64,000 nucleotides of DNA from Vreelandella sulfidaeris (lineage in GTDB: Bacteria > Pseudomonadota > Gammaproteobacteria > Pseudomonadales > Halomonadaceae): positions 3,038,001 through 3,102,000 of the forward strand of contig AP019514.1 of NCBI GenBank assembly GCA_007182875.1. The letters run 5' to 3'. The notes under the pieces are model-generated. The model was given only the letters and a program-made list of their open reading frames with translations, had not been told where the DNA came from and searched no databases. The position numbers and the translations under genes are program-made. This document shows, piece after piece, positions 1 to 64,000 of this stretch. Each line of letters begins with the position of its first letter. Position 1 is the first letter of the stretch.

Positions 1-1
1 C

Positions 2-761
2 AAGGCTGCACAAAAATTGCCGGATGGGCGTGCCCGTATGGCACTGGCATTTGCGCTGGGAGAATGGCCAGTTTGGACGGCTGGCGGTGACGAACAGCAT
101 CCGTATCTAGAAGACCCGAAGGCGCTGCAAGAGGCGATGTACAACACGCTGCTGCTCATATCGTGGAGCCCTGGTGGCGCTGCCCGGACGATGTTCGAGA
201 ATTCCGCGCAGGGTCAACAATTGTCTTGGAACGAGAATATCGATTATGCGGCGTATTTCGAGAACGTAAACCCTGCCGTCAAGAATGCCGTCGAGGTGCT
301 CTATCAAGTGGCGGGGTTGGGACCTCAGGCGGATATTCAAAGGATCAACGAGGCGTCCGGCGTCCTAGCGTCTACTCATGCGCTCGAATATTGGGGCGCT
401 GCCGGCCGCAACGTCGTAGGAGATCCTGAGATTCCTGTGTTTCGATTGCATGGGCTTGGCGATCACCAGATCCCCTACACGCTCATGCCCGGTTATGAGG
501 ATCTGGCAGCCAAAAACGGAAAAGAGGACTTGCTTCGTACAGCATTGCACTGGATAGGCCATCAATCCCGCCGAAAGTACCTTGGCGGTCGGAGTTATGA
601 ACCAACGGTTTGATACCGGGGAATGGCCAAGTACGGAACCGCAAGATCTCAACGAGATGGCGTCCTCCTTGGATATCGAAGGAACGGCACACTTCATGCC
701 CGTGGGCGATTATGACATAGCGTATTTCAATCGAGGCTGGGTCCCCGGCAAAGAAGAGTAG
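2..761 (+). pseudogene. alpha/beta hydrolase, 3' part, frame-broken
   Basis: The reading frame is open at the left window edge and runs to a stop at 613. A second frame then continues from about 558 to a stop at 761 (ending GWVPGKEE). The two halves read as one alpha/beta-hydrolase C-terminus. The first half carries a conserved acid region (RLHGLGDHQIPY) and what looks like the catalytic histidine (HWIGH). The second carries the TGEWP and FNRGWVP tail typical of secreted or periplasmic hydrolases of this type. A single-base indel just after the GH dipeptide (about 557-563) explains the break. The substrate cannot be told. Whether it is a true pseudogene or an indel error is open, since similar indels occur all over the window. 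Confidence 0.6.
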
Positions 762-1018
762 GATCAACGAAATACGCGCGCGCAGGGCGTTACCGTTGCA
801 GCGCGCTTCCTGGCCATGTCTCAGCCAGATTGGATGGAACGTGTCGATGCTCACGGTTTTGCCCTGCCCCGATAGATGCCCCCGTTCTGAGGTCAGTCTG
901 TTTCGATAGAGGAGATGGACGATGCGACGACGAGATATTCATCCTGGGTCGAAACCTTGATCTTCGTGAACATGTCCGCTTCCCTTCTATTGCGACCAGA
1001 ATGGCCGAGATTACTCAT

Positions 1019-1445
1019 TCAGCATGGCCGCCGGCGTGCTGGATGCAGATCAACCATGATGGTGCCGTAACGTTTTGCTCGTTGCCAACTCCAGTCGTCG
1101 ATGTCAACGACCCGAATCGTGGAGTTGCTGTGAGCGACCGACCCTAGTTGTATGGCGCGCATAAGTTGAAGCAACCGTCGGCAGCCAATCGGTGAACGTT
1201 TGCCATACACATCTCTAATGTGCGCTTTGCCAGCGGCTCAGCAGGAACTTAACCGTCACAACCGGCTGATCCTGAAGACTCCAGTTGGACCAGCCGTGCC
1301 GTCTTCGTCTTCGCCGTCCGCAATCGGAGCAAATGCCGACTGTTGATCCGGCAGCGGAAACAACCGAACTCTGTCATCATCAGTGAGTTCGACACCCAGA
1401 ATTTTGACCCCTAGGCCGGGCGACCCTTTCGATTTCCTTTGCATG
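1019..1445 (-). pseudogene. ISL3-family transposase relic
   Basis: Reading the minus strand across two frames gives pieces of an ISL3-type transposase. There is an N-terminal GLGVKILGVELTDD-like start and a zinc-ribbon piece (CSDCGRR). This is followed by LQDQPV, WQTFTDWLP and a STYARHTTRV-like stretch. A downstream block reads RVVDIDDWSWQRAKRYGTI, matching the first catalytic Asp region (family form: VGVDDWAWRKGHRYGTI). Between the ARRTRRV-like block and the VVDIDDW block most of the normal spacer is missing, and in-frame stops occur. The rest of the DDE domain is gone. This is therefore a deleted, inactive relic, not merely an indel-broken gene. Confidence 0.7.
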
Positions 1446-1799
1446 CTCGCCCCTAGGAATAGCGTCGCTAGCAGCGGATGAACCACAGAAATTGAGGAAG
1501 AACCCAATTAACTGCCTAGCGACACGTAGTGAGGCGCACCGACGGGAGCGGACGACATGCCGCTCTCAGCGGACCCCGGAAGCGGCGGGAACGCGCGATG
1601 GCAGATGATTCAGCGACGAGCTCATCAGACGCCAGCCCCGTACTTCGAGCTACGAAGACCCTGTGCTGCGCTCCTCCGACACGATGCTGCCCGAGGCCGG
1701 GCGAAGGTTTCCGGCTGTTGGTCGGTCATCGTTGACCTAAGAAATTTCCGTCCGGCAGTGGCAGCGGCGCTAAAGGATTCCCGTCGAAGTGAGCGTCGA

Positions 1800-2478
1800 T
1801 TGGAGTGTTGACAGTGCAGCTACATGGCTAACCCAGTCGAGCCTGCACCGCCTCTATTAGCACCAAGGCATCAGCCAATTGCCAAAGGGTACCGGGTAGA
1901 AGCGCGAGAAGAAGTCATTCAAGCGCTACCGATCGGTTACCTGCATATCGATATCAGCGAGATTCACACCGGCGAGGGCAAGGCCTATCTGTTTGTCGCG
2001 GTGAACCGAACGTTCAAGTTCGTTCATGCCCAGTTGTACCGGTAGATGACCCGACAGATCGCGCCGAATTTCTCGAAGATACACTGAAAGCCCTACCTTA
2101 CCGCGCCCACACCGTGCTGACGTATAACGGCGTGCAGTTTGCGAAGAAGGCGGGAACCAAGACCTACAAGCCGCATATCTTCGATGTGGTCTGTCATCGT
2201 TACGGGTTGGCTAACGAAGCCCTCCATCCCTGGACCAATGGGCAGGTCAAGCGGATGAATCGAACCATCAAGGAGGTGACCACGCGGGCGTTTCACTGCA
2301 CCTCGCTGGAGCAGTGACAGTCTCACCTGAAGAACTATCTATGGGCCTACAACAGTGCTCGGCCACTCCGGGCGCTCAAGGGCAAAACACCGATTGAATT
2401 TATCCTTGAGAAATGGCAAAAGAGATCGAGAGGTTTTATGGTGATCCGAATCCCCACTTCACGGGACCAAACAGCTAG
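1800..2478 (+). pseudogene. IS481-family transposase relic
   Basis: Three frames together give an rve-type integrase core. They read LTQSSLHRLY then QGISQLP, then YLHIDISEIHTGEGKAYLF (first catalytic Asp), then the HTVLTYNGVQF block, WTNGQVKRMNRTIKE (Glu region replaced in part), NYLWAYNSARPL and FYGDPNPHFTGPN, ending at 2478. The canonical second catalytic Asp of the TDNG motif reads Tyr (TYNG), and several in-frame stops are present, so the copy is dead. The N-terminal helix-turn-helix half (about 1530-1800) is too degraded to follow. Its 3' end touches the MobA relic that follows, so the insertion sequence has lost its right end or overlaps it. Confidence 0.78.
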
Positions 2479-2905
2479 AGAGGCTCGACCCGAAACACGA
2501 GGGGAAAATACGAGACCATACCTGCCCGCTATGTGGTTGGGGTGCGACTAGGCACCCAGCGTAGTCAGGAAATCCCCGGGGCGCTTACTGATGGAGATTC
2601 AGCTAACTAGGGCTAGGGCGTGTTGGATGTGCTGGTTGTAATTGATTTCCCCGCAATACGCCTGAAAATCGGTCATCCATTTCGCTAACAAAGGAAATAT
2701 CTTGCTGGTACCATGGATGGCTATCTGAATCGCCTTTGCACTGAATCCGAAAATTGAAGAAAAACGAACGCGTCGCCAGCCGCAATATTACCTCCGACTA
2801 GCTGGTTTGCGCATCGTATCTTGCATCCTACATTGTGGATGTGAAAGAGATCGACTGGTAATCAGTATACATGATCGGGCAGCGCCTCTGCGATAATTAT
2901 GTCCC
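2472..2905 (+). pseudogene. Decayed second copy of the MobA-type FAD monooxygenase (internal fragment)
   Basis: This stretch aligns base for base, with scattered substitutions and about 10 nt net deletion, to bases about 13470-13895 of the mobA-like gene. Shared translated blocks include ARYVVG, GDSAN followed by a stop where mobA has QAW, GVLDVL (mobA GVMDVL), a DFP-IR block, DGYLNRL (mobA GGYLTRL), ASPAAI (mobA ASRNI, frame-shifted), HRILHP (mobA QRILHP) and GQRLC-like sequence. Several stops and frame changes make it non-functional. Both ends of the gene are missing. The left end runs straight into the IS481 relic, and similarity stops near 2905. Base differences are spread over all codon positions, as in old decay. 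Confidence 0.85.
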
Positions 2906-3053
2906 AATATGTTAAACTTAATTAGCGCATTTGTTAGTGCCCAACCCACTTCAAAAAATAAATATTAATTTTATTTCACTAACGAAGAATGCCTTCACAC
3001 CTATGCTAGGCCAAGCTACATGACGACAAGATAGCACTCCTTACCCCAGCATT

Positions 3054-4266
3054 TTACGAACAAACGGAGCTTACCGCTTGTAAATTTATTGGGAGGGCTT
3101 CAATGCGCACCAGCCAAGCCACAAAAACTAACAACAAAAATCCGATTAAATAAAACCCCCAAGTGATACCAAACATATTGATCGCCGCACCCAGACCAAC
3201 GGGGATGACTACGCCTGCGAGCCGGTTGGCAGTGGAGCGCAACCCCACCGCCAACCCTTGAGTATCGCTGCTCGCTGCCTCTGAAAGCAAGGGAGAGTAG
3301 CAAAGGCATCGATAGCCCCATCCCGGCCCCGTGTAAAATGGCCAAGACTAACAATAGCGTAAAACTAGAAAATGCAGGGGTCACAGCGATAGATAAGATC
3401 GCAAGCGCGACTCCGCTAACTAAAACATGTTCTTGCGAGCCAATCAGTCGAACCACGGAAGCACTGAGCATAGTGAACCCTCCTGAGCAAAGCCCAGCGA
3501 TCCCAACAAGGATGCCAATTTGTATTTTTCCTTGTCCCACGAAATCTAGAGCGACCACGTAGAAAGATGCCTGTACTGTGTACGCAGCGATCCGAATGAA
3601 AGTTGTATAGAGCACAAAGGCAACCTGACGATCGCGCATGGTTTTCAAAGCAGTTAAATGTGTTGTAAGCACTGATCGCGATCCGTAATCAACATGTGTA
3701 TTAGCGCCTTGAAAGCTGCTGCCACAGCTAACGACTAAAAGCGTCAGTGCCGCGCCCCAGGCGGCGACCACTCCAAATGCAGCCCATGGCCCACTGAGCC
3801 CCAGGCCAGGCCGAGCAAAAACGGGCCGCATAAATTGCCCATGCTAGCGGCGAAGCTAAAGCGACTTGCATATAAAGGATCACCCTTCGCAACCTGCCCC
3901 AGAACAGTCTGTGCACACATCCACACGAAAGCCGTTACCACTCCGCCGAACAATTCCAGTAAGATCAGTGCTGATGTAAACGGTAGCACCGGATAAAGTA
4001 GTGGTATGAACATTGATAGGACAGCAAGCACCTGTAGAGTGCGTCGTACGCCCCACTGGTCGAGTAAATTTCCACCGTAAATTGATAACAAAAGCGGCAG
4101 GAAGGAGCGTGCAGAAAGAATGACCCCCAAGTGTGAGGGGGGCAATACCGAGCGATACACCCCACAAGGGTACTGCGAGGCCCATCATGAGCATGGGACT
4201 CAAAGAGAAAAAGCTCAAGGCGTAGAGTGTCCAGCCATGACATTTTTTTTTGCTTGTTTTTGCCAC
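3054..4266 (-). CDS. MFS transporter (frame-broken)
   Basis: Four minus-strand frame segments join into one roughly 400-residue major facilitator protein. They begin MAKTSKKKCHGWTLYALSFF and end INLQAVSSVCS. Long hydrophobic helices are obvious, as are a loop resembling MFS motif A (YGGNLLDQWGVRRT) and a second-half NRLAGVVIPVGLG segment like sugar or aromatic-acid permeases. The frame breaks lie near 4130 (one extra G in a G run), near 3815 (one G too few) and near 3300. No substitution-derived stop was seen, so the breaks may be sequencing indels. The substrate is unknown. It stands alone between a monooxygenase relic and the TRAP genes, so an aromatic-acid or efflux role is only guesswork. 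Confidence 0.7.
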
Positions 4267-4604
4267 AGCCCCTCCCTCTATTAATTATGTGCATTAAGGA
4301 TACTTAATCACCCTCCCACACTTCGGTTTAATGCGGTGATGATGGCTATCAAGGCATTTAAAGTGTGTCATAAACGCTGCGTGTCGAGATCTAGCAACCT
4401 GTAAAAACCAAAAAACAAACAGCACTTACACCTAGCAATTATCCGAACAAAACCCCCTACTACTCTTAAAGCCCTGCCCCGCTGAACCAAGAACGCATTT
4501 AACATGGATAGTAAGGCCACACGCCTAGCTGGGCTATTGGTCACTAAATAGACCCAGCGGCATTTATTGGCTTTAGGGAAGTGGTCATTAAGGTTAAAAT
4601 GAAA
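4267..4604. other. Intergenic, no gene seen
   Basis: There are 338 bases between the start of the MFS gene and the end of the TRAP permease, both on the minus strand. I see no convincing ORF, tRNA or strong hairpin. The sequence should hold the promoter of the MFS gene, but no clear -35/-10 pair stands out. Confidence 0.5.
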
Positions 4605-6528
4605 CTAAATTCTGGGAATATCGATTGTCTTAGTACGTATAAACGCACTACAAATCACGCAGAAACCGAAAACAGCTAGTCCCACTATGTCGGTATAGAA
4701 GCCGCCTGAAAATAGGTCTGTTGGAATGAGCAGTAGGAATCCTCCTATGATCAGCAAGAACCGGAACCATGCTCCTACCATACGACCCATGTAGCCGACA
4801 ATTCCCGCAGTAACCATGTAAATACCCATTATTGCCGAGCCTAGCGCCCAAGTCACTTGCATAGGACTGCCCTCTAGGATTAGCGATGGGGCAAACAGAA
4901 AGAGGAAAGGCACGACATAGGCTGGCCATGCCAGACGCATTGCAGCAATGCTCGTGCTCCACGCACCAGCCCCAGCAATATTGGCAGCCGCAAAGGACGC
5001 TAATGCCACTGGCGGTGTCACCATTGAAAGAAGACCGAAGTAAAAGACGAAGAGGTGTGCCGAGATCACTGGAATGCCTACTTCGACGAGCGCCGGTGCC
5101 ACTAGCGTAGCGAGTAAGATATATACCCTACAGTGGGCATGCCCATGCCCAACACGATGCTAATCAGTGCGGTAATGAGAGCTAGCAGGAAAACATTTTC
5201 ACCGCTTGCATTGATGATATGCAGCGTGAGATTGAAGGCGAGGCCCGAAAGATTGAGTACACCAATGATCAATCCAGCTGCTGCGCACACAATGACGAGT
5301 CCGCTCGCGGCGGCCCCCGCTGAGGCAACAACGGACCAAATATCTCCAAGAGCTATGCGGCGGTCGCGGTAGCCAAAAATTAAGCTAACAGCCAGCAGAG
5401 TGAGAGCCGCCAGAACGGCTGCTCGTTCGGGGCGCATATTTAGAGCGAATAGTGTATAGAAGAGAACTACGAAAGGGATTAGAAAATGCCAGCCCTGACG
5501 CAGCGAATGCCAGCAGGAGGGGGATCTGTGAGGCTTCAACCGCACGAATGTTGCGTTTGGCCGCGTAAAAAGTCGACGTTGATGAAGATGGCGAGGTAGT
5601 ACAACAGTGCCGACGGTAGCGCTGCCATCATAACTGTCGAGTAATCGACACCGATGAAGTCAGCCATGATGAAGGCAGCAGCCCCATGACCGGTGGCACG
5701 AGCTGCCCCCCCTGTGGAGGCTACCGCCTCGACCGAGCCAGCATAGGCAGGGTTGAAGCCTGCTCGTTTCATCATCGGGATCGTTACCACACCGGTGCCT
5801 ACTACATTACCGACCGCACTGCCCGAGATCGATCCGAAAAGGCCTGAGGCAGTGACTGCAACCTTGGCTGGGCCTCCTCGAAAACGCCCCATGCCAGCCA
5901 AGGCTATGTCATTAAAAAAATCAGCCGCACCGCAACGCGCCAGGAGCTGGCCGAACAGCAGGAATGGAATAACGATGATTACCGCCACCTTTAGAGCGGT
6001 GCCAAGCATGCCATTCGCATCGATCGCGAGATAGACCACTAGTTCCGAGGGCGTAGTCTGACGGCTCTGCAGCTCCCTGGAACGAGATGCCCAAATAAAC
6101 CGTAGACTAGAAAAATTAGTACAACCGACAGGATACCAATACCGGCTGAAGCTGGCAGGTTGAGCATGAGCGCAATGAACAGAACAGCACTGGTCGCGAT
6201 CAGCCAGTCCGGAAGATAAGGTGCCTCCATCGATATTGATGGGTAAAGAGCGCGACGTAAAAGCCCACACAGAATATTACAGCGGCGCAGACAAGGTTGG
6301 CCGCCTCTAGCCAGCTGTTGCGGGCGCGCTCCGCCATGATCAGAAAGCCCGCAGAGAGGGAAAGTATGAGAACTAACACTAATAGCTGTACATCGTATAT
6401 CGACATCTCCAGTAGACGATGCACATTGCCAGCATAAGCCACCGGCAACAGTACCATTAATCCCCTAGTAGCCTCTTTGCATGCTTGATTAAAGCGGGAT
6501 CCAGGGAGTTATCTTTCGGCTTTTGCAT
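4605..6528 (-). CDS. TRAP transporter fused permease, TAXI type (DctQ-DctM fusion), frame-broken
   Basis: Segments in several frames combine into a roughly 640-residue polytopic inner-membrane protein. An N-terminal four-helix DctQ-like part (MQKPKDNS start, SIYDVQLLVLVLIL) is followed by a DctM-like part with SGSAVGNVVGTG, STGG and LGMGMPTVG motifs. The tail ends in KTIDIPRI. With its receptor just upstream it would import an organic acid using the Na+ or H+ gradient. The start at 6528 is preferred because it lies 4 nt after the receptor stop. Frame breaks sit near 6450, 6240, 6080, 5540 and 5105. At 5682-5712 two opposite indels in C runs scramble the conserved GGQLVPPVMG-like motif into GGAARATGHG and then restore the frame. 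Confidence 0.85.
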
Positions 6529-6532
6529 GACG

Positions 6533-7490
6533 CTACTCTACCAGCCCGGCTTCGGTATAGTAGCTGATCCCACCTGGGTGATAGCTCAGACCCGGATAGG
6601 TAGGTGCCATGCTAGCTGGCTCGAAGTCAGCGAAAGCCGTAAGGATGCCACGCACTTTCTCAGGATTTTCGTGGAGGAGTTTTACGATTTCATAAACAGT
6701 CTCATCAGGAACATGCTTCCCCGCGGTTAATATATAGTTATACCCCATCATTGGCGTTGGCTCATCCACGCCCACAATGCCATCGCCCGGATCGACTGTT
6801 TTTATATAGGAGGTGGGTACGAATTCCTGCATCGCCTCCTCGGCCTCGGGTGTATCGTTGACAGCAAGCCAGCGAATGCCTACGGCAGCATCTGCCTCGC
6901 GTGTTTTACCACCCTGCAAGGGAGAAAAAGGCCACATCGACGTTGCCCGCGATAAGGTCATCGACACCATTTGGTACAGATGGCACCATATGGGTTTCCA
7001 TGTCTTCAATGTACAACCCTCCAGCGGCGAGAATGCCGTCGACTTGGAACCGTAAGGTCGGCTGTGCTGTGTAGCCATAGGTGATGCTCTTACCTTCGAT
7101 GTCGGAAACTTTGTAGTGATCTGAATCCTCACGCACCATGAACCCATAGGCTGAGGGAGCTCAGAGAGGCTACGATACGAAGATTCTGTAGTGGCCTACC
7201 CTCGAACGGCTCCTGCCCTGAACTGCAGCAGAGATATCAGGGCTCGGGATCAATTGCATGTCCAGCCGACCTGCATCAATCATTGGCATCGACTGTCCCG
7301 ATCCGCCATAGGCTTGCACGCGCACGTCCATCCCTGCCTCATCAGACAGAAACTTCGCCATCCCGGCATTGGCAGCGTAGTTTTGCGAGCCTTGGGTCCC
7401 GGCACCGATACCAAGTGACTGCGCGCTAGCGCCGCTTGCCATAAAAATTGTGGTTCCAAGACAAATCGCACCCAGCATTGCATATTTCAT
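6533..7490 (-). CDS. TAXI family TRAP transporter solute-binding receptor (frame-broken)
   Basis: The product has a signal peptide (MKYAMLGAICLGTTIFMASG, then ASAQ) followed by SLGIGAGTQGSQNYAANAGMAKFL, the start expected of TAXI receptors. The middle segment (KSITYGYTAQPTLRFQVDGIL) and the C-terminal segment (WLAVNDTPEAEEAMQEFVPTS, then a YTEAGLVE end) lie in other frames. Total length is about 315 residues, normal for the family. It is the periplasmic receptor that delivers substrate to the fused permease encoded 4 nt downstream. Indels near 7150 and 6910 break the frame. Ligands of TAXI receptors are usually unknown or dicarboxylates; here the catabolic neighbours suggest an organic acid. 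Confidence 0.85.
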
Positions 7491-7570
7491 GGCGATACTC
7501 CGTTGTTTATTTTATTTTTCGGTGATGGTTAGTTTATTTTTATCGGGTTACTCGTTTCCTGTTGGCCCCC

Positions 7571-8315
7571 TTATATTCCACTGAATCCCGCTCGTGCCAC
7601 CCAATAATCCCAAGCCCGTGCGAGGGGCATAGGGCTTAGCAGCATGGCGCTTGTCTTTTCTATCTCCCCGTCGGTGAGGTAACTCAGCTCTCCTATCTGG
7701 AGTGTGTCATGTATGAGCTTGGCGTTATCCTTCAGCCCGATAGACACCATGCAGACCGCTTTAAGATTATCCGCTGCGCAGACACACCCATGCCCGCGAA
7801 GCAGAGCAACCCGATTCTCCCAAGTGCTCGTGACAGCGAATGCCCCATCTCCATTGAATCGACGAGCATATTGGTGTCGCCGAATTCGACCTGGCTGTCC
7901 CAGGTCTCAATCTCCTGCCGATCACTGACGACATGTGGAAGATCGGGCGCAGCGAGATTGCATTCATCGTGAACGGAAGAATCGAGCGAGCATGATGATG
8001 TGTCACTGCATTCACGTCCGGGCGATCCTTGTAAATCGCGCCGTGAATATGCCGCTCGGCATATGGACGTCGATGGTCATTGCCGATTAGCTCACCATCG
8101 AGTGTAAATTCCATGATGTCGCCACGCGTTACCACTTCGGGGCTCCGCGAGCGCGATATAAAATAACGCTCATGGTTCAAAGGGTTACGCACACTCACAT
8201 GCCCAAAGTCGTCTATCACGTCTTCTCGCGCCAGGATGCGATTGGCAATAACGAGGTTGGTAATGGTCGTCTCAAGAATATCTTCCTCGAAACGTGCTTT
8301 CATGTCTTCGGGCAT
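7571..8315 (-). CDS. Class II aldolase/adducin family protein (frame-broken)
   Basis: The N-terminal 130 residues read as an aldolase II domain: DDFGHVSVRNP, YFISRSRSPEVV, RPYAERHIHGAIYK and the zinc-binding THHHARSILPF. In the next frame the rest follows: ETWDSQVEFGDTNMLVDS, NRVALLRGHGCVCAADNL (third metal His), AVCMVSIGLKDNAKL and a C-terminus ARAGFSGI with a stop at 7571. Total length is about 248 residues, typical of the family. A single indel near 7925 separates the halves. The family includes fuculose-phosphate aldolases, but also aromatic-acid decarboxylases such as the PhtC type, which would fit the aromatic setting. It is the first gene of a minus-strand set with the TAXI-TRAP genes and is divergent from LysR. 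Confidence 0.82.
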
Positions 8316-8399
8316 CTGGTGGCTCCTCCGCCTTTCATAGGGATAGATAATACTTATATTCAGACTAGTTGTGTTTCGTCACGGGAACTAATATATATT

Positions 8400-8415
8400 T
8401 ATACCTTTCTGTATA
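8400..8415. promoter_or_regulatory. Candidate LysR-type operator
   Basis: A perfect inverted repeat TATAC-N6-GTATA lies in the 121-base gap between the divergent class II aldolase and LysR genes. It fits the T-N11-A layout of LysR-type binding sites. Assignment is by position and symmetry only. Confidence 0.45.
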
Positions 8416-8436
8416 CTCATCAAGGTATAGATTCTC

Positions 8437-9350
8437 ATGCGGTCAGTTGCCTCCCAGCTCACCATCCATAAGCTCGAAGTCTTCTGCATAGTCGCAGAGC
8501 TGAAGAGCGTTTCGCGGGCGGCTGAGCGTCTGAATATTGCCCAGCCTGTCGTCTCAGCGCATCTGAAATCGCTTGCGAGTAAGTTAGGAGTCTCACTGAC
8601 GGAAAGAAACGGCCGACGCATCGCACTGACCGAAGAAGGCCATCGCGTGTACAAGTGGGCTCAGGATGTCGTCATCCGCACTCAAGAGTTCGAACGCGAG
8701 ATAGCCGATACCCAGCGCGGGCTGGCCGGCAAGGCCAAAATCGGTGCCTCAATGACTCTGGGCTCTTACGTTCTTCCTGGTATTATCGCACCAATCAAAC
8801 AGCGTTATCCCCAGGGAGAGATATCAGTGCAAGTGACTGATTCGATACTGGTTCCAGATGCGGTGAGACAAGGCGAATGCGACTTTGCTTTTACCATTTT
8901 AGATCCACGCCATGATATCGCCGGTCTGGAGGTACAACGGGTGCGGGACGAACGCCTGATCCTCGTGGCATCGAACAGATCCGAGACCAAGGCGAAGAGC
9001 GTAGCGCTCGATGAACTCTCAGAACTTCCATTCGTCACAGCTCAGTTACGTACTCCTCGTCGTGATATCGAGGAGCGCTTATTAATGGAGTTTGGCGTAT
9101 CACGCAAACAGATTGTGATGGAATTTGGCCATGCCGAAGCTATAAAGCAAGCAGTGCGCGCTGGTGCGGGTGTTGCCTTCTTGTTTCAGTCTTCGGTTCG
9201 AGATGAACTTGCCTCAGGCTCACTGAGGAGACTAGAGACATTGGGTATGGAGCTACGCGTTCCGTTCTACCTGGTTTACCGAAAAATAAGAATTTGACCA
9301 AATTCCAAACCACGATGCTGGACGAAATAAGCCTCGCATTACGCGATTAA
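8437..9350 (+). CDS. LysR-family transcriptional regulator
   Basis: An N-terminal winged helix-turn-helix (LEVFCIVAELKSVSRAAERL, PVVSAHLKSLASKLG) is followed by a periplasmic-binding-like effector domain of about 200 residues, ending near LVYRK. A small indel in the A run at about 9284 splits off the last 20 residues (LTKFQTTMLDEISLALRD). Restoring it gives about 304 residues, the usual LysR size. The gene is divergent from the aldolase/TRAP set and converges on the ThDP gene, with the two stop codons overlapping (9347-9350). It probably senses an intermediate and controls one or both gene sets. The inverted repeat at 8400-8415 is a plausible site. Confidence 0.9.
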
Positions 9351-11097
9351 CCTGCTGATCGCATCGCTTGCACCATCGAGGGCGCGTAGCCCTTAGCCGC
9401 TTCGATTTCAAGTACTGCTACGCCGCCACTCTCGACCACCTCCAGAGCATTGCTTATAGCTTTCATCACCGCAGTAGGTGAAGTCAGCAAACCATAGCTT
9501 GTCGCGCCGAAGCCTTGAGCTATCGCACTGACATCAATGTCGGGTCCGTTCATCACGATGCCCACATGCTTGTTCTCGACGGGGCGTTCCCGCTCCTTCG
9601 CAACCGACTCTTGGTGTACTTCATCGTTATAGAACGAATGGTTATTCACGACGACAATCATTAAGGGGACGCCCTGGTTGACTGCCGTCCAAAGAGCCGA
9701 AGCGTTCATCAGAAAGTCGCCATCGCCTAGTACCGCCAGTGGCAAGTGCTTTAAGCCCTCGTCACGCAGGGCTAATGCCGCACCCACCGCCATCCCTGGG
9801 CCGGAACCAATTCCGCCACCACCATCATAACCCAGGGAGCCAAACGGATGGGAAACGGGCCAATCCGCGCCGGTCCAGCTGAGTGGAGCGCGTATCAGAC
9901 AAACAGAGCGCTTATTCACACCTCGGCGTAGGAGCACTGCGATATCCTGCGATGTCATCGTGCCGCCCTTTACTTCGTCCGGCAAGGAAAGCGCAGGTAA
10001 GGGAACTGTTTCCTGTGCTTCCAAAGCTTCCACTAGCGCGGCAACAACCTGGTCAGGCTCATTAAGGAAGGCTACATCGGCCGGGGCGGGGGCGCCGCCA
10101 TCCTTTACCCAGCCGCGATGATTGTGAACGTCGATCGTGGCCGAGATTATTCTTGCCGGCACCGGCCGATCACCAAAACCGAACGCAATGTCCCACCGAA
10201 GTCTAGCCAGTCGAGATTCACTATGATCTCGGCTTCAGCAATTGCCGCCTTGGCTTTCGGATCGGGAAGTAGCCTGCATGACCGATATTCGCGCCATGAG
10301 CGCTGGGGAAGGTCGCGCCGGTCTTGAAATCTGTCACCACCTGCGCTCCAAGACGCTCAACAAACGCGATGCGGCGCGTCCAATCCGTATAATCATGCGA
10401 CATGCGCCCCATAAGAACGACGATTTTTTGCACCTGACAACAGCATTGCAGCCTCATTCACCAAATCAGGTACAGGCGCCCCGGTCCGCGGCGCTCCTCG
10501 CCGCGATATATCAATTTCGGGCAGCGGCGCATCTAAAGCCTTCTCCTGCAGTGCTGCATCGATATTAATATAGACCGGACCGCGTGGAGCAGTTCCCGCA
10601 CGGGAAACTCCTTCAACCAATGCATGAAGAGTGGCCGTGACTCCTCCAGGTTGATCATCCCACTTTACAAAATCTCGGATCAGTGAACCCTGATCCTGCG
10701 AGGTATGAATCCAGTCGATCCAGGAGCGCCGCTGGGTGGCATCAACTGGACCCGTAGCCCCTAGGACTACCATAGGCACCCGGTCGCACCAAGCATTGTA
10801 AATACCCATGGAACCATGCATCAAACCCACATTTGAATGTAGCGCGACTCCCATGGCACGCCCCGTCACCTTAGCGTAACCATGCGCAATGGCAACCGCT
10901 GCTTCTTCATGTACACATAACAATAGCCGCGGGTCATTGTGGGTAAAGTTCACTAAGCTATCGTGAAGCCCACGGTAACTTGCGCCAGGATTGAGTGCGA
11001 TATAGTTAAGCTCAAGACCCTGTAAGGTTTTGGCTATCGCATCCGAACCCCAGCAGGGGACGTCATTATTGGATTTATGGCTCATGATTACGCTCAC
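9347..11097 (-). CDS. Thiamine-diphosphate-dependent enzyme, benzoylformate decarboxylase/acetolactate synthase superfamily (frame-broken)
   Basis: The N-terminal pyrimidine-binding domain shows the catalytic Glu block VHEEAAVAIAHGYAK and an ALHSNVG loop like the LHS loop of benzoylformate decarboxylase. The middle domain is indel-broken around 10160-10400. The C-terminal domain has the ThDP/Mg motif from GDGDFLMN through VVVNN. Total length is about 583 residues. The GTG start at 11097 overlaps the aldehyde dehydrogenase stop by 4 nt (GTGA), so the two are translationally coupled; an ATG 12 nt further in is an alternative. A decarboxylase that makes an aldehyde for the coupled dehydrogenase is the simplest reading. 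An aromatic 2-keto acid substrate is inferred from the MobA neighbour. Confidence 0.82.
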
Positions 11098-12550
11098 GAC
11101 AGCATGATATTGATGGTTTTGGATTCGGTGTAGCTAAGCAGCTCATCGCGCCCTTCCTCTCGACCTACACCACTGGATTTCATACCGCCGAAGGGCACCC
11201 CCAAAAAATGCATGCTCGATCCGTTGATCCAGATATGCCCCGACCGGATCCGTCGCGCCATCTTCAACGCTGCGTTAATGTCATGTGTCCAGACAGCAGC
11301 AGTCAGGCCATATTCGGTGCTATTGGCCATGGCAACCGCCTCTTCGAAGTCTCTCCAGCGACCTATCGCCATGACAGGGCCAAACACTTCTTGCTGCCAA
11401 AGACGCAGCTCCGGCGTCACGTCGGCGTATACTGTGGGTGCTACCCAATACCCCTTGCGAAACTGTTCCCCTTCTGGCCGCCCACCGCCCAGCATTCGGC
11501 GCGCGCCATCCGCATCGGCATTTGCGCAATGTGCCAGGATACGCTGCATGTGCAGCTCGGAGTTGACCGGGCCCACATCGGTCTCGTCGCTCAGTGGATC
11601 GCCGATGCGCAGCGCGGCGACGCGTTCTACCACTGCCTTGAGTACGCGATCGTATATATCTTCATGCAAGAGCAGCCGGCTAAGCGACCCGCAGGATTGG
11701 CCCTGCCAGGAAAAAGTTCATGCCGAACACAGCGGCGTCAGCGATCTTCTCGGGATCACAGTCAGGAAATACAATCATTGGGTTCTTACCGCCCAACTCT
11801 AGCGTGATGTGCTTGACCGCAACCTCAGCCGCCGACCGCTGAATAGCACGGCCAGTCTCGGGCGAACCGATGAAAGCAATCCGCTTGATACCCAGATGCC
11901 GAACGATAGCGTTGCCAACAACAGCGCCGTCACCGGTTACGATGTTAAATACGCCCGGCGGCAGGGTATCCCGGGCGATCTCGGCAAGCACCATCGCCGA
12001 TAACGGAGACGTCTCGGGCGGCTTTACTATCACTGCGTTGCCTGCCGCCAGCGCCGCGGCGGTACGTGCGACAGCGAACATGATGGGGTGATTGAAAGGC
12101 GCAATCCGCGCCACTACCCCATAAGGCTCGTGCATCGTCAGGTGCAGGTTGTCGGAGGTTGCCGGGATGGTGTCGCCCCGTAGATCGGGAGCAAGCCCGG
12201 CGTAGTACCGCAAGCTTTCCACAGCGGATGGTACATCGATCATTCGCATCGGCCGGATCGTGTTGCCTGTGTCGCTGACCTCAATTCTTAGAATCTCTTC
12301 CGCACGGGCCGCTATAGCGTCGGCGAAGCGATTCATGGCCGCGGCCCGTTCCATCGGTGTCAATGCCGCCCAGGCGGGCTGCTTTTTCTGCCGCCTGGAC
12401 GGCCCGGTCCACATCTTCTGACGAACCGGCTGGCACCCGTCCAATTGGTTCTTCCGTCGCGGGATTAATGGATGTTATCCATTCGCCGGTAACGCTTTCA
12501 ACAAGCTCACCCCCAATCAACATACGCTCGGCCTCGCAGATACGCTCCAT
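11094..12550 (-). CDS. NAD(P)-dependent aldehyde dehydrogenase (frame-broken)
   Basis: The protein has about 485 residues in three frames. It starts MERICEAERMLIGGELVES. It then shows the cofactor-binding Asn region (VARIAPFNHPIMFAVARTA), KPPETSPLSA, the Glu motif LELGGKNPMIV, catalytic Cys in GQSCGS, and EVFGPVM with GGMKSSGVGREEG at the end. All landmark residues of the superfamily are present once the breaks near 12400 and 11690 are allowed for. It is the promoter-proximal gene of a two-gene unit with the ThDP enzyme (4-nt overlap) and is divergent from mobA. A role in oxidising the aldehyde produced by the ThDP enzyme is inferred; benzaldehyde-type dehydrogenases belong to the same superfamily. 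Confidence 0.88.
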
Positions 12551-12895
12551 CTTGTTTTCCTCTTGCGTCTCCTTAGATGCAGACAGTAATGCATGGAAGC
12601 GCAGCCCACAGTCAAATATATATATCTAGCTATATATATAGCCACTTCGATATATCTGTGAAAACAAAAATATGCCTACCTGAATAAGGATGCCGACTCA
12701 TCGAAAACGTGGCCGAGCATAGCGCTAGAAGCGGGGAGGCCCTAACTATTCGTAATCGTGGAAACGATGAGATCTTGGTTATGTCAAGTATAATTAACTT
12801 TAATGAGCATAAGCACAAAGGCTAATTGCTAACGAGACATGACATCACAATAATATTGATCACAATAGTGATCAGTAAATACCGATGAGGCCCGC
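12551..12895. promoter_or_regulatory. Divergent promoter region between aldehyde dehydrogenase and mobA
   Basis: There are 345 bases with no gene. Next to the dehydrogenase start is a long alternating AT tract (about 12615-12640), likely part of its promoter. Next to mobA is an 18-bp palindrome (listed separately). A purine-rich GAGG lies 5 nt before the mobA ATG. Confidence 0.5.
12857..12874. promoter_or_regulatory. Candidate MarR-type operator of mobA
   Basis: A perfect palindrome TGATCAC-AATA-GTGATCA lies 22 bases before the mobA start codon. Its length (18 bp) and tight centre suit MarR-family dimers. The only MarR gene in the window sits directly downstream of mobA, and MobR of Comamonas is known as a MarR-type repressor of mobA. 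The binding partner is inferred. Confidence 0.6.
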
Positions 12896-14840
12896 ATGCA
12901 ATTTCATCTCAATGGATTCCAGACCGGCGACCCGACCATCCACGAGCCTGTTAGTGAGCTCGCCAATGCCGACCAGCTACCCAAGGAGGTCGATGTGTTG
13001 ATTGTCGGCTGTGGACCGGCCGGCTTGACCTTGGCAGCCCAGCTATCGGCCTTCCCGAGATTCGCACCCGCATCGTCGAGCAGAAGGATGGCCCGATAAA
13101 GCTCGGCCAGGCCGACGGCATCGCTTGTCGCACCATGGAGATGTTCAATGCCTTCGGCTTCGTTGAAAAGGTGATGAAGGAGGCCTGCTGGATCAACGAG
13201 ACGGTGTTCTGGAAGCCGGATGAAGATAACCGCAAGAACATCATGCGCCACGGTCGCATCCAGGACACCGAAGACGGCCTCTCCGAGTTCCCGCATACGG
13301 TGCTCAACCAGGCCCGGATCCATGACTTCTATCTGGAGCTAATGCGCAACTCAGCGAGTCGCCTGAAGCCGAACTACTCGCGCCGCGTGGTCGATGTGGT
13401 GGTCGATCCCGCCCAGGCCGATGCGGTCACTCTGGGCGCCGAGGCGTACCCGGTGACGGTTAAGCTTGAGCGTACCGATGATGCTCACAAGGGCAGCGTG
13501 GAAACCGTACGGGCCCGCTATGTGGTGGGCTGTGACGGCGCGCGCAGCGCGGTGCGTCAGTCCCTAGGCCGCGCCCTGCAGGGTGATTCCGCCAACCAAG
13601 CCTGGGGCGTGATGGATGTGCTGGCGGTCACCGATTTCCCAGACATCCGCATGAAGGCGGCGATCCACTCCGCTAACGAAGGCAATATCCTGATCATCCC
13701 GCGAGAGGGCGGCTACCTGACGCGCCTCTACATCGAACTCGACAAGCTCAAGGAAGACGAGCGTGTCGCCAGCCGCAACATTACCTCCAACCAGCTGGTC
13801 ACCGCAGCGCAGCGGATCCTGCACCCTTACATCCTGGACGTGAAGGAAATCGCCTGGTGGTCGGTATACGATATCGGCCAGCGTCTATGCGACAAGTTCG
13901 ACGACGTGCCCCTCGAAGAAGTCGGCAGTCGCGCTCCCCACTTGTTCATCGCCGGCGACGCCTGCCACACCCACAGCCCCAAGGCGGGCCAAGGCATGAA
14001 TGTCTCGATGCGCGACACCTTCAACCTGGGCTGGAAGATAGCCTCGGTGCTGCAGGGCAAGGCCTCACCGGCGCTGCTAGACACCTATACCACCGAGCGT
14101 CAGACCGTGGCCAAGGAGCTGATCGACTTCGACCGAACGTTTGCCAAGATGTTCAGCGCCCCGCCCAAGGGCTCACCCGAGGACAAGGGCGACGGCGTAG
14201 ATCCCAAGGAATTCCAGAAGTATTTCGTCAAGCAGGGCGCTTCACCGCCGGCACGGCAATCCAGTACTACCCTCGCTGATCTCCGCCGAGCCGACCCATC
14301 AGCATCTTGCCAAGGGCCTGGAGATCGGGATGCGTTTCCACTCCGCGCCGGTGGTTCGCCTCTCCGATGCCAAGCCCATGCACTTAGGCCACACGGTGAA
14401 AGCGGATGGCCGCTGGCGGCTGTTCGCCTTCGCCGACGCCAGCGATCCCGCCGCGCCGGAGTCCGGACTCAGCGGCCTGTGCCGGTTCCTGAGCGACTCC
14501 CTGACTCCCCGGTACGCAAGTACACACCGCCAGGGGATGCCGTTGACTCGATATTTGACCTGCGAGCCATCTGCCAGCAGGGTTTCCGCGAGCTCTCCCT
14601 GGATGCCTTCCCCAGCTGCTGTGGCCGCGCAAGGGACGTTACGGACTGCACGACTACGAGAAGGTCTTTTGCCCCGATCTGAAGAACAAGCGGGACATCT
14701 TCGACATGCGCGGCATCGACCGGGAGCAAGGCTGTCTGGTGATCGTGCGTCCCGATCAGCACATCGCAAATGTGCTGCCGCTGGAGGCCCATGAAGAGCT
14801 GGCGGCTTATTTCGCCCGCTTCATGCTGGAGGCAGGCTGA
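12896..14840 (+). CDS. mobA: 3-hydroxybenzoate 4-monooxygenase-like FAD monooxygenase (frame-broken)
   Basis: A flavoprotein hydroxylase of about 645 residues, matching the length and sequence style of MobA (3-hydroxybenzoate to protocatechuate with NADPH and O2). The order is: N-terminus MQFHLNGFQTGDP, FAD motif VGCGPAGLTLAAQL, KLGQADGIACRTMEMF, the ARYVVGCDGARS motif, GDACHTHSPKAGQGMN, then a thioredoxin-like C-terminal domain ending near FARFMLEAG. Indels near 13055 and 14240 (each one G short), 14275, about 14500 and 14610 break the frame, and no nonsense substitution was seen. A phenol 2-monooxygenase of the same family is the main alternative. MarR lies 167 nt downstream and a palindromic operator lies upstream. 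A decayed partial copy lies at 2472-2905. Confidence 0.85.
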
Positions 14841-15006
14841 CCTATACTCTGCTGGCGGCAGCCTGCCAGGGCACCGTTCCCGTCAGGCACCTGCTTCGCC
14901 GGTGAAACTGGCTGGCCAGTAGTCCCAGAGCCAGAGCCTAAAAGCCGTGACCCGCAGAGGACCATGGCTTGTGTCTTTCATCCATTTCCTTGAGCAGACC
15001 GAGAAC

Positions 15007-15476
15007 ATGACCGAATCTCCGCTTTCCCAGGCCAACGCTCTGCCCGGCAACCTGCTTCGGCGCTGCCATCAGATCAGCGTGGCGATCTTCCTGCGCAAGT
15101 GCGAGGCCAACAATCTCACCCAGCTGCAGTACATAATCCTCTCCGCCTTGGACGAGATGGGCTCGCTGGACCAGATCACTCTCGGCGGCTTCACGGCGCT
15201 CGATCGCAACACCGTAGCGATTGTGGTGAAAAGCTCGAGGAGCGCGGCTTGGTCGATCGACGCCGCAGCCCCGAGGATCGCCGCTCGATGCTGGTCACCA
15301 TCACCGAGGCCGGCAAGGCATTGCGCGTAGAGGCCGAGCCCGCCGTGATCCAGGCCCAGGAGGATATCCTCGCCCCGCTGAACGAGGGAGGAACGCGAGC
15401 AGGTCTGCGGCCTTTGCAGCGCTTGGCCGATGAAAACAATGCCCTAAGCCGGGTGCCTATCCGCCGCGCCGGTTGA
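15007..15476 (+). CDS. MarR-family regulator, MobR-like (frame-broken)
   Basis: The product has about 156 residues. It starts MTESPLSQANALPGNLLRRC, and the winged-helix part reads QLQYIILSALDEMGSLDQITL, then ALDRNTVAIVV. In the next frame come KLEERGLVDRRRSPEDRRSML (the wing) and a dimerisation helix ending ADENNALSRVPIRRAG. One A is missing in the A run near 15230. A compensating pair of indels near 15390 and 15415 garbles a short stretch (GGTRAGLRP). It follows mobA on the same strand. In Comamonas a MarR protein (MobR) represses mobA, so the same role is likely. Its terminator downstream has been split by an insertion sequence. Confidence 0.82.
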
Positions 15477-15560
15477 CCCGGCGAAACGCCAGGCAACTAT
15501 CCAAAAAGCAAAGAGCCAGCGCATTTGAACTGACCCCCAAAAGTTGGACGGTTGGTTTCC

Positions 15561-16435
15561 CTAACTGACGGCCATGGCCTGAGTCCTGTATTGCACGGGA
15601 CTCAGGCCTTTTAGTTTCTGCTTGATCCGCTGGTGATTATAGTAATGGATATAGTTGGCAATGCCTCGTTTTAGCTGCTCAATCGTGTCGAACCGGTTCA
15701 GGTGGAAGTACTCAGCTTTCAGGGTGCCAAAAGCTCTCTATGGCGGCATTGTCCAGACAATTTCCTTTCCTGGACATGCTGCGCAATATTCTTTCTCCAC
15801 CATCATGCGGCGGTAGTTAGGATGGCGATAATGCCACCCCTGATCTGAGTGCAGCAGAGGACGGTCACCTGGCTTTAGACGATCGAAGGCACTCGTCAAC
15901 ATGTGTTTGACCAGGCTGAATACCGGTCGTCGCCCGGTTTGAAAGGCGATGATTTCGCCGTTATACAAATCCATGACCGGTGACAGGTAAAGCTTCTGGT
16001 CATTGACCTTGAATTCGGTAATGTCCGTCACCCACCTTTGATTAGGTCCTGAAGCCTGAAACCGACGTCGTAGCGTATTGGGGCCGCGTAGCCTGCGGCC
16101 CCTCGATAGGCTCGATATCGCTTAGGGCGAACAAGGGACTTTAAGCCCAGTTGCTGCATTAACCGTTGGGCGGTCTTGTGGTTGATCACCTCGCCTGCCT
16201 GCCGTAATACCGTGGTGATACGACGATAGCCATAACGCCCTTTGTGATGATCGTAGATCGTCTGGATGCGCGTCTTAAGAGACGCATACGCATCGTCAGC
16301 GCACAGAACCTTGAGCTGGTAGTAGAACGTGCTGCGCGGCAGTTCTGCCGCGCGCAGCAGCAGCGCCAGTGAGTGCTTATGCCTTAATCCTTGGACGGCT
16401 TGGGTTTTTTGTCCCGTGTCATCGCCCGTTTCTCC
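15561..16435 (-). CDS. IS3-family OrfB (DDE transposase catalytic part), frame-broken
   Basis: The segments read SLALLLRAAELPRSTFYYQL, GRYGYRRITTVLRQAGEVI, HKTAQRLMQQLGLKSLVRPK, then RWVTDITEFKV (first Asp), LLHSDQGWHY (second Asp), DNAAIES (Glu), and LNRFDTIEQLKRGIANYIHYY to QAMAVS with a stop at 15561. All three catalytic residues are present. Indels lie near 16035, 15775 and 15735. The start is uncertain because OrfB is normally made as a frameshift fusion with OrfA. Confidence 0.85.
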
Positions 16436-16915
16436 TGGATCAAGGCATCGAGCTTTTTAAGTAAGCGTTCTCTGCACGTAGATACGCCAACTCTTCGAGC
16501 AGTTCCTCTTGGGAGCGCTCTTCATCCGGTGGCAGCGGTGGGAAGGAGGTTTTCTGATCATCGGGGGCCGTCCTTTGCGCTTCGGCGTTAGTGCACTCGG
16601 CCCTCCACTATGATATTGCTGCTCCCATCTGCCAATAGCCCCACGTTCACGGATATCAAACAGGACAGCCGCCTGACGGTGTGACAAACCATCTCGCCAC
16701 ACACTTTCAAGAACCGTTAGCTTGAATGCTGCGCTCCGGTGAGTGTACTTCCTACGCAGGCCCAGCTTGCCATGTTGCTGATAGCTATCCCGCCACTGTC
16801 GTACGATGGACTCATCCAGACCATGCTGACGAGCCACTTCTCCTGGGCTGGCGTCCCTGCGTAAACACTGCTGCGCAATCAACAGCTTAAACTTCTCGTC
16901 GTACTGCTTACTCAT
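16384..16915 (-). CDS. IS3-family OrfA (helix-turn-helix protein), frame-broken
   Basis: It starts MSKQYDEKFKLLIAQQCL and has two helix-turn-helix units (SPGEVARQHGLDESIVRQW and SHRQAAVLFDIRERGAIGRW). A leucine-zipper tail (EELLEELAYLRAENAYLK, then KLDALIQEKRAMTRDKK) ends at 16384. The tail lies in another frame because of indels near 16535 and 16460. OrfA provides the DNA-binding part of the OrfAB transposase made by ribosomal frameshifting. An A-rich run near 16400 could be the slippage site, but indel noise prevents a firm call. Confidence 0.85.
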
Positions 16916-17008
16916 GAAAACACCCCAAGGTTGGATTGAGTGTCCAACTTTTGGGGTGCAGTTCAATTGCGCTGGCTCTTTGTACTGGGTCGAATCGTGT
17001 GCTACCGA

Positions 17009-17161
17009 TCAGAGGCCATAGCTTTGGGTAAGAAATGTCTTGTGCTGACGATACGACCTCTCGGTCATCCGCTCCAACAGTCGGTAGGCGCTCAGTCCGA
17101 TGCGCTTGAGCAGGGGAACGCTGGCTTCGGTGACGGGATGAGAAAACGCTTGAGTTGTCAT
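17009..17161 (-). CDS. Hypothetical 50-residue protein
   Basis: A clean short ORF, MTTQAFSHPVTEASVPLLKR... to FLTQSYGL, with no internal stop. It converges on marR, and its stop (17009) is followed directly by one arm of the IS-split bidirectional terminator, as expected of a real transcription unit. The composition is amphipathic (alternating Leu/Tyr and Arg/Glu in IGLSAYRLLERMTERSYRQH), so a helical small protein is likely. I do not recognise the family. The ribosome-binding site is weak. Confidence 0.5.
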   Translation of the reverse strand: MTTQAFSHPVTEASVPLLKRIGLSAYRLLERMTERSYRQHKTFLTQSYGL

Positions 17162-17332
17162 ATCGATTGCAACCTGTCAGGTCGTGGGAAAACTCCATTC
17201 TACACGTTTTAGACTTTAGTCGAACCAGTGTACCTTTGGTCGCAAGCATGCCCGCCAAGCCTCGCCGAGGAGACACTACCGACGAAGAAGCAGATAGGAA
17301 GTCCATGTCCACCGTTACCACACCATCCGTGC

Positions 17333-17524
17333 CTAGGGCATGCCAGGCTCCTGATAAAGACGAGCGAAGCCGCTGGCGTTGCTCACATGGTTAGGGTAGA
17401 GCCTTTGTTTCCAGGCGATGGTGTCGTTGACTGAGAAAACCCGATCGATATCTCCATGGGATATCAGCACTTTACGACCTGCTGCCCGAAAATAAGACAG
17501 ACCGGAGCTTTCTAAGCTAGGCAA
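17333..17524 (-). pseudogene. Tannase/feruloyl-esterase family C-terminal remnant
   Basis: The minus-strand frame reads GLSYFRAAGRKVLISHGDID, then RVFSVNDTIAWKQRL and FARLYQEPGMP. This matches the conserved catalytic-Asp region (YHG-AD) and the FARLF-VPGM block just before the catalytic His of the tannase family. The family's next block (NHC-GG) is replaced by an in-frame stop followed by ARHGWCGNGG. The first 300 or more residues of the enzyme are absent. Tannase-family enzymes release phenolic acids, so it fits an aromatic-compound theme. Confidence 0.6.
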
Positions 17525-17526
17525 TA

Positions 17527-17545
17527 ACCCCGCGCGAGGCGGGGT
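17527..17545. terminator. Hairpin between tannase and pcaG remnants
   Basis: ACCCCGC and GCGGGGT pair around a 5-nt loop. It lies 29 bases past the pcaG stop on the minus strand, so it was probably that operon's terminator. The T run is poor. Confidence 0.55.
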
Positions 17546-17574
17546 ATAAAGACGAAGAAGCCGCTTATCGAAGC

Positions 17575-17676
17575 TCAGAAATCGAAGAATACTGTTTCGC
17601 CTTCGCCCTGCAGCTTGATGTCGAAGCAGTAACCTACTTTGCCGTCCTCTTCCTCACGCTTGGTGACCAGCGCCTG
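17575..17676 (-). pseudogene. pcaG: Protocatechuate 3,4-dioxygenase alpha-subunit C-terminal stub
   Basis: Only the last 33 residues remain: QALVTKREEEDGKVGYCF, then DIKLQGEGETVFFDF and a stop. The YRFDI-LQGE-ETVFFD ending is diagnostic for PcaG. The rest of the subunit (about 170 residues) and the beta subunit are missing; upstream sequence matches a different gene on the other strand. PcaG/PcaH open the ring of protocatechuate, the product of MobA, so its loss next to mobA is notable. Confidence 0.72.
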
Positions 17677-17699
17677 CGGGCGCGGCCGGTCTGTCCGCG

Positions 17700-18058
17700 G
17701 TCGTCACCGCCGCCTACCATGGCCTGAAGGCCGTAGTTTAACACCGTCAACGGAGACGTCTTCCGCTGGCGCCGCATGTGGTTCGAGTTTGGCGAATATT
17801 TCGGCCTCAAGGTGGCGGACTGCCCTCAGACGCCATAGCCGCTGACGCGGAATCGACCTAACGCGAGATTGCCAAGAAGCACGACCTTATAGAGCCGGAC
17901 GTGGGCAAACTGGCTTCTTAGTAGCACAACGACGCCGATCTAGGTCCCGGTAAGGAGCGTCAACCACGCCACCAAGTCCCGCGCCTTTGGTGTCGATCAT
18001 CTCCGCGAGACACGCGGCGCTTTTTGACCTGTTCGATCCCATAACGAGCAGTGGCCTC
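17700..18058 (+). pseudogene. PRISE-type SDR (progesterone 5-beta-reductase-like) C-terminal remnant
   Basis: Mixed frames give NTVNGDVFRWRRMWFEFGEY, FGLKVAD, REIAKKHDLIEPDVGKLAS, HNDADLG, then SRAFGVDHLR and FFDLFDPI. This is the C-terminal pattern of PRISE-type short-chain dehydrogenases (family form NGD-FRW--MWP-IA-YFG ... DADLG--IE-V-D--KSR--GF). At least three in-frame stops or frame shifts occur, and the N-terminal Rossmann part is absent, so it is a relic. Confidence 0.6.
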
Positions 18059-18247
18059 CTAGCCGAACCGATAATTCGGTGCGGGCCGCCGCCCTGCTCT
18101 TCCAGTTATTCCTTGGTGTGGGAGCAGTAAACCCCTAGCCCATGCAGACATAGCCACTCAGGCCTTCCTACGGCGCAATCAACCACACCATCATGCGTAC
18201 CACCAGGCGCGGAGTGTAAAACTCGCTGCTTTCTTGCTTCCAGTATA

Positions 18248-18469
18248 ATGACGAAGTCTGAGTACGGCTTGTTTGCCGTCCTTCCGATGCCGGAACACCC
18301 GACGGTCGACATGCTGTGCGGGATATTCCTAGCGCTATCGCCATGGATTTTCGGCTTTGCCGATCAGATTTTTCCTCCTCATTTTCACTACGGGATATTT
18401 GAGATCACTACCAACCTGATCACCCAGAAAATGCCATCCAACGAGAGTGCCGCTACCCATAAGCCGTAG
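18248..18469 (+). pseudogene. SPW-repeat membrane protein remnant
   Basis: The frame reads LPMPEHPTVDMLCGIFLALS, PWIFGFADQIFPPHFHYGIFE, then NLITQKMPS. The helix plus SPW-(I/L)-FGF block is the signature of SPW-domain proteins, which normally have two such repeats with four helices. Only one repeat is complete, so this is a truncated protein or remnant. It is 73 residues long with an open frame, and expression is possible but unsupported. Confidence 0.5.
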
Positions 18470-18688
18470 CCTCTGTAAAACTCATGGAGACTGTCGACGT
18501 GCCGCTTGAATGGTCAGTTCCCTGGGCGGGTTTGTATAGGGTGGTTTCGTTACGATCTGGTGGCGCTTACCGCACTGCTGGTTTTGGTGATGCTGGGGCG
18601 GGCCGATAGTTGCCGATACTCGCAAAAATAAAAATCCTTACATGCCGGAGCCGCCCTGTTGGGCAGCACCGGCGTTGCGTTCCTGAGT
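18470..18688. other. Degraded sequence before the integrative element
   Basis: One plus-strand frame (about 18538-18600) reads WFRYDLVALTALLVLVMLGR, resembling the first helices of SLC13-type permeases. It is too short to call. No clean copy of the tRNA 3' end, which would mark an attachment site, is visible here. Confidence 0.35.
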
Positions 18689-19186
18689 TCAAAGATACCC
18701 CATCTCCGCAAACGACGTGCACCCATCGCTTCCCACCACGACATGATCAATCACCCGTATATCCATGAGTGTCAGGGCTTCTTTCAGCCGCTCAGTAATG
18801 CGCCGGTCGGCATCGCTGGGTTCAGGGTCGCCGCTGGGATGGTTATGAACGAGGATCACAGCGGCGGCGTTGTAAGCCAGTGCAGCCTTCAACACTTCGC
18901 GGGGATAGACGCTAGCAGCGTCGATGGTGCCACGAAACAGTTCTTCAAAGCGGATAACCCGATGCTGGCTATCCAGAAACAACACGCTAAATACTTCGTA
19001 CACGTAGTCTTGAAGCAGTAACTGCAGATGCTCGAATGCCTGCGAGGGCTGGGTGATCTTGCGGCCTTTGGCGAGCTTACGGCGCGCAAAGCGCTTGGCC
19101 ATGGTGATGATGTCGGTTTCGGTCACCGGCGATGTTACAAGGTAGGTGCCTGCCACTTCCCCGGCTTTCAGTTTGGCGTGTGTCAT
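18689..19186 (-). CDS. radC: RadC family JAB-domain protein
   Basis: Intact, 165 residues. The JAB/MPN metal motif is plain: VILVHNHPSGDPEPSDAD near the centre-right, preceded by a catalytic-Glu-containing region (RFEELFRGTID). Of two possible starts, the ATG at 19186 (MTHAKLK) is preferred because a GGAGG lies 5-9 nt upstream, whereas the ATG at 19198 has none. RadC-like proteins are common on genomic islands and plasmids, and their biochemical role is unsettled. A strong terminator upstream (19203-19232) suggests it has its own promoter or depends on read-through. Confidence 0.93.
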   Translation of the reverse strand: MTHAKLKAGEVAGTYLVTSPVTETDIITMAKRFARRKLAKGRKITQPSQAFEHLQLLLQDYVYEVFSVLFLDSQHRVIRFEELFRGTIDAASVYPREVLKAALAYNAAAVILVHNHPSGDPEPSDADRRITERLKEALTLMDIRVIDHVVVGSDGCTSFAEMGYL

Positions 19187-19202
19187 GGTTGCCTCCAAAA
19201 AT

Positions 19203-19232
19203 AAAAAAATGCCGGGGTGGTGGCCCCGGCAT
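19203..19232 (-). terminator. Rho-independent terminator
   Basis: ATGCCGGGG and CCCCGGCAT (stem 9 bp, loop 6) are followed on the minus strand by a long T-rich tail. It ends the unit that includes the YqaJ exonuclease gene and separates it from radC. Confidence 0.88.
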
Positions 19233-19276
19233 CTATGTCGTTAGATAGCGTGTTGAAGTTTGAGGTATGGGTTCCG

Positions 19277-19888
19277 TCACGCAGCCATCACTTGGCTTAA
19301 GCGACGCTCCATCTCTTCATGAAATGCTTCAACCCGTTCAGCAATGGTGCGAATCATGATGTCGTCACGGTAGGCGCGTTTGATAAACAGCGGCATCCCG
19401 GGCCAATAGCTCACAAAGTCGATCCATTCCCGTTCGCTAACCCATAGGCCACCCTGGCATTGGGGTACGTGCTCATCGGGTATTTCTCCATTCAACAGCA
19501 CTTCGATTTGGAACTTGGGCAGCTTGGTTTTGATTTCTAGCAGACCGTTAGCGTCTACCAGGCTGTCTGGCGAGTAGCCCACCTCGTGATTAAGGATCAG
19601 GCCTACTTCATGGGGCTGGGGTTCGCCGGTGGCATCGCAGTAAAGCGCACGTGCCACGCCTTCCAACTCATGACCCCGGCGGGTATGCGCGTTACCTTGA
19701 AACGGCTCGGCCAGCTCGCCAGTAATTCGTTCACCGATCAACTGGTGCATGTAGGTAATCGCCCCGGTACCCAATCCACCAGGACCTTTGCCCTTAACCA
19801 GCAGTGACTTTAGCTCCGACATGGTGACGCGCCCTAAGCGCGCCGCCAGCCACTCAGGAGAGCCTTGCGGCATAGTGAGTATCTGCAT
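19277..19888 (-). CDS. YqaJ/lambda-exonuclease family recombination nuclease
   Basis: Intact, 203 residues. PD-(D/E)XK nuclease landmarks are present: GSPEWLAARLGRVTMSE at the start, RRGHELEGVARALY (Glu), YSPDSLVDANGLLEIKTKLP (Asp and Glu-x-Lys), and a later basic region. Such 5'-3' exonucleases resect duplex ends and hand single strands to an annealing protein. The partner is the ERF gene immediately upstream on the same strand, giving a classic phage/ICE recombination pair. An RBS-like GGAGG lies in the 37-base gap before the start. Confidence 0.92.
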   Translation of the reverse strand: MQILTMPQGSPEWLAARLGRVTMSELKSLLVKGKGPGGLGTGAITYMHQLIGERITGELAEPFQGNAHTRRGHELEGVARALYCDATGEPQPHEVGLILNHEVGYSPDSLVDANGLLEIKTKLPKFQIEVLLNGEIPDEHVPQCQGGLWVSEREWIDFVSYWPGMPLFIKRAYRDDIMIRTIAERVEAFHEEMERRLSQVMAA

Positions 19889-19925
19889 GGATGCCTCCTG
19901 TACTCAGATAGGGTTGGTACGCCGT

Positions 19926-20714
19926 TCACTTAACGGCTCGCTTGGAGAGGGATGCCCGGAGCTTGTCGAAGTCGCTATACGGCACTTGCACAGCTGAGCC
20001 GTACTTGCCGCTAAACCACTCCTGGGTCGTCGCGGGGCATTGGCTGATCAGTCGTTGGATTTGGCCTGCCTGGAACGCGGTGACTGTCTTGATACCTACC
20101 TTGGTACTCGCGTTGCCATTATCATCCTGGCCGCGTGTGGTGATGTTGAGCAGTGCGGAAAGTACATAGCGCTTGCCGTAGCTGGTAGAGGAACCAAACG
20201 CCTGCACGGCATTTTTGTTACCACTCATATCCGCAGGCAATAGCATGCTGGTCTCTTCGCGGTGGCCATCCTTGTGCATCAGCACCCCGGTTACCTGGAT
20301 CCCTCTCTCCTGTGTCTGAATACGAAAGCTCACTGCAAAGCCATGCTTCTGCATGATCGGTCGCACGGTATCGACGATATCTTCCAACGTGGCGTAGCAA
20401 CCGTTGTTGGTTTGCCCGCGCTCTTCAATGCTAGGCAGTTCGGTTTGCATCGCTGCCATGGCAGCGCTATAAGCCATCATGGCCTGACGGTCCAACACAC
20501 GTTCCTGCATCTGCAGCAGGCGCTCCATTTTGTCGATATCGACGTCAGGGATTAAGAGCAGCACGCTCGATTACCTGGATGATCGCAGTGCTTTCTGCGG
20601 TAGAGGACGACTCAACGGGGATGCTGGTACAGCGGTGACGGCGGCGGCTTTGGTAGTGGTTTGGGCCGTTATCGGACGGGAAGAAGAATTTACCACATTA
20701 GATGATCGTGCCAT
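19926..20714 (-). CDS. ERF-family single-strand annealing protein (frame-broken near the start)
   Basis: The main frame (about 200 residues) reads PDVDIDKMERLLQMQERVLD, RQAMMAYSAAMAAMQTELP, CYATLEDIVDTVRPIMQKHG, FAVSFRIQTQ and AFGSSTSYGKRYVLSALLNI. The last is the conserved ERF motif. The N-terminus (MARSSNVVNSS, then a Ser/Thr/Ala/Pro-rich linker) lies in another frame, joined through VIQVIERAAL by two single-base indels at about 20550-20590. The ATG at 20714 follows a GGGGG. It works with the YqaJ exonuclease downstream in strand-annealing recombination. Confidence 0.87.
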
Positions 20715-20786
20715 GGGGCACCCCCATTGAAACAAGAATGGTGGTGATGCCGTGTCGTCAGGCATCGTTATGGAGTGAGAGCGGTA

Positions 20787-20963
20787 TTACTCCGCTAAAT
20801 GCTGGGCTAGCTCATTGGCTTTAATAGGCACTAGCCGTACCTCTGTTCGATAAAACGTGCCTTGAGCGCATACCACGGTGTCAGCGCGATGGGTATGGTT
20901 GGCTATTAGCTCCTCGGTCAGGCGCGTTAAAGCAACTTCAATGGCATGGGAAATAAACGTCAT
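20787..20963 (-). CDS. Hypothetical 58-residue protein
   Basis: A short intact ORF (MTFISHAIEVALTRLTEELI... to NELAQHLAE) lies between the DUF932 and ERF genes in the same orientation. A start at 20981 is also possible; the inner ATG at 20963 is preferred for position. Its setting among island recombination genes and clean frame support it, but the family is not recognised. Confidence 0.55.
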   Translation of the reverse strand: MTFISHAIEVALTRLTEELIANHTHRADTVVCAQGTFYRTEVRLVPIKANELAQHLAE

Positions 20964-20993
20964 GGCAGTACCTCGCGGCATAAGCCCACAGCA

Positions 20994-21024
20994 AAACGCC
21001 CAGCTTTTGAGGGGCTGGGCGTTT
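20994..21024. terminator. Bidirectional hairpin terminator
   Basis: AAACGCCCAGC and GCTGGGCGTTT pair around a 9-base loop. It lies between the end of the DUF932 gene and the 58-residue ORF. Confidence 0.7.
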
Positions 21025-21100
21025 ATGCCGGGAGATGGTGAATATCATTGGTTTGGAAAATCGCAGTAAGGGGTAGAACGACGCCCTACCGATAGATTGG

Positions 21101-22067
21101 TTAAGACACTAGCGCTAATGCGGCATCCAGTGCTTCTTGCTTGAGCTGGGCGCCCTGGCCGAACCACGCTGAATCTATACGGGTGTCGTTGCTGCGTGCC
21201 CGTTTGTCGTGATCCACGTACTCGGTCACGGCATTAAGCAGGCCCCAGGCGGTGTCTTTGGCGGTAATCAAGTGAGAACCTCGGCCTTCACCGTGGTAGA
21301 GCTTCTGCACCTTATTGAGGGCCCGGTAGTTGGGCAGTTTAGAGGGATCGTCTATCGGCTTCTCGGCTCCGCAAATCACCGACTGGAAATAGTGCTGCGC
21401 TTCTTGGTGATCGATCTTGCGTTCTGCCAATGCCTTCATGCGATACATAAAGTCGTTCCACTGGGAAACAGAAATCCCCAGCTGGCTCTTCACCGCACGA
21501 GGATCGAACTCCGAGCGATGCGGCACCTTAACCGCTTGCGAGATGCCATCTACGGCAATCTGCAGCGTGTTATTACATACCACCCTTACCGTCGTAGGTG
21601 TGGCCATCGTCGCCAAGGTGCCGTCACACGAGGTCGCCAGTAGTAGGTAGTCGTTGACCTCATCCTGGCCTTTCAGCGAGGTACTTAAGCCACTGCGTGC
21701 CAAAGCCCAAAACTTACGACCGCCTTTCAGTACCCCAGCGGTTTCCAGCTCATACCCCGCGTATTCGGTGAGGTCCCGGTAGAATTCCAGTATCTCTTCG
21801 GGCTGAACCACCTTATAGCGCTGGGACACCACCGATAGCGGTACCTTCGTATCCGAGCGATAGAGCACCTTTGTTCGGGGAATGAGTGAATGCTGCCCAG
21901 GTGGCTGGCACCTTCGGCAATAAAGCGTACCGGGGCTTCTTCAATGTGCCAGTTCATACCGGCCTGTTGCTGCCAGACTTCCAGCGGTTGATGACGAGAA
22001 AGTTGCTGCCCCAGGCCATGCCAAGGGTATCGCCAACGTAAGCCATTTGTTCAACGAGATGAGCCAT
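21101..22067 (-). CDS. DUF932 domain protein (phage/plasmid-like, TIGR03299 type), frame-broken
   Basis: The product has about 322 residues. It starts MAHLVEQMAYVGDT and should continue PWHGLG; one C is missing in the C run at about 22025, so the observed frame reads LGMAWG. The remainder reads QPLEVWQQQAGMNWHIEEAP, then, after a second break near 21880, LYRSDTKVPLSVVSQRYKVV, GRKFWALARSG, VVCNNTLQIA, LYHGEGRGSH and a WGLLNAVTEYVDH block. The ATG at 22067 has AAAGGAG 8 nt upstream. DUF932 proteins occur with phage/ICE recombination genes; their molecular role is unknown. Confidence 0.88.
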
Positions 22068-22199
22068 TACAAACTCCTTTAGAATTTTCAACGTGAATGA
22101 GCGCGCACGGCATAGCGGCCCGCCCTGAGTAAGGCGGGCAAGCGAATGCTTGTAGAGGTAGTCGTCGTATTAAGCGGCAGAGAAGTCCGCTGCAAGGGG

Positions 22200-22532
22200 T
22201 TATTCAGCGTGGGGACGAAAGGTGCATTCACAGGCACAGCAGGCGTAGTTATCGAGCATTTTCTGATCAAGTTCATGCCCTAGCTTGGCACCGGCAACAC
22301 CCAAGGTCGTGCCGCCTAATAACCCACCAAATACGGCACCGGACAGGCTGCCAATGGTAATGCCTGCCGGGCCAACCATTGCGCCGACCAACGCACCTGC
22401 TTTGGCACCACTAAGGGCGCCGGCTGCCCCAGAGGCAGCACCAGCAGCAGCTCCAGTGGCACCGCCGACCTTTCTTCCCAGGTTGCGAGATATAACATTT
22501 GGGGAACCGCACTTTGGACAGTGGGGTGTCAT
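22200..22532 (-). CDS. Zinc-ribbon/glycine-zipper protein
   Basis: Intact, 110 residues. An N-terminal CPKCGSPN half-ribbon and a C-terminal CCACECTFRP half-ribbon could together bind one zinc. Between them lie about 60 residues of Gly/Ala-rich glycine-zipper sequence (GGATGAAAGAASGAAGALSG and similar), which could form a membrane hairpin. GGAGGA precedes the ATG by a suitable distance. It is probably an envelope-associated small protein; no function is known. It is the first gene of the minus-strand unit running to radC. Confidence 0.78.
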   Translation of the reverse strand: MTPHCPKCGSPNVISRNLGRKVGGATGAAAGAASGAAGALSGAKAGALVGAMVGPAGITIGSLSGAVFGGLLGGTTLGVAGAKLGHELDQKMLDNYACCACECTFRPHAE

Positions 22533-23116
22533 GAGGATCTTCCTCCATTAGCAGTGAAATGGATGCTGGCTAAGCCATCCCTGATAGCTTCATGGAGGTA
22601 GTATGTGGCTAAGATTTCTTTAAAACGAATTGGTAAGTAGCGAGGTTGAGGTATTTTTTTACATTACTGAGCCATGTCATGCAGCGATCAGCGATTACCT
22701 TGAACGCTTCGTATTGGTTCGTCTCTGGTCCGGAATTACTTGATAAATTTTGTTATAACAATTTAGTAGTGATATTCGATGGTTTTGATGAAAAGATAGG
22801 TACACACTGCGTAGGACAAACGCCATTTATACGGTATTAGTATTATGGGGTTTAAAATACACTATATAACGACGTTTAAGACGTCGTACATAGCCTTAAC
22901 AGCAGCAGCAAAACGAGCCTCTTGTGCGCCTAACAAACACCTCTAATAGAACTCCAGCGTTATCCCTACATAAGGGATAAATTCTATCGTCCTATTAAGA
23001 ACATTCACGTTATTAGGAATATAGAAATCGCCTTTTAATGCTAAAAGCATTACTAACCACAACCCGAAATATCAAACGCTGCTAATAGCACAAACTCTTA
23101 AGCGAGAATAACACAC
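22533..23116. other. Intergenic, divergent promoter region of the element
   Basis: There are 584 bases between divergent units, AT-rich and with no supported gene. It contains a short palindrome (22869-22887) and probably the promoters for the recombination genes (minus) and the Gp2-like gene (plus). Confidence 0.5.
22869..22887. repeat. Short palindrome in intergenic region
   Basis: ACGACGT and ACGTCGT surround a 5-nt centre TTAAG. It could be an operator or a small hairpin. No T run follows, so it is unlikely to be a terminator. Confidence 0.45.
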
Positions 23117-23811
23117 ATGATTTCTACTCAACGACTACGTCATCAAGACAATGATAAACTTTGTTTACATTACGATAATTATTACGAAGGCTTTGAAGTT
23201 CAACAAAAACTTGAGTATGGCCCTCTCGTGAAGAACTACTTAAAAGCGACAGTAAATGAAATCATAGCAGCGGTAAACAGTCAGCAGCGTATTTTAATCT
23301 TTCGCGCTGACTTACATTTTCCACAGTGGATGCTACCCTCTGGGATGCATCAGAACAATGAAGTTTTGAGCACATTCTTTCGTTACTTTAAATACGAGAT
23401 CAAAAATCTAGCAGCCCTTACCTTCCTTTTCTTCGCTACGTCTGGGCCAGGGAGCAGGACACCAGTAATAAGCCTCACTATCACTTAATTATCATGCTCA
23501 ATTACAATGTCTTTAATGGCCTCGGGATGATACAGCCTAATGGCTTTGGTGAGTATCTGCGGGATAACCTTTACCACCGCATGATGCGTTCTTGGTACAA
23601 AGCAATGGGCTTTTCCAATACAGACTCCTTAGGGCAGTTGATCCACATTGGCGAGCATCCCATTACAGAAGAGTTATGGGTTGCAACATTAGGCTTGAAT
23701 GATTGGATGGGCCTGAACGACGCGGTTTATAACGCCAGTTATCTCTGCAAGCAATACACGAAACGTTTTGGTGAGGGCATCCAAGTGTTTAACACGTCAC
23801 AAGACAGATAA
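23117..23811 (+). CDS. Inovirus-Gp2-like / YagK-YfjJ family protein (frame-broken)
   Basis: The product has about 230 residues in two frames. Features are an N-terminal segment (CLHYDNYYEGFEVQ), ILIFRADLHFPQWM, FFRYFKYEIKN, then in the second frame WAREQDTSNKPHYHLIIMLN, YLRDNLYHRMMRSWYKAMGF and NDAVYNASYLCKQYTKR. The HYH(L/I)(I/L)-LN block with following Tyr is typical of the YagK/YfjJ C-terminal family (inovirus Gp2), related to HUH replication proteins by its His-x-His. A single indel near 23425 causes the break. It is the first gene of the plus-strand operon of the element and probably acts in its replication or maintenance. Confidence 0.78.
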
Positions 23812-23932
23812 CGTAATAAAACCAATATTTTGTTTGCCAATAGTATAGAACCTTCCGTCCTTAACGGATAAACCCCACTTAATCCGCCCTCCGACGACAA
23901 ACGCCGGATTCCTTCTTTACTCAGCAACATGG

Positions 23933-23958
23933 CCTGCCCTTCAAGGAACAGGCCTTTT
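23933..23958 (+). terminator. Hairpin with T run
   Basis: GGCCTG and CAGGCC pair around a 12-nt loop followed by TTTT. It lies 120 bases after the Gp2-like stop and just before the next RBS, and is a moderate terminator. Confidence 0.5.
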
Positions 23959-23982
23959 CGTTGAACCATTAGGAGCACCACG

Positions 23983-24369
23983 ATGTTTAACTTCCCTTTT
24001 CAACAAGATACACCGCAGCAAGCGCCACAGGCGTCCTCAGAGACGCGCCATACGACATCCGCCCCATTGCCTTGGAAAACCGCTGCATCGCCTCAGGACG
24101 ACGCCGAAAAGCGACTGGCAGCCATGGAGCAGGACGAGCCCAAGCGTCGATTGATTCGGGATGCCAAGGCGCTGTGCAAGCTCCGCAAGATCACCCAGGC
24201 AACGATGGCCGAAGAGATTGGGATACCGAGGCGCACCCTGGAGGAATGGCTGCAATTTCGCCGGATGCCAAAAGCACCCGGTGTGACGTTGATTCGCCGC
24301 TGGGTAGCCAACTACAAACAAAAACTAATTACCTGTTTTAAAAAAACTGCTATTTTCTCGATTAATTGA
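23983..24369 (+). CDS. Helix-turn-helix protein with disordered N-terminus
   Basis: Intact, 128 residues. The first 55 are low-complexity Gln/Ser/Pro-rich (QDTPQQAPQASSETRH). The C-terminal half has an XRE-like helix-turn-helix: ALCKLRKITQATMAEEIGIP, then RRTLEEWLQFRRMPKAPGVT. AGGAG lies upstream of the ATG. It sits between the Gp2-like and DUF3987 genes, so a regulator of the element's replication or an accessory DNA-binding protein is plausible. The exact family is not certain. Confidence 0.75.
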   Translation: MFNFPFQQDTPQQAPQASSETRHTTSAPLPWKTAASPQDDAEKRLAAMEQDEPKRRLIRDAKALCKLRKITQATMAEEIGIPRRTLEEWLQFRRMPKAPGVTLIRRWVANYKQKLITCFKKTAIFSIN

Positions 24370-24414
24370 GGTTATCGAGCATTTTTGTAGTTAATATATT
24401 TTTTAGGCATTCAC

Positions 24415-25916
24415 ATGACACAAACGGACGTTGTCGAACCACTTGCACTACCCAGCCTGCGGGATGAGTGGCCACGCCTTGCCGATACCTCACGGTTACA
24501 AGCCATGGTCGATTCGGTGGCAATGGAGGTTGAGGTGGCACCAGAGATGGTGCTCACGGCAGCTCTAGGCGCCTTGTCTGTTGCTTGCCAGGCAGGGTAC
24601 GTCGTCAAGATGCCGGGGAGGAAGGTGGAGCATCCCGTTTCACTGATGCTGTTGACCGTAGCCAATTCCGGGGAGCGCAAGACCGCAGTCGAAAACAAGG
24701 TCTTCTCAAGCATTCGTTCCTTTCAGAAGGAACAGGAGGCCATCAACCAAAAACACATCCGTCAACACGACTATGCACTGGAGATCTGGAAGCACAAGAA
24801 GAGCGCCCTTATCTCGACGCTCAAGCGTGCCGTGAAGGAAGATGATGAACAGGCGCTTGAAACGGCGGAGCAAAAACTAGATGCATTAGAAATGGAAAAC
24901 CCGAACCGCCCGCGACTATCAATCTGCTGTATGAAGACACGACACCGCAAGCACTGGTCAAAGCAATGTATGACAACCTTCCAGTAGCGTGCGTGATTTC
25001 AAGCGAAGCGGACGGCATCCTGAACGGCTTTGCCATGCAGAACAACACACCCCCTCAACTCTTTATGGAGCGGCAGCGATGTTACGGTTCATCGCACGAC
25101 ACGGGAGAGCTTCACCTTGAGCGAGGGCCGACTCACGATGGCATTGATGACCCAGGAAAGCTCTGTTGATCATTACATGGAAAAAGAGGAAAACGCGCCA
25201 GAGGATCCGGTCTCTTAGCTCGCTTCCTGCCTGTGTACGCAACCTCGACCATCGGCACACGTGAAGGCAATAACAACAAAGAAGACGATAACGATAGATA
25301 CTTATCTAATTTTTATGAACGCATTTCAAAGTTACTGCGTACAACATTGAAAAGTACGAATGGAAAACTAAGCGATCCGACCGTTCTGACCTTTACTCCC
25401 ATTGCACAAAAGAACTGGGAAAACACCTATCAAATCATAGAGAGCCAATGTCTTCCTGGTGGCGTTTATGAAAATGCATTCGATCATGCCAGCAAGCTGC
25501 TCGACAACATAGATCGTATCGCTGCCTTAATTCATCTCTGCGAACGCAAGGATGATGACGACAATGAAATCGATGAAGGCACCTTCCTTTTCGCGTGTGA
25601 AATAGGCATGAGGTACACATTACATTTTCTTACCTACTTTAGTGTACCTACCAAAATCCAGATGGATGCCGAAAAGATTTATAACAAGTTATTTGCCAAA
25701 CTCGGACACTCAAAGGAACTATTCGGCTTGAGCTATGTAAGTCAACACACTCACCTTACCGTCAAGGAAATAAAGCAAGCATTACCCTTGCTAGAAAAGA
25801 AGGCTCTGTCGCACTTTACGGCTCAAATCGCTACCAATTCTTTCCTAACCCAAACCCGAATGATCGAATGGGTCTTGGTGGCGGGGTGGCACGACGCACC
25901 CAAAAGCGTTAGATAA
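24415..25916 (+). CDS. DUF3987 family protein (YfjI-like), frame-broken
   Basis: The product has about 500 residues in at least four frame segments. It begins MTQTDVVEPLALPSLRDEWP. It then shows MVLTAALGALSVACQAGY, SLMLLTVANSGERKTAVENK (P-loop-like), KLDALEMENP, YDNLPVACVISSEADGILNG, SLWSGSDVTVHRTTRESFTL, the characteristic RGSGLLARFL block (frame-broken at an A run near 25190), and an alpha-helical C-terminus with MYTLHFLTYFSV-like sequence. DUF3987 proteins are common on P4-like satellites and islands and are thought to act in replication, though not well characterised. No nonsense substitution was seen; the breaks are indels near 24920, 25060 and 25190. Confidence 0.82.
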
Positions 25917-26025
25917 TCGTCACATGAAATGATCTTATCAGCATCTATCACAACACAAGTCTGATTACTGAGAGATTGTTGAATCCGTTAAGCTAATAGC
26001 TATAAAGAAACCACAGGAAGACACC

Positions 26026-26277
26026 ATGACCAATCCCATCACCCAATAGGGACAGCTCAAGAAACAACAACAGCTCATCGCCGAAGAACTTGCAGCGCTG
26101 GAACAGGATGACGCCTTCAAGAAGGATATGGCGTGCAAGGAGGCGATAGAAAAAGTTCTGGAAGAGCATGGAAAGACAATCGATGACTTGCCCCGATTAT
26201 TCCCGCAGACCGAAGCTGCGAAAGCCTTGTTCAACGAGCCATCGAAGGGCAGGAAGCGACGACAACATAGCGGTTAG
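26026..26277 (+). pseudogene. H-NS-like nucleoid protein with an in-frame amber codon
   Basis: The 84-codon frame reads MTNPITQ, stop (TAG at 26047-26049), then GQLKKQQQLIAEELAALEQD, KDMACKEAIEKVLEEHGKTI, DDLPRLF and a basic tail GRKRRQHSG. A helical coiled N-terminus followed by a short basic C-terminus fits H-NS-family proteins carried on islands, though the usual AT-hook-like TWTG motif is missing. The stop would arise from CAG to TAG. No good start lies between the stop and Met36. It is unlike the indel breaks elsewhere. Either the gene is truly dead or the base is wrong. Confidence 0.6.
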
Positions 26278-26334
26278 AAAGTCTAATGCGGCCATTAGGC
26301 CGCATTCATATCGTTAGGATAGAGGTATAGCGGG

Positions 26335-26944
26335 CTATTGTGTGCCTGAACGGCGTACTTCTACCCATGGATCTTTGCTGACGTGTTCGGCTTGGTCGAG
26401 CTGACGCTGCAGAAGCTCGGCCATAGATTCCCAGTTGAACTTGGATCTAGCCACGTCCAGTAGGGGATAGTCGCCATCCGGGGGTAGAAACATCCCAAAC
26501 AACGACCGAATGAATGAACCGGCGCAACCACATAAAATCAGGATTTTCAGGGATATTCGGGCAATTCGTCTGTAAATCTGCGCGCAATAAATAATGCGCA
26601 TGATCCGCAGCAAGCTCGTCAAGCGTTGGCCACTTTTTGCTACAGACAAAATGGTTACTCAATGCAGCCTCCCGAAACGCATGCACTTCTGGCAAAACAG
26701 GCCACGCTATTTCCCATGCTTGGGCACGAGATTGAGTCTCCCACCACTTTCTGAAATCTTGATTCATCTGACTATTAAGGTGGTAGAAAGCCGCTTGCAA
26801 CGCCTCGCAGTGGCGAATCATGTCACGTACCTGCGCGGGTCGCACTTGGGTCTTATGGCTGACGGGGCATTGTAAATATTCATGGTCGTTAGAATGCCTA
26901 TTAGCTGTTTTGCTGAACGTAGACAACCAACTTCTGTAAGCCAC
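26335..26944 (-). CDS. Hypothetical protein (frame-broken)
   Basis: Two frames join near 26490. The first reads RDMIRHCEALQAAFYHLNSQ, MNQDFRKWWETQSRAQAWEI and DELAADHAHYLLRADLQTNC. The second reads LFGMFLPPDGDYPLLDVARS, KFNWESMAELLQRQLDQAEH and VEVRRSGTQ. The start is unclear: either a GTG at 26944 or the ATG at 26882 in another frame. Helix-rich and soluble. I do not recognise the family. It lies on the minus strand opposite the element's main operon. Confidence 0.55.
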
Positions 26945-27163
26945 AGAGCAAATGTGATTTCAGCAAATCGGTGATATTTTGGGAGGCATGGATACCTAGA
27001 ATACCTAAAAGATTAGTAGTTTAACTCAAAATGGATGGCCTCCGCCTACCGTGAAGCTAATAGGTAGCTAGGTCACGGCATAGAAAGCCGCAAAAGCGGC
27101 TTAGACAGTGATTCAGGGTGTTATGTGATAAGCACACTACGCGCAGTATTGGAAAAGCAGGCT

Positions 27164-28127
27164 TTAACGCTCAGCACTACCGACCGGCAGCAGCTGTTGA
27201 GCTAATTCGCTCACTGTTTGTAAAGCTTCATTCCAGTTCGCGGGCTCATCATGATAAACCAGCGGGCCGATAAAGCGCTCGTATCGATCCTGATGGATCG
27301 GATGGGTCTGTAAGCATCCCAGGCCATATCGCAGTTCATCTGCTGGGCTAGCGACAAATTGCGCATGTTGGTTGCCAAACTGAGCTACGTCCGTCTGTAT
27401 TACTGCCTGTACTAGCGTGCGTAATGCGGCCATGTCATATCCGCCGGATGTCGCCATGTGAAGATCGTAGACGTGCCTTACCAGCGTTTCATCGTCTTTT
27501 CGGGAAGGATCACGATTCACGTGAGCTGTGCGACGCAGTAATGCCACCAGCTTCTCGCTGATCGTGGCAGGTAGGCTAACCACTGGAAAGGAAGCTACCT
27601 CTGGGGGTAAATTAAGAGCCTCGGCATACAAGGAGCTGACAGAGCAAACCACGGCGGGCTCATAAAGTTCTGATGCTGTGACATCTAGCTTCAAGTCAGG
27701 TCGAAGCGCAGAAATGCTATCCTGGGTTCGGGGATAGCGAACGGTAAACTCCGCATACCGGTACTCGTTACGCTTGACGATACCACCATCGGGATCAAGC
27801 TCTAGAATCTGAGAACGGCTGATGATTGTTTCTATTTCGGTCAGTACCGCTTTTCGTGCTGACTTCATCGCCGTTCGAGACATGCCTATTGCTACCCCAT
27901 CGCGGGGAACAAGCTTGATATCGATATCCTCGGACATACGGAAAAGCTTGTGGTGGGCTTTTTGCCAGGCTGGTACCGCCTGCGAATACCAGCTCAAACG
28001 TTTCCGAATGCAACTCAGAAAGCAGACTCAATAACTGGACGGCATAAACATCCTTTTCCACGATAGCAGGGCTATCAATGCCCAGCGCATCCGCCACATC
28101 GGGAAACAACCCCGGATCGATGTTCAT
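27164..28127 (-). CDS. Nucleotidyltransferase AbiEii/AbiGii-family toxin (frame-broken)
   Basis: The product has about 320 residues. It starts MNIDPGLFPDVADALGIDSP, then LVFAGGTSLAK. In the next frame, AHHKLFRMSEDIDIKLVPRD completes the nucleotidyltransferase signature (GG-S ... D-D). Later blocks are RPDLKLDVTASELYEPA, KLVALLRRTAHVNRDPSRKD and VRHVYDLHM. One A too many in an A run near 27985 explains the break. AbiEii toxins modify RNA or nucleotides and are held in check by AbiEi antitoxins. The ATG overlaps the stop of the upstream antitoxin gene by 4 nt (ATGA), the standard type IV toxin-antitoxin arrangement. Confidence 0.88.
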
Positions 28128-28539
28128 GCAGAAGCACGCTCAATACCCAAGCGATATTTCCCGTAGGCAATCTGGCGATGAAACGGGCCTTTGACTCTGA
28201 CCATCACTCGCGCCGGAATTTGTGTGCGGCCCGCCTGATAAGCCTTTTCTGCACTGGCTGGCTCCCACTGCACCCCTAGGCGATTCAATGCCTCTTTGGC
28301 GGCTTGATCAAAGCCACCAGGCGCCGCAATCATTGGTTTACCCGTGATACGGTTTGGGCGCGCTTTAGCGTATAGCCCCCACCAATACGTACTAATCTTC
28401 CCTGCGCTTCTAATTGCCGAAGCACACGGCCAACTTGGTCATAACCACCCAGTGCAGCGAAATCATCACGTAGAAATACCATTCGCCGACTCTTGCGAAT
28501 TTTGTCACGAATGCGTGACTCAAGCGTTTGAGTAGTCAT
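28124..28539 (-). CDS. AbiEi-like antitoxin, DUF6088 type (frame-broken)
   Basis: The product has about 138 residues. A helix-turn-helix N-terminus reads SRIRDKIRKSRRMVFLRDDF, then AALGGYDQVGRVLRQLEAQG. The short beta-hairpin YAKARPNRITGKPMIAAPGG follows in a second frame, with a C-terminal segment MVRVKGPFHRQIAYGKYRLG. One base is missing near 28370. The ATG at 28539 has GGAGG 7 nt upstream. AbiEi-type proteins repress their own promoter and neutralise the partner toxin. The 4-nt overlap with the AbiEii gene supports a single transcript. It serves element stability or phage defence. Confidence 0.85.
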
Positions 28540-28563
28540 GTAACGCCTCCAGTAGCTGGACAA

Positions 28564-29340
28564 TGACGATGATTACTCTATACCTTCAGACTGATAAATA
28601 CAAAAACACGACACTATGAAATAATAAAATTTATTTTTATTTAAAATAAACAGATATTTAACAGTTAAAATAAAAATACAACCGCCGCAAAGCTCTCCAC
28701 GTACCGTCTCTATTCCGAGCCGCCCAAAACAATCTCAGCATGTAAGAAGCGAAATATTCTTTTCCTAATTAACGTTCCACACCACCACCGTATGGGCGAA
28801 GCCTCGCATCCACAGGAAACCGACATCCGCTGGCACCAGGAGACCCTGCATTCAGTAGTTCTTTCCTAAACTGGTGTGCGTTCCATTGAATCTCATCGAA
28901 AGCCTCTCAATTGCCATGAACGAAGTGGTTATTGAGCGCAGTTTTCTTGAACACCTTTACTTCTGGCTGCTTCGGCCACTAATTCACCACTACTTACCAG
29001 TTTGGATACTTACTAACATCAAGAAAATACCGAGGGTTCTATTGGTTGTCATAGAGGCCAGACGATCGAACGTATGCTGCAAGGTTAACAACATCAAATC
29101 ATGTCACGCACTTGCGCAGGAAGAATATGGGTCGAATAACTGGCGGGGAGAAATAAAATTTTCGTAGATTACAGGATGCCCTATTCCTTCGCTTGCTGCT
29201 CTGTCGTCATCCAGCGGAAGCAGGTTTCTGATATCAGCTCTGGGACTTGACCGCAAATCTGGCTATTGGCATGGACGAAGGACTGAAAAATCAATACATT
29301 TGCGTATTGAGAAAATCACCACATAGATAGGCAGCCCTGC
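28564..29340. other. Intergenic stretch, no supported gene
   Basis: There are 777 bases. 28600-28680 is very AT-rich, probably the toxin-antitoxin promoter region. A 97-codon plus-strand frame (28874-29167) has a poor start and no recognisable features, so I do not call it. The rest shows nothing clear. Confidence 0.45.
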
Positions 29341-30072
29341 ATGAGTACAGCAATAACGATCGGAGAGGCTACGCCAGCTCATGGAAGAGCAGGGCATTGG
29401 TGAAAATGAGTTGGCTAGGCGCTCCAAGGTGCCACAGCCAACCATACATCGCATACTCAAGGGTGTAAGCAACTCCAAGAATTAATAACTTAGAGAAGCT
29501 AGCAGCCTCGTTAGGGACTACTGCTAGTTTTCTTGCCCATGGCGACGGAAGCCAAGGTGTCGTTGGGTTGCCGAACAGGGGAATACCGTGGATGGGGATA
29601 GGAGCAGGAGTAGGAGCAGCAACTGCTTCAGCCGTATCTGCACGACCCGATAGAGCGGCCCCTCCCCCGCGCTTTTTGGTCGTACCCAATTCTCACCTGG
29701 TCCGAAGTTATGCAAGCTAATCGGCTGGATGCACGTGCACCCGGCGAGAAAAATCAATTTGAATCATGTGACTACTTAAAGATCGGAGTGGCTTTCTGGC
29801 TCAAGATGTGGTGATGCCATGGCTGCGCCGATCGGGGGCCTCCTAGCCTGCCTGCGGGGACGCTTGTGCTATTAGACACAGGTCTACAGGCGGTGCCCGG
29901 AAAGCTGGTCCTTGTCGAACTCCCTGACAGCCCGACGCCAACGCTCCGCATGTTGATAGAAGAGAGTGGTCGGCGCTACTTGAAACCACTTAACCCAGCC
30001 TACCCACTGATTTCATTAGACGATAACTGTCACATATTGGCGGTAGCTATCGAAGCTAGAATGAAGTTGTAA
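29341..30072 (+). CDS. CI/LexA-like phage repressor (XRE helix-turn-helix plus S24 domain), frame-broken
   Basis: It starts MSTAITIGE, and the helix-turn-helix follows in the next frame: RLRQLMEEQGIGENELARRS, then KVPQPTIHRILKGVS. A third frame continues NNLEKLAASLGTTASFLAHG. An Ala/Gly/Pro-rich linker is broken by frame changes. The C-terminal S24 peptidase-like domain reads GTLVLLDTGLQAVPGKLVLV, ELPDSPTPTLRML, RRYLKPLNPAYP and ILAVAIEARMKL. Such repressors keep integrative elements silent and are inactivated through RecA. It lies directly upstream of the excisionase-like and integrase genes on the same strand. Indels near 29370, 29480 and 29690-29860 break it. Confidence 0.78.
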
Positions 30073-30200
30073 CTTCCCTCACCCCTATCTCAGGTCCTCC
30101 ACAAGCTAGGCTCGCCCTCTTTAATACGAAAACGAATTGACTATCTAATGCGTTTTAGTATTATAACATGACCAGCTCCATGAGGCAACAGAGGTTTCCC

Positions 30201-30386
30201 ATGTCAAACAAATTGCTAAAACCAGAAGACGTAGCAGAAAAACTAGGAATGAGCCTCAGCTGGGTCTACAGCAAAAACACAACATCGGGTTCATCCAGTT
30301 TGGCAAAGCCGTTCGCTTTGAGCATGAGGCCGTTGAGGAGTACGCTAGAGGATGCAGGCGCGATCCTCAGTTAAAGGGGATCGAAA
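30201..30386 (+). CDS. Excisionase-like helix-turn-helix protein (frame-broken)
   Basis: It reads MSNKLLKPEDVAEKLGMSLS, then WVY, and after one missing base near 30270, QKHNIGFIQFGKAVRFEHEA and VEEYARGCRRDPQLK. The MerR/AlpA-like winged helix (pattern LTVEEVAELLGVS--TVY ... G-IPFVRLG) is typical of excisionases. In the corrected frame no stop appears before the integrase. Either another indel hides the stop or the two are fused. It sits immediately upstream of the integrase, as xis genes usually do. Confidence 0.7.
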
Positions 30387-31383
30387 ATGGGATACACCGT
30401 TTCAAAAGAAAGGACCGTGAAACGTGGATTGTCCGCGCAAGGGTCAACGGCCAGCGCACTCAAAGAACTTTTCGCACAGAAGGAGAGGCAAGGCAGTATG
30501 CACTAAAGGCAGAAGCCCAACGCCAAGAAGATGAGTTCAATGGTGTTATGGGCCGCAAGCCCAAATACACTTTTTCAGAGGGATTGCAGCGGATGGTAAG
30601 CGAATACGACGTTCGCTCCCAGAAGCAGCACATACTACTGGTCGCTAGATGGATGGATGAGCATGCCCCAGGTATCATTATTGGCCAGGAACTACTGGAT
30701 GCCACACGAAGGATGCAGAAGGCTCTTAAAGAGAAGGGGTTGGCGCAGTCAACCATTAACAACCGGATTCAGGTCGTTAAGCGAGTGCTGTCGCTGTCGT
30801 ATCGCGAATGGGACTGGATCGACTTACCGCTCGACGGAAAGCTACGTAAGCCCTCGCCTAAAAATGAACGCCATGTTTATCTTTCCGAATTGGAGCTTGC
30901 TGAGTTACTAGAAGCCGTACCCGAGCGGTATCAGGTCGAACGGAAGGTGATTTTGTTAGCCATGCTGACAGGGATGAGGCGCGGAGAGCTGATGGCACTG
31001 GAGCCGAGAAATGTCTACAACGGTCGAATCGTGCTCAAACCAAACCAGACGAAAACGGTAAACCCAGGGTCATTCCGCTGTCTGAAGAAGCAATACCGCT
31101 GCTTGAAAGCTTACCGTTTGCAACAACGGGAGATCGAGTCAGGGAGCGTTCGAAAGAGCTCGAGAAGCCATTGGGCGTCCAGACATCCGTTTTCACGATA
31201 TGCGCCACTGCTACGCTTCATTGCTCGCCAGCAAGGGGGGAGTCACTAACGAGTATCAGGGATTTGCTGGGGCATTCATCGCTGACAGTGACCAGCCGGT
31301 ATGCTCACGCTGATCCGACACGATGGGATAGTGTTATTGCCAAATTGCCGCGCATCGGCAACCAAATGGCAACCAAACACTGA
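30387..31383 (+). CDS. Tyrosine recombinase (phage-type integrase), frame-broken
   Basis: The product has about 330 residues. An N-terminal arm-binding part (RETWIVRARVNGQRTQRTFR) leads to a core-binding domain (QELLDATRRMQKALKEKGLA) and a catalytic domain. Residues visible are the Arg in TGMRRGELMALEP, HDMRHCYASLLAS (His-x-x-Arg), and GHSSLTVTSRYAHA with the Tyr nucleophile. Breaks lie near 30410, 31055 and 31240, each a single base. It is the last gene of the element, ending 38 nt from the 3' end of a tRNA, so that tRNA is the likely attachment site. Confidence 0.9.
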
Positions 31384-31421
31384 CAAAAGAAGCTCTAGTC
31401 TCTGTAACCAATTGATTTAAT

Positions 31422-31498
<77 letters not shown>

Positions 31499-31655
31499 GA
31501 AAAGCGTGCATATAATAGCGAATGTGGCAGTGTGAGGCTAGCCCCATCGCGCTATCTTAATGTCATTGTGGCACTTTTTCGGCACTTATTGCATGCCTTG
31601 AGGTCTGGTGGGTAGCTCTTGGTTTGTTGAATCGTTCTTTATGCGGAGACTCGCT

Positions 31656-32231
31656 GTGAAAGCATTGATTGCTCTATTGCCCTTATTGTTGGCGCTGCCC
31701 GTACACGCTGACTGGCAGCTTGACCCGGCCCAATCCCAGGTACAGGCGTCGATTACCCAATTAAACGGCGAGGCGCCGCAAACACACCACCATCAAGTGC
31801 GTGACCTGCAAGGTGACATTTCCAGCGATGGCACCCTTCGCCTACCGCTAAAACTCAGCCAAACCGATGTGCTTGAGCGCTTTGGCGAGCTGCCGCCGTG
31901 GGTAGGGATGTTGGCGAACACCACCTTAGTGACGCTGGTGGCGCAAATGCCGCCTGAGCGTTTGGACGGCTTGGACATGGGTGAATCGCTTGTAGAAACA
32001 CTGACCTTTAGCGTTCAGTCAGACATGATTAACCAACAGGAAACCGTACCGTTGCGGTTTACCCGTGAAGGATTGAATGAAATACGCGTGACCCATGCCG
32101 AGCCAATGGCGATGGATGGCAGAGTTCTAATGGCGAACAGCACGGTGCGCACCGTGCTATCGTTGTTGGGCTATCAGGAGATTGATGAGCATGTACCTGT
32201 CACCCTCAATGCGCTGTTAGTTAATCGGTAG
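31656..32231 (+). CDS. YceI family periplasmic protein
   Basis: 191 residues. The signal peptide is MKALIALLPLLLALPVHA, then DWQLDPAQSQVQASITQLNG (the YceI start). LRLPLKLSQTDVLERF, LVTLVAQMPPERLD and VTLNALLVNR follow. The GTG at 31656 is preferred because GGAG lies 7 nt upstream and it gives a clean signal peptide; the ATG at 31641 would add RRLAV ahead of it. YceI proteins form a lipocalin-like barrel that binds isoprenoids or similar lipids, and some are acid- or osmotic-stress induced. It converges with the ABC exporter gene, separated by 13 nt. Confidence 0.82.
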   Translation: MKALIALLPLLLALPVHADWQLDPAQSQVQASITQLNGEAPQTHHHQVRDLQGDISSDGTLRLPLKLSQTDVLERFGELPPWVGMLANTTLVTLVAQMPPERLDGLDMGESLVETLTFSVQSDMINQQETVPLRFTREGLNEIRVTHAEPMAMDGRVLMANSTVRTVLSLLGYQEIDEHVPVTLNALLVNR

Positions 32232-32244
32232 TCGTTAAAGGGTA

Positions 32245-34045
32245 CTAACTGCTTCCATATCCCCCCGCCTGGGCTTCGCCGGTTTGTACGCGCCACTGGG
32301 CGGCATAGTGGCCGTTAGCCGCCAGTAGGCTAGAGTGGCTGCCCCGCTCAGCCACTTGGCCTTTCTCGATCACCACAATCTCATCGGCATGCACGATGGT
32401 TGAAAGCCGGTGAGCAATCATAATCACCGTGCGGCCATGGGCGATGCGCTTGAGCGAGCGCTGAATGGCGGCTTCGGTTTCGTTGTCCACCGCGCTGGTG
32501 GCTTCGTCCAGCACTAGTATCGGTGGGTCTTTAAGTAGCGCCCTTGCTAAAGAGAGCCGCTGGCGTTGGCCGCCAGAAAGCCGCACGCCCCGCTCCCCTA
32601 CTGGCGTATCCAACCCTTGGGGCAGCGTCTCGATAAAGCTCCACGCTTCGGCGGTTTTGGCGGCATCGATAATAGCGGCTTCGTCGGCATCGGGCTTACC
32701 GTAGGCGATATTGTCGCGAATGCTGCCTTCAAATAGGTAAACGTCTTGGCTCACCAAGCCAATCGACTGACGCAGTGAGTTCATGCTGACGCCAGTGATG
32801 AGCTGGCCGTCAATCAGCACTCGTCCGCTTTCCGGGTCGTAGAAGCGCAGCAGCAGTTTGATAAGGGTCGATTTACCCGACCCCGTCGCCCCACCAGCGC
32901 CAAGGTATTACCAGCGGGTACGTGTAGCTGAATGCCATCGACACCGACCAGGCTGGTAGCGTAGTGAAAGCTCACATTATCAATCGTCACTTCGCCTCGC
33001 ACCGGCTGAGCAAGCGGTGTGGTGCTATCGTCTTTAACGGTGATAGGCACTTCCAGTAGATCAAGAATCCGCCGCGTACTGGCCATGGCGCGCTCGAACA
33101 GGTCGATCACCTGAGCCAAGCCGGTGAGCGGCCAGAGCAGCCGCTGGGTCAGAAATACCAGTACGCCATAAGCACCCACATTTAGCGAGCCGTTGAGCGC
33201 CATCATGCCGCCGACGGTAAACGTGGCAAGAAAACCGGCCAAAATAGCCATGCGAATAACGGGAATAAACGCAGAGCTGACCTTGATCGCTCGACGGTTG
33301 GCTTCCACATAGGCTTCACTGGCATCGCGCAGGCGCTCGGCTTCGCGATCCTCACTGGTAAAACTTTTAATCGTGGCAATGCCGCTAAGGTTGTTGGATA
33401 ACCGGCTGGCCAAATCTCCAACTTTCTCACGCACATCGCTATACAGCGGCCCGGCCTTGCGCTGGAAGAAAAACGCGCCCCAGATAATCAGCGGAATAGG
33501 CGTGAACGCCAGCAACGCAATGAGTGGCGAAAGCACAAAGAAAACGGCGCCTACCGCCACCACGGTGACGACTACCTGAATTAGTGCATTGGCGCCGCCA
33601 TCCAAAAAAGCGCTCGAGCTGATTGACGTCATCGTTCATGGTGGCCACTAACTGGCCGGAGCTTTCGATTCAAAGAACGCCATATCCAGACGCTGGGCGT
33701 GCTCATAGGTATCCTGGCGCATATCCGCCTGCAGCCGTTGGGCTAAGTTGCGCCATAGAACTTGGAATAAGTACTCGAATAACGACTCCCCGCCCAGATA
33801 AAGAACGTCAATACCGCCAACATGGTGATCTGCTGTTGTGGCGTTTCAAACCCTAGGCTTGCGACAAAACTTTGTTCTTGGTTAACCACTACATCGATGG
33901 CAACACCAATCAGAATCTCTGGGGCAATATCAAACAACTTGTTGATAACTGAACAGGCGGTGGCGGCAGCAATGCGCCGCCGATAGCCTTTGGCATAGCG
34001 CAGTAGCCGCACCAATGCTTGAAAACTGTGTGAAGGAGAAGACAC
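32245..34045 (-). CDS. ABC exporter, fused permease-ATPase (MsbA-like), frame-broken
   Basis: About 600 residues: an N-terminal six-helix permease ([60 protein letters not shown]) and a C-terminal ATPase. The Walker A region is garbled by one missing G near 32893 ([10 protein letters not shown] for ...GATGSGKST). The Q-loop SQDVYLFEG, signature [16 protein letters not shown], Walker [13 protein letters not shown] and H-loop AHRLSTI are all clear. A further break lies near 33745, with others near 33650-33600. The GTG at 34045 has AAAGGA upstream. It lies downstream of the siderophore importer on the same strand, so siderophore or lipid export is possible, but the substrate is unknown. Confidence 0.88.
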
Positions 34046-34089
34046 AAGCGTTCCTTTCTTAAATTTTTGTAGGCAAACGATAGACTTAA

Positions 34090-34903
34090 CTAGGCACCTA
34101 CCCGGGAACGCCGCACATTGGCAAGCAACGGGCTGCCGGTATCAGGGTCAGTTAATAGGGTGCACTCTACTTGATAAAGTGTTCGGACTAAATCTGGCGT
34201 AACCACCACGGCGGGTGGGCCTTCCGCAACGATCTGACCTTCGCGCATGGCGATTAGATGGTCGGCGTAACGACAGGCGCTAGCAAGATCATGCAACACC
34301 ATCACCACAGTGCGGCCATGATGGGCAGGTGCTTGACCAGTTCGAAGACTTCGATCTGGTGGCCAAGGTCCAATGCCGAGGTGGGTTCATCGAGAAGCAA
34401 CAGCGGGGTTTGCTGGGCGATGGTCATGGCGATCCAGGCCCGCTGACGCTGGCCGCCGGAAAGCGCATCAATCGGCCGGTCGGCGAGTTGCTCAAGCCCT
34501 GCCGCTGCCAACGCGTGTTGTACCACGCGCTGATCTTCCGCCGACCACTGGCGCAGCCAGCCTTGATGGGGCTGTCTGCCAAAGCGAATTAGCTCAGTGA
34601 CGGTTAAGCCCTCCGGCGCCATCGCCTCCTGGGGTAACAGCGCCAATTGAGTGGCCAACTGACGAGTAGGCAGGCGCTGAATATCGGCACCATCCAGTAA
34701 TACAGCTCCGCTATCGGGCTTATGCAAACGGGCAAGCCCAGCCAGCAGCGTTGATTTACCGCAGCCGTTGGGGCCAACAATGGCGGTGACTTGGCCACTG
34801 GGCAGGGAGATATCCAAGCCTTCAATCACTTGGCGAGTTCCATAACTCATGCCCAGTGATTGAGTCGCCAGTGAAGGCAGGGGGGATGTCGGGCTTGGCT
34901 CAT
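34090..34903 (-). CDS. Ferric-siderophore ABC importer, ATPase (FepC/FhuC-like), frame-broken
   Basis: About 270 residues: Walker [19 protein letters not shown]-loop [13 protein letters not shown], signature [18 protein letters not shown], Walker [13 protein letters not shown] and a His in [14 protein letters not shown]. The C-terminus is [16 protein letters not shown]. The ATG at 34903 overlaps the upstream permease stop (ATGA) and has GGAG 6 nt upstream. One C is missing in a C run near 34885, and a break near 34305 shifts the end. It energises the two FecCD-type permeases encoded upstream. The siderophore is not determinable; catecholate is suggested by the FepA-like receptor. Confidence 0.9.
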
Positions 34904-36067
34904 GTGAAGCTCCGTTGAGGGCGCATTAATATCCATAGCAGCCAGGGCCCGCCGACCACAGCCGTAACGATACCGACCGGAATCTCGATAGGCGCCAGCA
35001 GCGTGCGCCCGGCTAGGTCTGCAAGCACCATCACCAGCGCGCCCGACAGCGTCGCCGCCAAAATGGGTACGCTGCGTGAACTGGAAAGTGAACGGGCAAT
35101 TTCGGGCCCAATGAGCCCCACCATGCCGACCGGCCCGGCGACCGCTACCGCCAAGGCAGTCAGCGCTACCGACAGCAGCAGCACTTCCCGGCGTCGACGT
35201 TTAATATTAACTCCCAAACCGCTAGCGGTGGCATCCTTAAAACGTAACAGTGTTAGCGAACGTGCTAGTGCCAGCGCGGTTGCTAATCCGAGACCTAATC
35301 CCAACATCAGTAACTGCAGTGCGCCTATGGGGCGGGCATTCAATGACCCCACGGTCCATGGGTAGGCGGCATTGGCGGTGTCGATCGCTACACGGGCAAG
35401 TAACAACTGAGTGATCGCCCCAAACACGGCGCCAACACCTATTCCCGCCACGATAAAGCGATATCCCTGAGTACCACTACCTGCCGCAAGGCCAAAGGTA
35501 AGTACTGCGGCAGTAGTTGCCCCGCCAATGCCATGGCTGGGGCGCAATGGAAAAGCCGACCCCGACGATTGATGCCACGGCAAACGCCGTCGCACCATTA
35601 TCAATACCGATAATACCGGGGGTAGCCAAGCGATTTCGGGCTAGCGTTTGCATGAGTATGCCTGCCAATGCAAAGGCAGCACCTGTGAAGCAGGCAGCGG
35701 TTAAACGTGGCAACCGTAGCTCTTGCACGACAAAGTTTGCCATCATGTCAGCGTTGCCAAGTAGCGCCTGTAGCACCGCCCCTGGCGCCACCTTAACGCT
35801 GCCTAGGCTTAGATAAAGCATACAAGCGAGCAACAGCGTGACTAACAGGCCAAGGTTAACCACGACCGCACGCTGTTCGAACAACAGGCTGTTTGCGCCG
35901 TGTCGGCTTCGCCAAGCTAACCGCCAGTAGCCTTGCGGTGACGGTACGCTGCCATTTTCGCCTTCGTGTGCCTGATCGTCACAAGCGCAAGGCATAGCAA
36001 TGGTTCTATCTGATGAGGAATGAATAGCAGACGAACGGATAGATGTGGCTTTCATGAACCAACTCAT
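34900..36067 (-). CDS. Iron-siderophore ABC permease 2 (FecCD family), frame-broken
   Basis: About 388 residues. A long, Ser/His/Cys-rich cytoplasmic N-terminus ([20 protein letters not shown]) precedes the FecCD fold. It shows [70 protein letters not shown] and the G-(V/L)-TA-VGGP-(L/F)-LWIL ending. One indel near 35545 switches frame. The start overlaps the upstream permease stop (ATGA). The family is a ten-helix inner-membrane subunit that pairs with the permease upstream. The roughly 60-residue extra N-terminus with two Cys and several His is unusual for the family. Confidence 0.88.
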
Positions 36068-37088
36068 AACATCGGTAAGCGACGTGCACGCACGACGGCT
36101 ATCAGTACGGGCGCACCACAAAGCGCAGTAAGCACTCCCAATGGAAGCTCCGAAGGAGCAACCACCACACGCGAAATAATATCAGCCGCCAGCACAATTA
36201 ACGGACCAATGGGCAGGCAGAACCACAGCGTGCGGCGAATATCCGGCCCAGCAAAGCGCGCGCAACAAACGGTACCACCAGCCCCACAAACGCAATTGGA
36301 CCGGCGATGGCAGTCGCTGCACCGACTAAAAGCGCCACGCAAGCCACGACCAGCCAACGAATGAGATTAGGGTGATGGCCTAACCCAGACGCAACACGCT
36401 CGCCTAGAGCCAGTGCGGCAAGGGGCGGGCAACCAAAGCGACCACGATCGCCGCGAGCAGTATACTGGGTAGCACGGCAATCAGGTCATCGAGGCGTCGC
36501 CCGGCTAAACTGCCAATGACCCAGAAACGAATTTCATCAGCGGCACGTTGATCATAAAGCAGTATTAACGATGTAAGTGACGCTAATAGACCAGAGAAGG
36601 CAGCCCCGGCGAGCACTAGGCGTATAGGGTCGTTACCGACACCACGAAAGCGCGCCACGCTCAAAACGCAAACGCAGCCCACTAAGGCACCTAACTGTGC
36701 AACTGAAATGCGCAGAGTAGCGGCACTGGCGCCCAGCACTAAGGCAAGCGCCACGGCAAAGCTGCGCCAGCACTCACCCCTAACAGCCCCGGCTCGGCCA
36801 GGGGTTACGCGCTACCGCCTGCAGTAGCGCACCCGATGCACCTAATGCCATACCAACCACAATACCGATTAATGTTCGCGGTGCACGCAGTTCCCAAATC
36901 ACGAAGCGTGCTTCGCTGTCGTGCTCGCCGAAGAGCATCGCTAACGCCCTTAAGGGGCCAACACTGCCCGCTCCGATCAACAAACTAACCACACTCACCG
37001 CCATAAGGGCGGTGAGTAATAGCAACATTAGGGTACGGGGAGTGGCACGCCTGGTAACGTTAGGCGTTGCAAAACGTGGAACCGTCAC
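36064..37088 (-). CDS. Iron-siderophore ABC permease 1 (FecCD family), frame-broken
   Basis: About 341 residues. It reads PRTLMLLLLTALMAVSVVSL, VIWELRAPRTLIGIVVGMAL, GASGALLQAVARNPW. After an indel near 36780, ALALVLGASAATLRISVAQL and FWVIGSLAGRRLD follow. After others near 36420 and 36260, FVGLVVPFVAR-like and APSELPLGVLTALCGAPVLI follow, ending in RRLPML. The arrangement is that of FepD/FhuB-half proteins. The GTG start at 37088 overlaps the binding-protein stop by 4 nt, so all four genes form one tightly coupled operon. Confidence 0.88.
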
Positions 37089-38009
37089 GGCAACAAGGCA
37101 GCCTCTATATCATCAAGAATCGCTTGGGCAGCTAATGGGCCATTAGCACTGCTCCACAGTTGGCCGTTAACAGGCACTACTTGTTCTTGCTGAACCACAT
37201 TAAGCCGAGTAAACGCAGGGCTTTGTTTTGCCGCGTCTAATGCTGCTCGGCCATCTTCGTTAAGAGTGGCCAGGAAGAGCCAGTCACCGTCTACTTGAGA
37301 GAGGTTCTCCAGACTGAGAACATCGCTGTGTACGCCACGCTCGCCAATCAGATCTGCGCCCTGGACATCAAGGCCGATCTGCTCTAACAGCCCTGTCGCG
37401 ATCAGGTTTTCCGACATTACCATCGGGCCTCCGGGCATCCATCGGACTAAAAGGCCGTTCCGCTGACATTGGCATCCACTAACGCTTCTGCGAGTGCCGA
37501 CGTTCGCTGGTCAACTGCATTGATAGCGTCTTCAATGGCGTCTTCACGGTTTAACGCTTCACCGTAAAGACGCGCTTCAGCTTCCAGTTATCAGCAGCGA
37601 GCGGCTGAGAATGCGGCACTACGGTCGGCGCAATGCGAGAAAGCAGTTGATACTGCTCGTCCGGTAGCTGTGCTGGCGCCAGAATCAGATCGGGCTGCTG
37701 CGCCAGCATGGCTTCAATATTAATCTCGCGGACCACGCCCATAATAGCGGGACGATCTTCGCCTAAATGCGCTTCCACGTACTCAGCCACGTTGTCACCA
37801 CCGCGCGTGGTCACTGCTCCCAGGGGCGTTATACCAGCGGCCAAAGAGGCATCTAACGCCCCTTCGTACAGCGTGACCACACGTTCCGGTGTGCCTTCCA
37901 CTTCTACGTCGCCATAAGCGGTATCCAGCGTACGTGCCTGAGCGGCACTCACCAATAATCCACTCATTAGTAGTACCACAATGCTATTGCGTAACGTAGC
38001 GGCCCGCAT
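37085..38009 (-). CDS. Iron-siderophore periplasmic binding protein (FepB-like), frame-broken
   Basis: About 307 residues. The signal peptide is NSIVVLLMSGLLVSAAQA, cleaving before RTLDTAYGDVEVEGTPERVV. The rest shows TLYEGALDASLAAGITPLGA, INIEAMLAQQPDLILAPAQL, then in other frames VMSENLIATGLLEQIGLDVQ, LENLSQVDGDWLFLATLNED and QAILDDIEAALLP. This is the class III binding-protein layout. Breaks lie near 37570 and 37445. It is the first gene of a minus-strand operon ending with the ATPase, divergent from the TonB receptor, with Fur-like sites in the 248-base gap. Confidence 0.88.
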
Positions 38010-38033
38010 AAAGTGTCCTCGCTGTTGAATTGA

Positions 38034-38058
38034 ACAGAATAGTAACGATTATCAAAAG
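38034..38058. promoter_or_regulatory. Possible Fur half-site upstream of the binding-protein gene
   Basis: The AGTAACGATTATCAAAAG stretch lies 25-49 bases before the fepB-like start. It resembles one arm of a Fur box (GATTATCA). The match is partial. Confidence 0.4.
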
Positions 38059-38216
38059 CACTTGCATCAACATTCCTGCGAATACAGCGTTCCATACCAC
38101 GCAACACCTAACTGGAACCGCTCTTCCAGAGCACTAGGTTTCAAAAACGCAACATAGCGTTCCACGAAACTGTTTCGCATTTGGGAACTATTGTTTTTAG
38201 ACTCACAACCTTATTT

Positions 38217-38234
38217 GATAATAACTATCATTAA
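38217..38234. promoter_or_regulatory. Fur box upstream of the TonB receptor
   Basis: GATAATAACTATCATTAA matches the classical 19-bp GATAATGATAATCATTATC at most positions. It lies 24 bases before the receptor start, a typical place for iron-dependent repression. Confidence 0.75.
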
Positions 38235-38257
38235 CAAGCTAACTGCTTTATCTGGGG

Positions 38258-40417
38258 ATGTCCATGCCACGCTTTACTCGCTCTGCTCTGGCCAGTGCTA
38301 TTGCTCTCACTATTTCTACCGGAGCAGCTACCGCTCAAGAAAATCAACAGTTGGACAATATTGTTGTCTCGGCTAGCGGGTTTGAACAGGCCATGGTTGA
38401 AGCACCTGCCAGCATTTCCGTAATCTCCCGCGAGGAACTGGCACGTCAACGGGTAACAAGTATTGCCGATGCCCTGCGCGACGTTGAAGGCGTCGATGTT
38501 GGTGGGTCGGTGGGTAAAACCGGCGGTAGCAATATTAGTATCCGAGGGATGCCCAGCGACTATACGCTGATTCTGATTGACGGCCGCCGCCAGAACACCG
38601 CAGGCAGCGTGACACCCAACGGCTTTGGTGAAACATCGACCAGCTTCTTCCCGCCTGTCTCTAGCATTGAGCGCATTGAGGTAATACGTGGGCCGATGTC
38701 GACCCTGTATGGCTCCGATGCCATGGGTGGCGTGATCAACATCATTACCCGCAAGGTCAACCGTGATTGGACGGGTTCGATTGGCGTTGAAAACACCTTC
38801 AATCAAGACCGCGACTTTGGCGACCGCCGTGAGATCAACCTCTATACCAGCGGCCCGCTAATTGAAGATACACTGGGTGTGCAGTTGCGTGGACGTTTTT
38901 ATGAGCGCGATGCATCCGAACTTGTTTATAGCGACGAGAATGGTGACCCGATCGAGGTGAGCCAACGCGGCCCAAGCCCTGTTGAGGGTGATACGTATAA
39001 CCTGGGCGGCAAGCTAACCTGGACGCCAACGGACAATCATGACCTGTGGCTCGATGGTGAAGTTAACCGCCAGCGCTACAACAACGACGAATGCCAGCTA
39101 GGCACCCTTGATGGCCGAACGCGCAGTTGCGCACCAGACCCTGGCAACGCTACTGGCTATTCAGATGAACTTCGTTTCGAGCGTGAACAGATTGCGATAG
39201 GTCATACCGGACGCTTTGTATCAGGTACCTTGGAAACCAGCCTGATGCGCAATACCACCGAAACCAAAGGGCGCACCATTCCAGGTACAGTGGGTGAGGC
39301 TTACGAAGGTTTCCCAAGCATTATTGGCGGCGCGCCACGTGAGTTGGAAACCACCAATACGGTGCTGGATAGCAAATTCATCATGCCGCTTGGCGATCAC
39401 ATGACGACGCTGGGTATGCAATGGTGGGATGCGGAACTTGACGACGGCCTTGCTGGGAAAACCTTTGAGCAAACCACCTGGTCGCTATTTGCAGAAGACG
39501 AATGGATGCTGCGGGACGACCTGGCGCTCACCCTGGGCGGTCGTTACGACCACCACGATGCCTTTGGCAGCCAGTTTAGCCCACGCGGCTATCTAGTATG
39601 GAACACCACGCCTGAGTGGACGTTAAAAGGCGGCGTCAGCCGTGGTTACAAGACGCCGTCGCTCAACGACCTGCACGATGGTATTAACGGCGTAACCGGC
39701 CAAGGCACCGTGCTTACTATTGGCAACCCTGATCTTGAACCTGAAACCAGCACTAGTAGTGAAATTGGCGCGCATTACGACAGCCAGCAAGGGTTTACTG
39801 CCAGCGCGACGCTATTCCACAACCAGTTTGATGATAAAATCTCGCGAGGCGGCGAAATTCTGGTAGAGAACGACCCCCTCATTCCCGATGGTTTTTACGA
39901 TCAAGATATTAATATTGACGAAGCGATTACCCAAGGCGTCGAGCTTTCTGCAGGCTATCAATTCAACCCGGACTGGCGCTTGAACGCCAATTACACCTAC
40001 ACCGACAGTGAACAGCAAAGCGGTGAAAACGAAGGCGACCCACTCACCGACACACCAGAGCACGCCGTGAACGCCACGTTGCGCTGGCAAACCACGGCCA
40101 AACTGGACACTTGGCTCTCAGCGGAGTACCGCAGCGAACGCTACCGTAACCGCGAGAGCGTACGCGGTGCTCCCTCCTATGATGACTTGGGCGACTTTAA
40201 AGCGTATTCACTGTTTCACCTGGGCGGTAATTACGCGGTGACCGACAGCCTTAACCTAAGCGCGACGATTTATAACTTGTTCGACAAGGACTTTGTCGAC
40301 TATCACGGCTATGCATCCACCGACCGTGCGGGCAACCCACAAACCAGCTATGGCAACCGCTACGCCAATAGCGAAGAAGGCCGCCGTCTGTGGTTGTCAG
40401 CCCGTTACGAGTTCTAA
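38258..40417 (+). CDS. TonB-dependent ferric-siderophore receptor (FepA-like)
   Basis: Intact, 719 residues; one of the few long genes here without a break. A signal peptide (SALASAIALTISTGAATAQ) is followed by a TonB box (DNIVVSASG) and a plug domain ([60 protein letters not shown]). A 22-strand barrel ends in a C-terminal Phe (ARYEF). Sequence style is that of catecholate receptors such as FepA/CirA. The inner ATG at 38264 has GGGG at a better distance, so the true start may be MPRFTRS. It is Fur-regulated by the box upstream and divergent from its likely importer operon. Confidence 0.95.
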   Translation: MSMPRFTRSALASAIALTISTGAATAQENQQLDNIVVSASGFEQAMVEAPASISVISREELARQRVTSIADALRDVEGVDVGGSVGKTGGSNISIRGMPSDYTLILIDGRRQNTAGSVTPNGFGETSTSFFPPVSSIERIEVIRGPMSTLYGSDAMGGVINIITRKVNRDWTGSIGVENTFNQDRDFGDRREINLYTSGPLIEDTLGVQLRGRFYERDASELVYSDENGDPIEVSQRGPSPVEGDTYNLGGKLTWTPTDNHDLWLDGEVNRQRYNNDECQLGTLDGRTRSCAPDPGNATGYSDELRFEREQIAIGHTGRFVSGTLETSLMRNTTETKGRTIPGTVGEAYEGFPSIIGGAPRELETTNTVLDSKFIMPLGDHMTTLGMQWWDAELDDGLAGKTFEQTTWSLFAEDEWMLRDDLALTLGGRYDHHDAFGSQFSPRGYLVWNTTPEWTLKGGVSRGYKTPSLNDLHDGINGVTGQGTVLTIGNPDLEPETSTSSEIGAHYDSQQGFTASATLFHNQFDDKISRGGEILVENDPLIPDGFYDQDINIDEAITQGVELSAGYQFNPDWRLNANYTYTDSEQQSGENEGDPLTDTPEHAVNATLRWQTTAKLDTWLSAEYRSERYRNRESVRGAPSYDDLGDFKAYSLFHLGGNYAVTDSLNLSATIYNLFDKDFVDYHGYASTDRAGNPQTSYGNRYANSEEGRRLWLSARYEF

Positions 40418-40467
40418 TCAGCGCGAACTCTCAAGTTTCAATGACTGTTTCGATGCTCTCCCCTCTA

Positions 40468-40493
40468 CCCCGGCCATGCGCCGGGGCTTTTTA
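40468..40493 (+). terminator. Terminator of the first TonB receptor
   Basis: CCCCGGC and GCCGGGG pair around a 5-nt loop, followed by CTTTTT. It lies 50 bases past the receptor stop. Confidence 0.88.
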
Positions 40494-40518
40494 GTTAATA
40501 ACCTTAGTTCGCTCGCAA

Positions 40519-40548
40519 TAAAAAAGCGGCTATCGCTGGATAGCCGCT
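40519..40548 (-). terminator. Terminator of the second TonB receptor
   Basis: AGCGGCTATC and GATAGCCGCT form a 10-bp stem with a 4-nt loop. On the minus strand a run of six T follows. It lies 33 bases past the second receptor's stop. Confidence 0.9.
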
Positions 40549-40580
40549 GTTGTATGGCACTTCTGACTTGAACGCTGGGT

Positions 40581-42562
40581 TTAGAAGGCGATGTTGAGGC
40601 CTAGCCAAACCCGACGACCATCTTCCACATAACCGTATTCGTCGTAGTCGATCTCTTCATCGAATAGGTTGTAGATACCCGCATTTAGCTTGGTACTTTC
40701 ATTCAACTGGTAGCCGATACCGGAATCCACAAAGGTATAAGAGGGGCTACTGTCGCACTTTGCGAGGGGCCAGTGTTGGGCTGACTCTCTTCGCCACGGT
40801 AGGTCACTTTGGTCCACTGGCTCAGCTTGGCAGAGACTTGCCAATCTAACGACGCCGATACCTGATGGCGAGGAAGTTGAGTTAACGGCTCGCCCGCATA
40901 CTCACCGCTTTTTGCTCGCTATCGGTGAAGGTATAGCTGGCTGTTAGCCTAACCGCCTCGCCTAGCGGCGCCGCTAAGCTTGCCTCTACTCCTTGGGTGA
41001 CCGCTTCATCGACATTGACTCGCGTATTAGTATTAAGATTACCATCATCGTCTATATCAAACTGCGTTGCGGCTGGACACTCTGTTGTCGATAAGCCTAC
41101 GGCTGTGCATCGCAACCGTGTGATCTTGTCTTCAAAGTCATTATGGAACACCGTGATGCTGCCGCTCAGGCCATTGTCACCTGCATACAGCAAACTAATT
41201 TCTTTATTGAGCGAAGTTTCTGGCTCTAGATCAGGATTACCATAGGTCGTACCACCGCGACTAATAGCCCCCAGTCGGAAGTGATTTCACGCAGGTTGGG
41301 CGAACGGTAACCGGTCGAGAGCCCCCCTTTCAGCGTCCAGTCCGGCGTCATGTTCCACACGCTGTAAAGCCGCGGGCTTAAGTGACTACCATAGTTTTCA
41401 TCATCGTCTATGCGAAGACCACCGGTCAGCGCAACATCCTCCGCCAGCATCCACTCGTCTTCGACAAACAGTGCCCGCTGGTTATGCTCCACGGTGGTGC
41501 GATCGGAAATCTGGTTAGTGGTACTGTCGTCCAGCGACTCTTCCTCATAGCTGGCCCCCACGGTCAGCATGTGTCTACCAGCGGCACCACTGCGCTGGTC
41601 TTGGCCGTGGTGTTGGTGATATCGATATCGCGGGAATCATTTTCGCTGCGCTCACGTTGCACAAACGTTTCACTGGTGCCCCAGGCAAAACGACCGTTAT
41701 GTGTCAGCGCAACGTGCTGATTAGTATAATCGTTGTAGCTGTCACTACAGCCCCCACGGCAGCCTTCCGATGCAGCGGAGCGTCCCATCAGTGATGTGCG
41801 ATCCTGCTCGGTCACGCCGGCCTCAGCGGTGAAATCGTGGTTGTCACTCGCGGCCAAGCTTAACCGCGCCGTAAGGCTTTGCAGGCTTTTATCTTCATAA
41901 CCGTTAAGGATATTGTCTTCGTCGCGCTGAGAGGTGCGCCCGTAAAGCTGAAGGCCTAACCGTTCTCCCACCAAGGGGCCGCTAAGATAAAAAGTTAGCT
42001 TGGCGGCTGTCGCCAGAGTCGCTGTTTTCCTGAAGCACGGTGTCGAGTTGAACGTTACCGTGCCACTCCTGCGCAACCTTGCGGGTAATCACGTTAATGA
42101 CACCGCCGATGGCATCGGAGCCGTAGAGCGTCGACATTGGCCCACGCACCACTTCAATACGCTCAATGGCCTGTAGCGGCGGCAGCCAGTCTTGCTCAAA
42201 CCCGGCACTACCATTGGGCCGGGACTCACGGAATTTTGCGGACGACCATCCACCAAAATCAGCGTGTACTGAGAGGGCATACCGCGGATAGAAATATCAT
42301 GGCCGTTATCACCTGCCCCGCCACCAGTAATAATGACGCCAGGTACATCGCGCAGAGCATCGGTAACATTTTGATAGTGGCCCCGCTCTAATTCTTCCCG
42401 GGAAACCACACTGATAGAGGCCGGTGCATCGGTAATTTGTTGCTCAAAGCCTGACGCAGTAACGACCATATCGTCTAAGTGAGATGTTTCTTGGGCCCAA
42501 GCACTAGCAGCAATTGAAGAGATCGCAGTGGCCAGCAATGTACGATGTAAAGAGGGAAACAT
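40581..42562 (-). CDS. TonB-dependent receptor, second (frame-broken)
   Basis: About 660 residues, related to the receptor at 38258 ([39 protein letters not shown]). It shows the signal peptide [19 protein letters not shown], plug pieces, barrel strands ([40 protein letters not shown]) and a C-terminal Phe (WLGLNIAF). Frame breaks lie near 42230, 42080, 41570, 41240, 40880 and 40790. That is more than in any other gene here, so it may be decaying rather than only mis-sequenced. It is transcribed towards the first receptor and divergent from a LysR gene. A palindrome that resembles a Fur site lies just upstream. Confidence 0.85.
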
Positions 42563-42598
42563 AACAGCATCCTTCAGGTGAGTGAGCAACCGCTCCAT

Positions 42599-42619
42599 AA
42601 ATGCGAATTATTAGCATTT
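42599..42619. promoter_or_regulatory. Fur-like palindrome upstream of the second TonB receptor
   Basis: AAATGC-N9-GCATTT, with GAATTATTA as the centre, lies 37 bases before the receptor start. It has the AT-rich interrupted-palindrome form of gammaproteobacterial Fur boxes. It could equally be bound by the divergent LysR protein. Confidence 0.5.
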
Positions 42620-42748
42620 GTATTTTTGCACACTCTTTACAATAGGGTGAGACGGTACGTTCAACATACCGGAACACAAATGCCTATTATTTTCATTCGC
42701 ACCGAACAGTGGCACAATTAGCGTTCACCTTTTCCCGTGGGCCTAACC

Positions 42749-43662
42749 ATGTATGACTTTGACGAACTCACTGCGTTTGCCGATGTGATGACCACGGGCA
42801 GTTTGACACGCAGCGCGCAAAAGCTTGGATTAGCCAAATCGACCCTAAGCCGACGAATCAGCCAACTTGAAACCCGGCTTAACCAGCCGCTGTTGCGGCG
42901 TCAAGCCAATCGCTTGATTCCTACCGAAGCAGGTTTGCTGTTTCACAATTACTGCACCGAGCTATTGGCGATGGCGGCCCATAGCCAGGAGGCGCTAGCT
43001 GAACTGCGTGAGGAGATCAGCGGTGAAATAACCCTTGAAGTCCACGGCGCCCTGGCGCGCAGTTGGTTAGCCAGTGCGATTGATGCCTTTTTAAATCGTC
43101 ACCCGAAGGTAGAGCTAACACTGCACACCCGTGAGACGCCGCCGACGAAAATGCACAGCAACAGTGTGCATGTGTGGTTAGGGGCGACTCATGAATGTGG
43201 GCTAAACCAGGAGCGCTTGGGCCATTTAACCCGCGGGCTTTACGCCAGCCCCGCTATTTAGCGAGCGCCGGAACGCCCAGTCACCCCGAAGAACTTAATC
43301 AGCATGCCTGGATAGACTTGCTGGGTTCATCGTCTAATGGGCTGCGGCTCGCTCATCCTGAACATGGCGAGTACACGTTTAACCCGCCCCGCTCACGGCT
43401 GCGAGTAGACCTCACCACCCTGCATATCGATGCCATTGCACGAAGTCAGGGCATAGGTCTGCTCGCTCATTGGTTAACTGCGAAGCGCGAACAGCATCAC
43501 CCGGGTGAACTGATTAATTGCCTGTCCGGATGGGAACCGGTGCCTCTGCCTATCACGCTGCTCTACGCATACGGCCATCAATCACGCCGTACCCATGCGC
43601 TTTTAGAGTTTTTAAGAAGCCAAGTACCCACCCAATGGCGAGCAAAAACCGCTGCAGTTTAG
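42749..43662 (+). CDS. LysR-family regulator (frame-broken)
   Basis: About 305 residues. The helix-turn-helix reads LTAFADVMTTGSLTRSAQKL and LAKSTLSRRISQLETRLNQP, with RLIPTEAGLLFHNYCTELLA as linker. After one missing C near 43245 the effector domain continues RYLASAGTPSHPEELNQHAW, DLTTLHIDAIARSQGIGLLA and ends QWRAKTAAV. The ATG at 42749 is preferred over a GTG four codons earlier. It is divergent from the second TonB receptor and upstream of the AEC carrier on the same strand, so either could be its target. Confidence 0.87.
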
Positions 43663-43740
43663 GCTATTTCAAGCGCTTGCCTTGCCAGTTAGCCTACGCA
43701 TTAAGGACAATAGGCGGCTAACGATTGCCAAGGACAGTAA

Positions 43741-44616
43741 ATGCTTGCCGAACTTTTTTGCCGTCATGGCGCCTGTGCTTGCCGGTGCAGGGCTTGGCTA
43801 TTTATGGGTACGCCTAGGCCACCCCTATCCGGTCGACTTCATCACCCGGCTAGTATTTAACATTGGGACACCTTCGCTGGTGTTAGCTTCTCTGGCGGGT
43901 GCAGATATTGATGCGGCCACCTTCGGCCAGACCATGCTGGCCGCATCGCTGGTCATTATCTGCATGGGTGCAGCCACCTTTCTAGTGGCGAAACTGCTGC
44001 GCCGAAGCTGGCGAGTGTTAATTGCGCCTATGATGTACCCCAATACCGGCAACATGGGCTTACCGGTGGTGCTTTATGCCTTTGGTAGTGCAGGTTTTGC
44101 CTACGGAATCACGGTTATGGTTACCGTATCGCTGTTTCAATTCACCCTGGGTGCTGCACTTAGCAGCCAAGGCAACCCGCTCAAAACCCTCGTTAAAACG
44201 CCTACGGTGTACGCCATTATTATTTCAATGGCGCTGCTGCTGACGGGCACTTCCCTGCCGCCCTGGCTGGCGAATACAGTCGATTTAATGTCTGGTTTTA
44301 CGGTGCCTCTCATGCTCATAACCCTAGGCGTATCGCTGGCCAGCATTCAGGTGAAAAACCTGCGCTCAGGGCTTGGGTTTAGCTTGGTGCGCGTTCCCCT
44401 CGCGGCTGGGATCGCCTGGTTGATCGCTGGCTGGGTAGGCCTGCCGCCTTTGGCACAAAGCATTTTAGTAGTCCAGATGTGCATGCCGGTGGCGGTATTC
44501 AATTATCTTTTGCTCAGCGCGCCCAGCGAGAACCTGCTTATGTCGCCAGCTTGGTGTTCTGCTCAACGCTGCTAGCGCTATTTTACCTGCCCGTGCTGCT
44601 CGCCCTGCTAATGTAA
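43741..44616 (+). CDS. AEC family (auxin efflux carrier) transporter, frame-broken
   Basis: About 292 residues. It reads MLAELF, then (one extra T in a T run near 43755) AVMAPVLAGAGLGYLWVRLG, FNIGTPSLVLASLAG, PMMYPNTGNMGLPVVLYAFG, ALLLTGTSLPPWLANTVDLM and TLGVSLASIQVKN. After an indel near 44525 it ends ASLVFCSTLLALFYLPVLLA and LLM. Ten hydrophobic helices with the NTGNMG-P motif define the family. The ATG at 43741 has AAGGA 8 nt upstream. Substrates in bacteria are mostly organic acids such as malate; the context does not narrow it. Confidence 0.87.
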
Positions 44617-44732
44617 GCACTCTTTCCAGACACGCTGTTTATTTACTGTTAGCGGAACCCCGGCGCGGGCGAAGAGTCACTGCTAAACTACCGGCAATAA
44701 TGATGGGGATTAACACCACCAGAGGGAACGCT

Positions 44733-45919
44733 ATGCAGTCTACAAACACGAGTAGCCCTACTCGCCGTTGGCTAATGATTGGGGTGCTAGGGGCAGGAAT
44801 TTGTGGCCTTCCGCTGGCTTACGCTGCTAGCGATGACGTCATTTTGGAATCCTTGCAAACCGATCATTTAAACCTTTCCCTTGAACGTGTCGCTAATGGC
44901 TTTGAGCACCCTTGGGGGTAGCGTTTTTACCCGACGGTCGCTATCTGGTGAGTGAACGCAGTGGACAGCTAAAACTCGTTGACCCTGCCAGTGGAGAATA
45001 AGGACGCTCACAGGCATGCCAGATGTGAGCGTCCAGGGCCAGGGCGGTCTCTTAGATATAGCGTTACACCCTGATTTTGAGGGGCAAGATAGCGGTGGAG
45101 AAAACGATTGGATTTATTTCACCTGGAGCAAGCCCGATAGCGATGGTAATGGCAGCCGTTCAGCGCTATCGCGGGTAAAATGGCTGAATGGCGAGCTAGG
45201 CGAAGTAGAACACTTATTTGAACAGAGTCGCGCCTCAGGCCCTGGCCGCCACTACGGTTCGCGCTTGGCATGGCTGCCCGACGGCACGCTACTAATGAGT
45301 ATTGGTGACCGTGGCAGTGAACCATCCCGCGCCCAAGCAAGCGACGACCATGCTGGGTCCACCCTACGTCTCACCGCCACTGGCGGCGTTCCGAATAACA
45401 ACCCTTTGTTGATGACCCCGATACCCTGGATGAAATTTACACCTTGGGTAATCGCAATATCCAAGGCATGACGGTACTTAGCAATGGTGAAGCATGGGTA
45501 ACTGAACACGGCCCCGCACCGGCGACGAGCTGAACCATATTGAAGCAGGCAATAACTATGGCTGGCCCGACGTAAGCCAAGGCAATGACTATGCGACCAA
45601 TGAGCCGATTGGCAGAGATTCGTTGCCTGGCATGGTCGATCCGGTGTATGTATTTGAAGGACGCTTTGCCCCGGCTGGGCTTACGCAAGTTACCAGCGAT
45701 GCCTATGGTGAATGGGAAGGTAATCTATTGGCCGGCGGGCTTAGCAGCGAAAAGCTACTTCGTTTGCGCATAGAAGATGGCGCCGTAGCCGAAGAAGAGC
45801 TCATACTGGAGGGAGAGATTGGTCGTATTCGGGAGGTTGCTCAAGGCCCGGACAATGCCATCTACTTGCTTACGGATGATCCTCAGGGTGGCCTTTATCG
45901 TCTGACGCCAACTCATTAA
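44733..45919 (+). CDS. PQQ-dependent sugar dehydrogenase (YliI/soluble aldose dehydrogenase family), frame-broken
   Basis: About 395 residues. The signal peptide is RRWLMIGVLGAGICGLPLAY, then SLERVANGFEHPWG. In other frames VAFLPDGRYLVSERSGQLKL, MPDVSVQGQGGLLDIALHPD, GSRLAWLPDGTLLMSIGDRG, DEIYTLGNRNIQGM, WVTEHGPRTGDELNHIEAGN and NYGWPDVSQG follow. The His-Gly-Pro and NYGWP blocks are the family signature for PQQ binding in a six-bladed propeller. Breaks lie near 44918, 44995, 45410 and 45520. The RBS is AGAGGGA. It is a periplasmic aldose oxidation enzyme; the physiological sugar is unknown. Confidence 0.88.
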
Positions 45920-45975
45920 TTGCGTCCTTTTCATTAGCTGACACTAAATTGTATTAATACCACCATGGACGCCGC

Positions 45976-47420
45976 ATGCGACTTCGCAATTTAATTATTT
46001 TAACGGTAATTGTGCCGCTGTTTGTCATCCTCGTGGTATTTAGCTTAGTGGCCATTAAATCACTTGAGGATAATGTACGTTCAAAGCTACAAACGGAAGT
46101 AGAGATTATTACTCGCACGCTGAGCTCTTCGTTGAGCTATGCGGTTACTCCCGATAGCAGCACGCCACTCGAAGAAGCCCTGCAATCGGCCTTCTCCTTC
46201 CATCGCATTTATGGCGCCTATGTATTTGATACCCAGGGACGCGACATTTACGGACTAGGCCTTGGCAAAGATATTTTCAGCCAGGAAGAGATTCAACAGG
46301 TCATTGAACGCGATGATTTATATAGCAATTATCGCGAATACGAGGGTTGGAATTATTACTCTGCGTTGACACCTCTGCGCTCACAAGATGGCACAGTATA
46401 TGGCGTACTGCAGGTTAATCGACTAAATACAGGCATTGAGAACTACACTGGCTTTATCAGCATTGTGGCCGTATTGGTGTTTGTGATCGGCGCAGCCGGG
46501 ATCGTTTTAGTATTTGGTGGGGATTTCGTCGCCATATTGAACGCCCGCTTAACCGGCTGCTTCACGTAATGCTACTGGTTGAAGATGGCGACCGCAGCCA
46601 ACGCGCCACTGAAGACGGGCCTACCGAATATCGCCGTCTCGCTTCCGGGTTAAACGGCATGTTGGATGCGATGGCAGAAAAAGACCATGAAATAGAGGAT
46701 CGTCAGCGACGCGAAATAGAGCTTGAAAAGGGCCTGCGAAAATCGAAAAAGCTCGCTGAACTAGGCGTACTTGCGGCAGGCGTCGCCCATGAGATAGGCG
46801 CGCCGCTAACGGTGATTAATGGGCAGGCCCAGCGCTTGGCTCGCCGTGAAGTCATTGGCGATGATGAACGCTCTCGGCTGGGGCGAATTCGTGGCGAAGT
46901 GGAACGTATCGTTGAAATTGTTCGCCAATTGATGGAATTAGGAAGACAGCATAACGTAGAGAAAGGCGAGCTAGCCCTAGATCAGCTTATTATGAGCGCC
47001 AGCGACCTCGTCGAAGAAGAGCTTGAACCACGTAATATTTGTTTAGACATTGAATTACCGTCGCCGACACCCAACTTATTCGCCAACGGCCAACAAATTG
47101 TACAAGTGCTATCCAATTTGCTGCGAAATGCGGCGCAAGCTCCCGAGGTAAGCCGCATCAGGGTGCGAGCCCAGCAACAAGAAAACGAACTAATATTGTG
47201 GGTGGAAGATGATGGACCGGGGATTCCCAGCGTCCATCATCATAAAGTATTCGATCCGTTTTTCACCACCAAACCCGTCGGCCAAGGCAGTGGTTTAGGA
47301 CTCTCTATGGTACATCGCATTATTAACGACCACGGCGGCACAATCGGTGTGTTTGACAGCACCCTTGGCGGCGCTGGGTTTGAAATTACGCTCCCCCTTA
47401 GTGAAACCGTATCCGCGTGA
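45976..47420 (+). CDS. Two-component sensor histidine kinase (frame-broken)
   Basis: About 481 residues. An N-terminal helix (NLIILTVIVPLFVILVVFSL), a periplasmic sensor segment (about residues 35-155, SYAVTPDSSTPLEEALQSAF), a second helix (GFISIVAVLVFVIGAAGIVL), a HAMP-like linker and the phospho-acceptor VAHEIGAPLTVINGQAQRLA are present. The ATPase domain shows NLLRNAAQAPEVSR (N box), DDGPGIPS (G1), FDPFFTTKP (F) and GQGSGLGLSMVHRI (G2). One base is missing in a G run near 46525. It is encoded 10 nt before a sigma-54 activator, its evident partner. The stimulus is unknown. Confidence 0.9.
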
Positions 47421-47430
47421 GGACAACGTT

Positions 47431-48826
<1,396 letters not shown>

Positions 48827-48870
48827 TTAATGGCAATCAGGCGCGCTCAGCATATCTGCGCTAATTATGC

Positions 48871-49071
48871 TTACTCTGTTATGCCCTCGCCTGGCGCTTC
48901 AGCGGCGGGGTCACTATCTAGCGGCATTGGGCCGGTATTCAGAGGTTCTTGTTCTTCGGGTTGGGCATCTGTTTCAGGAGGAGCACTCTCGCCACACCCC
49001 GATAACGCGCCGACTGCCAATACTGTAATCAATAGGAAAGCATAAAACCGCATGTTGAATTTTAGTGACAT
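48871..49071 (-). CDS. Small acidic lipoprotein
   Basis: Intact, 66 residues. The signal peptide FYAFLLITVLAVGALSGC contains a lipobox (LSGC). The mature part is short and acidic (GESAPPETDAQPEEQEPLNT). The ATG at 49071 directly follows another ATG at 49074; AAGGAG lies about 14 nt upstream. Its composition resembles the larger lipoprotein at 49312, suggesting related halophile envelope proteins. No function is recognised. Confidence 0.72.
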   Translation of the reverse strand: MSLKFNMRFYAFLLITVLAVGALSGCGESAPPETDAQPEEQEPLNTGPMPLDSDPAAEAPGEGITE

Positions 49072-49202
49072 CATGTCTTATTCACTCCTTAGTCAGCATC
49101 TACCAATATGTTTACGCTCCGACCTATTTAACATAGTGGCGATGCACTAGATTGCCAGATTAAACACCACTTTTAGCAAGCATGGGTTAAGTGCTTAGTG
49201 CT

Positions 49203-49227
49203 AAAAAAAACCCCCGCGGGCGCGGGG
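49203..49227 (-). terminator. Terminator downstream of the acidic lipoprotein gene
   Basis: CCCCGCG and CGCGGGG form a GC stem; on the minus strand eight T follow. It lies 85 bases past the stop at 49312. Confidence 0.85.
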
Positions 49228-49311
49228 CGGAAAAGATGGTAAACCGTGTGGGGCAGCCGCAGGGAACAAACAGCTGAGCGATTTACCATCGTAGGGAGCG
49301 GTGCTTACTAG

Positions 49312-49764
49312 TTACTGGTTACTGGTCGAATTTTCGTCATCTTCGGCGCCAGGCATCGGATCAGTCCCTTCGCCAAAACCGGCTTCATCTTCATCTGAAT
49401 TATTTCCGCCTTCTACAGGCTCATCCATCGTGTCTTCAGGCATATTCTCGTCCGACATGCCCTGACTTGATGCAGGCGCTTCAGAATCTGCGCCATTGTC
49501 TTGTGTCATTGAGCCTTCGGAGGCTGATTCTGCTTCTAAGCTAGAATCCTGCTGCGTCATAGGCTCTTCATTCATGCTGGGCTCAGGCTCTGAGGTGGCG
49601 TCTTGCTCCAACGGAGAAGGCTCTTCCGCAGGCACAGGCGGCTCTTCATCACCGCAACCCGCTAACGTAATGACGCTCGCTGCAGTTGCCATCATGCACA
49701 ATGTTAACCAACGTGGGCGCTTAGTAATATGCTTACTCTCCATGTAGCCATACTGCTTGTCCAT
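49312..49764 (-). CDS. Acidic, low-complexity lipoprotein
   Basis: Intact, about 150 residues. MDKQYGYMESKHITKRPRWL precedes a signal peptide and lipobox (SVITLAGC). The mature chain of about 114 residues has no Lys, Arg or His and is very rich in Glu, Asp, Ser and Met (DEEPPVPAEEPSPLEQDATS). The ATG at 49764 is preferred: a GGAGGTG lies 7 nt upstream, and two further possible starts up to 49788 lack it. Such chains are disordered at low salt, consistent with an exposed halophile envelope protein. Family unknown. Confidence 0.75.
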   Translation of the reverse strand: MDKQYGYMESKHITKRPRWLTLCMMATAASVITLAGCGDEEPPVPAEEPSPLEQDATSEPEPSMNEEPMTQQDSSLEAESASEGSMTQDNGADSEAPASSQGMSDENMPEDTMDEPVEGGNNSDEDEAGFGEGTDPMPGAEDDENSTSNQ

Positions 49765-50065
49765 AATACCCACCTCCATTGCTAACACCGTTAATTACTC
49801 AATACTTCACCTACAACATATTCACCTACTAAATATTCTGTCTTACCAAATACTGCCTATCTGATTCGATAATTAACCTTGTACATGCAAAGGTAATACA
49901 TTCAACCCCTTTCACTTAACGTGCCAACATCAAATAAAATAAATAAAAATCAATTAAAACAGTTACATAATTTTTATAATTCACCTTTTATCAAGGTTTT
50001 GTCAACTAGCTTTTGATGGGTAAAAAATGACACATGTAGCGTTAATTGCTCCGTTGAGCGAGCCG

Positions 50066-50094
50066 TTGTGACACACGCCCCACCTATGTATAAT
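50066..50094 (+). promoter_or_regulatory. Candidate sigma-70 promoter of proVWX
   Basis: TTGTGA, 17 bases, then TATAAT, about 155 bases before proV in an AT-rich 485-base gap (49765-50249) that has no gene. The spacing is ideal. A long leader is compatible with osmotic control, as in proU. Confidence 0.6.
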
Positions 50095-50249
50095 AATTAT
50101 TAATAAATTATCCGAACCAAGCTCTTATTTCTTTATGGATAGTGTTGTGTCGCTGCTCTGATGGCTAGTGAAACATGACCTAATAACGGTCAGTGGCGCT
50201 ACAGACAGTAACGACACACCCCCATTCCGCTCAACAAAAGGCATCGCCG

Positions 50250-51450
50250 ATGGACGAGACACGACCCGTCAAAATTAAAGTACGTGGCTTAAGCAAAGTC
50301 TTTGGCAAGCATCCTCAAAAGGCATTGAGCTTCGTAACCAGGGCATGAAGCGCCCAGAAATTCTGGAGAAAACTGGCCAGACACTAGGGCTATCCAATAT
50401 TTCGTTTGATGTGTATGAAGGCGAACTACTGGTCATCATGGGACTATCAGGGTCGGGTAAATCGACATTGATTCGCTGCCTTAACCGTCTGATTGACACC
50501 ACCGAAGGTGAGATCGTCATTGATGGTGAGAACATTCCAACCCTGAAAGAGAAGGCGCTGCTGGAGTGTCGTCGCCGACACTTCTCGATGGTGTTTCAGA
50601 ATTTCGCGCTATTTCCTCACCGCACTGTGCAGCAAAACGCCGAGTTCGGTTTGGAAATTCGCGGCGTCGAAAAAGCAGAACGACACAAAATTGCACATGA
50701 TTCGCTCAAGCAGGTTGGCTTAGAGGGCTGGGAAGATGCTTACCCTAACCAGCTTTCCGGCGGCATGCAGCAACGTGTTGGTTTAGCTCGCGCGTTGGCC
50801 AACGATGCGACCGTGCTGTTAATGGACGAAGCCTTCTCGGCGCTTGACCCGCTAATTCGCAAAGACATGCAGCAAGAACTTTTGCAATTACAATCCAGAA
50901 TGCAAAAGACCACCGTATTCATTACGCATGACCTCGATGAGGCGCTCAATATTGGCGACCGAATCGTGCTACTTAAAGATGGTGAAGTAGTCCAAATCGG
51001 TACGCCGGAAGAGATCCTCACCCAGCCGGCAGATGACTACGTGCGACGCTTCATTGAAGGAGTTGATCGGTCACGTATTCTGACCGCCGAGAGCGCCATG
51101 CGCCCGTTGCGCACCACCGCTCGCGAAAGCGATGGGCCGCGTACCGCGCTACACCGTATGCGCGACCACAGCATCGACTCGATTTATGTGGTTGATCGCG
51201 ATCGCCGTCTACTCGGGCTGTTGGAAGCCGATGCCGCTAGCCGCGCGATTGAAGAAAAGTCTGATTCAATCATCCCCTATTTAACCCAGGATTTCCGCAA
51301 AGTCCCCATGGATGAGCCGCTGCATAACCTGTTTGCCATGTTTAGTGAAAGAGCTTCCCTATCGCCGTTATCGATAAGCAAGATCAGTTGCTGGGCGTGG
51401 TGGTAAAAGGCGCAGTACTCGATGAACTGGCACGGGCAGGAGAGCAATAA
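50250..51450 (+). CDS. proV: Glycine betaine/proline ABC importer ATPase (frame-broken)
   Basis: About 400 residues. It reads MDETRPVKIKVRGLSKVFGK, then (break near 50325) KTGQTLGLSNISFDVYEGEL, Walker [41 protein letters not shown], signature LSGGMQQRVGLARALANDA, Walker B VLLMDEAFSALDPL and H-loop ITHDLDEALNIGD. A regulatory CBS-domain tail (IDSIYVVDRDRRLLGLLEAD) follows, finishing after a break near 51355 in VVVKGAVLDELARAGEQ. Length and tandem CBS are those of ProV/OpuAA. The stop overlaps the proW start (TAATG). CBS domains in this family sense ionic strength. Confidence 0.93.
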
Positions 51451-52276
51451 TGGATATCCCACGCATTCCGCTAGGTGATTGGATTGAGAGCGGCCTGACT
51501 TGGTTAACTAGCGAATACTCCTTGGTTACCCGAGGCATCTCGCTTCACCCAAACCGGCATTGATGTTTTAAACGACAGCTTAATGTGGTTGCCTGAATGG
51601 GCATTACTTGGGTTGATAGCGTTGCTTTGTTGGAAACTAGCGGGCGTTCGCCTTGCGATTGGCGCCGTGGCCGGTTTAACCCTAATTTGGAACCTTGGGC
51701 TTTGGAACCCAATGATTGAAACGCTCACGCTGGTCGTCTTTGCCACCTTGGTAGCGGTGGTCATTGCGTTGCCAGTGGGCATTGCAGCGGCACTCTCTAA
51801 TCGGCTTTACCGGGTCATCATGCCGATTTTGGATTTCATGCAGACCATGCCAGCCTTCGTCTATTTGATTCCTGCCATTCCTTTTTCGGTATTGGCTCTG
51901 TCTCCGCAATTTTTGCGACGGTCATTTTTTCAATGCCCCCGGCAATTCGCTTTACTACGCTGGGTATCCGTCAAGTACCCGTAGAGCTAATCGAGGCAGC
52001 CGATGCCTATGGCGCCACGCGTGGTCAGAAACTTTCAAAGTGCAGCTACCACTCTCTTTACCCACCGTAATGGCCGGTATTAACCAGACCATTATGCTTG
52101 CCCTCTCCATGGTCGTGATCGCTGCCATGATTGGTGCAGATGGCCTGGGCAGCGAAGTATGGCGCGCTATTCAACGCCTGCGCCCTGGCGATGGTTTTGA
52201 AGCTGGCATCGCGGTAGTTATCTTAGCCATGCTGCTTGACCGCCTGACCCAATCGCTGCGCAAAACGCGCCAATAA
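51450..52276 (+). CDS. proW: Glycine betaine/proline ABC importer permease (frame-broken)
   Basis: About 275 residues. It starts [20 protein letters not shown], then [94 protein letters not shown] (the EAA loop that contacts the ATPase) and [20 protein letters not shown]. It ends [10 protein letters not shown]. Indels lie near 51540, 51900 and 52030. It is coupled to proV by a 1-nt overlap. It forms the membrane channel of the osmoprotectant importer with ProV and ProX. Confidence 0.93.
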
Positions 52277-52398
52277 AGCAAAACAGCAGGGGCGGCTGCG
52301 TTGAGCCATGTGCTTGCTAAGTCACCTCCTGCTAACCATGCTGTATTAAGCAGCAGATAGCCACGACACTAAAAATGTATACCTAAGGGAGAAAGTGA

Positions 52399-53274
52399 AT
52401 GAAACATCGCACATTGAACCTCCGTATCCGTCTTGCTTCACTGGCACTGTTAGCAGGTGCAGGTGTTGCAGTCAGCAGCGCGGCGCAAGCCGAAGAAGAG
52501 AAAGGCACAGTGAATCTGGCCTATGTCGAGTGGTCTTCCGAGGTCGCCTCCACGAATGTCATTGCTGCCGTACTTGAGCAAGCAGGCTATGAGGTTGACC
52601 TAACATCACTCTCGGCGGCGGCTATGTTCCAGGCGCTCTCGACTGGCGACGCGGATGCCATCGTCGCAGCTTGGCTACCGACTACGCACGCAGATTACAT
52701 GGAGCGCGTCGGCGATAGCATAGAAGATCTCGGCGCCAACTTAGACGGCACCAAGCTGGGCCTCGTCGTTCCTGAGTACACCGATGTTGACTCCATTGCC
52801 GACCTTAACGATAACGCTGACAGCTTTAATGGCGAGATCATCGGTATTGACCCCGGGGCAGGCTTAATGGCGCTGTCCGAAGAGGTTGTGGATACCTATG
52901 ACCTTGAGCTGGATCTGCGTAGTGGCAGCGGCGCCACCATGACGGCAGCACTGTCTAGTGCGATTAACAACGAAGAAGACATCGTTGTGACTGGCTGGAC
53001 GCCTCACTGGATGTTTGCCCGCTTTGACCTCAAATACCTAGAAGATCCTGAAAATGTTTATGGCGGTGCAGAGCAAATCCATACCGTAGTACGTCAAGGT
53101 TTGGAAGATGACATGCCCGAAGCCTATGCTATTCTCGATGCCTTCGAGTGGACGCCTGAGCAGATGGGCGAAGTCATGCTCATGAACCAGGAAGAGGACA
53201 GCGATCCCTACGAGAACGCTAAGCAGTGGGTTGAAGATAACCAGGACGTTGTGGAGCAATGGCTAGACAGCTAA
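52399..53274 (+). CDS. proX: Glycine betaine-binding periplasmic protein
   Basis: Intact, 291 residues. The signal peptide is LASLALLAGAGVAVSSAAQA, then EEEKGTVNLAYVEWSSEVAS. Conserved ligand-pocket regions include AWLPTTHADYME, IDPGAGLMALSEE and TGWTPHWMFARFDLKYLEDP, with Trp residues for the aromatic cage of betaine. The mature protein is markedly acidic, as usual in halophiles. AGGGAG lies 8 nt before the ATG. It follows proW by 122 nt and ends at a strong terminator, so proVWX is one unit. Confidence 0.95.
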   Translation: MKHRTLNLRIRLASLALLAGAGVAVSSAAQAEEEKGTVNLAYVEWSSEVASTNVIAAVLEQAGYEVDLTSLSAAAMFQALSTGDADAIVAAWLPTTHADYMERVGDSIEDLGANLDGTKLGLVVPEYTDVDSIADLNDNADSFNGEIIGIDPGAGLMALSEEVVDTYDLELDLRSGSGATMTAALSSAINNEEDIVVTGWTPHWMFARFDLKYLEDPENVYGGAEQIHTVVRQGLEDDMPEAYAILDAFEWTPEQMGEVMLMNQEEDSDPYENAKQWVEDNQDVVEQWLDS

Positions 53275-53314
53275 TGCTATTATAGTGGTTAGCTAAATTT
53301 ATTTGTTAGCAATT

Positions 53315-53348
53315 GCTGAGCTGGGGCTTTTGAAAGCCCCAGCTCAGC
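53315..53348. terminator. Long perfect hairpin after proX
   Basis: GCTGAGCTGGGGCTTT and AAAGCCCCAGCTCAGC pair perfectly (16 bp) around TG. No strict T run follows, but stem strength suggests terminator or transcript-stability function. Confidence 0.8.
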
Positions 53349-53432
53349 TGGTTAAATTTGTACAACCTATTGTTATGCCCAGCGCTAATATGAGCAGTAC
53401 AGTATTGTGACTGGCCATTTCGGGAGATTGGC

Positions 53433-53854
53433 ATGTTTACTAACATTATGGTGCCGGTAGACCTTGCCCACCTAGAAGCACTTGAACCCGCGTTAAGCGT
53501 TGTTGCCGACCTTGCCAAACAATATGACGCACATATTACCTATGTCAGCGTCACGGCCAATACGCCGACAAGTATCGCTCGCACTCCCCAGGAATATCAG
53601 CAAAGCTCGAAGCTTTCGCGCAAGAGCGCCATAAGGTTCATGGTCAACCAGTCAGCAGCAAGGTTTATAGCTCAACAGATCCTATTGCGAATATCGACTC
53701 GCTGCTAGAGAAAGCTATTGGCGAAATAGGGGCGGACTTAGTAATGATGGCAACGCATCTGCCAAGGCATTTGGATATTGTCATGCCCTCGCATGGTGGC
53801 AAAGTAGCCACCCACACAAACGCTTCTGTCTTCCTAATACGTCTGGCTCAATAG
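53433..53854 (+). CDS. Universal stress protein, UspA family (frame-broken)
   Basis: About 140 residues. MFTNIMVPVDLAHLEALEPA and HITYVSVTAN open the fold. After breaks near 53600 the middle reads FAQERHKVHGQPVSSKVYSS, then IGADLVMMATHLPRHLDIVM, PSHGGKVATHTNASVFLIRL. The V-ATHTNASVFLIR end holds a modified form of the family's nucleotide-binding G-(2)-G-(9)-G(S/T) motif. GGGAG precedes the ATG. It lies between proX and the BCCT gene; in Halomonas elongata the Usp protein TeaD modulates the neighbouring ectoine transporter, so a regulatory link to the BCCT carrier is reasonable. Confidence 0.85.
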
Positions 53855-53890
53855 AATCGCGTTTTTTTAAATAATTAAGGGAGTAAATTT

Positions 53891-55529
53891 GTGGATAAAA
53901 CACCGCAAAATACACCACCTGATGAGCAGGTCTCGGAGGGCATACCCGCCCCAGAGGGTGCAGCGAATCTGATTGATACCGATTACGTCATCGGCCAGGA
54001 CAACATCACCACAAGCACCATGGGTGTCAACCTTGACCTGCACGGCAAGGTGTTCAGCATTTCAGCAATAGTCGTGTTGCTGTTTGTCGTATTAACGCTG
54101 GCACTCCAGGAGACAATCGCGCCTATTTATGATGCCATTTTTAGCTTTTGACCGGCAATCTGGCGTGGTTTTTTATCTTAGCGGCAAATATATTCGTTAT
54201 TTTATGTATTGGTTTAATCTTTTCCCCACTAGGTAAAATCCGCATTGGTGGTGCCGATGCCAAGCCAGATTTTACCTACATGGGCTGGTTCTCAATGCTG
54301 TTTGCCGCGGGCATGGGCATAGGCTTGATGTTCTTCGGCGTCAACGAACCATTGACCCATTTTGGCACCTCGTTTGATGGGGAAGCTGGGCGCCGTTAGC
54401 AGGCGCCGAGGGAGACGCCGCGGGTGCAGCGGCACTGGGCATGGCGGCGACTATCTTCCACTGGGGCCTGCATCCCTGGGCGATTTACGCCGTCGTAGCA
54501 CTTTCGCTGGCGCTATTCTCGTTCAATAAGGGCTTGCCGCTCTCCATGCGTTCGGTTTTTTACCCGATTTTGGGCGAGCGCGTTTGGGGATGGCCCGGTC
54601 ACCTTATTGATATACTTGCTGTTTTTGCCACACTGTTTGGTCTAGCCACTTCTTTGGGTCTAGGTGCAACCCAAGCGGCAGCGGGCCTGACCTACCTGTT
54701 CGGCGCGCCCGAAAGCGATATCACCATGATACTGCTGATCATCGGCATTACCATTATTGCGATTGGCTCAATCCTGGCAGGTGTCGATAAAGGTGTGCAG
54801 TTGCTCTCCAAGATCAACATTGCCATGGCGGCACTGCTGTTGTTCTTCGTGATCGCTGTCGGCCCTACTCTGCTAATTGCGACCGGCTTCTTTGAGAACC
54901 TGTGGAGCTATGCGGTTCATCTTCCTGCGCTATCGAATCCTTTTGGCCGTGAAGATGCCAACTTCAGTCAAGGTTGGACGGCCTTCTATTGGGCCTGGTG
55001 GATCTCCTGGTCGCCGTACGTCGGTATGTTTATCGCGCGGGTATCTCGCGGCCGCACTGTCCGCGAATTTCTGGTATCAGTATTAATCGTACCTTCGGTT
55101 GTGTCGGTATTGTGGATGACCACGTTTGGTGGCACCGCCATTGATCAATACTTGAGCCAGGGCATTGAAGCCGTGCGTGAGGCTGGCGTCGATTTGCAGC
55201 TATTTGTCATGTTAGAGCAGTTACCGCTGTCACAAATCACCTCGTTTATCGCGATCATCTTGGTCATCATCTTCTTTGTGACCTCCTCTGACTCCGGCTC
55301 GCTGGTAATCGATTCGATTACCGCAGGTGGCAAGGTCGATGCGCCGAAGCCACAGCGTGTGTTCTGGGCGATCATTGAGGGCGCCATTGCGATTGCTTTG
55401 CTACTCGGCGGTGGCTTAACCGCACTACAGACCATGGCCGTCTCCACCGGCTTCCCGTTCACGATCATTCTGCTGGTGGCATGTTATGCCATTATCAAAG
55501 GATTAATGAGCGAGCCAAAAGCGGTCTAA
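53891..55529 (+). CDS. BCCT-family betaine/choline/carnitine transporter (frame-broken)
   Basis: About 546 residues. A hydrophilic N-terminus (MDKTPQNTPPDEQVSEGIPA) is followed by twelve helices. Motifs include MLFAAGMGIGLMFFGVNEPL (glycine-rich helix 3 region for Na+ coupling), ALSLALFSFNKGLPLSMRS, the signature WAWWISWSPYVGMFIARVSR, then GRTVREF, and VTSSDSGSLVIDSITAGGK. There is one T too few near 54148 and one G too few near 54382. The GTG start follows GGGAG. There is no long C-terminal regulatory tail, as in some osmotically insensitive members. A 10-bp terminator follows. Confidence 0.92.
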
Positions 55530-55557
55530 CGTCCCTTTAAGCCTAACCAAAAGCAAA

Positions 55558-55587
55558 CGGGCAACCCATTGGGTTGCCCGTTTTGTT
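55558..55587 (+). terminator. Terminator after the BCCT gene
   Basis: CGGGCAACCC and GGGTTGCCCG (10 bp) with a 3-nt loop, followed by TTTTG. It also faces the convergent exonuclease gene. Confidence 0.9.
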
Positions 55588-55613
55588 TCTAATGACTCAG
55601 CCTCTTACTTAGC

Positions 55614-56339
55614 TCAACACCATATGTCTTTCAAAGGCGTTTCAGGCCGATAATGGTTGGCAATTTGTGCCTGTAGCAACTCCGCCGTTGCTAGCGCATC
55701 CACCAAGGCATGATGCCCTTGATAAGCGGGCAAGCCATAGCGTTCACGGCTAGCGTTCAAACGTATTGAGACAGGCGGGCGACCTAGCCATCGACGAAAA
55801 CGCGCCCATAGCGTTTGGCGATGAAGCCGCGCCTCCAAGGACATGGTATCAATCATAGGAAACAATAGCCCTTCCCCACGGCGTGCTTTGACGGCAGCAT
55901 TTAAAAAAGGCCGTTCAATATTGCGAAAGTGAACCACCACTAAGCGACCAGCTAACTGCGCTAACAGCTCATCGAGTATTACCTCAAAATCGGGCGCCTC
56001 GGCGATCTCCGAATGAGTAATATGGTGATAGGCAATCGACTCTTCTGCCAGGGGTCGAGAAGGTTTCACCACCCAATAGTGTCGTTCGGCCAACTTGATA
56101 CGATTTAACGTGAAGGGTACAACACCAACACTGACAATTGCGTGGCGGCGCTCGTCCAGCCCCGTAGTTTCCATATCCAGCGCCACCATAGGCACGTCGG
56201 CAATGGGGGTTTCAGGGTCAGGCAGTGGTGTGGCAAAAATTGCCGGATCGCTGGATTAGCTGCCTGCTGAGCCCGTTGAGCCATGTACCCGACCCAATCG
56301 GCCTGGGTTATTTTTTTGGCGTAGGCGTATCCCGTTCAT
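55614..56339 (-). CDS. DnaQ-like 3'-5' exonuclease (frame-broken at the start)
   Basis: About 241 residues. The DEDD fold is clear: MVALDMETTGLDERRHAIVS (Exo I, Asp and Glu), VVVHFRNIERPFLN (Exo II, with Asn-Ile-Glu where the family usually has Asn-x-x-x-Asp), and GHHALVDALATAELL (Exo III, His and Asp). The N-terminal 45 residues (ITQADWVGYMAQRAQQAANP) are displaced by one extra A in a seven-A run near 56315. The start at 56339 lies just after the stop of the DUF294 gene, so the two are coupled. Such exonuclease-DUF294 pairs are found next to acetate or solute symporters; here the neighbour is BCCT. Confidence 0.88.
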
Positions 56340-56340
56340 T

Positions 56341-58251
56341 TTAGCGGCCCTGCCGCTGAGCGGGCATTGGGTAGCGGAACTTCAAGAACTTCTGAGCGTT
56401 GCTTAGCACTTGGAAAGCATCTTTAAGCGTGTGCCGCTCGCTATCTTCAACGTTTTCAGGTTCGATATTGTTGTCTGGCGGGCGATCTTCTTGTAAATCA
56501 ATCATCTGATGACGTAGCCGTGACATACATAAAAATTCAAATGCATAGCTTAACTTTTCGCTCATGCCAGTCGCTAACAGCTGGGTCTTGCCGATGTCAT
56601 TCAAGCGCTGAAAGGAATTCTGCGCTTTTGAGCCGCAGGCCAGCGCATGAATACGCACCAAATCAACCATTGGCGCAGTACCCCGACGTTTCAGGTTAAT
56701 GGAGTTGTTATGCTTTCCATCCTGCTCCATCACAAAGGTTCGAAAAAACCCTAGCGGCGGCGTCCGATTCAAAGCATTACGCGCCATGGCGGCTAGAAAA
56801 AGCGGCGACTTAGGCGCCGTGTCAGCGATTAAATCTTGCAATGTTTCCACATAATGATCTTCGCCATAGCAACTATCCAAGTCAAAGAAAATAGAACTGT
56901 GCAACAGCCGTTCCGGCGTTGGATTGGCCATCCAGTCCTTAAAATAACTTTTCCAAACATGTAATGGCTGACGCCACTGCGTGTTGGTCGCCATCACGTC
57001 GCCTTTGCAATACGTGTAGCCACAGGCATCTAAACCATCGCTGACAATTTTCGCTAAGGCGTAAAAGTAAGCATCATGCTGCTCAGCAATAAACTCATCG
57101 GAGAGAATCAGAGCATTATCCTGGTCAGTAACAATGCTCTGCTCATTGCGCGCCATCGAGCCATTCACCATAAAACAATAGGCAACAGGTGGTGGGCCTA
57201 GCTCCGCTTCCGCCATTTCCAACAACCGCCGTGTAAAGCTGCGCCCTATCGTGGAGAGCGCGCTGCCTACCATCTGTGAGTTAGCGTCCTCTTGCACCAT
57301 CCGCACAAACGCTGCACGTACATCCGGCGCTAAGCGTGCTAGCCCCTGTGTGCTGGACTGGTTAAAGATATTGCTGACCAAGTAGAGCCCGCTATGAGTC
57401 TCGTAGCGGATGATATCGGAGAGATGGACTACGCCCACTGGGCGCTGCCGATAAAGCACAGGCAGGTGATGCACATTATTGCGCAACATCGTCAGCATGG
57501 CTTCATTAACAGAGGCATCTGATTGAACAGTGATTAGCCGCGAGGAAACCACCTCACCCACTGTGGTTTGTGGTGATAGCCCCTCCGCCACGACACGAGT
57601 ACGAAAATCACTGTCCGTTAAAATTCCGAACATCTGCCAGGTTTGGCCTTCACTGTCTTTAAAGCTGTAGCGGGGATTATCACTGCCCTCTTTCAACACC
57701 AGCAGTGCAGATGCTTGGGCCTCACTCATCTGCTGTGCAGCTTGCTGAACGCTGGTAGATACTTCGACCATGACGGGGTAGCGGGTCAGCAATTTGCGTA
57801 TTCGCGTCACCATCATGTCGTTGGATTTCTTTTGCTGCTCGGCGGCGGTTTCTAACCGCGGTCGCTCCAACTCTACAAAATCGGCAAAATCATCATCCTC
57901 TTCGCACAGCCGCTGAAAAACTGCGTTAGGGGATAAAATAGATTAAGGTATCTTCGATTGCCTGGGCAGGAAAACGTACTTTATGATTACGCAGCAGGCT
58001 GAAGTGGCCGAATATATCGCCTTCTCCCAAGCGGTTATATAACTCTCCCTGGCTGCGATAAACTTCAACGGCGCCACTGCGAATATAACAAAGGTGATCA
58101 AGGGTTTCGTTGAGCACTAAGATATTGCTGCCAGTTTTAAAGTAACTAACTTCAACCTGCCCAGCAATGGCATCGAGGAGGTCATCCGACAGCCCATCAA
58201 ACGGGGAAACCTTCCCATATGCTGATGAATTTCTAACAATTCGACATCCAT
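56341..58251 (-). CDS. cNMP-binding/CBS/DUF294 nucleotidyltransferase-like protein (frame-broken)
   Basis: About 635 residues with a recognisable domain order. A cyclic-nucleotide-binding-like domain (LGEGDIFGHFSLL, with a KVRFPAQAIEDTLIYFIP edge) comes first. A CBS pair follows (MVEVSTSVQQAAQQMSEAQA ... VNEAMLTMLRNNVHHLPVLY). Then comes a DUF294 nucleotidyltransferase core (FMVNGSMARNEQSIVTDQDN, GD-x-MATN) and a C-terminal DUF294 substrate-binding domain ending MPAQRQGR. Frame breaks near 58205, 58125 and 57935 affect only the first third. GGAGG precedes the start. It is predicted to be a signal-sensing nucleotidyltransferase that regulates a transporter. It pairs with the exonuclease gene downstream. 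Confidence 0.9.
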
Positions 58252-58361
58252 ACGGCCTCCTTGGGCTTGCCGATGAATAGATAACCTTAAGTGTGGCGGC
58301 AAGGCTAAGTTAGGTAAACCCCATCAAGGATAATAAATGCGCACCCCTAAAATAGACCATT

Positions 58362-58394
58362 AAAAAACCCCGGTGCAGTTAGCACCGGGGTTTT
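58362..58394. terminator. Bidirectional terminator
   Basis: AAAACCCCGGTGC and GCACCGGGGTTTT (13 bp) with a 5-nt loop. It terminates the DUF4168 gene on the minus strand. Confidence 0.9.
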
Positions 58395-58442
58395 GTGGCC
58401 GATTAAAATTAAAACGCCATCAGCCGATATCAATAGCGAGGC

Positions 58443-58835
58443 TTACGACTGGTTAGCCATTTCCTGTACACGCTGCATCATTTCTGGGTCTTGCTGAATG
58501 GATTGACCAATAGCATTGAAAGTATCAACATCTAGGCCGCTGTTTTCGACCACTTCGATCATACGTTCGTTGGCTTCAGTGCGCACTTCCTGCTGCGCTG
58601 ACTCATCTTCCGCTTCCTGAAGACGCTGGGTATATTCTTGAGAAATTACCGCGATTTCTTGAGAAGCATCGGCAAACTGCTGGAGCTGGTCATCAGAAAA
58701 ATCCTGTGCAGGAGCCGCTTGCTGGGTAGCCATAGGATCTTGTGCTTGATCTTGATCTTGCTGGGCATGGGCAGTAGCAGTCATCAAACCAGTAGCGAGC
58801 AGGGCAGCGGAAAACAGAGCAGTCATACGTTGCAT
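58443..58835 (-). CDS. DUF4168 periplasmic protein
   Basis: Intact, 130 residues. The signal peptide is MQRMTALFSAALLATGLMTA, then THAQQDQDQAQDPMATQQAA (Gln/Asp-rich linker). The DUF4168 domain follows: DFSDDQLQQFADASQEIAVI, SQEYTQRLQEAED and GLDVDTFNAIGQSIQQDPEM. The ATG at 58835 has GAGG 9 nt upstream; a longer 142-residue form from 58871 lacks an RBS. Acidic, helical, exported. The domain is widespread in Proteobacteria and cyanobacteria with unknown function. Confidence 0.9.
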   Translation of the reverse strand: MQRMTALFSAALLATGLMTATAHAQQDQDQAQDPMATQQAAPAQDFSDDQLQQFADASQEIAVISQEYTQRLQEAEDESAQQEVRTEANERMIEVVENSGLDVDTFNAIGQSIQQDPEMMQRVQEMANQS

Positions 58836-58977
58836 AGTAAGAAACCTCAATATTACGTTGTGGATGTGCAACTGTGACGCGTCTCATGCAGGCAGGTTCA
58901 ATTTTTTATGTAAAAGTTAGTAACAAAAGAACTTTAAGTATCCAAAAACGGATGAATAACGCCACTACGGACATATC

Positions 58978-59915
58978 ATGCCAAGCTTTCTTAGCAAATT
59001 ACGTTTTGACGACCTACCTTCGGCCGGGCTGGCCGCCATGCCAGCCGTATTTGTATTGCTTTGGAGCACAGGCTTTATAGGCGCCAAGTTCGGCCTGCCC
59101 TTTGCGGAACCGTTCACATTTTTATTTATTCGCTTCGTCCTCACACTGCTGCTGTTAATTCCGCTGGTATTGGTGATGCGTATTCCTTGGCCATCTTCGC
59201 CTAAGTTATGGACACATATCGCCATATCAGGTCTTCTGGTCCACGGTGCTTACTTAGGTGGCGTTTTTTATGGCATCTACTTAGGTATGCCCGCCGGACT
59301 AGCAGCTCTACTCGTCGGCCTTCAACCGTTATTAACGGCTGTATTTGCCGGACCTTTATTAGGTGAGCAACTCTCCGGACGTCAGTGGGTTGGGTTAGGG
59401 CTGGGGCTAATGGGCATCAGCCTAGTGCTCGGCAGTAAGTTGGAGATCGGTGAGTCTCTCTTTGATGGCTTTGGCATTAGCGCATTACTCAGCGTCACAG
59501 CCGCTTTAATGGGGATTTCTTTAGGCACCCTGTATCAAAAGCGATATTGCACCAGTATGCCGCTGCTTTCTGGGGCGATCATTCAGTACTTGGCGGCGGC
59601 GGCTCTGCTAGGGGTGGGAGCGATGCTATTTGAGTCTCGTCAGGTGGCGTGGAGCAGCACCTTCGTGCTGACACTCGCTTGGCTGGTGTTGATTCTCTCG
59701 ATTGCCGCTATTTTGTTACTCATGGCCTTGATTAAAAAGGGGGGAAGCATCGCGGGTAGCGAGTCTTTTCTATCTTGTGCCACCGGTCACGGCGCTTCAA
59801 GCGTGGTGGCTATTTGACGAACGTCTCCCCCTTTTTGGGGCTTGTAGGGATGGTGGTTGCTATCACCGGGGTGGTGATGGTTATTCGGAAACCCGTCAAT
59901 AAGACGACTAGATAA
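58978..59915 (+). CDS. DMT-superfamily transporter (EamA), frame-broken
   Basis: About 312 residues with ten helices in two EamA repeats. It reads AVFVLLWSTGFIGAKFGLPF and PFTFLFIRFVLTLLLLIPLV. Next come GMPAGLAALLVGLQPLLTAV, GEQLSGRQWVGLGLGLMGIS and GTLYQKRY. After one extra G in a G run near 59743, ASRVASLFYLVPPVTALQAW and LFGLVGMVVAITGVVMVIRK follow. The PPVTA-QAW and ER-(2)-G-(4)-G motifs are typical. It probably exports metabolites or amino acids; the substrate is unknown. It stands alone, followed 33 nt later by the EAL gene. Confidence 0.88.
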
Positions 59916-59948
59916 TAACGGCAGCTTAATACCAGGGTTGGGATAAAC

Positions 59949-60716
59949 ATGTCAGCACAACACAACTGTGCCAGGGTGGACGGACACTGTAACCGTTGCG
60001 ATTCTCCGGTACCTTTTGCCTTTACGATGGCATTTCAGCCCATCGTGGATATCAGTCAGCGGCGAATTATTTACTACGAGGCATTAGTTCGTGGGCCTAA
60101 TGGAGAATCTGCCTTTTCAATACTTGAGCAGGTGACTGAAGATTTGATGTATCGCTTTGACCAGGCGTGTCGTATCAGAGCGGTTGAGCTCGCCAGTGAA
60201 TTGGGTATGCAAGAAAGACTCTCCATTAACTTTCTACCCAATGCCGTCTACGAACCAACAGCATGTATTCAAGCCACCCTTGAAGCGGCGCACCGTGCTG
60301 GCTGGCCCTCCGAACGGCTTAATTTCGAAATAACCGAAACCGAACGGGTTAAAGATCGCGCGCATATGCGTAATATTATCGAAAGTTATCGTGAAATGGG
60401 CTTTACCACCTCACTGGATGACTTTGGTAATGGTTATGCCAACCTCGATCTATTGACAGACCTACGGCCAGATACGCTGAAAATTGACCGCGAATTAGTG
60501 ATGGGTTGCGATAGCGATAAGCGTCGTCAATCCATTTTACGAAGTATCGTGGCACTTGCTGAGACACTAGAAATACAGCTAATCGCCGAAGGCGTTGAAA
60601 CTCGCGATGAGTCGCGCTGCTTATTATCGCTAGGCCTCGCTCAGCAGCAGGGTTACTATTTTTCCTACCCTAATTTAGAGTCATTGGCAAAGATTGATGA
60701 CGCTAAATACGACTAG
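59949..60716 (+). CDS. EAL-domain c-di-GMP phosphodiesterase
   Basis: Intact, 255 residues, a stand-alone EAL domain. Catalytic residues are present: EALVRG (Glu of EAL, with the Val-Arg variant), SINFLPN, NFEITETE, LDDFGNGYANLDLL (metal-binding Asp-Asp), LKID, IAEGVET and QQGYYFSYP (Gln). The short N-terminus contains CNRCDSPVPF with Cys-Asn-Arg-Cys, perhaps a metal or redox site. It hydrolyses c-di-GMP to pGpG in the cytoplasm and lacks any sensory domain apart from this motif. It starts 33 nt after the EamA gene and may be cotranscribed. Confidence 0.92.
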   Translation: MSAQHNCARVDGHCNRCDSPVPFAFTMAFQPIVDISQRRIIYYEALVRGPNGESAFSILEQVTEDLMYRFDQACRIRAVELASELGMQERLSINFLPNAVYEPTACIQATLEAAHRAGWPSERLNFEITETERVKDRAHMRNIIESYREMGFTTSLDDFGNGYANLDLLTDLRPDTLKIDRELVMGCDSDKRRQSILRSIVALAETLEIQLIAEGVETRDESRCLLSLGLAQQQGYYFSYPNLESLAKIDDAKYD

Positions 60717-60738
60717 CAAACCTCTAACCAATCAGCCG

Positions 60739-61455
60739 CTAAAGATGTTCTAAATAATTAGCGCCGCCTAAATTGCGCATTTGCTGACGTATCCATTGGC
60801 TTCGTTGCTCAACTTGCGCACTTGGTCGGGCGGCGCTGCGCGTTCTTGGGCTTGGCAAAATAGCCGCGAGCAAGCTTGCTTGTCGCTCAGTAAGCGCGCT
60901 GGAAGAAGCGCCAAAATAATGCTGTGAAGCCGCCTCTAATCCGAAGACGCCACTGTCCCACTCGGCGACGTTAAGATAAACCTCTAAGATACGCTGCTTA
61001 CTCCACAGCGTTTCAATCAGTAGCGTAAACCAAGCCTCTAACCCTTTACGGACCCAGCTTCGGCCACTCCATAAAAACACATTCTTAGCGGTTTGCTGGC
61101 TCAGCGTGCTGGCACCGCGTAGCCGACCTCCGTCACGACTGGCCTGTAACGCCCGTCGCAACTCGATCAGATCGAAACCACCGTGGTGGGGAAAGCGTTG
61201 ATCTTCAGCAGCAATCACGGCTAGCTTGGCATTAACTGAGAGCGAATCCCAACCGCGCCACTCGCGCTGTAAACGAATCGGCTCGCTATGAATCCAGCTC
61301 TGTATTTTACGTTCGACCATCACCATCGAGCCAGGTGGAGGAACGACGCGAAACAGCAACACGAGCGCCACTGACACCAAGATAAAGGCCAAAACGCCGC
61401 GCCAAACAATACGCCATAAAAAGCGCATAAAACGGCGCAGCGAGCGATTGAGCAT
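60739..61455 (-). CDS. mtgA: Monofunctional biosynthetic peptidoglycan transglycosylase
   Basis: Intact, 238 residues. One N-terminal helix (WRGVLAFILVSVALVLLFRV) anchors the GT51 domain. Its motifs are AVIAAEDQRFPHHGGFD (catalytic Glu), RGASTLSQQTAKNVFLW, RKGLEAWFTLLIETLWSKQR (second Glu) and ILEVYLNVAEWDSGVFGLEA. Length and motifs match MtgA, which polymerises lipid II into glycan strands. Its C-terminal end converges on the EAL gene; its start lies 11 nt after the S-formylglutathione hydrolase gene end. Confidence 0.95.
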   Translation of the reverse strand: MLNRSLRRFMRFLWRIVWRGVLAFILVSVALVLLFRVVPPPGSMVMVERKIQSWIHSEPIRLQREWRGWDSLSVNAKLAVIAAEDQRFPHHGGFDLIELRRALQASRDGGRLRGASTLSQQTAKNVFLWSGRSWVRKGLEAWFTLLIETLWSKQRILEVYLNVAEWDSGVFGLEAASQHYFGASSSALTERQASLLAAILPSPRTRSAARPSAQVEQRSQWIRQQMRNLGGANYLEHL

Positions 61456-61465
61456 TCAGTTATCC

Positions 61466-62318
61466 TTAACGCTTCATTAGGTGGTCTGCATGATAGCGCA
61501 GATGGTCCTCAATGAACGAGGCGATGAAAAAGTAGCTATGATCGTAACCCGCTTGGCGGCGCAGCGTTAGGGATGATCGTGCGCTTCGCACACGGCTTCT
61601 AAACGCTCTGGCTGAAGCTGCTCTTCAAGGAATTGGTCCGCTTCGCCCTGGTCGATAAAGAGACGCTGACGTGATGCGCCGTTGGCTACCAGTTCGCAGG
61701 CATCGTACTGGCGCCAGCGCGACTGATCCTCACCCAAATAGGCCTTAAAGGCTTGCTGGCCCCATGGGCTATTCATCGGATTGACCACCGGCGAAAAGGC
61801 CGATACTGAGCGGAATCGCCCTGGGTGGCGTAGTGCCAGGGTCAGTGCCCCATGCCCGCCCATCGAGTGGCCGCTAATTGACTCACGACCATTGACCGGG
61901 AAGTGCTGGCGCACGACAGAAGGCAATTCTTCAATCACATAGTCGTACATGCGGTAATGGGCTTTCCATGGTGCCTCAGTGGCATTCACATAAAATCCAG
62001 CCCCAGAGCCTAGGTCGTAGCTTTCGTGTTCGCCGGGCAAATCGGTGCCCCGCGGGCTGGTGTCCGGGCAAACAATCGCCATCCCCAACTCAGCAGCCAA
62101 GCGGTGCGCGCCGGCTTTTGCATGAAGTTTTCGTCGTTACAGGTCAACCCAGAGAGCCACCATAGCAGTGGAACACGTTCATTCTCTGCTTGAGGCGGCA
62201 GATAAACGGCAAATACCATGTCGCAATCCAGCGCCCGGGAGTAATGGCGGTAGCGTTTATGCCAACCACCAAAACTACGATTGGCGGACACTAGTTCTAG
62301 CGTTTCACTCATGCTCAT
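61466..62318 (-). CDS. fghA: S-formylglutathione hydrolase (frame-broken)
   Basis: About 284 residues. It reads [51 protein letters not shown], and after a break near 62115, [40 protein letters not shown] and the nucleophile [20 protein letters not shown]. The [20 protein letters not shown] region carries the Asp. The final His block ([20 protein letters not shown]) comes after an indel near 61570. It hydrolyses S-formylglutathione to formate and glutathione, the step after the class III dehydrogenase encoded upstream on the same strand. Confidence 0.92.
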
Positions 62319-62471
62319 GGGCAGGTTCCTTTAAATGCAGCAAACGCGGCAGGTCCACCCTACCGCGTTTTAGCGTTTTAGACTTGCTAGCTATACGTCT
62401 CAATCATGCAGGGTCTGTCATGCAGAACCCCGTCATGTAAAGCCAGACATGTAGAGCCAGTTATACAGCGC

Positions 62472-63592
<1,121 letters not shown>

Positions 63593-63625
63593 CTATTCAT
63601 GGCTTCGCAATTAACAACGGAGACG

Positions 63626-64000
63626 CTATTCGTCAGTGGCTAACGGGGCAAACTCAATCGGCAGCCATTGATAACCTTCTTCATTTTCTACGATATGACC
63701 GATACCGGGGAATGGCATGTGGGCGCCGGCTACCCAGTGCTTATCGTCAACAGCGCTTTCAAGCACATCTTCCCGTGTACGCACAGCCTGCTCAGGGTCG
63801 GAATCAAACTCGATAGCAACAGTAGGATCAGCAAACTGAACACCATAGCTATGCACTACGTCGCCCCATACCAGCATGGCATCATCATCGCTCGTCAACA
63901 TAAAGCTTGAGTGGCCAACGGTGTGACCGTGGGTATCTTGAGCAACGATACCCGTAAGCACTTCATCGCCTTCGGTGAAAGGCTTGAAACGGCCTGATTC
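63626..64000 (-). CDS. MBL-fold metallo-hydrolase, C-terminal part (cut by window edge)
   Basis: The frame is open at the right edge: ESGRFKPFTEGDEVLTGIVA, then DTHGHTVGHSSFMLTSDDDA, MLVWGDVVHSYGVQFADPTV and VAGAHMPFPGIGHIVENEEG. The GHTVGHSSF (metal His), WGDVVH (metal Asp) and AGAHMPFPG (last His) motifs are those of the metallo-beta-lactamase superfamily. It lies 45 nt upstream of frmA in the same orientation, so it could take part in formaldehyde or thioester metabolism, but that is position-based. Confidence 0.85.
   Translation of the reverse strand, partial: ESGRFKPFTEGDEVLTGIVAQDTHGHTVGHSSFMLTSDDDAMLVWGDVVHSYGVQFADPTVAIEFDSDPEQAVRTREDVLESAVDDKHWVAGAHMPFPGIGHIVENEEGYQWLPIEFAPLATDE

Follow-up and report, generated by a model that had tools for sequence, protein, structure and literature searches.

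Our analysis showed that the decayed central part of a MobA-type hydroxylase gene lies at positions 2474-2896, on the plus strand, of the window, i.e., the whole 64,000-nucleotide stretch of Vreelandella sulfidaeris DNA analyzed here. The fragment corresponds to approximately residues 188-340 of a 649-residue protein and lies 10 kb from a full-length gene of the same type (12896-14841, plus strand), referred to below as the resident copy. It is very likely a pseudogene fragment of an ordinary kind, without present function, left by a second MobA-type gene apart from the resident copy; this second gene would have lost selection, decayed, taken up an IS481-family element and then undergone deletions.

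Identity and decay of the hydroxylase relic

The relic was characterized by local alignment, nhmmer and tblastn, together with a codon-position test and the inspection of stops and indels. When positions 2400-3000 were aligned to 12896-14840, the stretch 2512-2896 paired with 13501-13895 of the resident copy, with 285 of 382 bases identical (74.6%) and 10 gap openings; the score of 217 compares with a maximum of 30 among 300 dinucleotide shuffles. A DNA profile of 14 intact relatives matched positions 2472-2901 with 254 bits (nhmmer, E 8.2e-78) and the resident copy with 1970 bits. In the window and the 19.9 kb upstream of it, the sole other profile match at E < 5 was the resident locus (12896-14833), followed by one chance-level match (E 5.2), and across the whole assembly (4.48 Mb, 2 contigs) the resident gene was matched at E ≤ 0.01 in two places only, the relic and its own locus. 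An earlier note on this DNA had described a second, decayed MobA-type fragment 10 kb from the other copy; both the alignment, with a score far above that of shuffles, and the profile bear this out. On a common alignment, the relic is most similar to three relatives at 71.4%, with the resident copy at 71.1%.

The name rests on similarity to MobA, the 3-hydroxybenzoate 4-hydroxylase of Comamonas (PDB 2DKH), and to the family NF006144 (phenol 2-monooxygenase). The orthologue of the resident copy in V. titanicae aligns with 2DKH over nearly the full length (928 bits, 1-645 of 649 residues) and scores lower with two phenol hydroxylases, 1PN0 (403 bits) and 1FOH (401 bits), so the label "MobA-type" appears fair for the resident copy, as a name given by similarity. 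The resident frame at 13135-14682 scores 660 bits against NF006144, above the cut-off of 560. The relic corresponds to the central part of this gene, and the significant match between what it retains and intact members marks it as a former member of this group. In contrast to those members, it retains only about 150 of 649 residues, interrupted by stops, and neither protein end; it does not qualify as a working gene. The FAD-binding ends of such hydroxylases carry a GxGxxG motif near the start and a GD motif later.

Homology to the two best-scoring intact relatives begins at 2474, while its start ranges between 2472 and 2524 among the 25 of 80 relatives listed; the right edge falls at 2896-2901. 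As the earlier note had remarked, no open reading frame marks the relic: none of at least 60 aa crosses it on the plus strand, and one minus-strand frame of 60 aa (2603-2785) overlaps it. The stops and small deletions mentioned there are present as well, with five in-frame stops in 136 aligned codons (at 2549, near an indel where the alignment is less sure, and at 2608, 2614, 2799 and 2859) and, over 0.41 kb, 8 indels whose lengths are not divisible by three. By comparison, seven neighboring gene intervals (9.3 kb in total, the resident hydroxylase included) show 31 frame-shifting indels when aligned to V. titanicae. The indel density of the relic is thus approximately six times this background (Poisson P about 1e-4), with the two counts coming from different alignments with different partners. 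The assembly is rich in indels, and some of those in the relic may be errors.

We also examined the distribution of substitutions over codon positions, a check proposed in the same note. In columns that do not vary among 11 intact halomonad copies, the relic has changed at 14 of 104 first, 20 of 125 second and 4 of 13 third positions, whereas intact copies left out singly differ at 0-3, 0-1 and 0-4, respectively. The relic therefore exceeds all intact copies at positions 1 and 2, which have changed about equally, and stays within their range at position 3, where columns are few (4 of 13 versus up to 4 of 17). C>T and G>A account for 20 of the 38 changes at invariant columns, and the GC content of the relic is 50.4%, compared with 61.7% in the resident copy. 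This pattern of substitutions, stops and indels is that of neutral decay.

Among 250 genomes of the family, a sample of a larger group in which two candidates were scored per genome and a further relic could be missed, 11 matched, one of them being the genome of the window itself. The remaining ten did not show another relic: nine gave matches to a near full-length gene (L153-L161), and the tenth (G008) has an open gene.

The IS481 junction and the probable order of events

The left edge of the relic abuts a truncated and decayed IS481-family element (1827-2473, plus strand), as had been noted earlier. What remains is ~660 bp from the right end of an element of ~1,000 bp, whose ends were defined from related copies, and it is 80.6% identical to an annotated IS481-family transposase gene of Halomonas sp. 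KO116; four in-frame stops interrupt it. Most related copies with both ends located are 1,002 bp long, with ends like TGTTTGGTCCC and GGGACCAAACA. The right terminal repeat of the relic element, CGGGACCAAACA, occupies positions 2460-2473, directly followed by GCTAGA (2474-2479, plus strand), inside the former hydroxylase frame; the intact V. titanicae gene reads GCTAGAG at the aligned place. Duplication of an NCTAGN target has been described for an IS481-family element in Leifsonia (PMC2516522). Among 16 other copies with a located right end, two of which (L135 and L136) have identical flanks and may represent a single element shared by two related genomes, CTAG stands in the right-flank position in 10 and is lacking there in six, and 13 have it at either end. 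An identical 6-bp flank on both sides, i.e., a perfect duplication, was found in three of the 10 copies with both ends located. The frequency of CTAG in the window is 2.5 per kb.

The hydroxylase gene was most likely the site into which the element inserted, because the terminal repeat ends at 2473, the adjoining GCTAGA fits both the NCTAGN target and the hydroxylase frame, and CTAG flanks other copies. It resembles its family in transposase homology, terminal repeat and right-hand CTAG flank, and differs in having four stops and in lacking the left third with the left repeat, so that of the two inverted terminal repeats only the right one is there. Of the target duplication the right copy, GCTAGA, is present and the left copy missing; the insertion is read from one junction. 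A search of window positions 1-6000, allowing up to 3 mismatches in 15, did not find the left terminal repeat. Likewise, neither the left third of the element nor the missing 5' half of the hydroxylase gene was found in window positions 1-1827 or in the 19.9 kb upstream. Elsewhere, this genome contains another IS481 end fragment, shorter than the first (L130, G000:C1:3865512-3865620) and flanked by TCTAGT, also a CTAG target.

The unequal decay of the two relics suggests an order of events. The IS relic differs at 30 of 396 first and second codon positions at which two intact IS copies agree, and the hydroxylase relic at 39-45 of 248-258 such sites, depending on which of five reference pairs is used (Fisher p 0.00015-0.0016), a comparison that assumes equal neutral rates and uses reference pairs that differ in constraint between gene and IS. 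As the IS shows the lesser decay of the two, the gene had probably begun to die before the element arrived. Accordingly worded as a sequence of steps, the second MobA-type gene would first have lost selection and gathered stops and indels; the IS481-family element would then have landed in the dying gene at the CTAG target at 2474-2479; and later deletions would have removed the 5' half of the gene together with the left third of the IS, as well as the 3' part past 2896. These deletions we infer rather than observe directly. The reverse order, in which IS481 killed the gene and both then decayed together, draws on a junction that lies within the reading frame at a CTAG target also present in the intact V. 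titanicae gene. We consider it rather unlikely, given that, at positions 1 and 2, decay of the gene is roughly double that of the IS.

Origin of the relic and the resident copy

The placement of the relic in trees rests on ~420 bases, and its branch is long (0.49-0.75). In a first tree of 431 columns and 82 rows, it joined L035, a Rubrobacteraceae MAG, on a long branch, and L035 was again the best branch in later sets, with weak support; we suspect long-branch attraction. The second set comprised 30 of the 82 rows. The third combined 21 of 80 gene loci and nine additional ones with the resident copy and the relic; removing six near-duplicates reduced these 32 rows to 26. The AU p-values given below are uncorrected for the number of placements compared (55 in the 30-row set and 47 in the 26-row set), and the simulations, 40 per tree, used one model along the whole tree with no rate change at gene death.

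In the trees, the resident copy clusters with those of V. titanicae and V. nanhaiensis and is sister to the former. When the relic was placed as sister of the resident copy, the likelihood fell 10.8 log units below the best (26-row set, AU p 0.037; in the 30-row set, AU p 0.066 and 0.044), whereas data simulated on that tree never gave a shortfall above 2.25. Placing it on the stem of V. titanicae and the window copy cost 7.4 log units (AU p 0.109), against a simulation maximum of 4.05. The best branches are L035 and the stem of L031 (Marinobacter azerbaijanicus), L032 (Billgrantia lactosivorans), L154 and L156 (AU p 0.88), where the observed shortfall of 0.04 compares with up to 4.36 in simulations. 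Among columns private to one copy or group, the relic shares 2 of 5 with the resident copy, 3 of 26 with V. titanicae, 1 of 4 with the two together, 2 of 4 with the L031 clade, 2 of 2 with the L033 clade and 3 of 4 with L034 and L049, all group counts being too few to decide.

Based on these tree tests, the relic is probably an older paralog or a foreign relative (xenolog), with ~420 bases being too short to tell which, and not a recent duplicate of the resident gene. A within-lineage copy of the present gene that subsequently decayed would agree with the location of both copies in the same genome, 10 kb apart and on the same strand, with the place of the resident copy among the most similar sequences, and with the two of five resident-only columns that the relic shares. 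The cost of the sister placement makes such a duplication quite unlikely, as do third codon positions, at which the relic differs from the resident copy (66 of 138) as much as from two other intact copies (65 and 66 of 138). Of the suggestion that two paralogous hydroxylases were once present, a second and separate MobA-type gene therefore stands, while its origin may be that of a paralog or of a xenolog. Tentatively, and with less than even confidence, the relic may be what remains of a hydroxylase from another halomonad or Marinobacter-type lineage that existed alongside the resident enzyme before being lost at a rearrangement junction.

The earlier note had also offered that an older copy was displaced by the current one, i.e., that the relic is the original vertical copy and the gene at 12896 a later replacement. 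Two copies of different ages within 10 kb, and an AU test that leaves the relic on the stem of V. titanicae and the window copy unrejected, would fit. Nevertheless, this displacement is very unlikely, given the stem's likelihood deficit beyond all 40 simulations and the setting of the gene at 12896, which lies within a stretch collinear with V. titanicae (window 4659-12658, 79.4%; 12845-15307, 73.6%). This collinear block, together with the grouping with the V. titanicae and V. nanhaiensis copies, makes the gene at 12896 look like the resident copy. The relic had furthermore been taken to date the aromatic function as old in this lineage; it is weak evidence for such an age, for which the synteny shared with V. 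titanicae is the better evidence.

Genomic surroundings and assembly errors

When compared to V. titanicae, the right side of the region is collinear and the left block differs in order and orientation. Between them, from ~1.8 kb before the window to position 4659, a blastn comparison with a 36.9-kb region surrounding the V. titanicae gene found no counterpart except the hydroxylase match of the relic, leaving a gap of ~6.5 kb. The relic thus seems to lie within an IS-scarred rearrangement junction. The minus strand at 3100-4266 carries a frame-broken MFS-like transporter gene, with Pfam matches just below the curated cut-off. Nucleotide searches found no match to it in 96 other genomes, with three candidates scored per genome (E ≤ 1e-10), and none in a plasmid collection (E ≤ 1e-5); the gene is possibly foreign. 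Adjoining the resident hydroxylase, positions 4605-12444 contain genes for a TRAP transporter, an NMT1-like protein, a class II aldolase, LysR, a TPP enzyme and an aldehyde dehydrogenase, which are collinear in V. titanicae and may constitute an aromatic or hydroxymandelate-type pathway.

The resident copy had been called the working copy. It is full-length and has the codon pattern of a constrained gene, but its frame is broken in this assembly, as is that of the essential gene rpoB (G000:C1:188081-192116), which is split over several frames; the listed assembly completeness is 74.6%. Because rpoB and the neighboring genes also carry frame-shifting indels, the breaks in the resident copy, identified as a hydroxylase gene by NF006144, nhmmer and V. 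titanicae synteny, are probably assembly indels. That the relic is likewise nothing but an error-ridden copy of an intact gene, as the state of rpoB in the same assembly might suggest, is next to impossible in view of its 25% substitution difference, the truncation of both ends and its excess of indels over neighboring genes.

Since rpoB is broken too, broken frames elsewhere in the window and the assembly should not be read as decay or as pseudogenes. The hydroxylase relic, for its part, illustrates one possible route to the death of a spare catabolic gene, by point decay, followed by the landing of an IS481 element and then by deletion.
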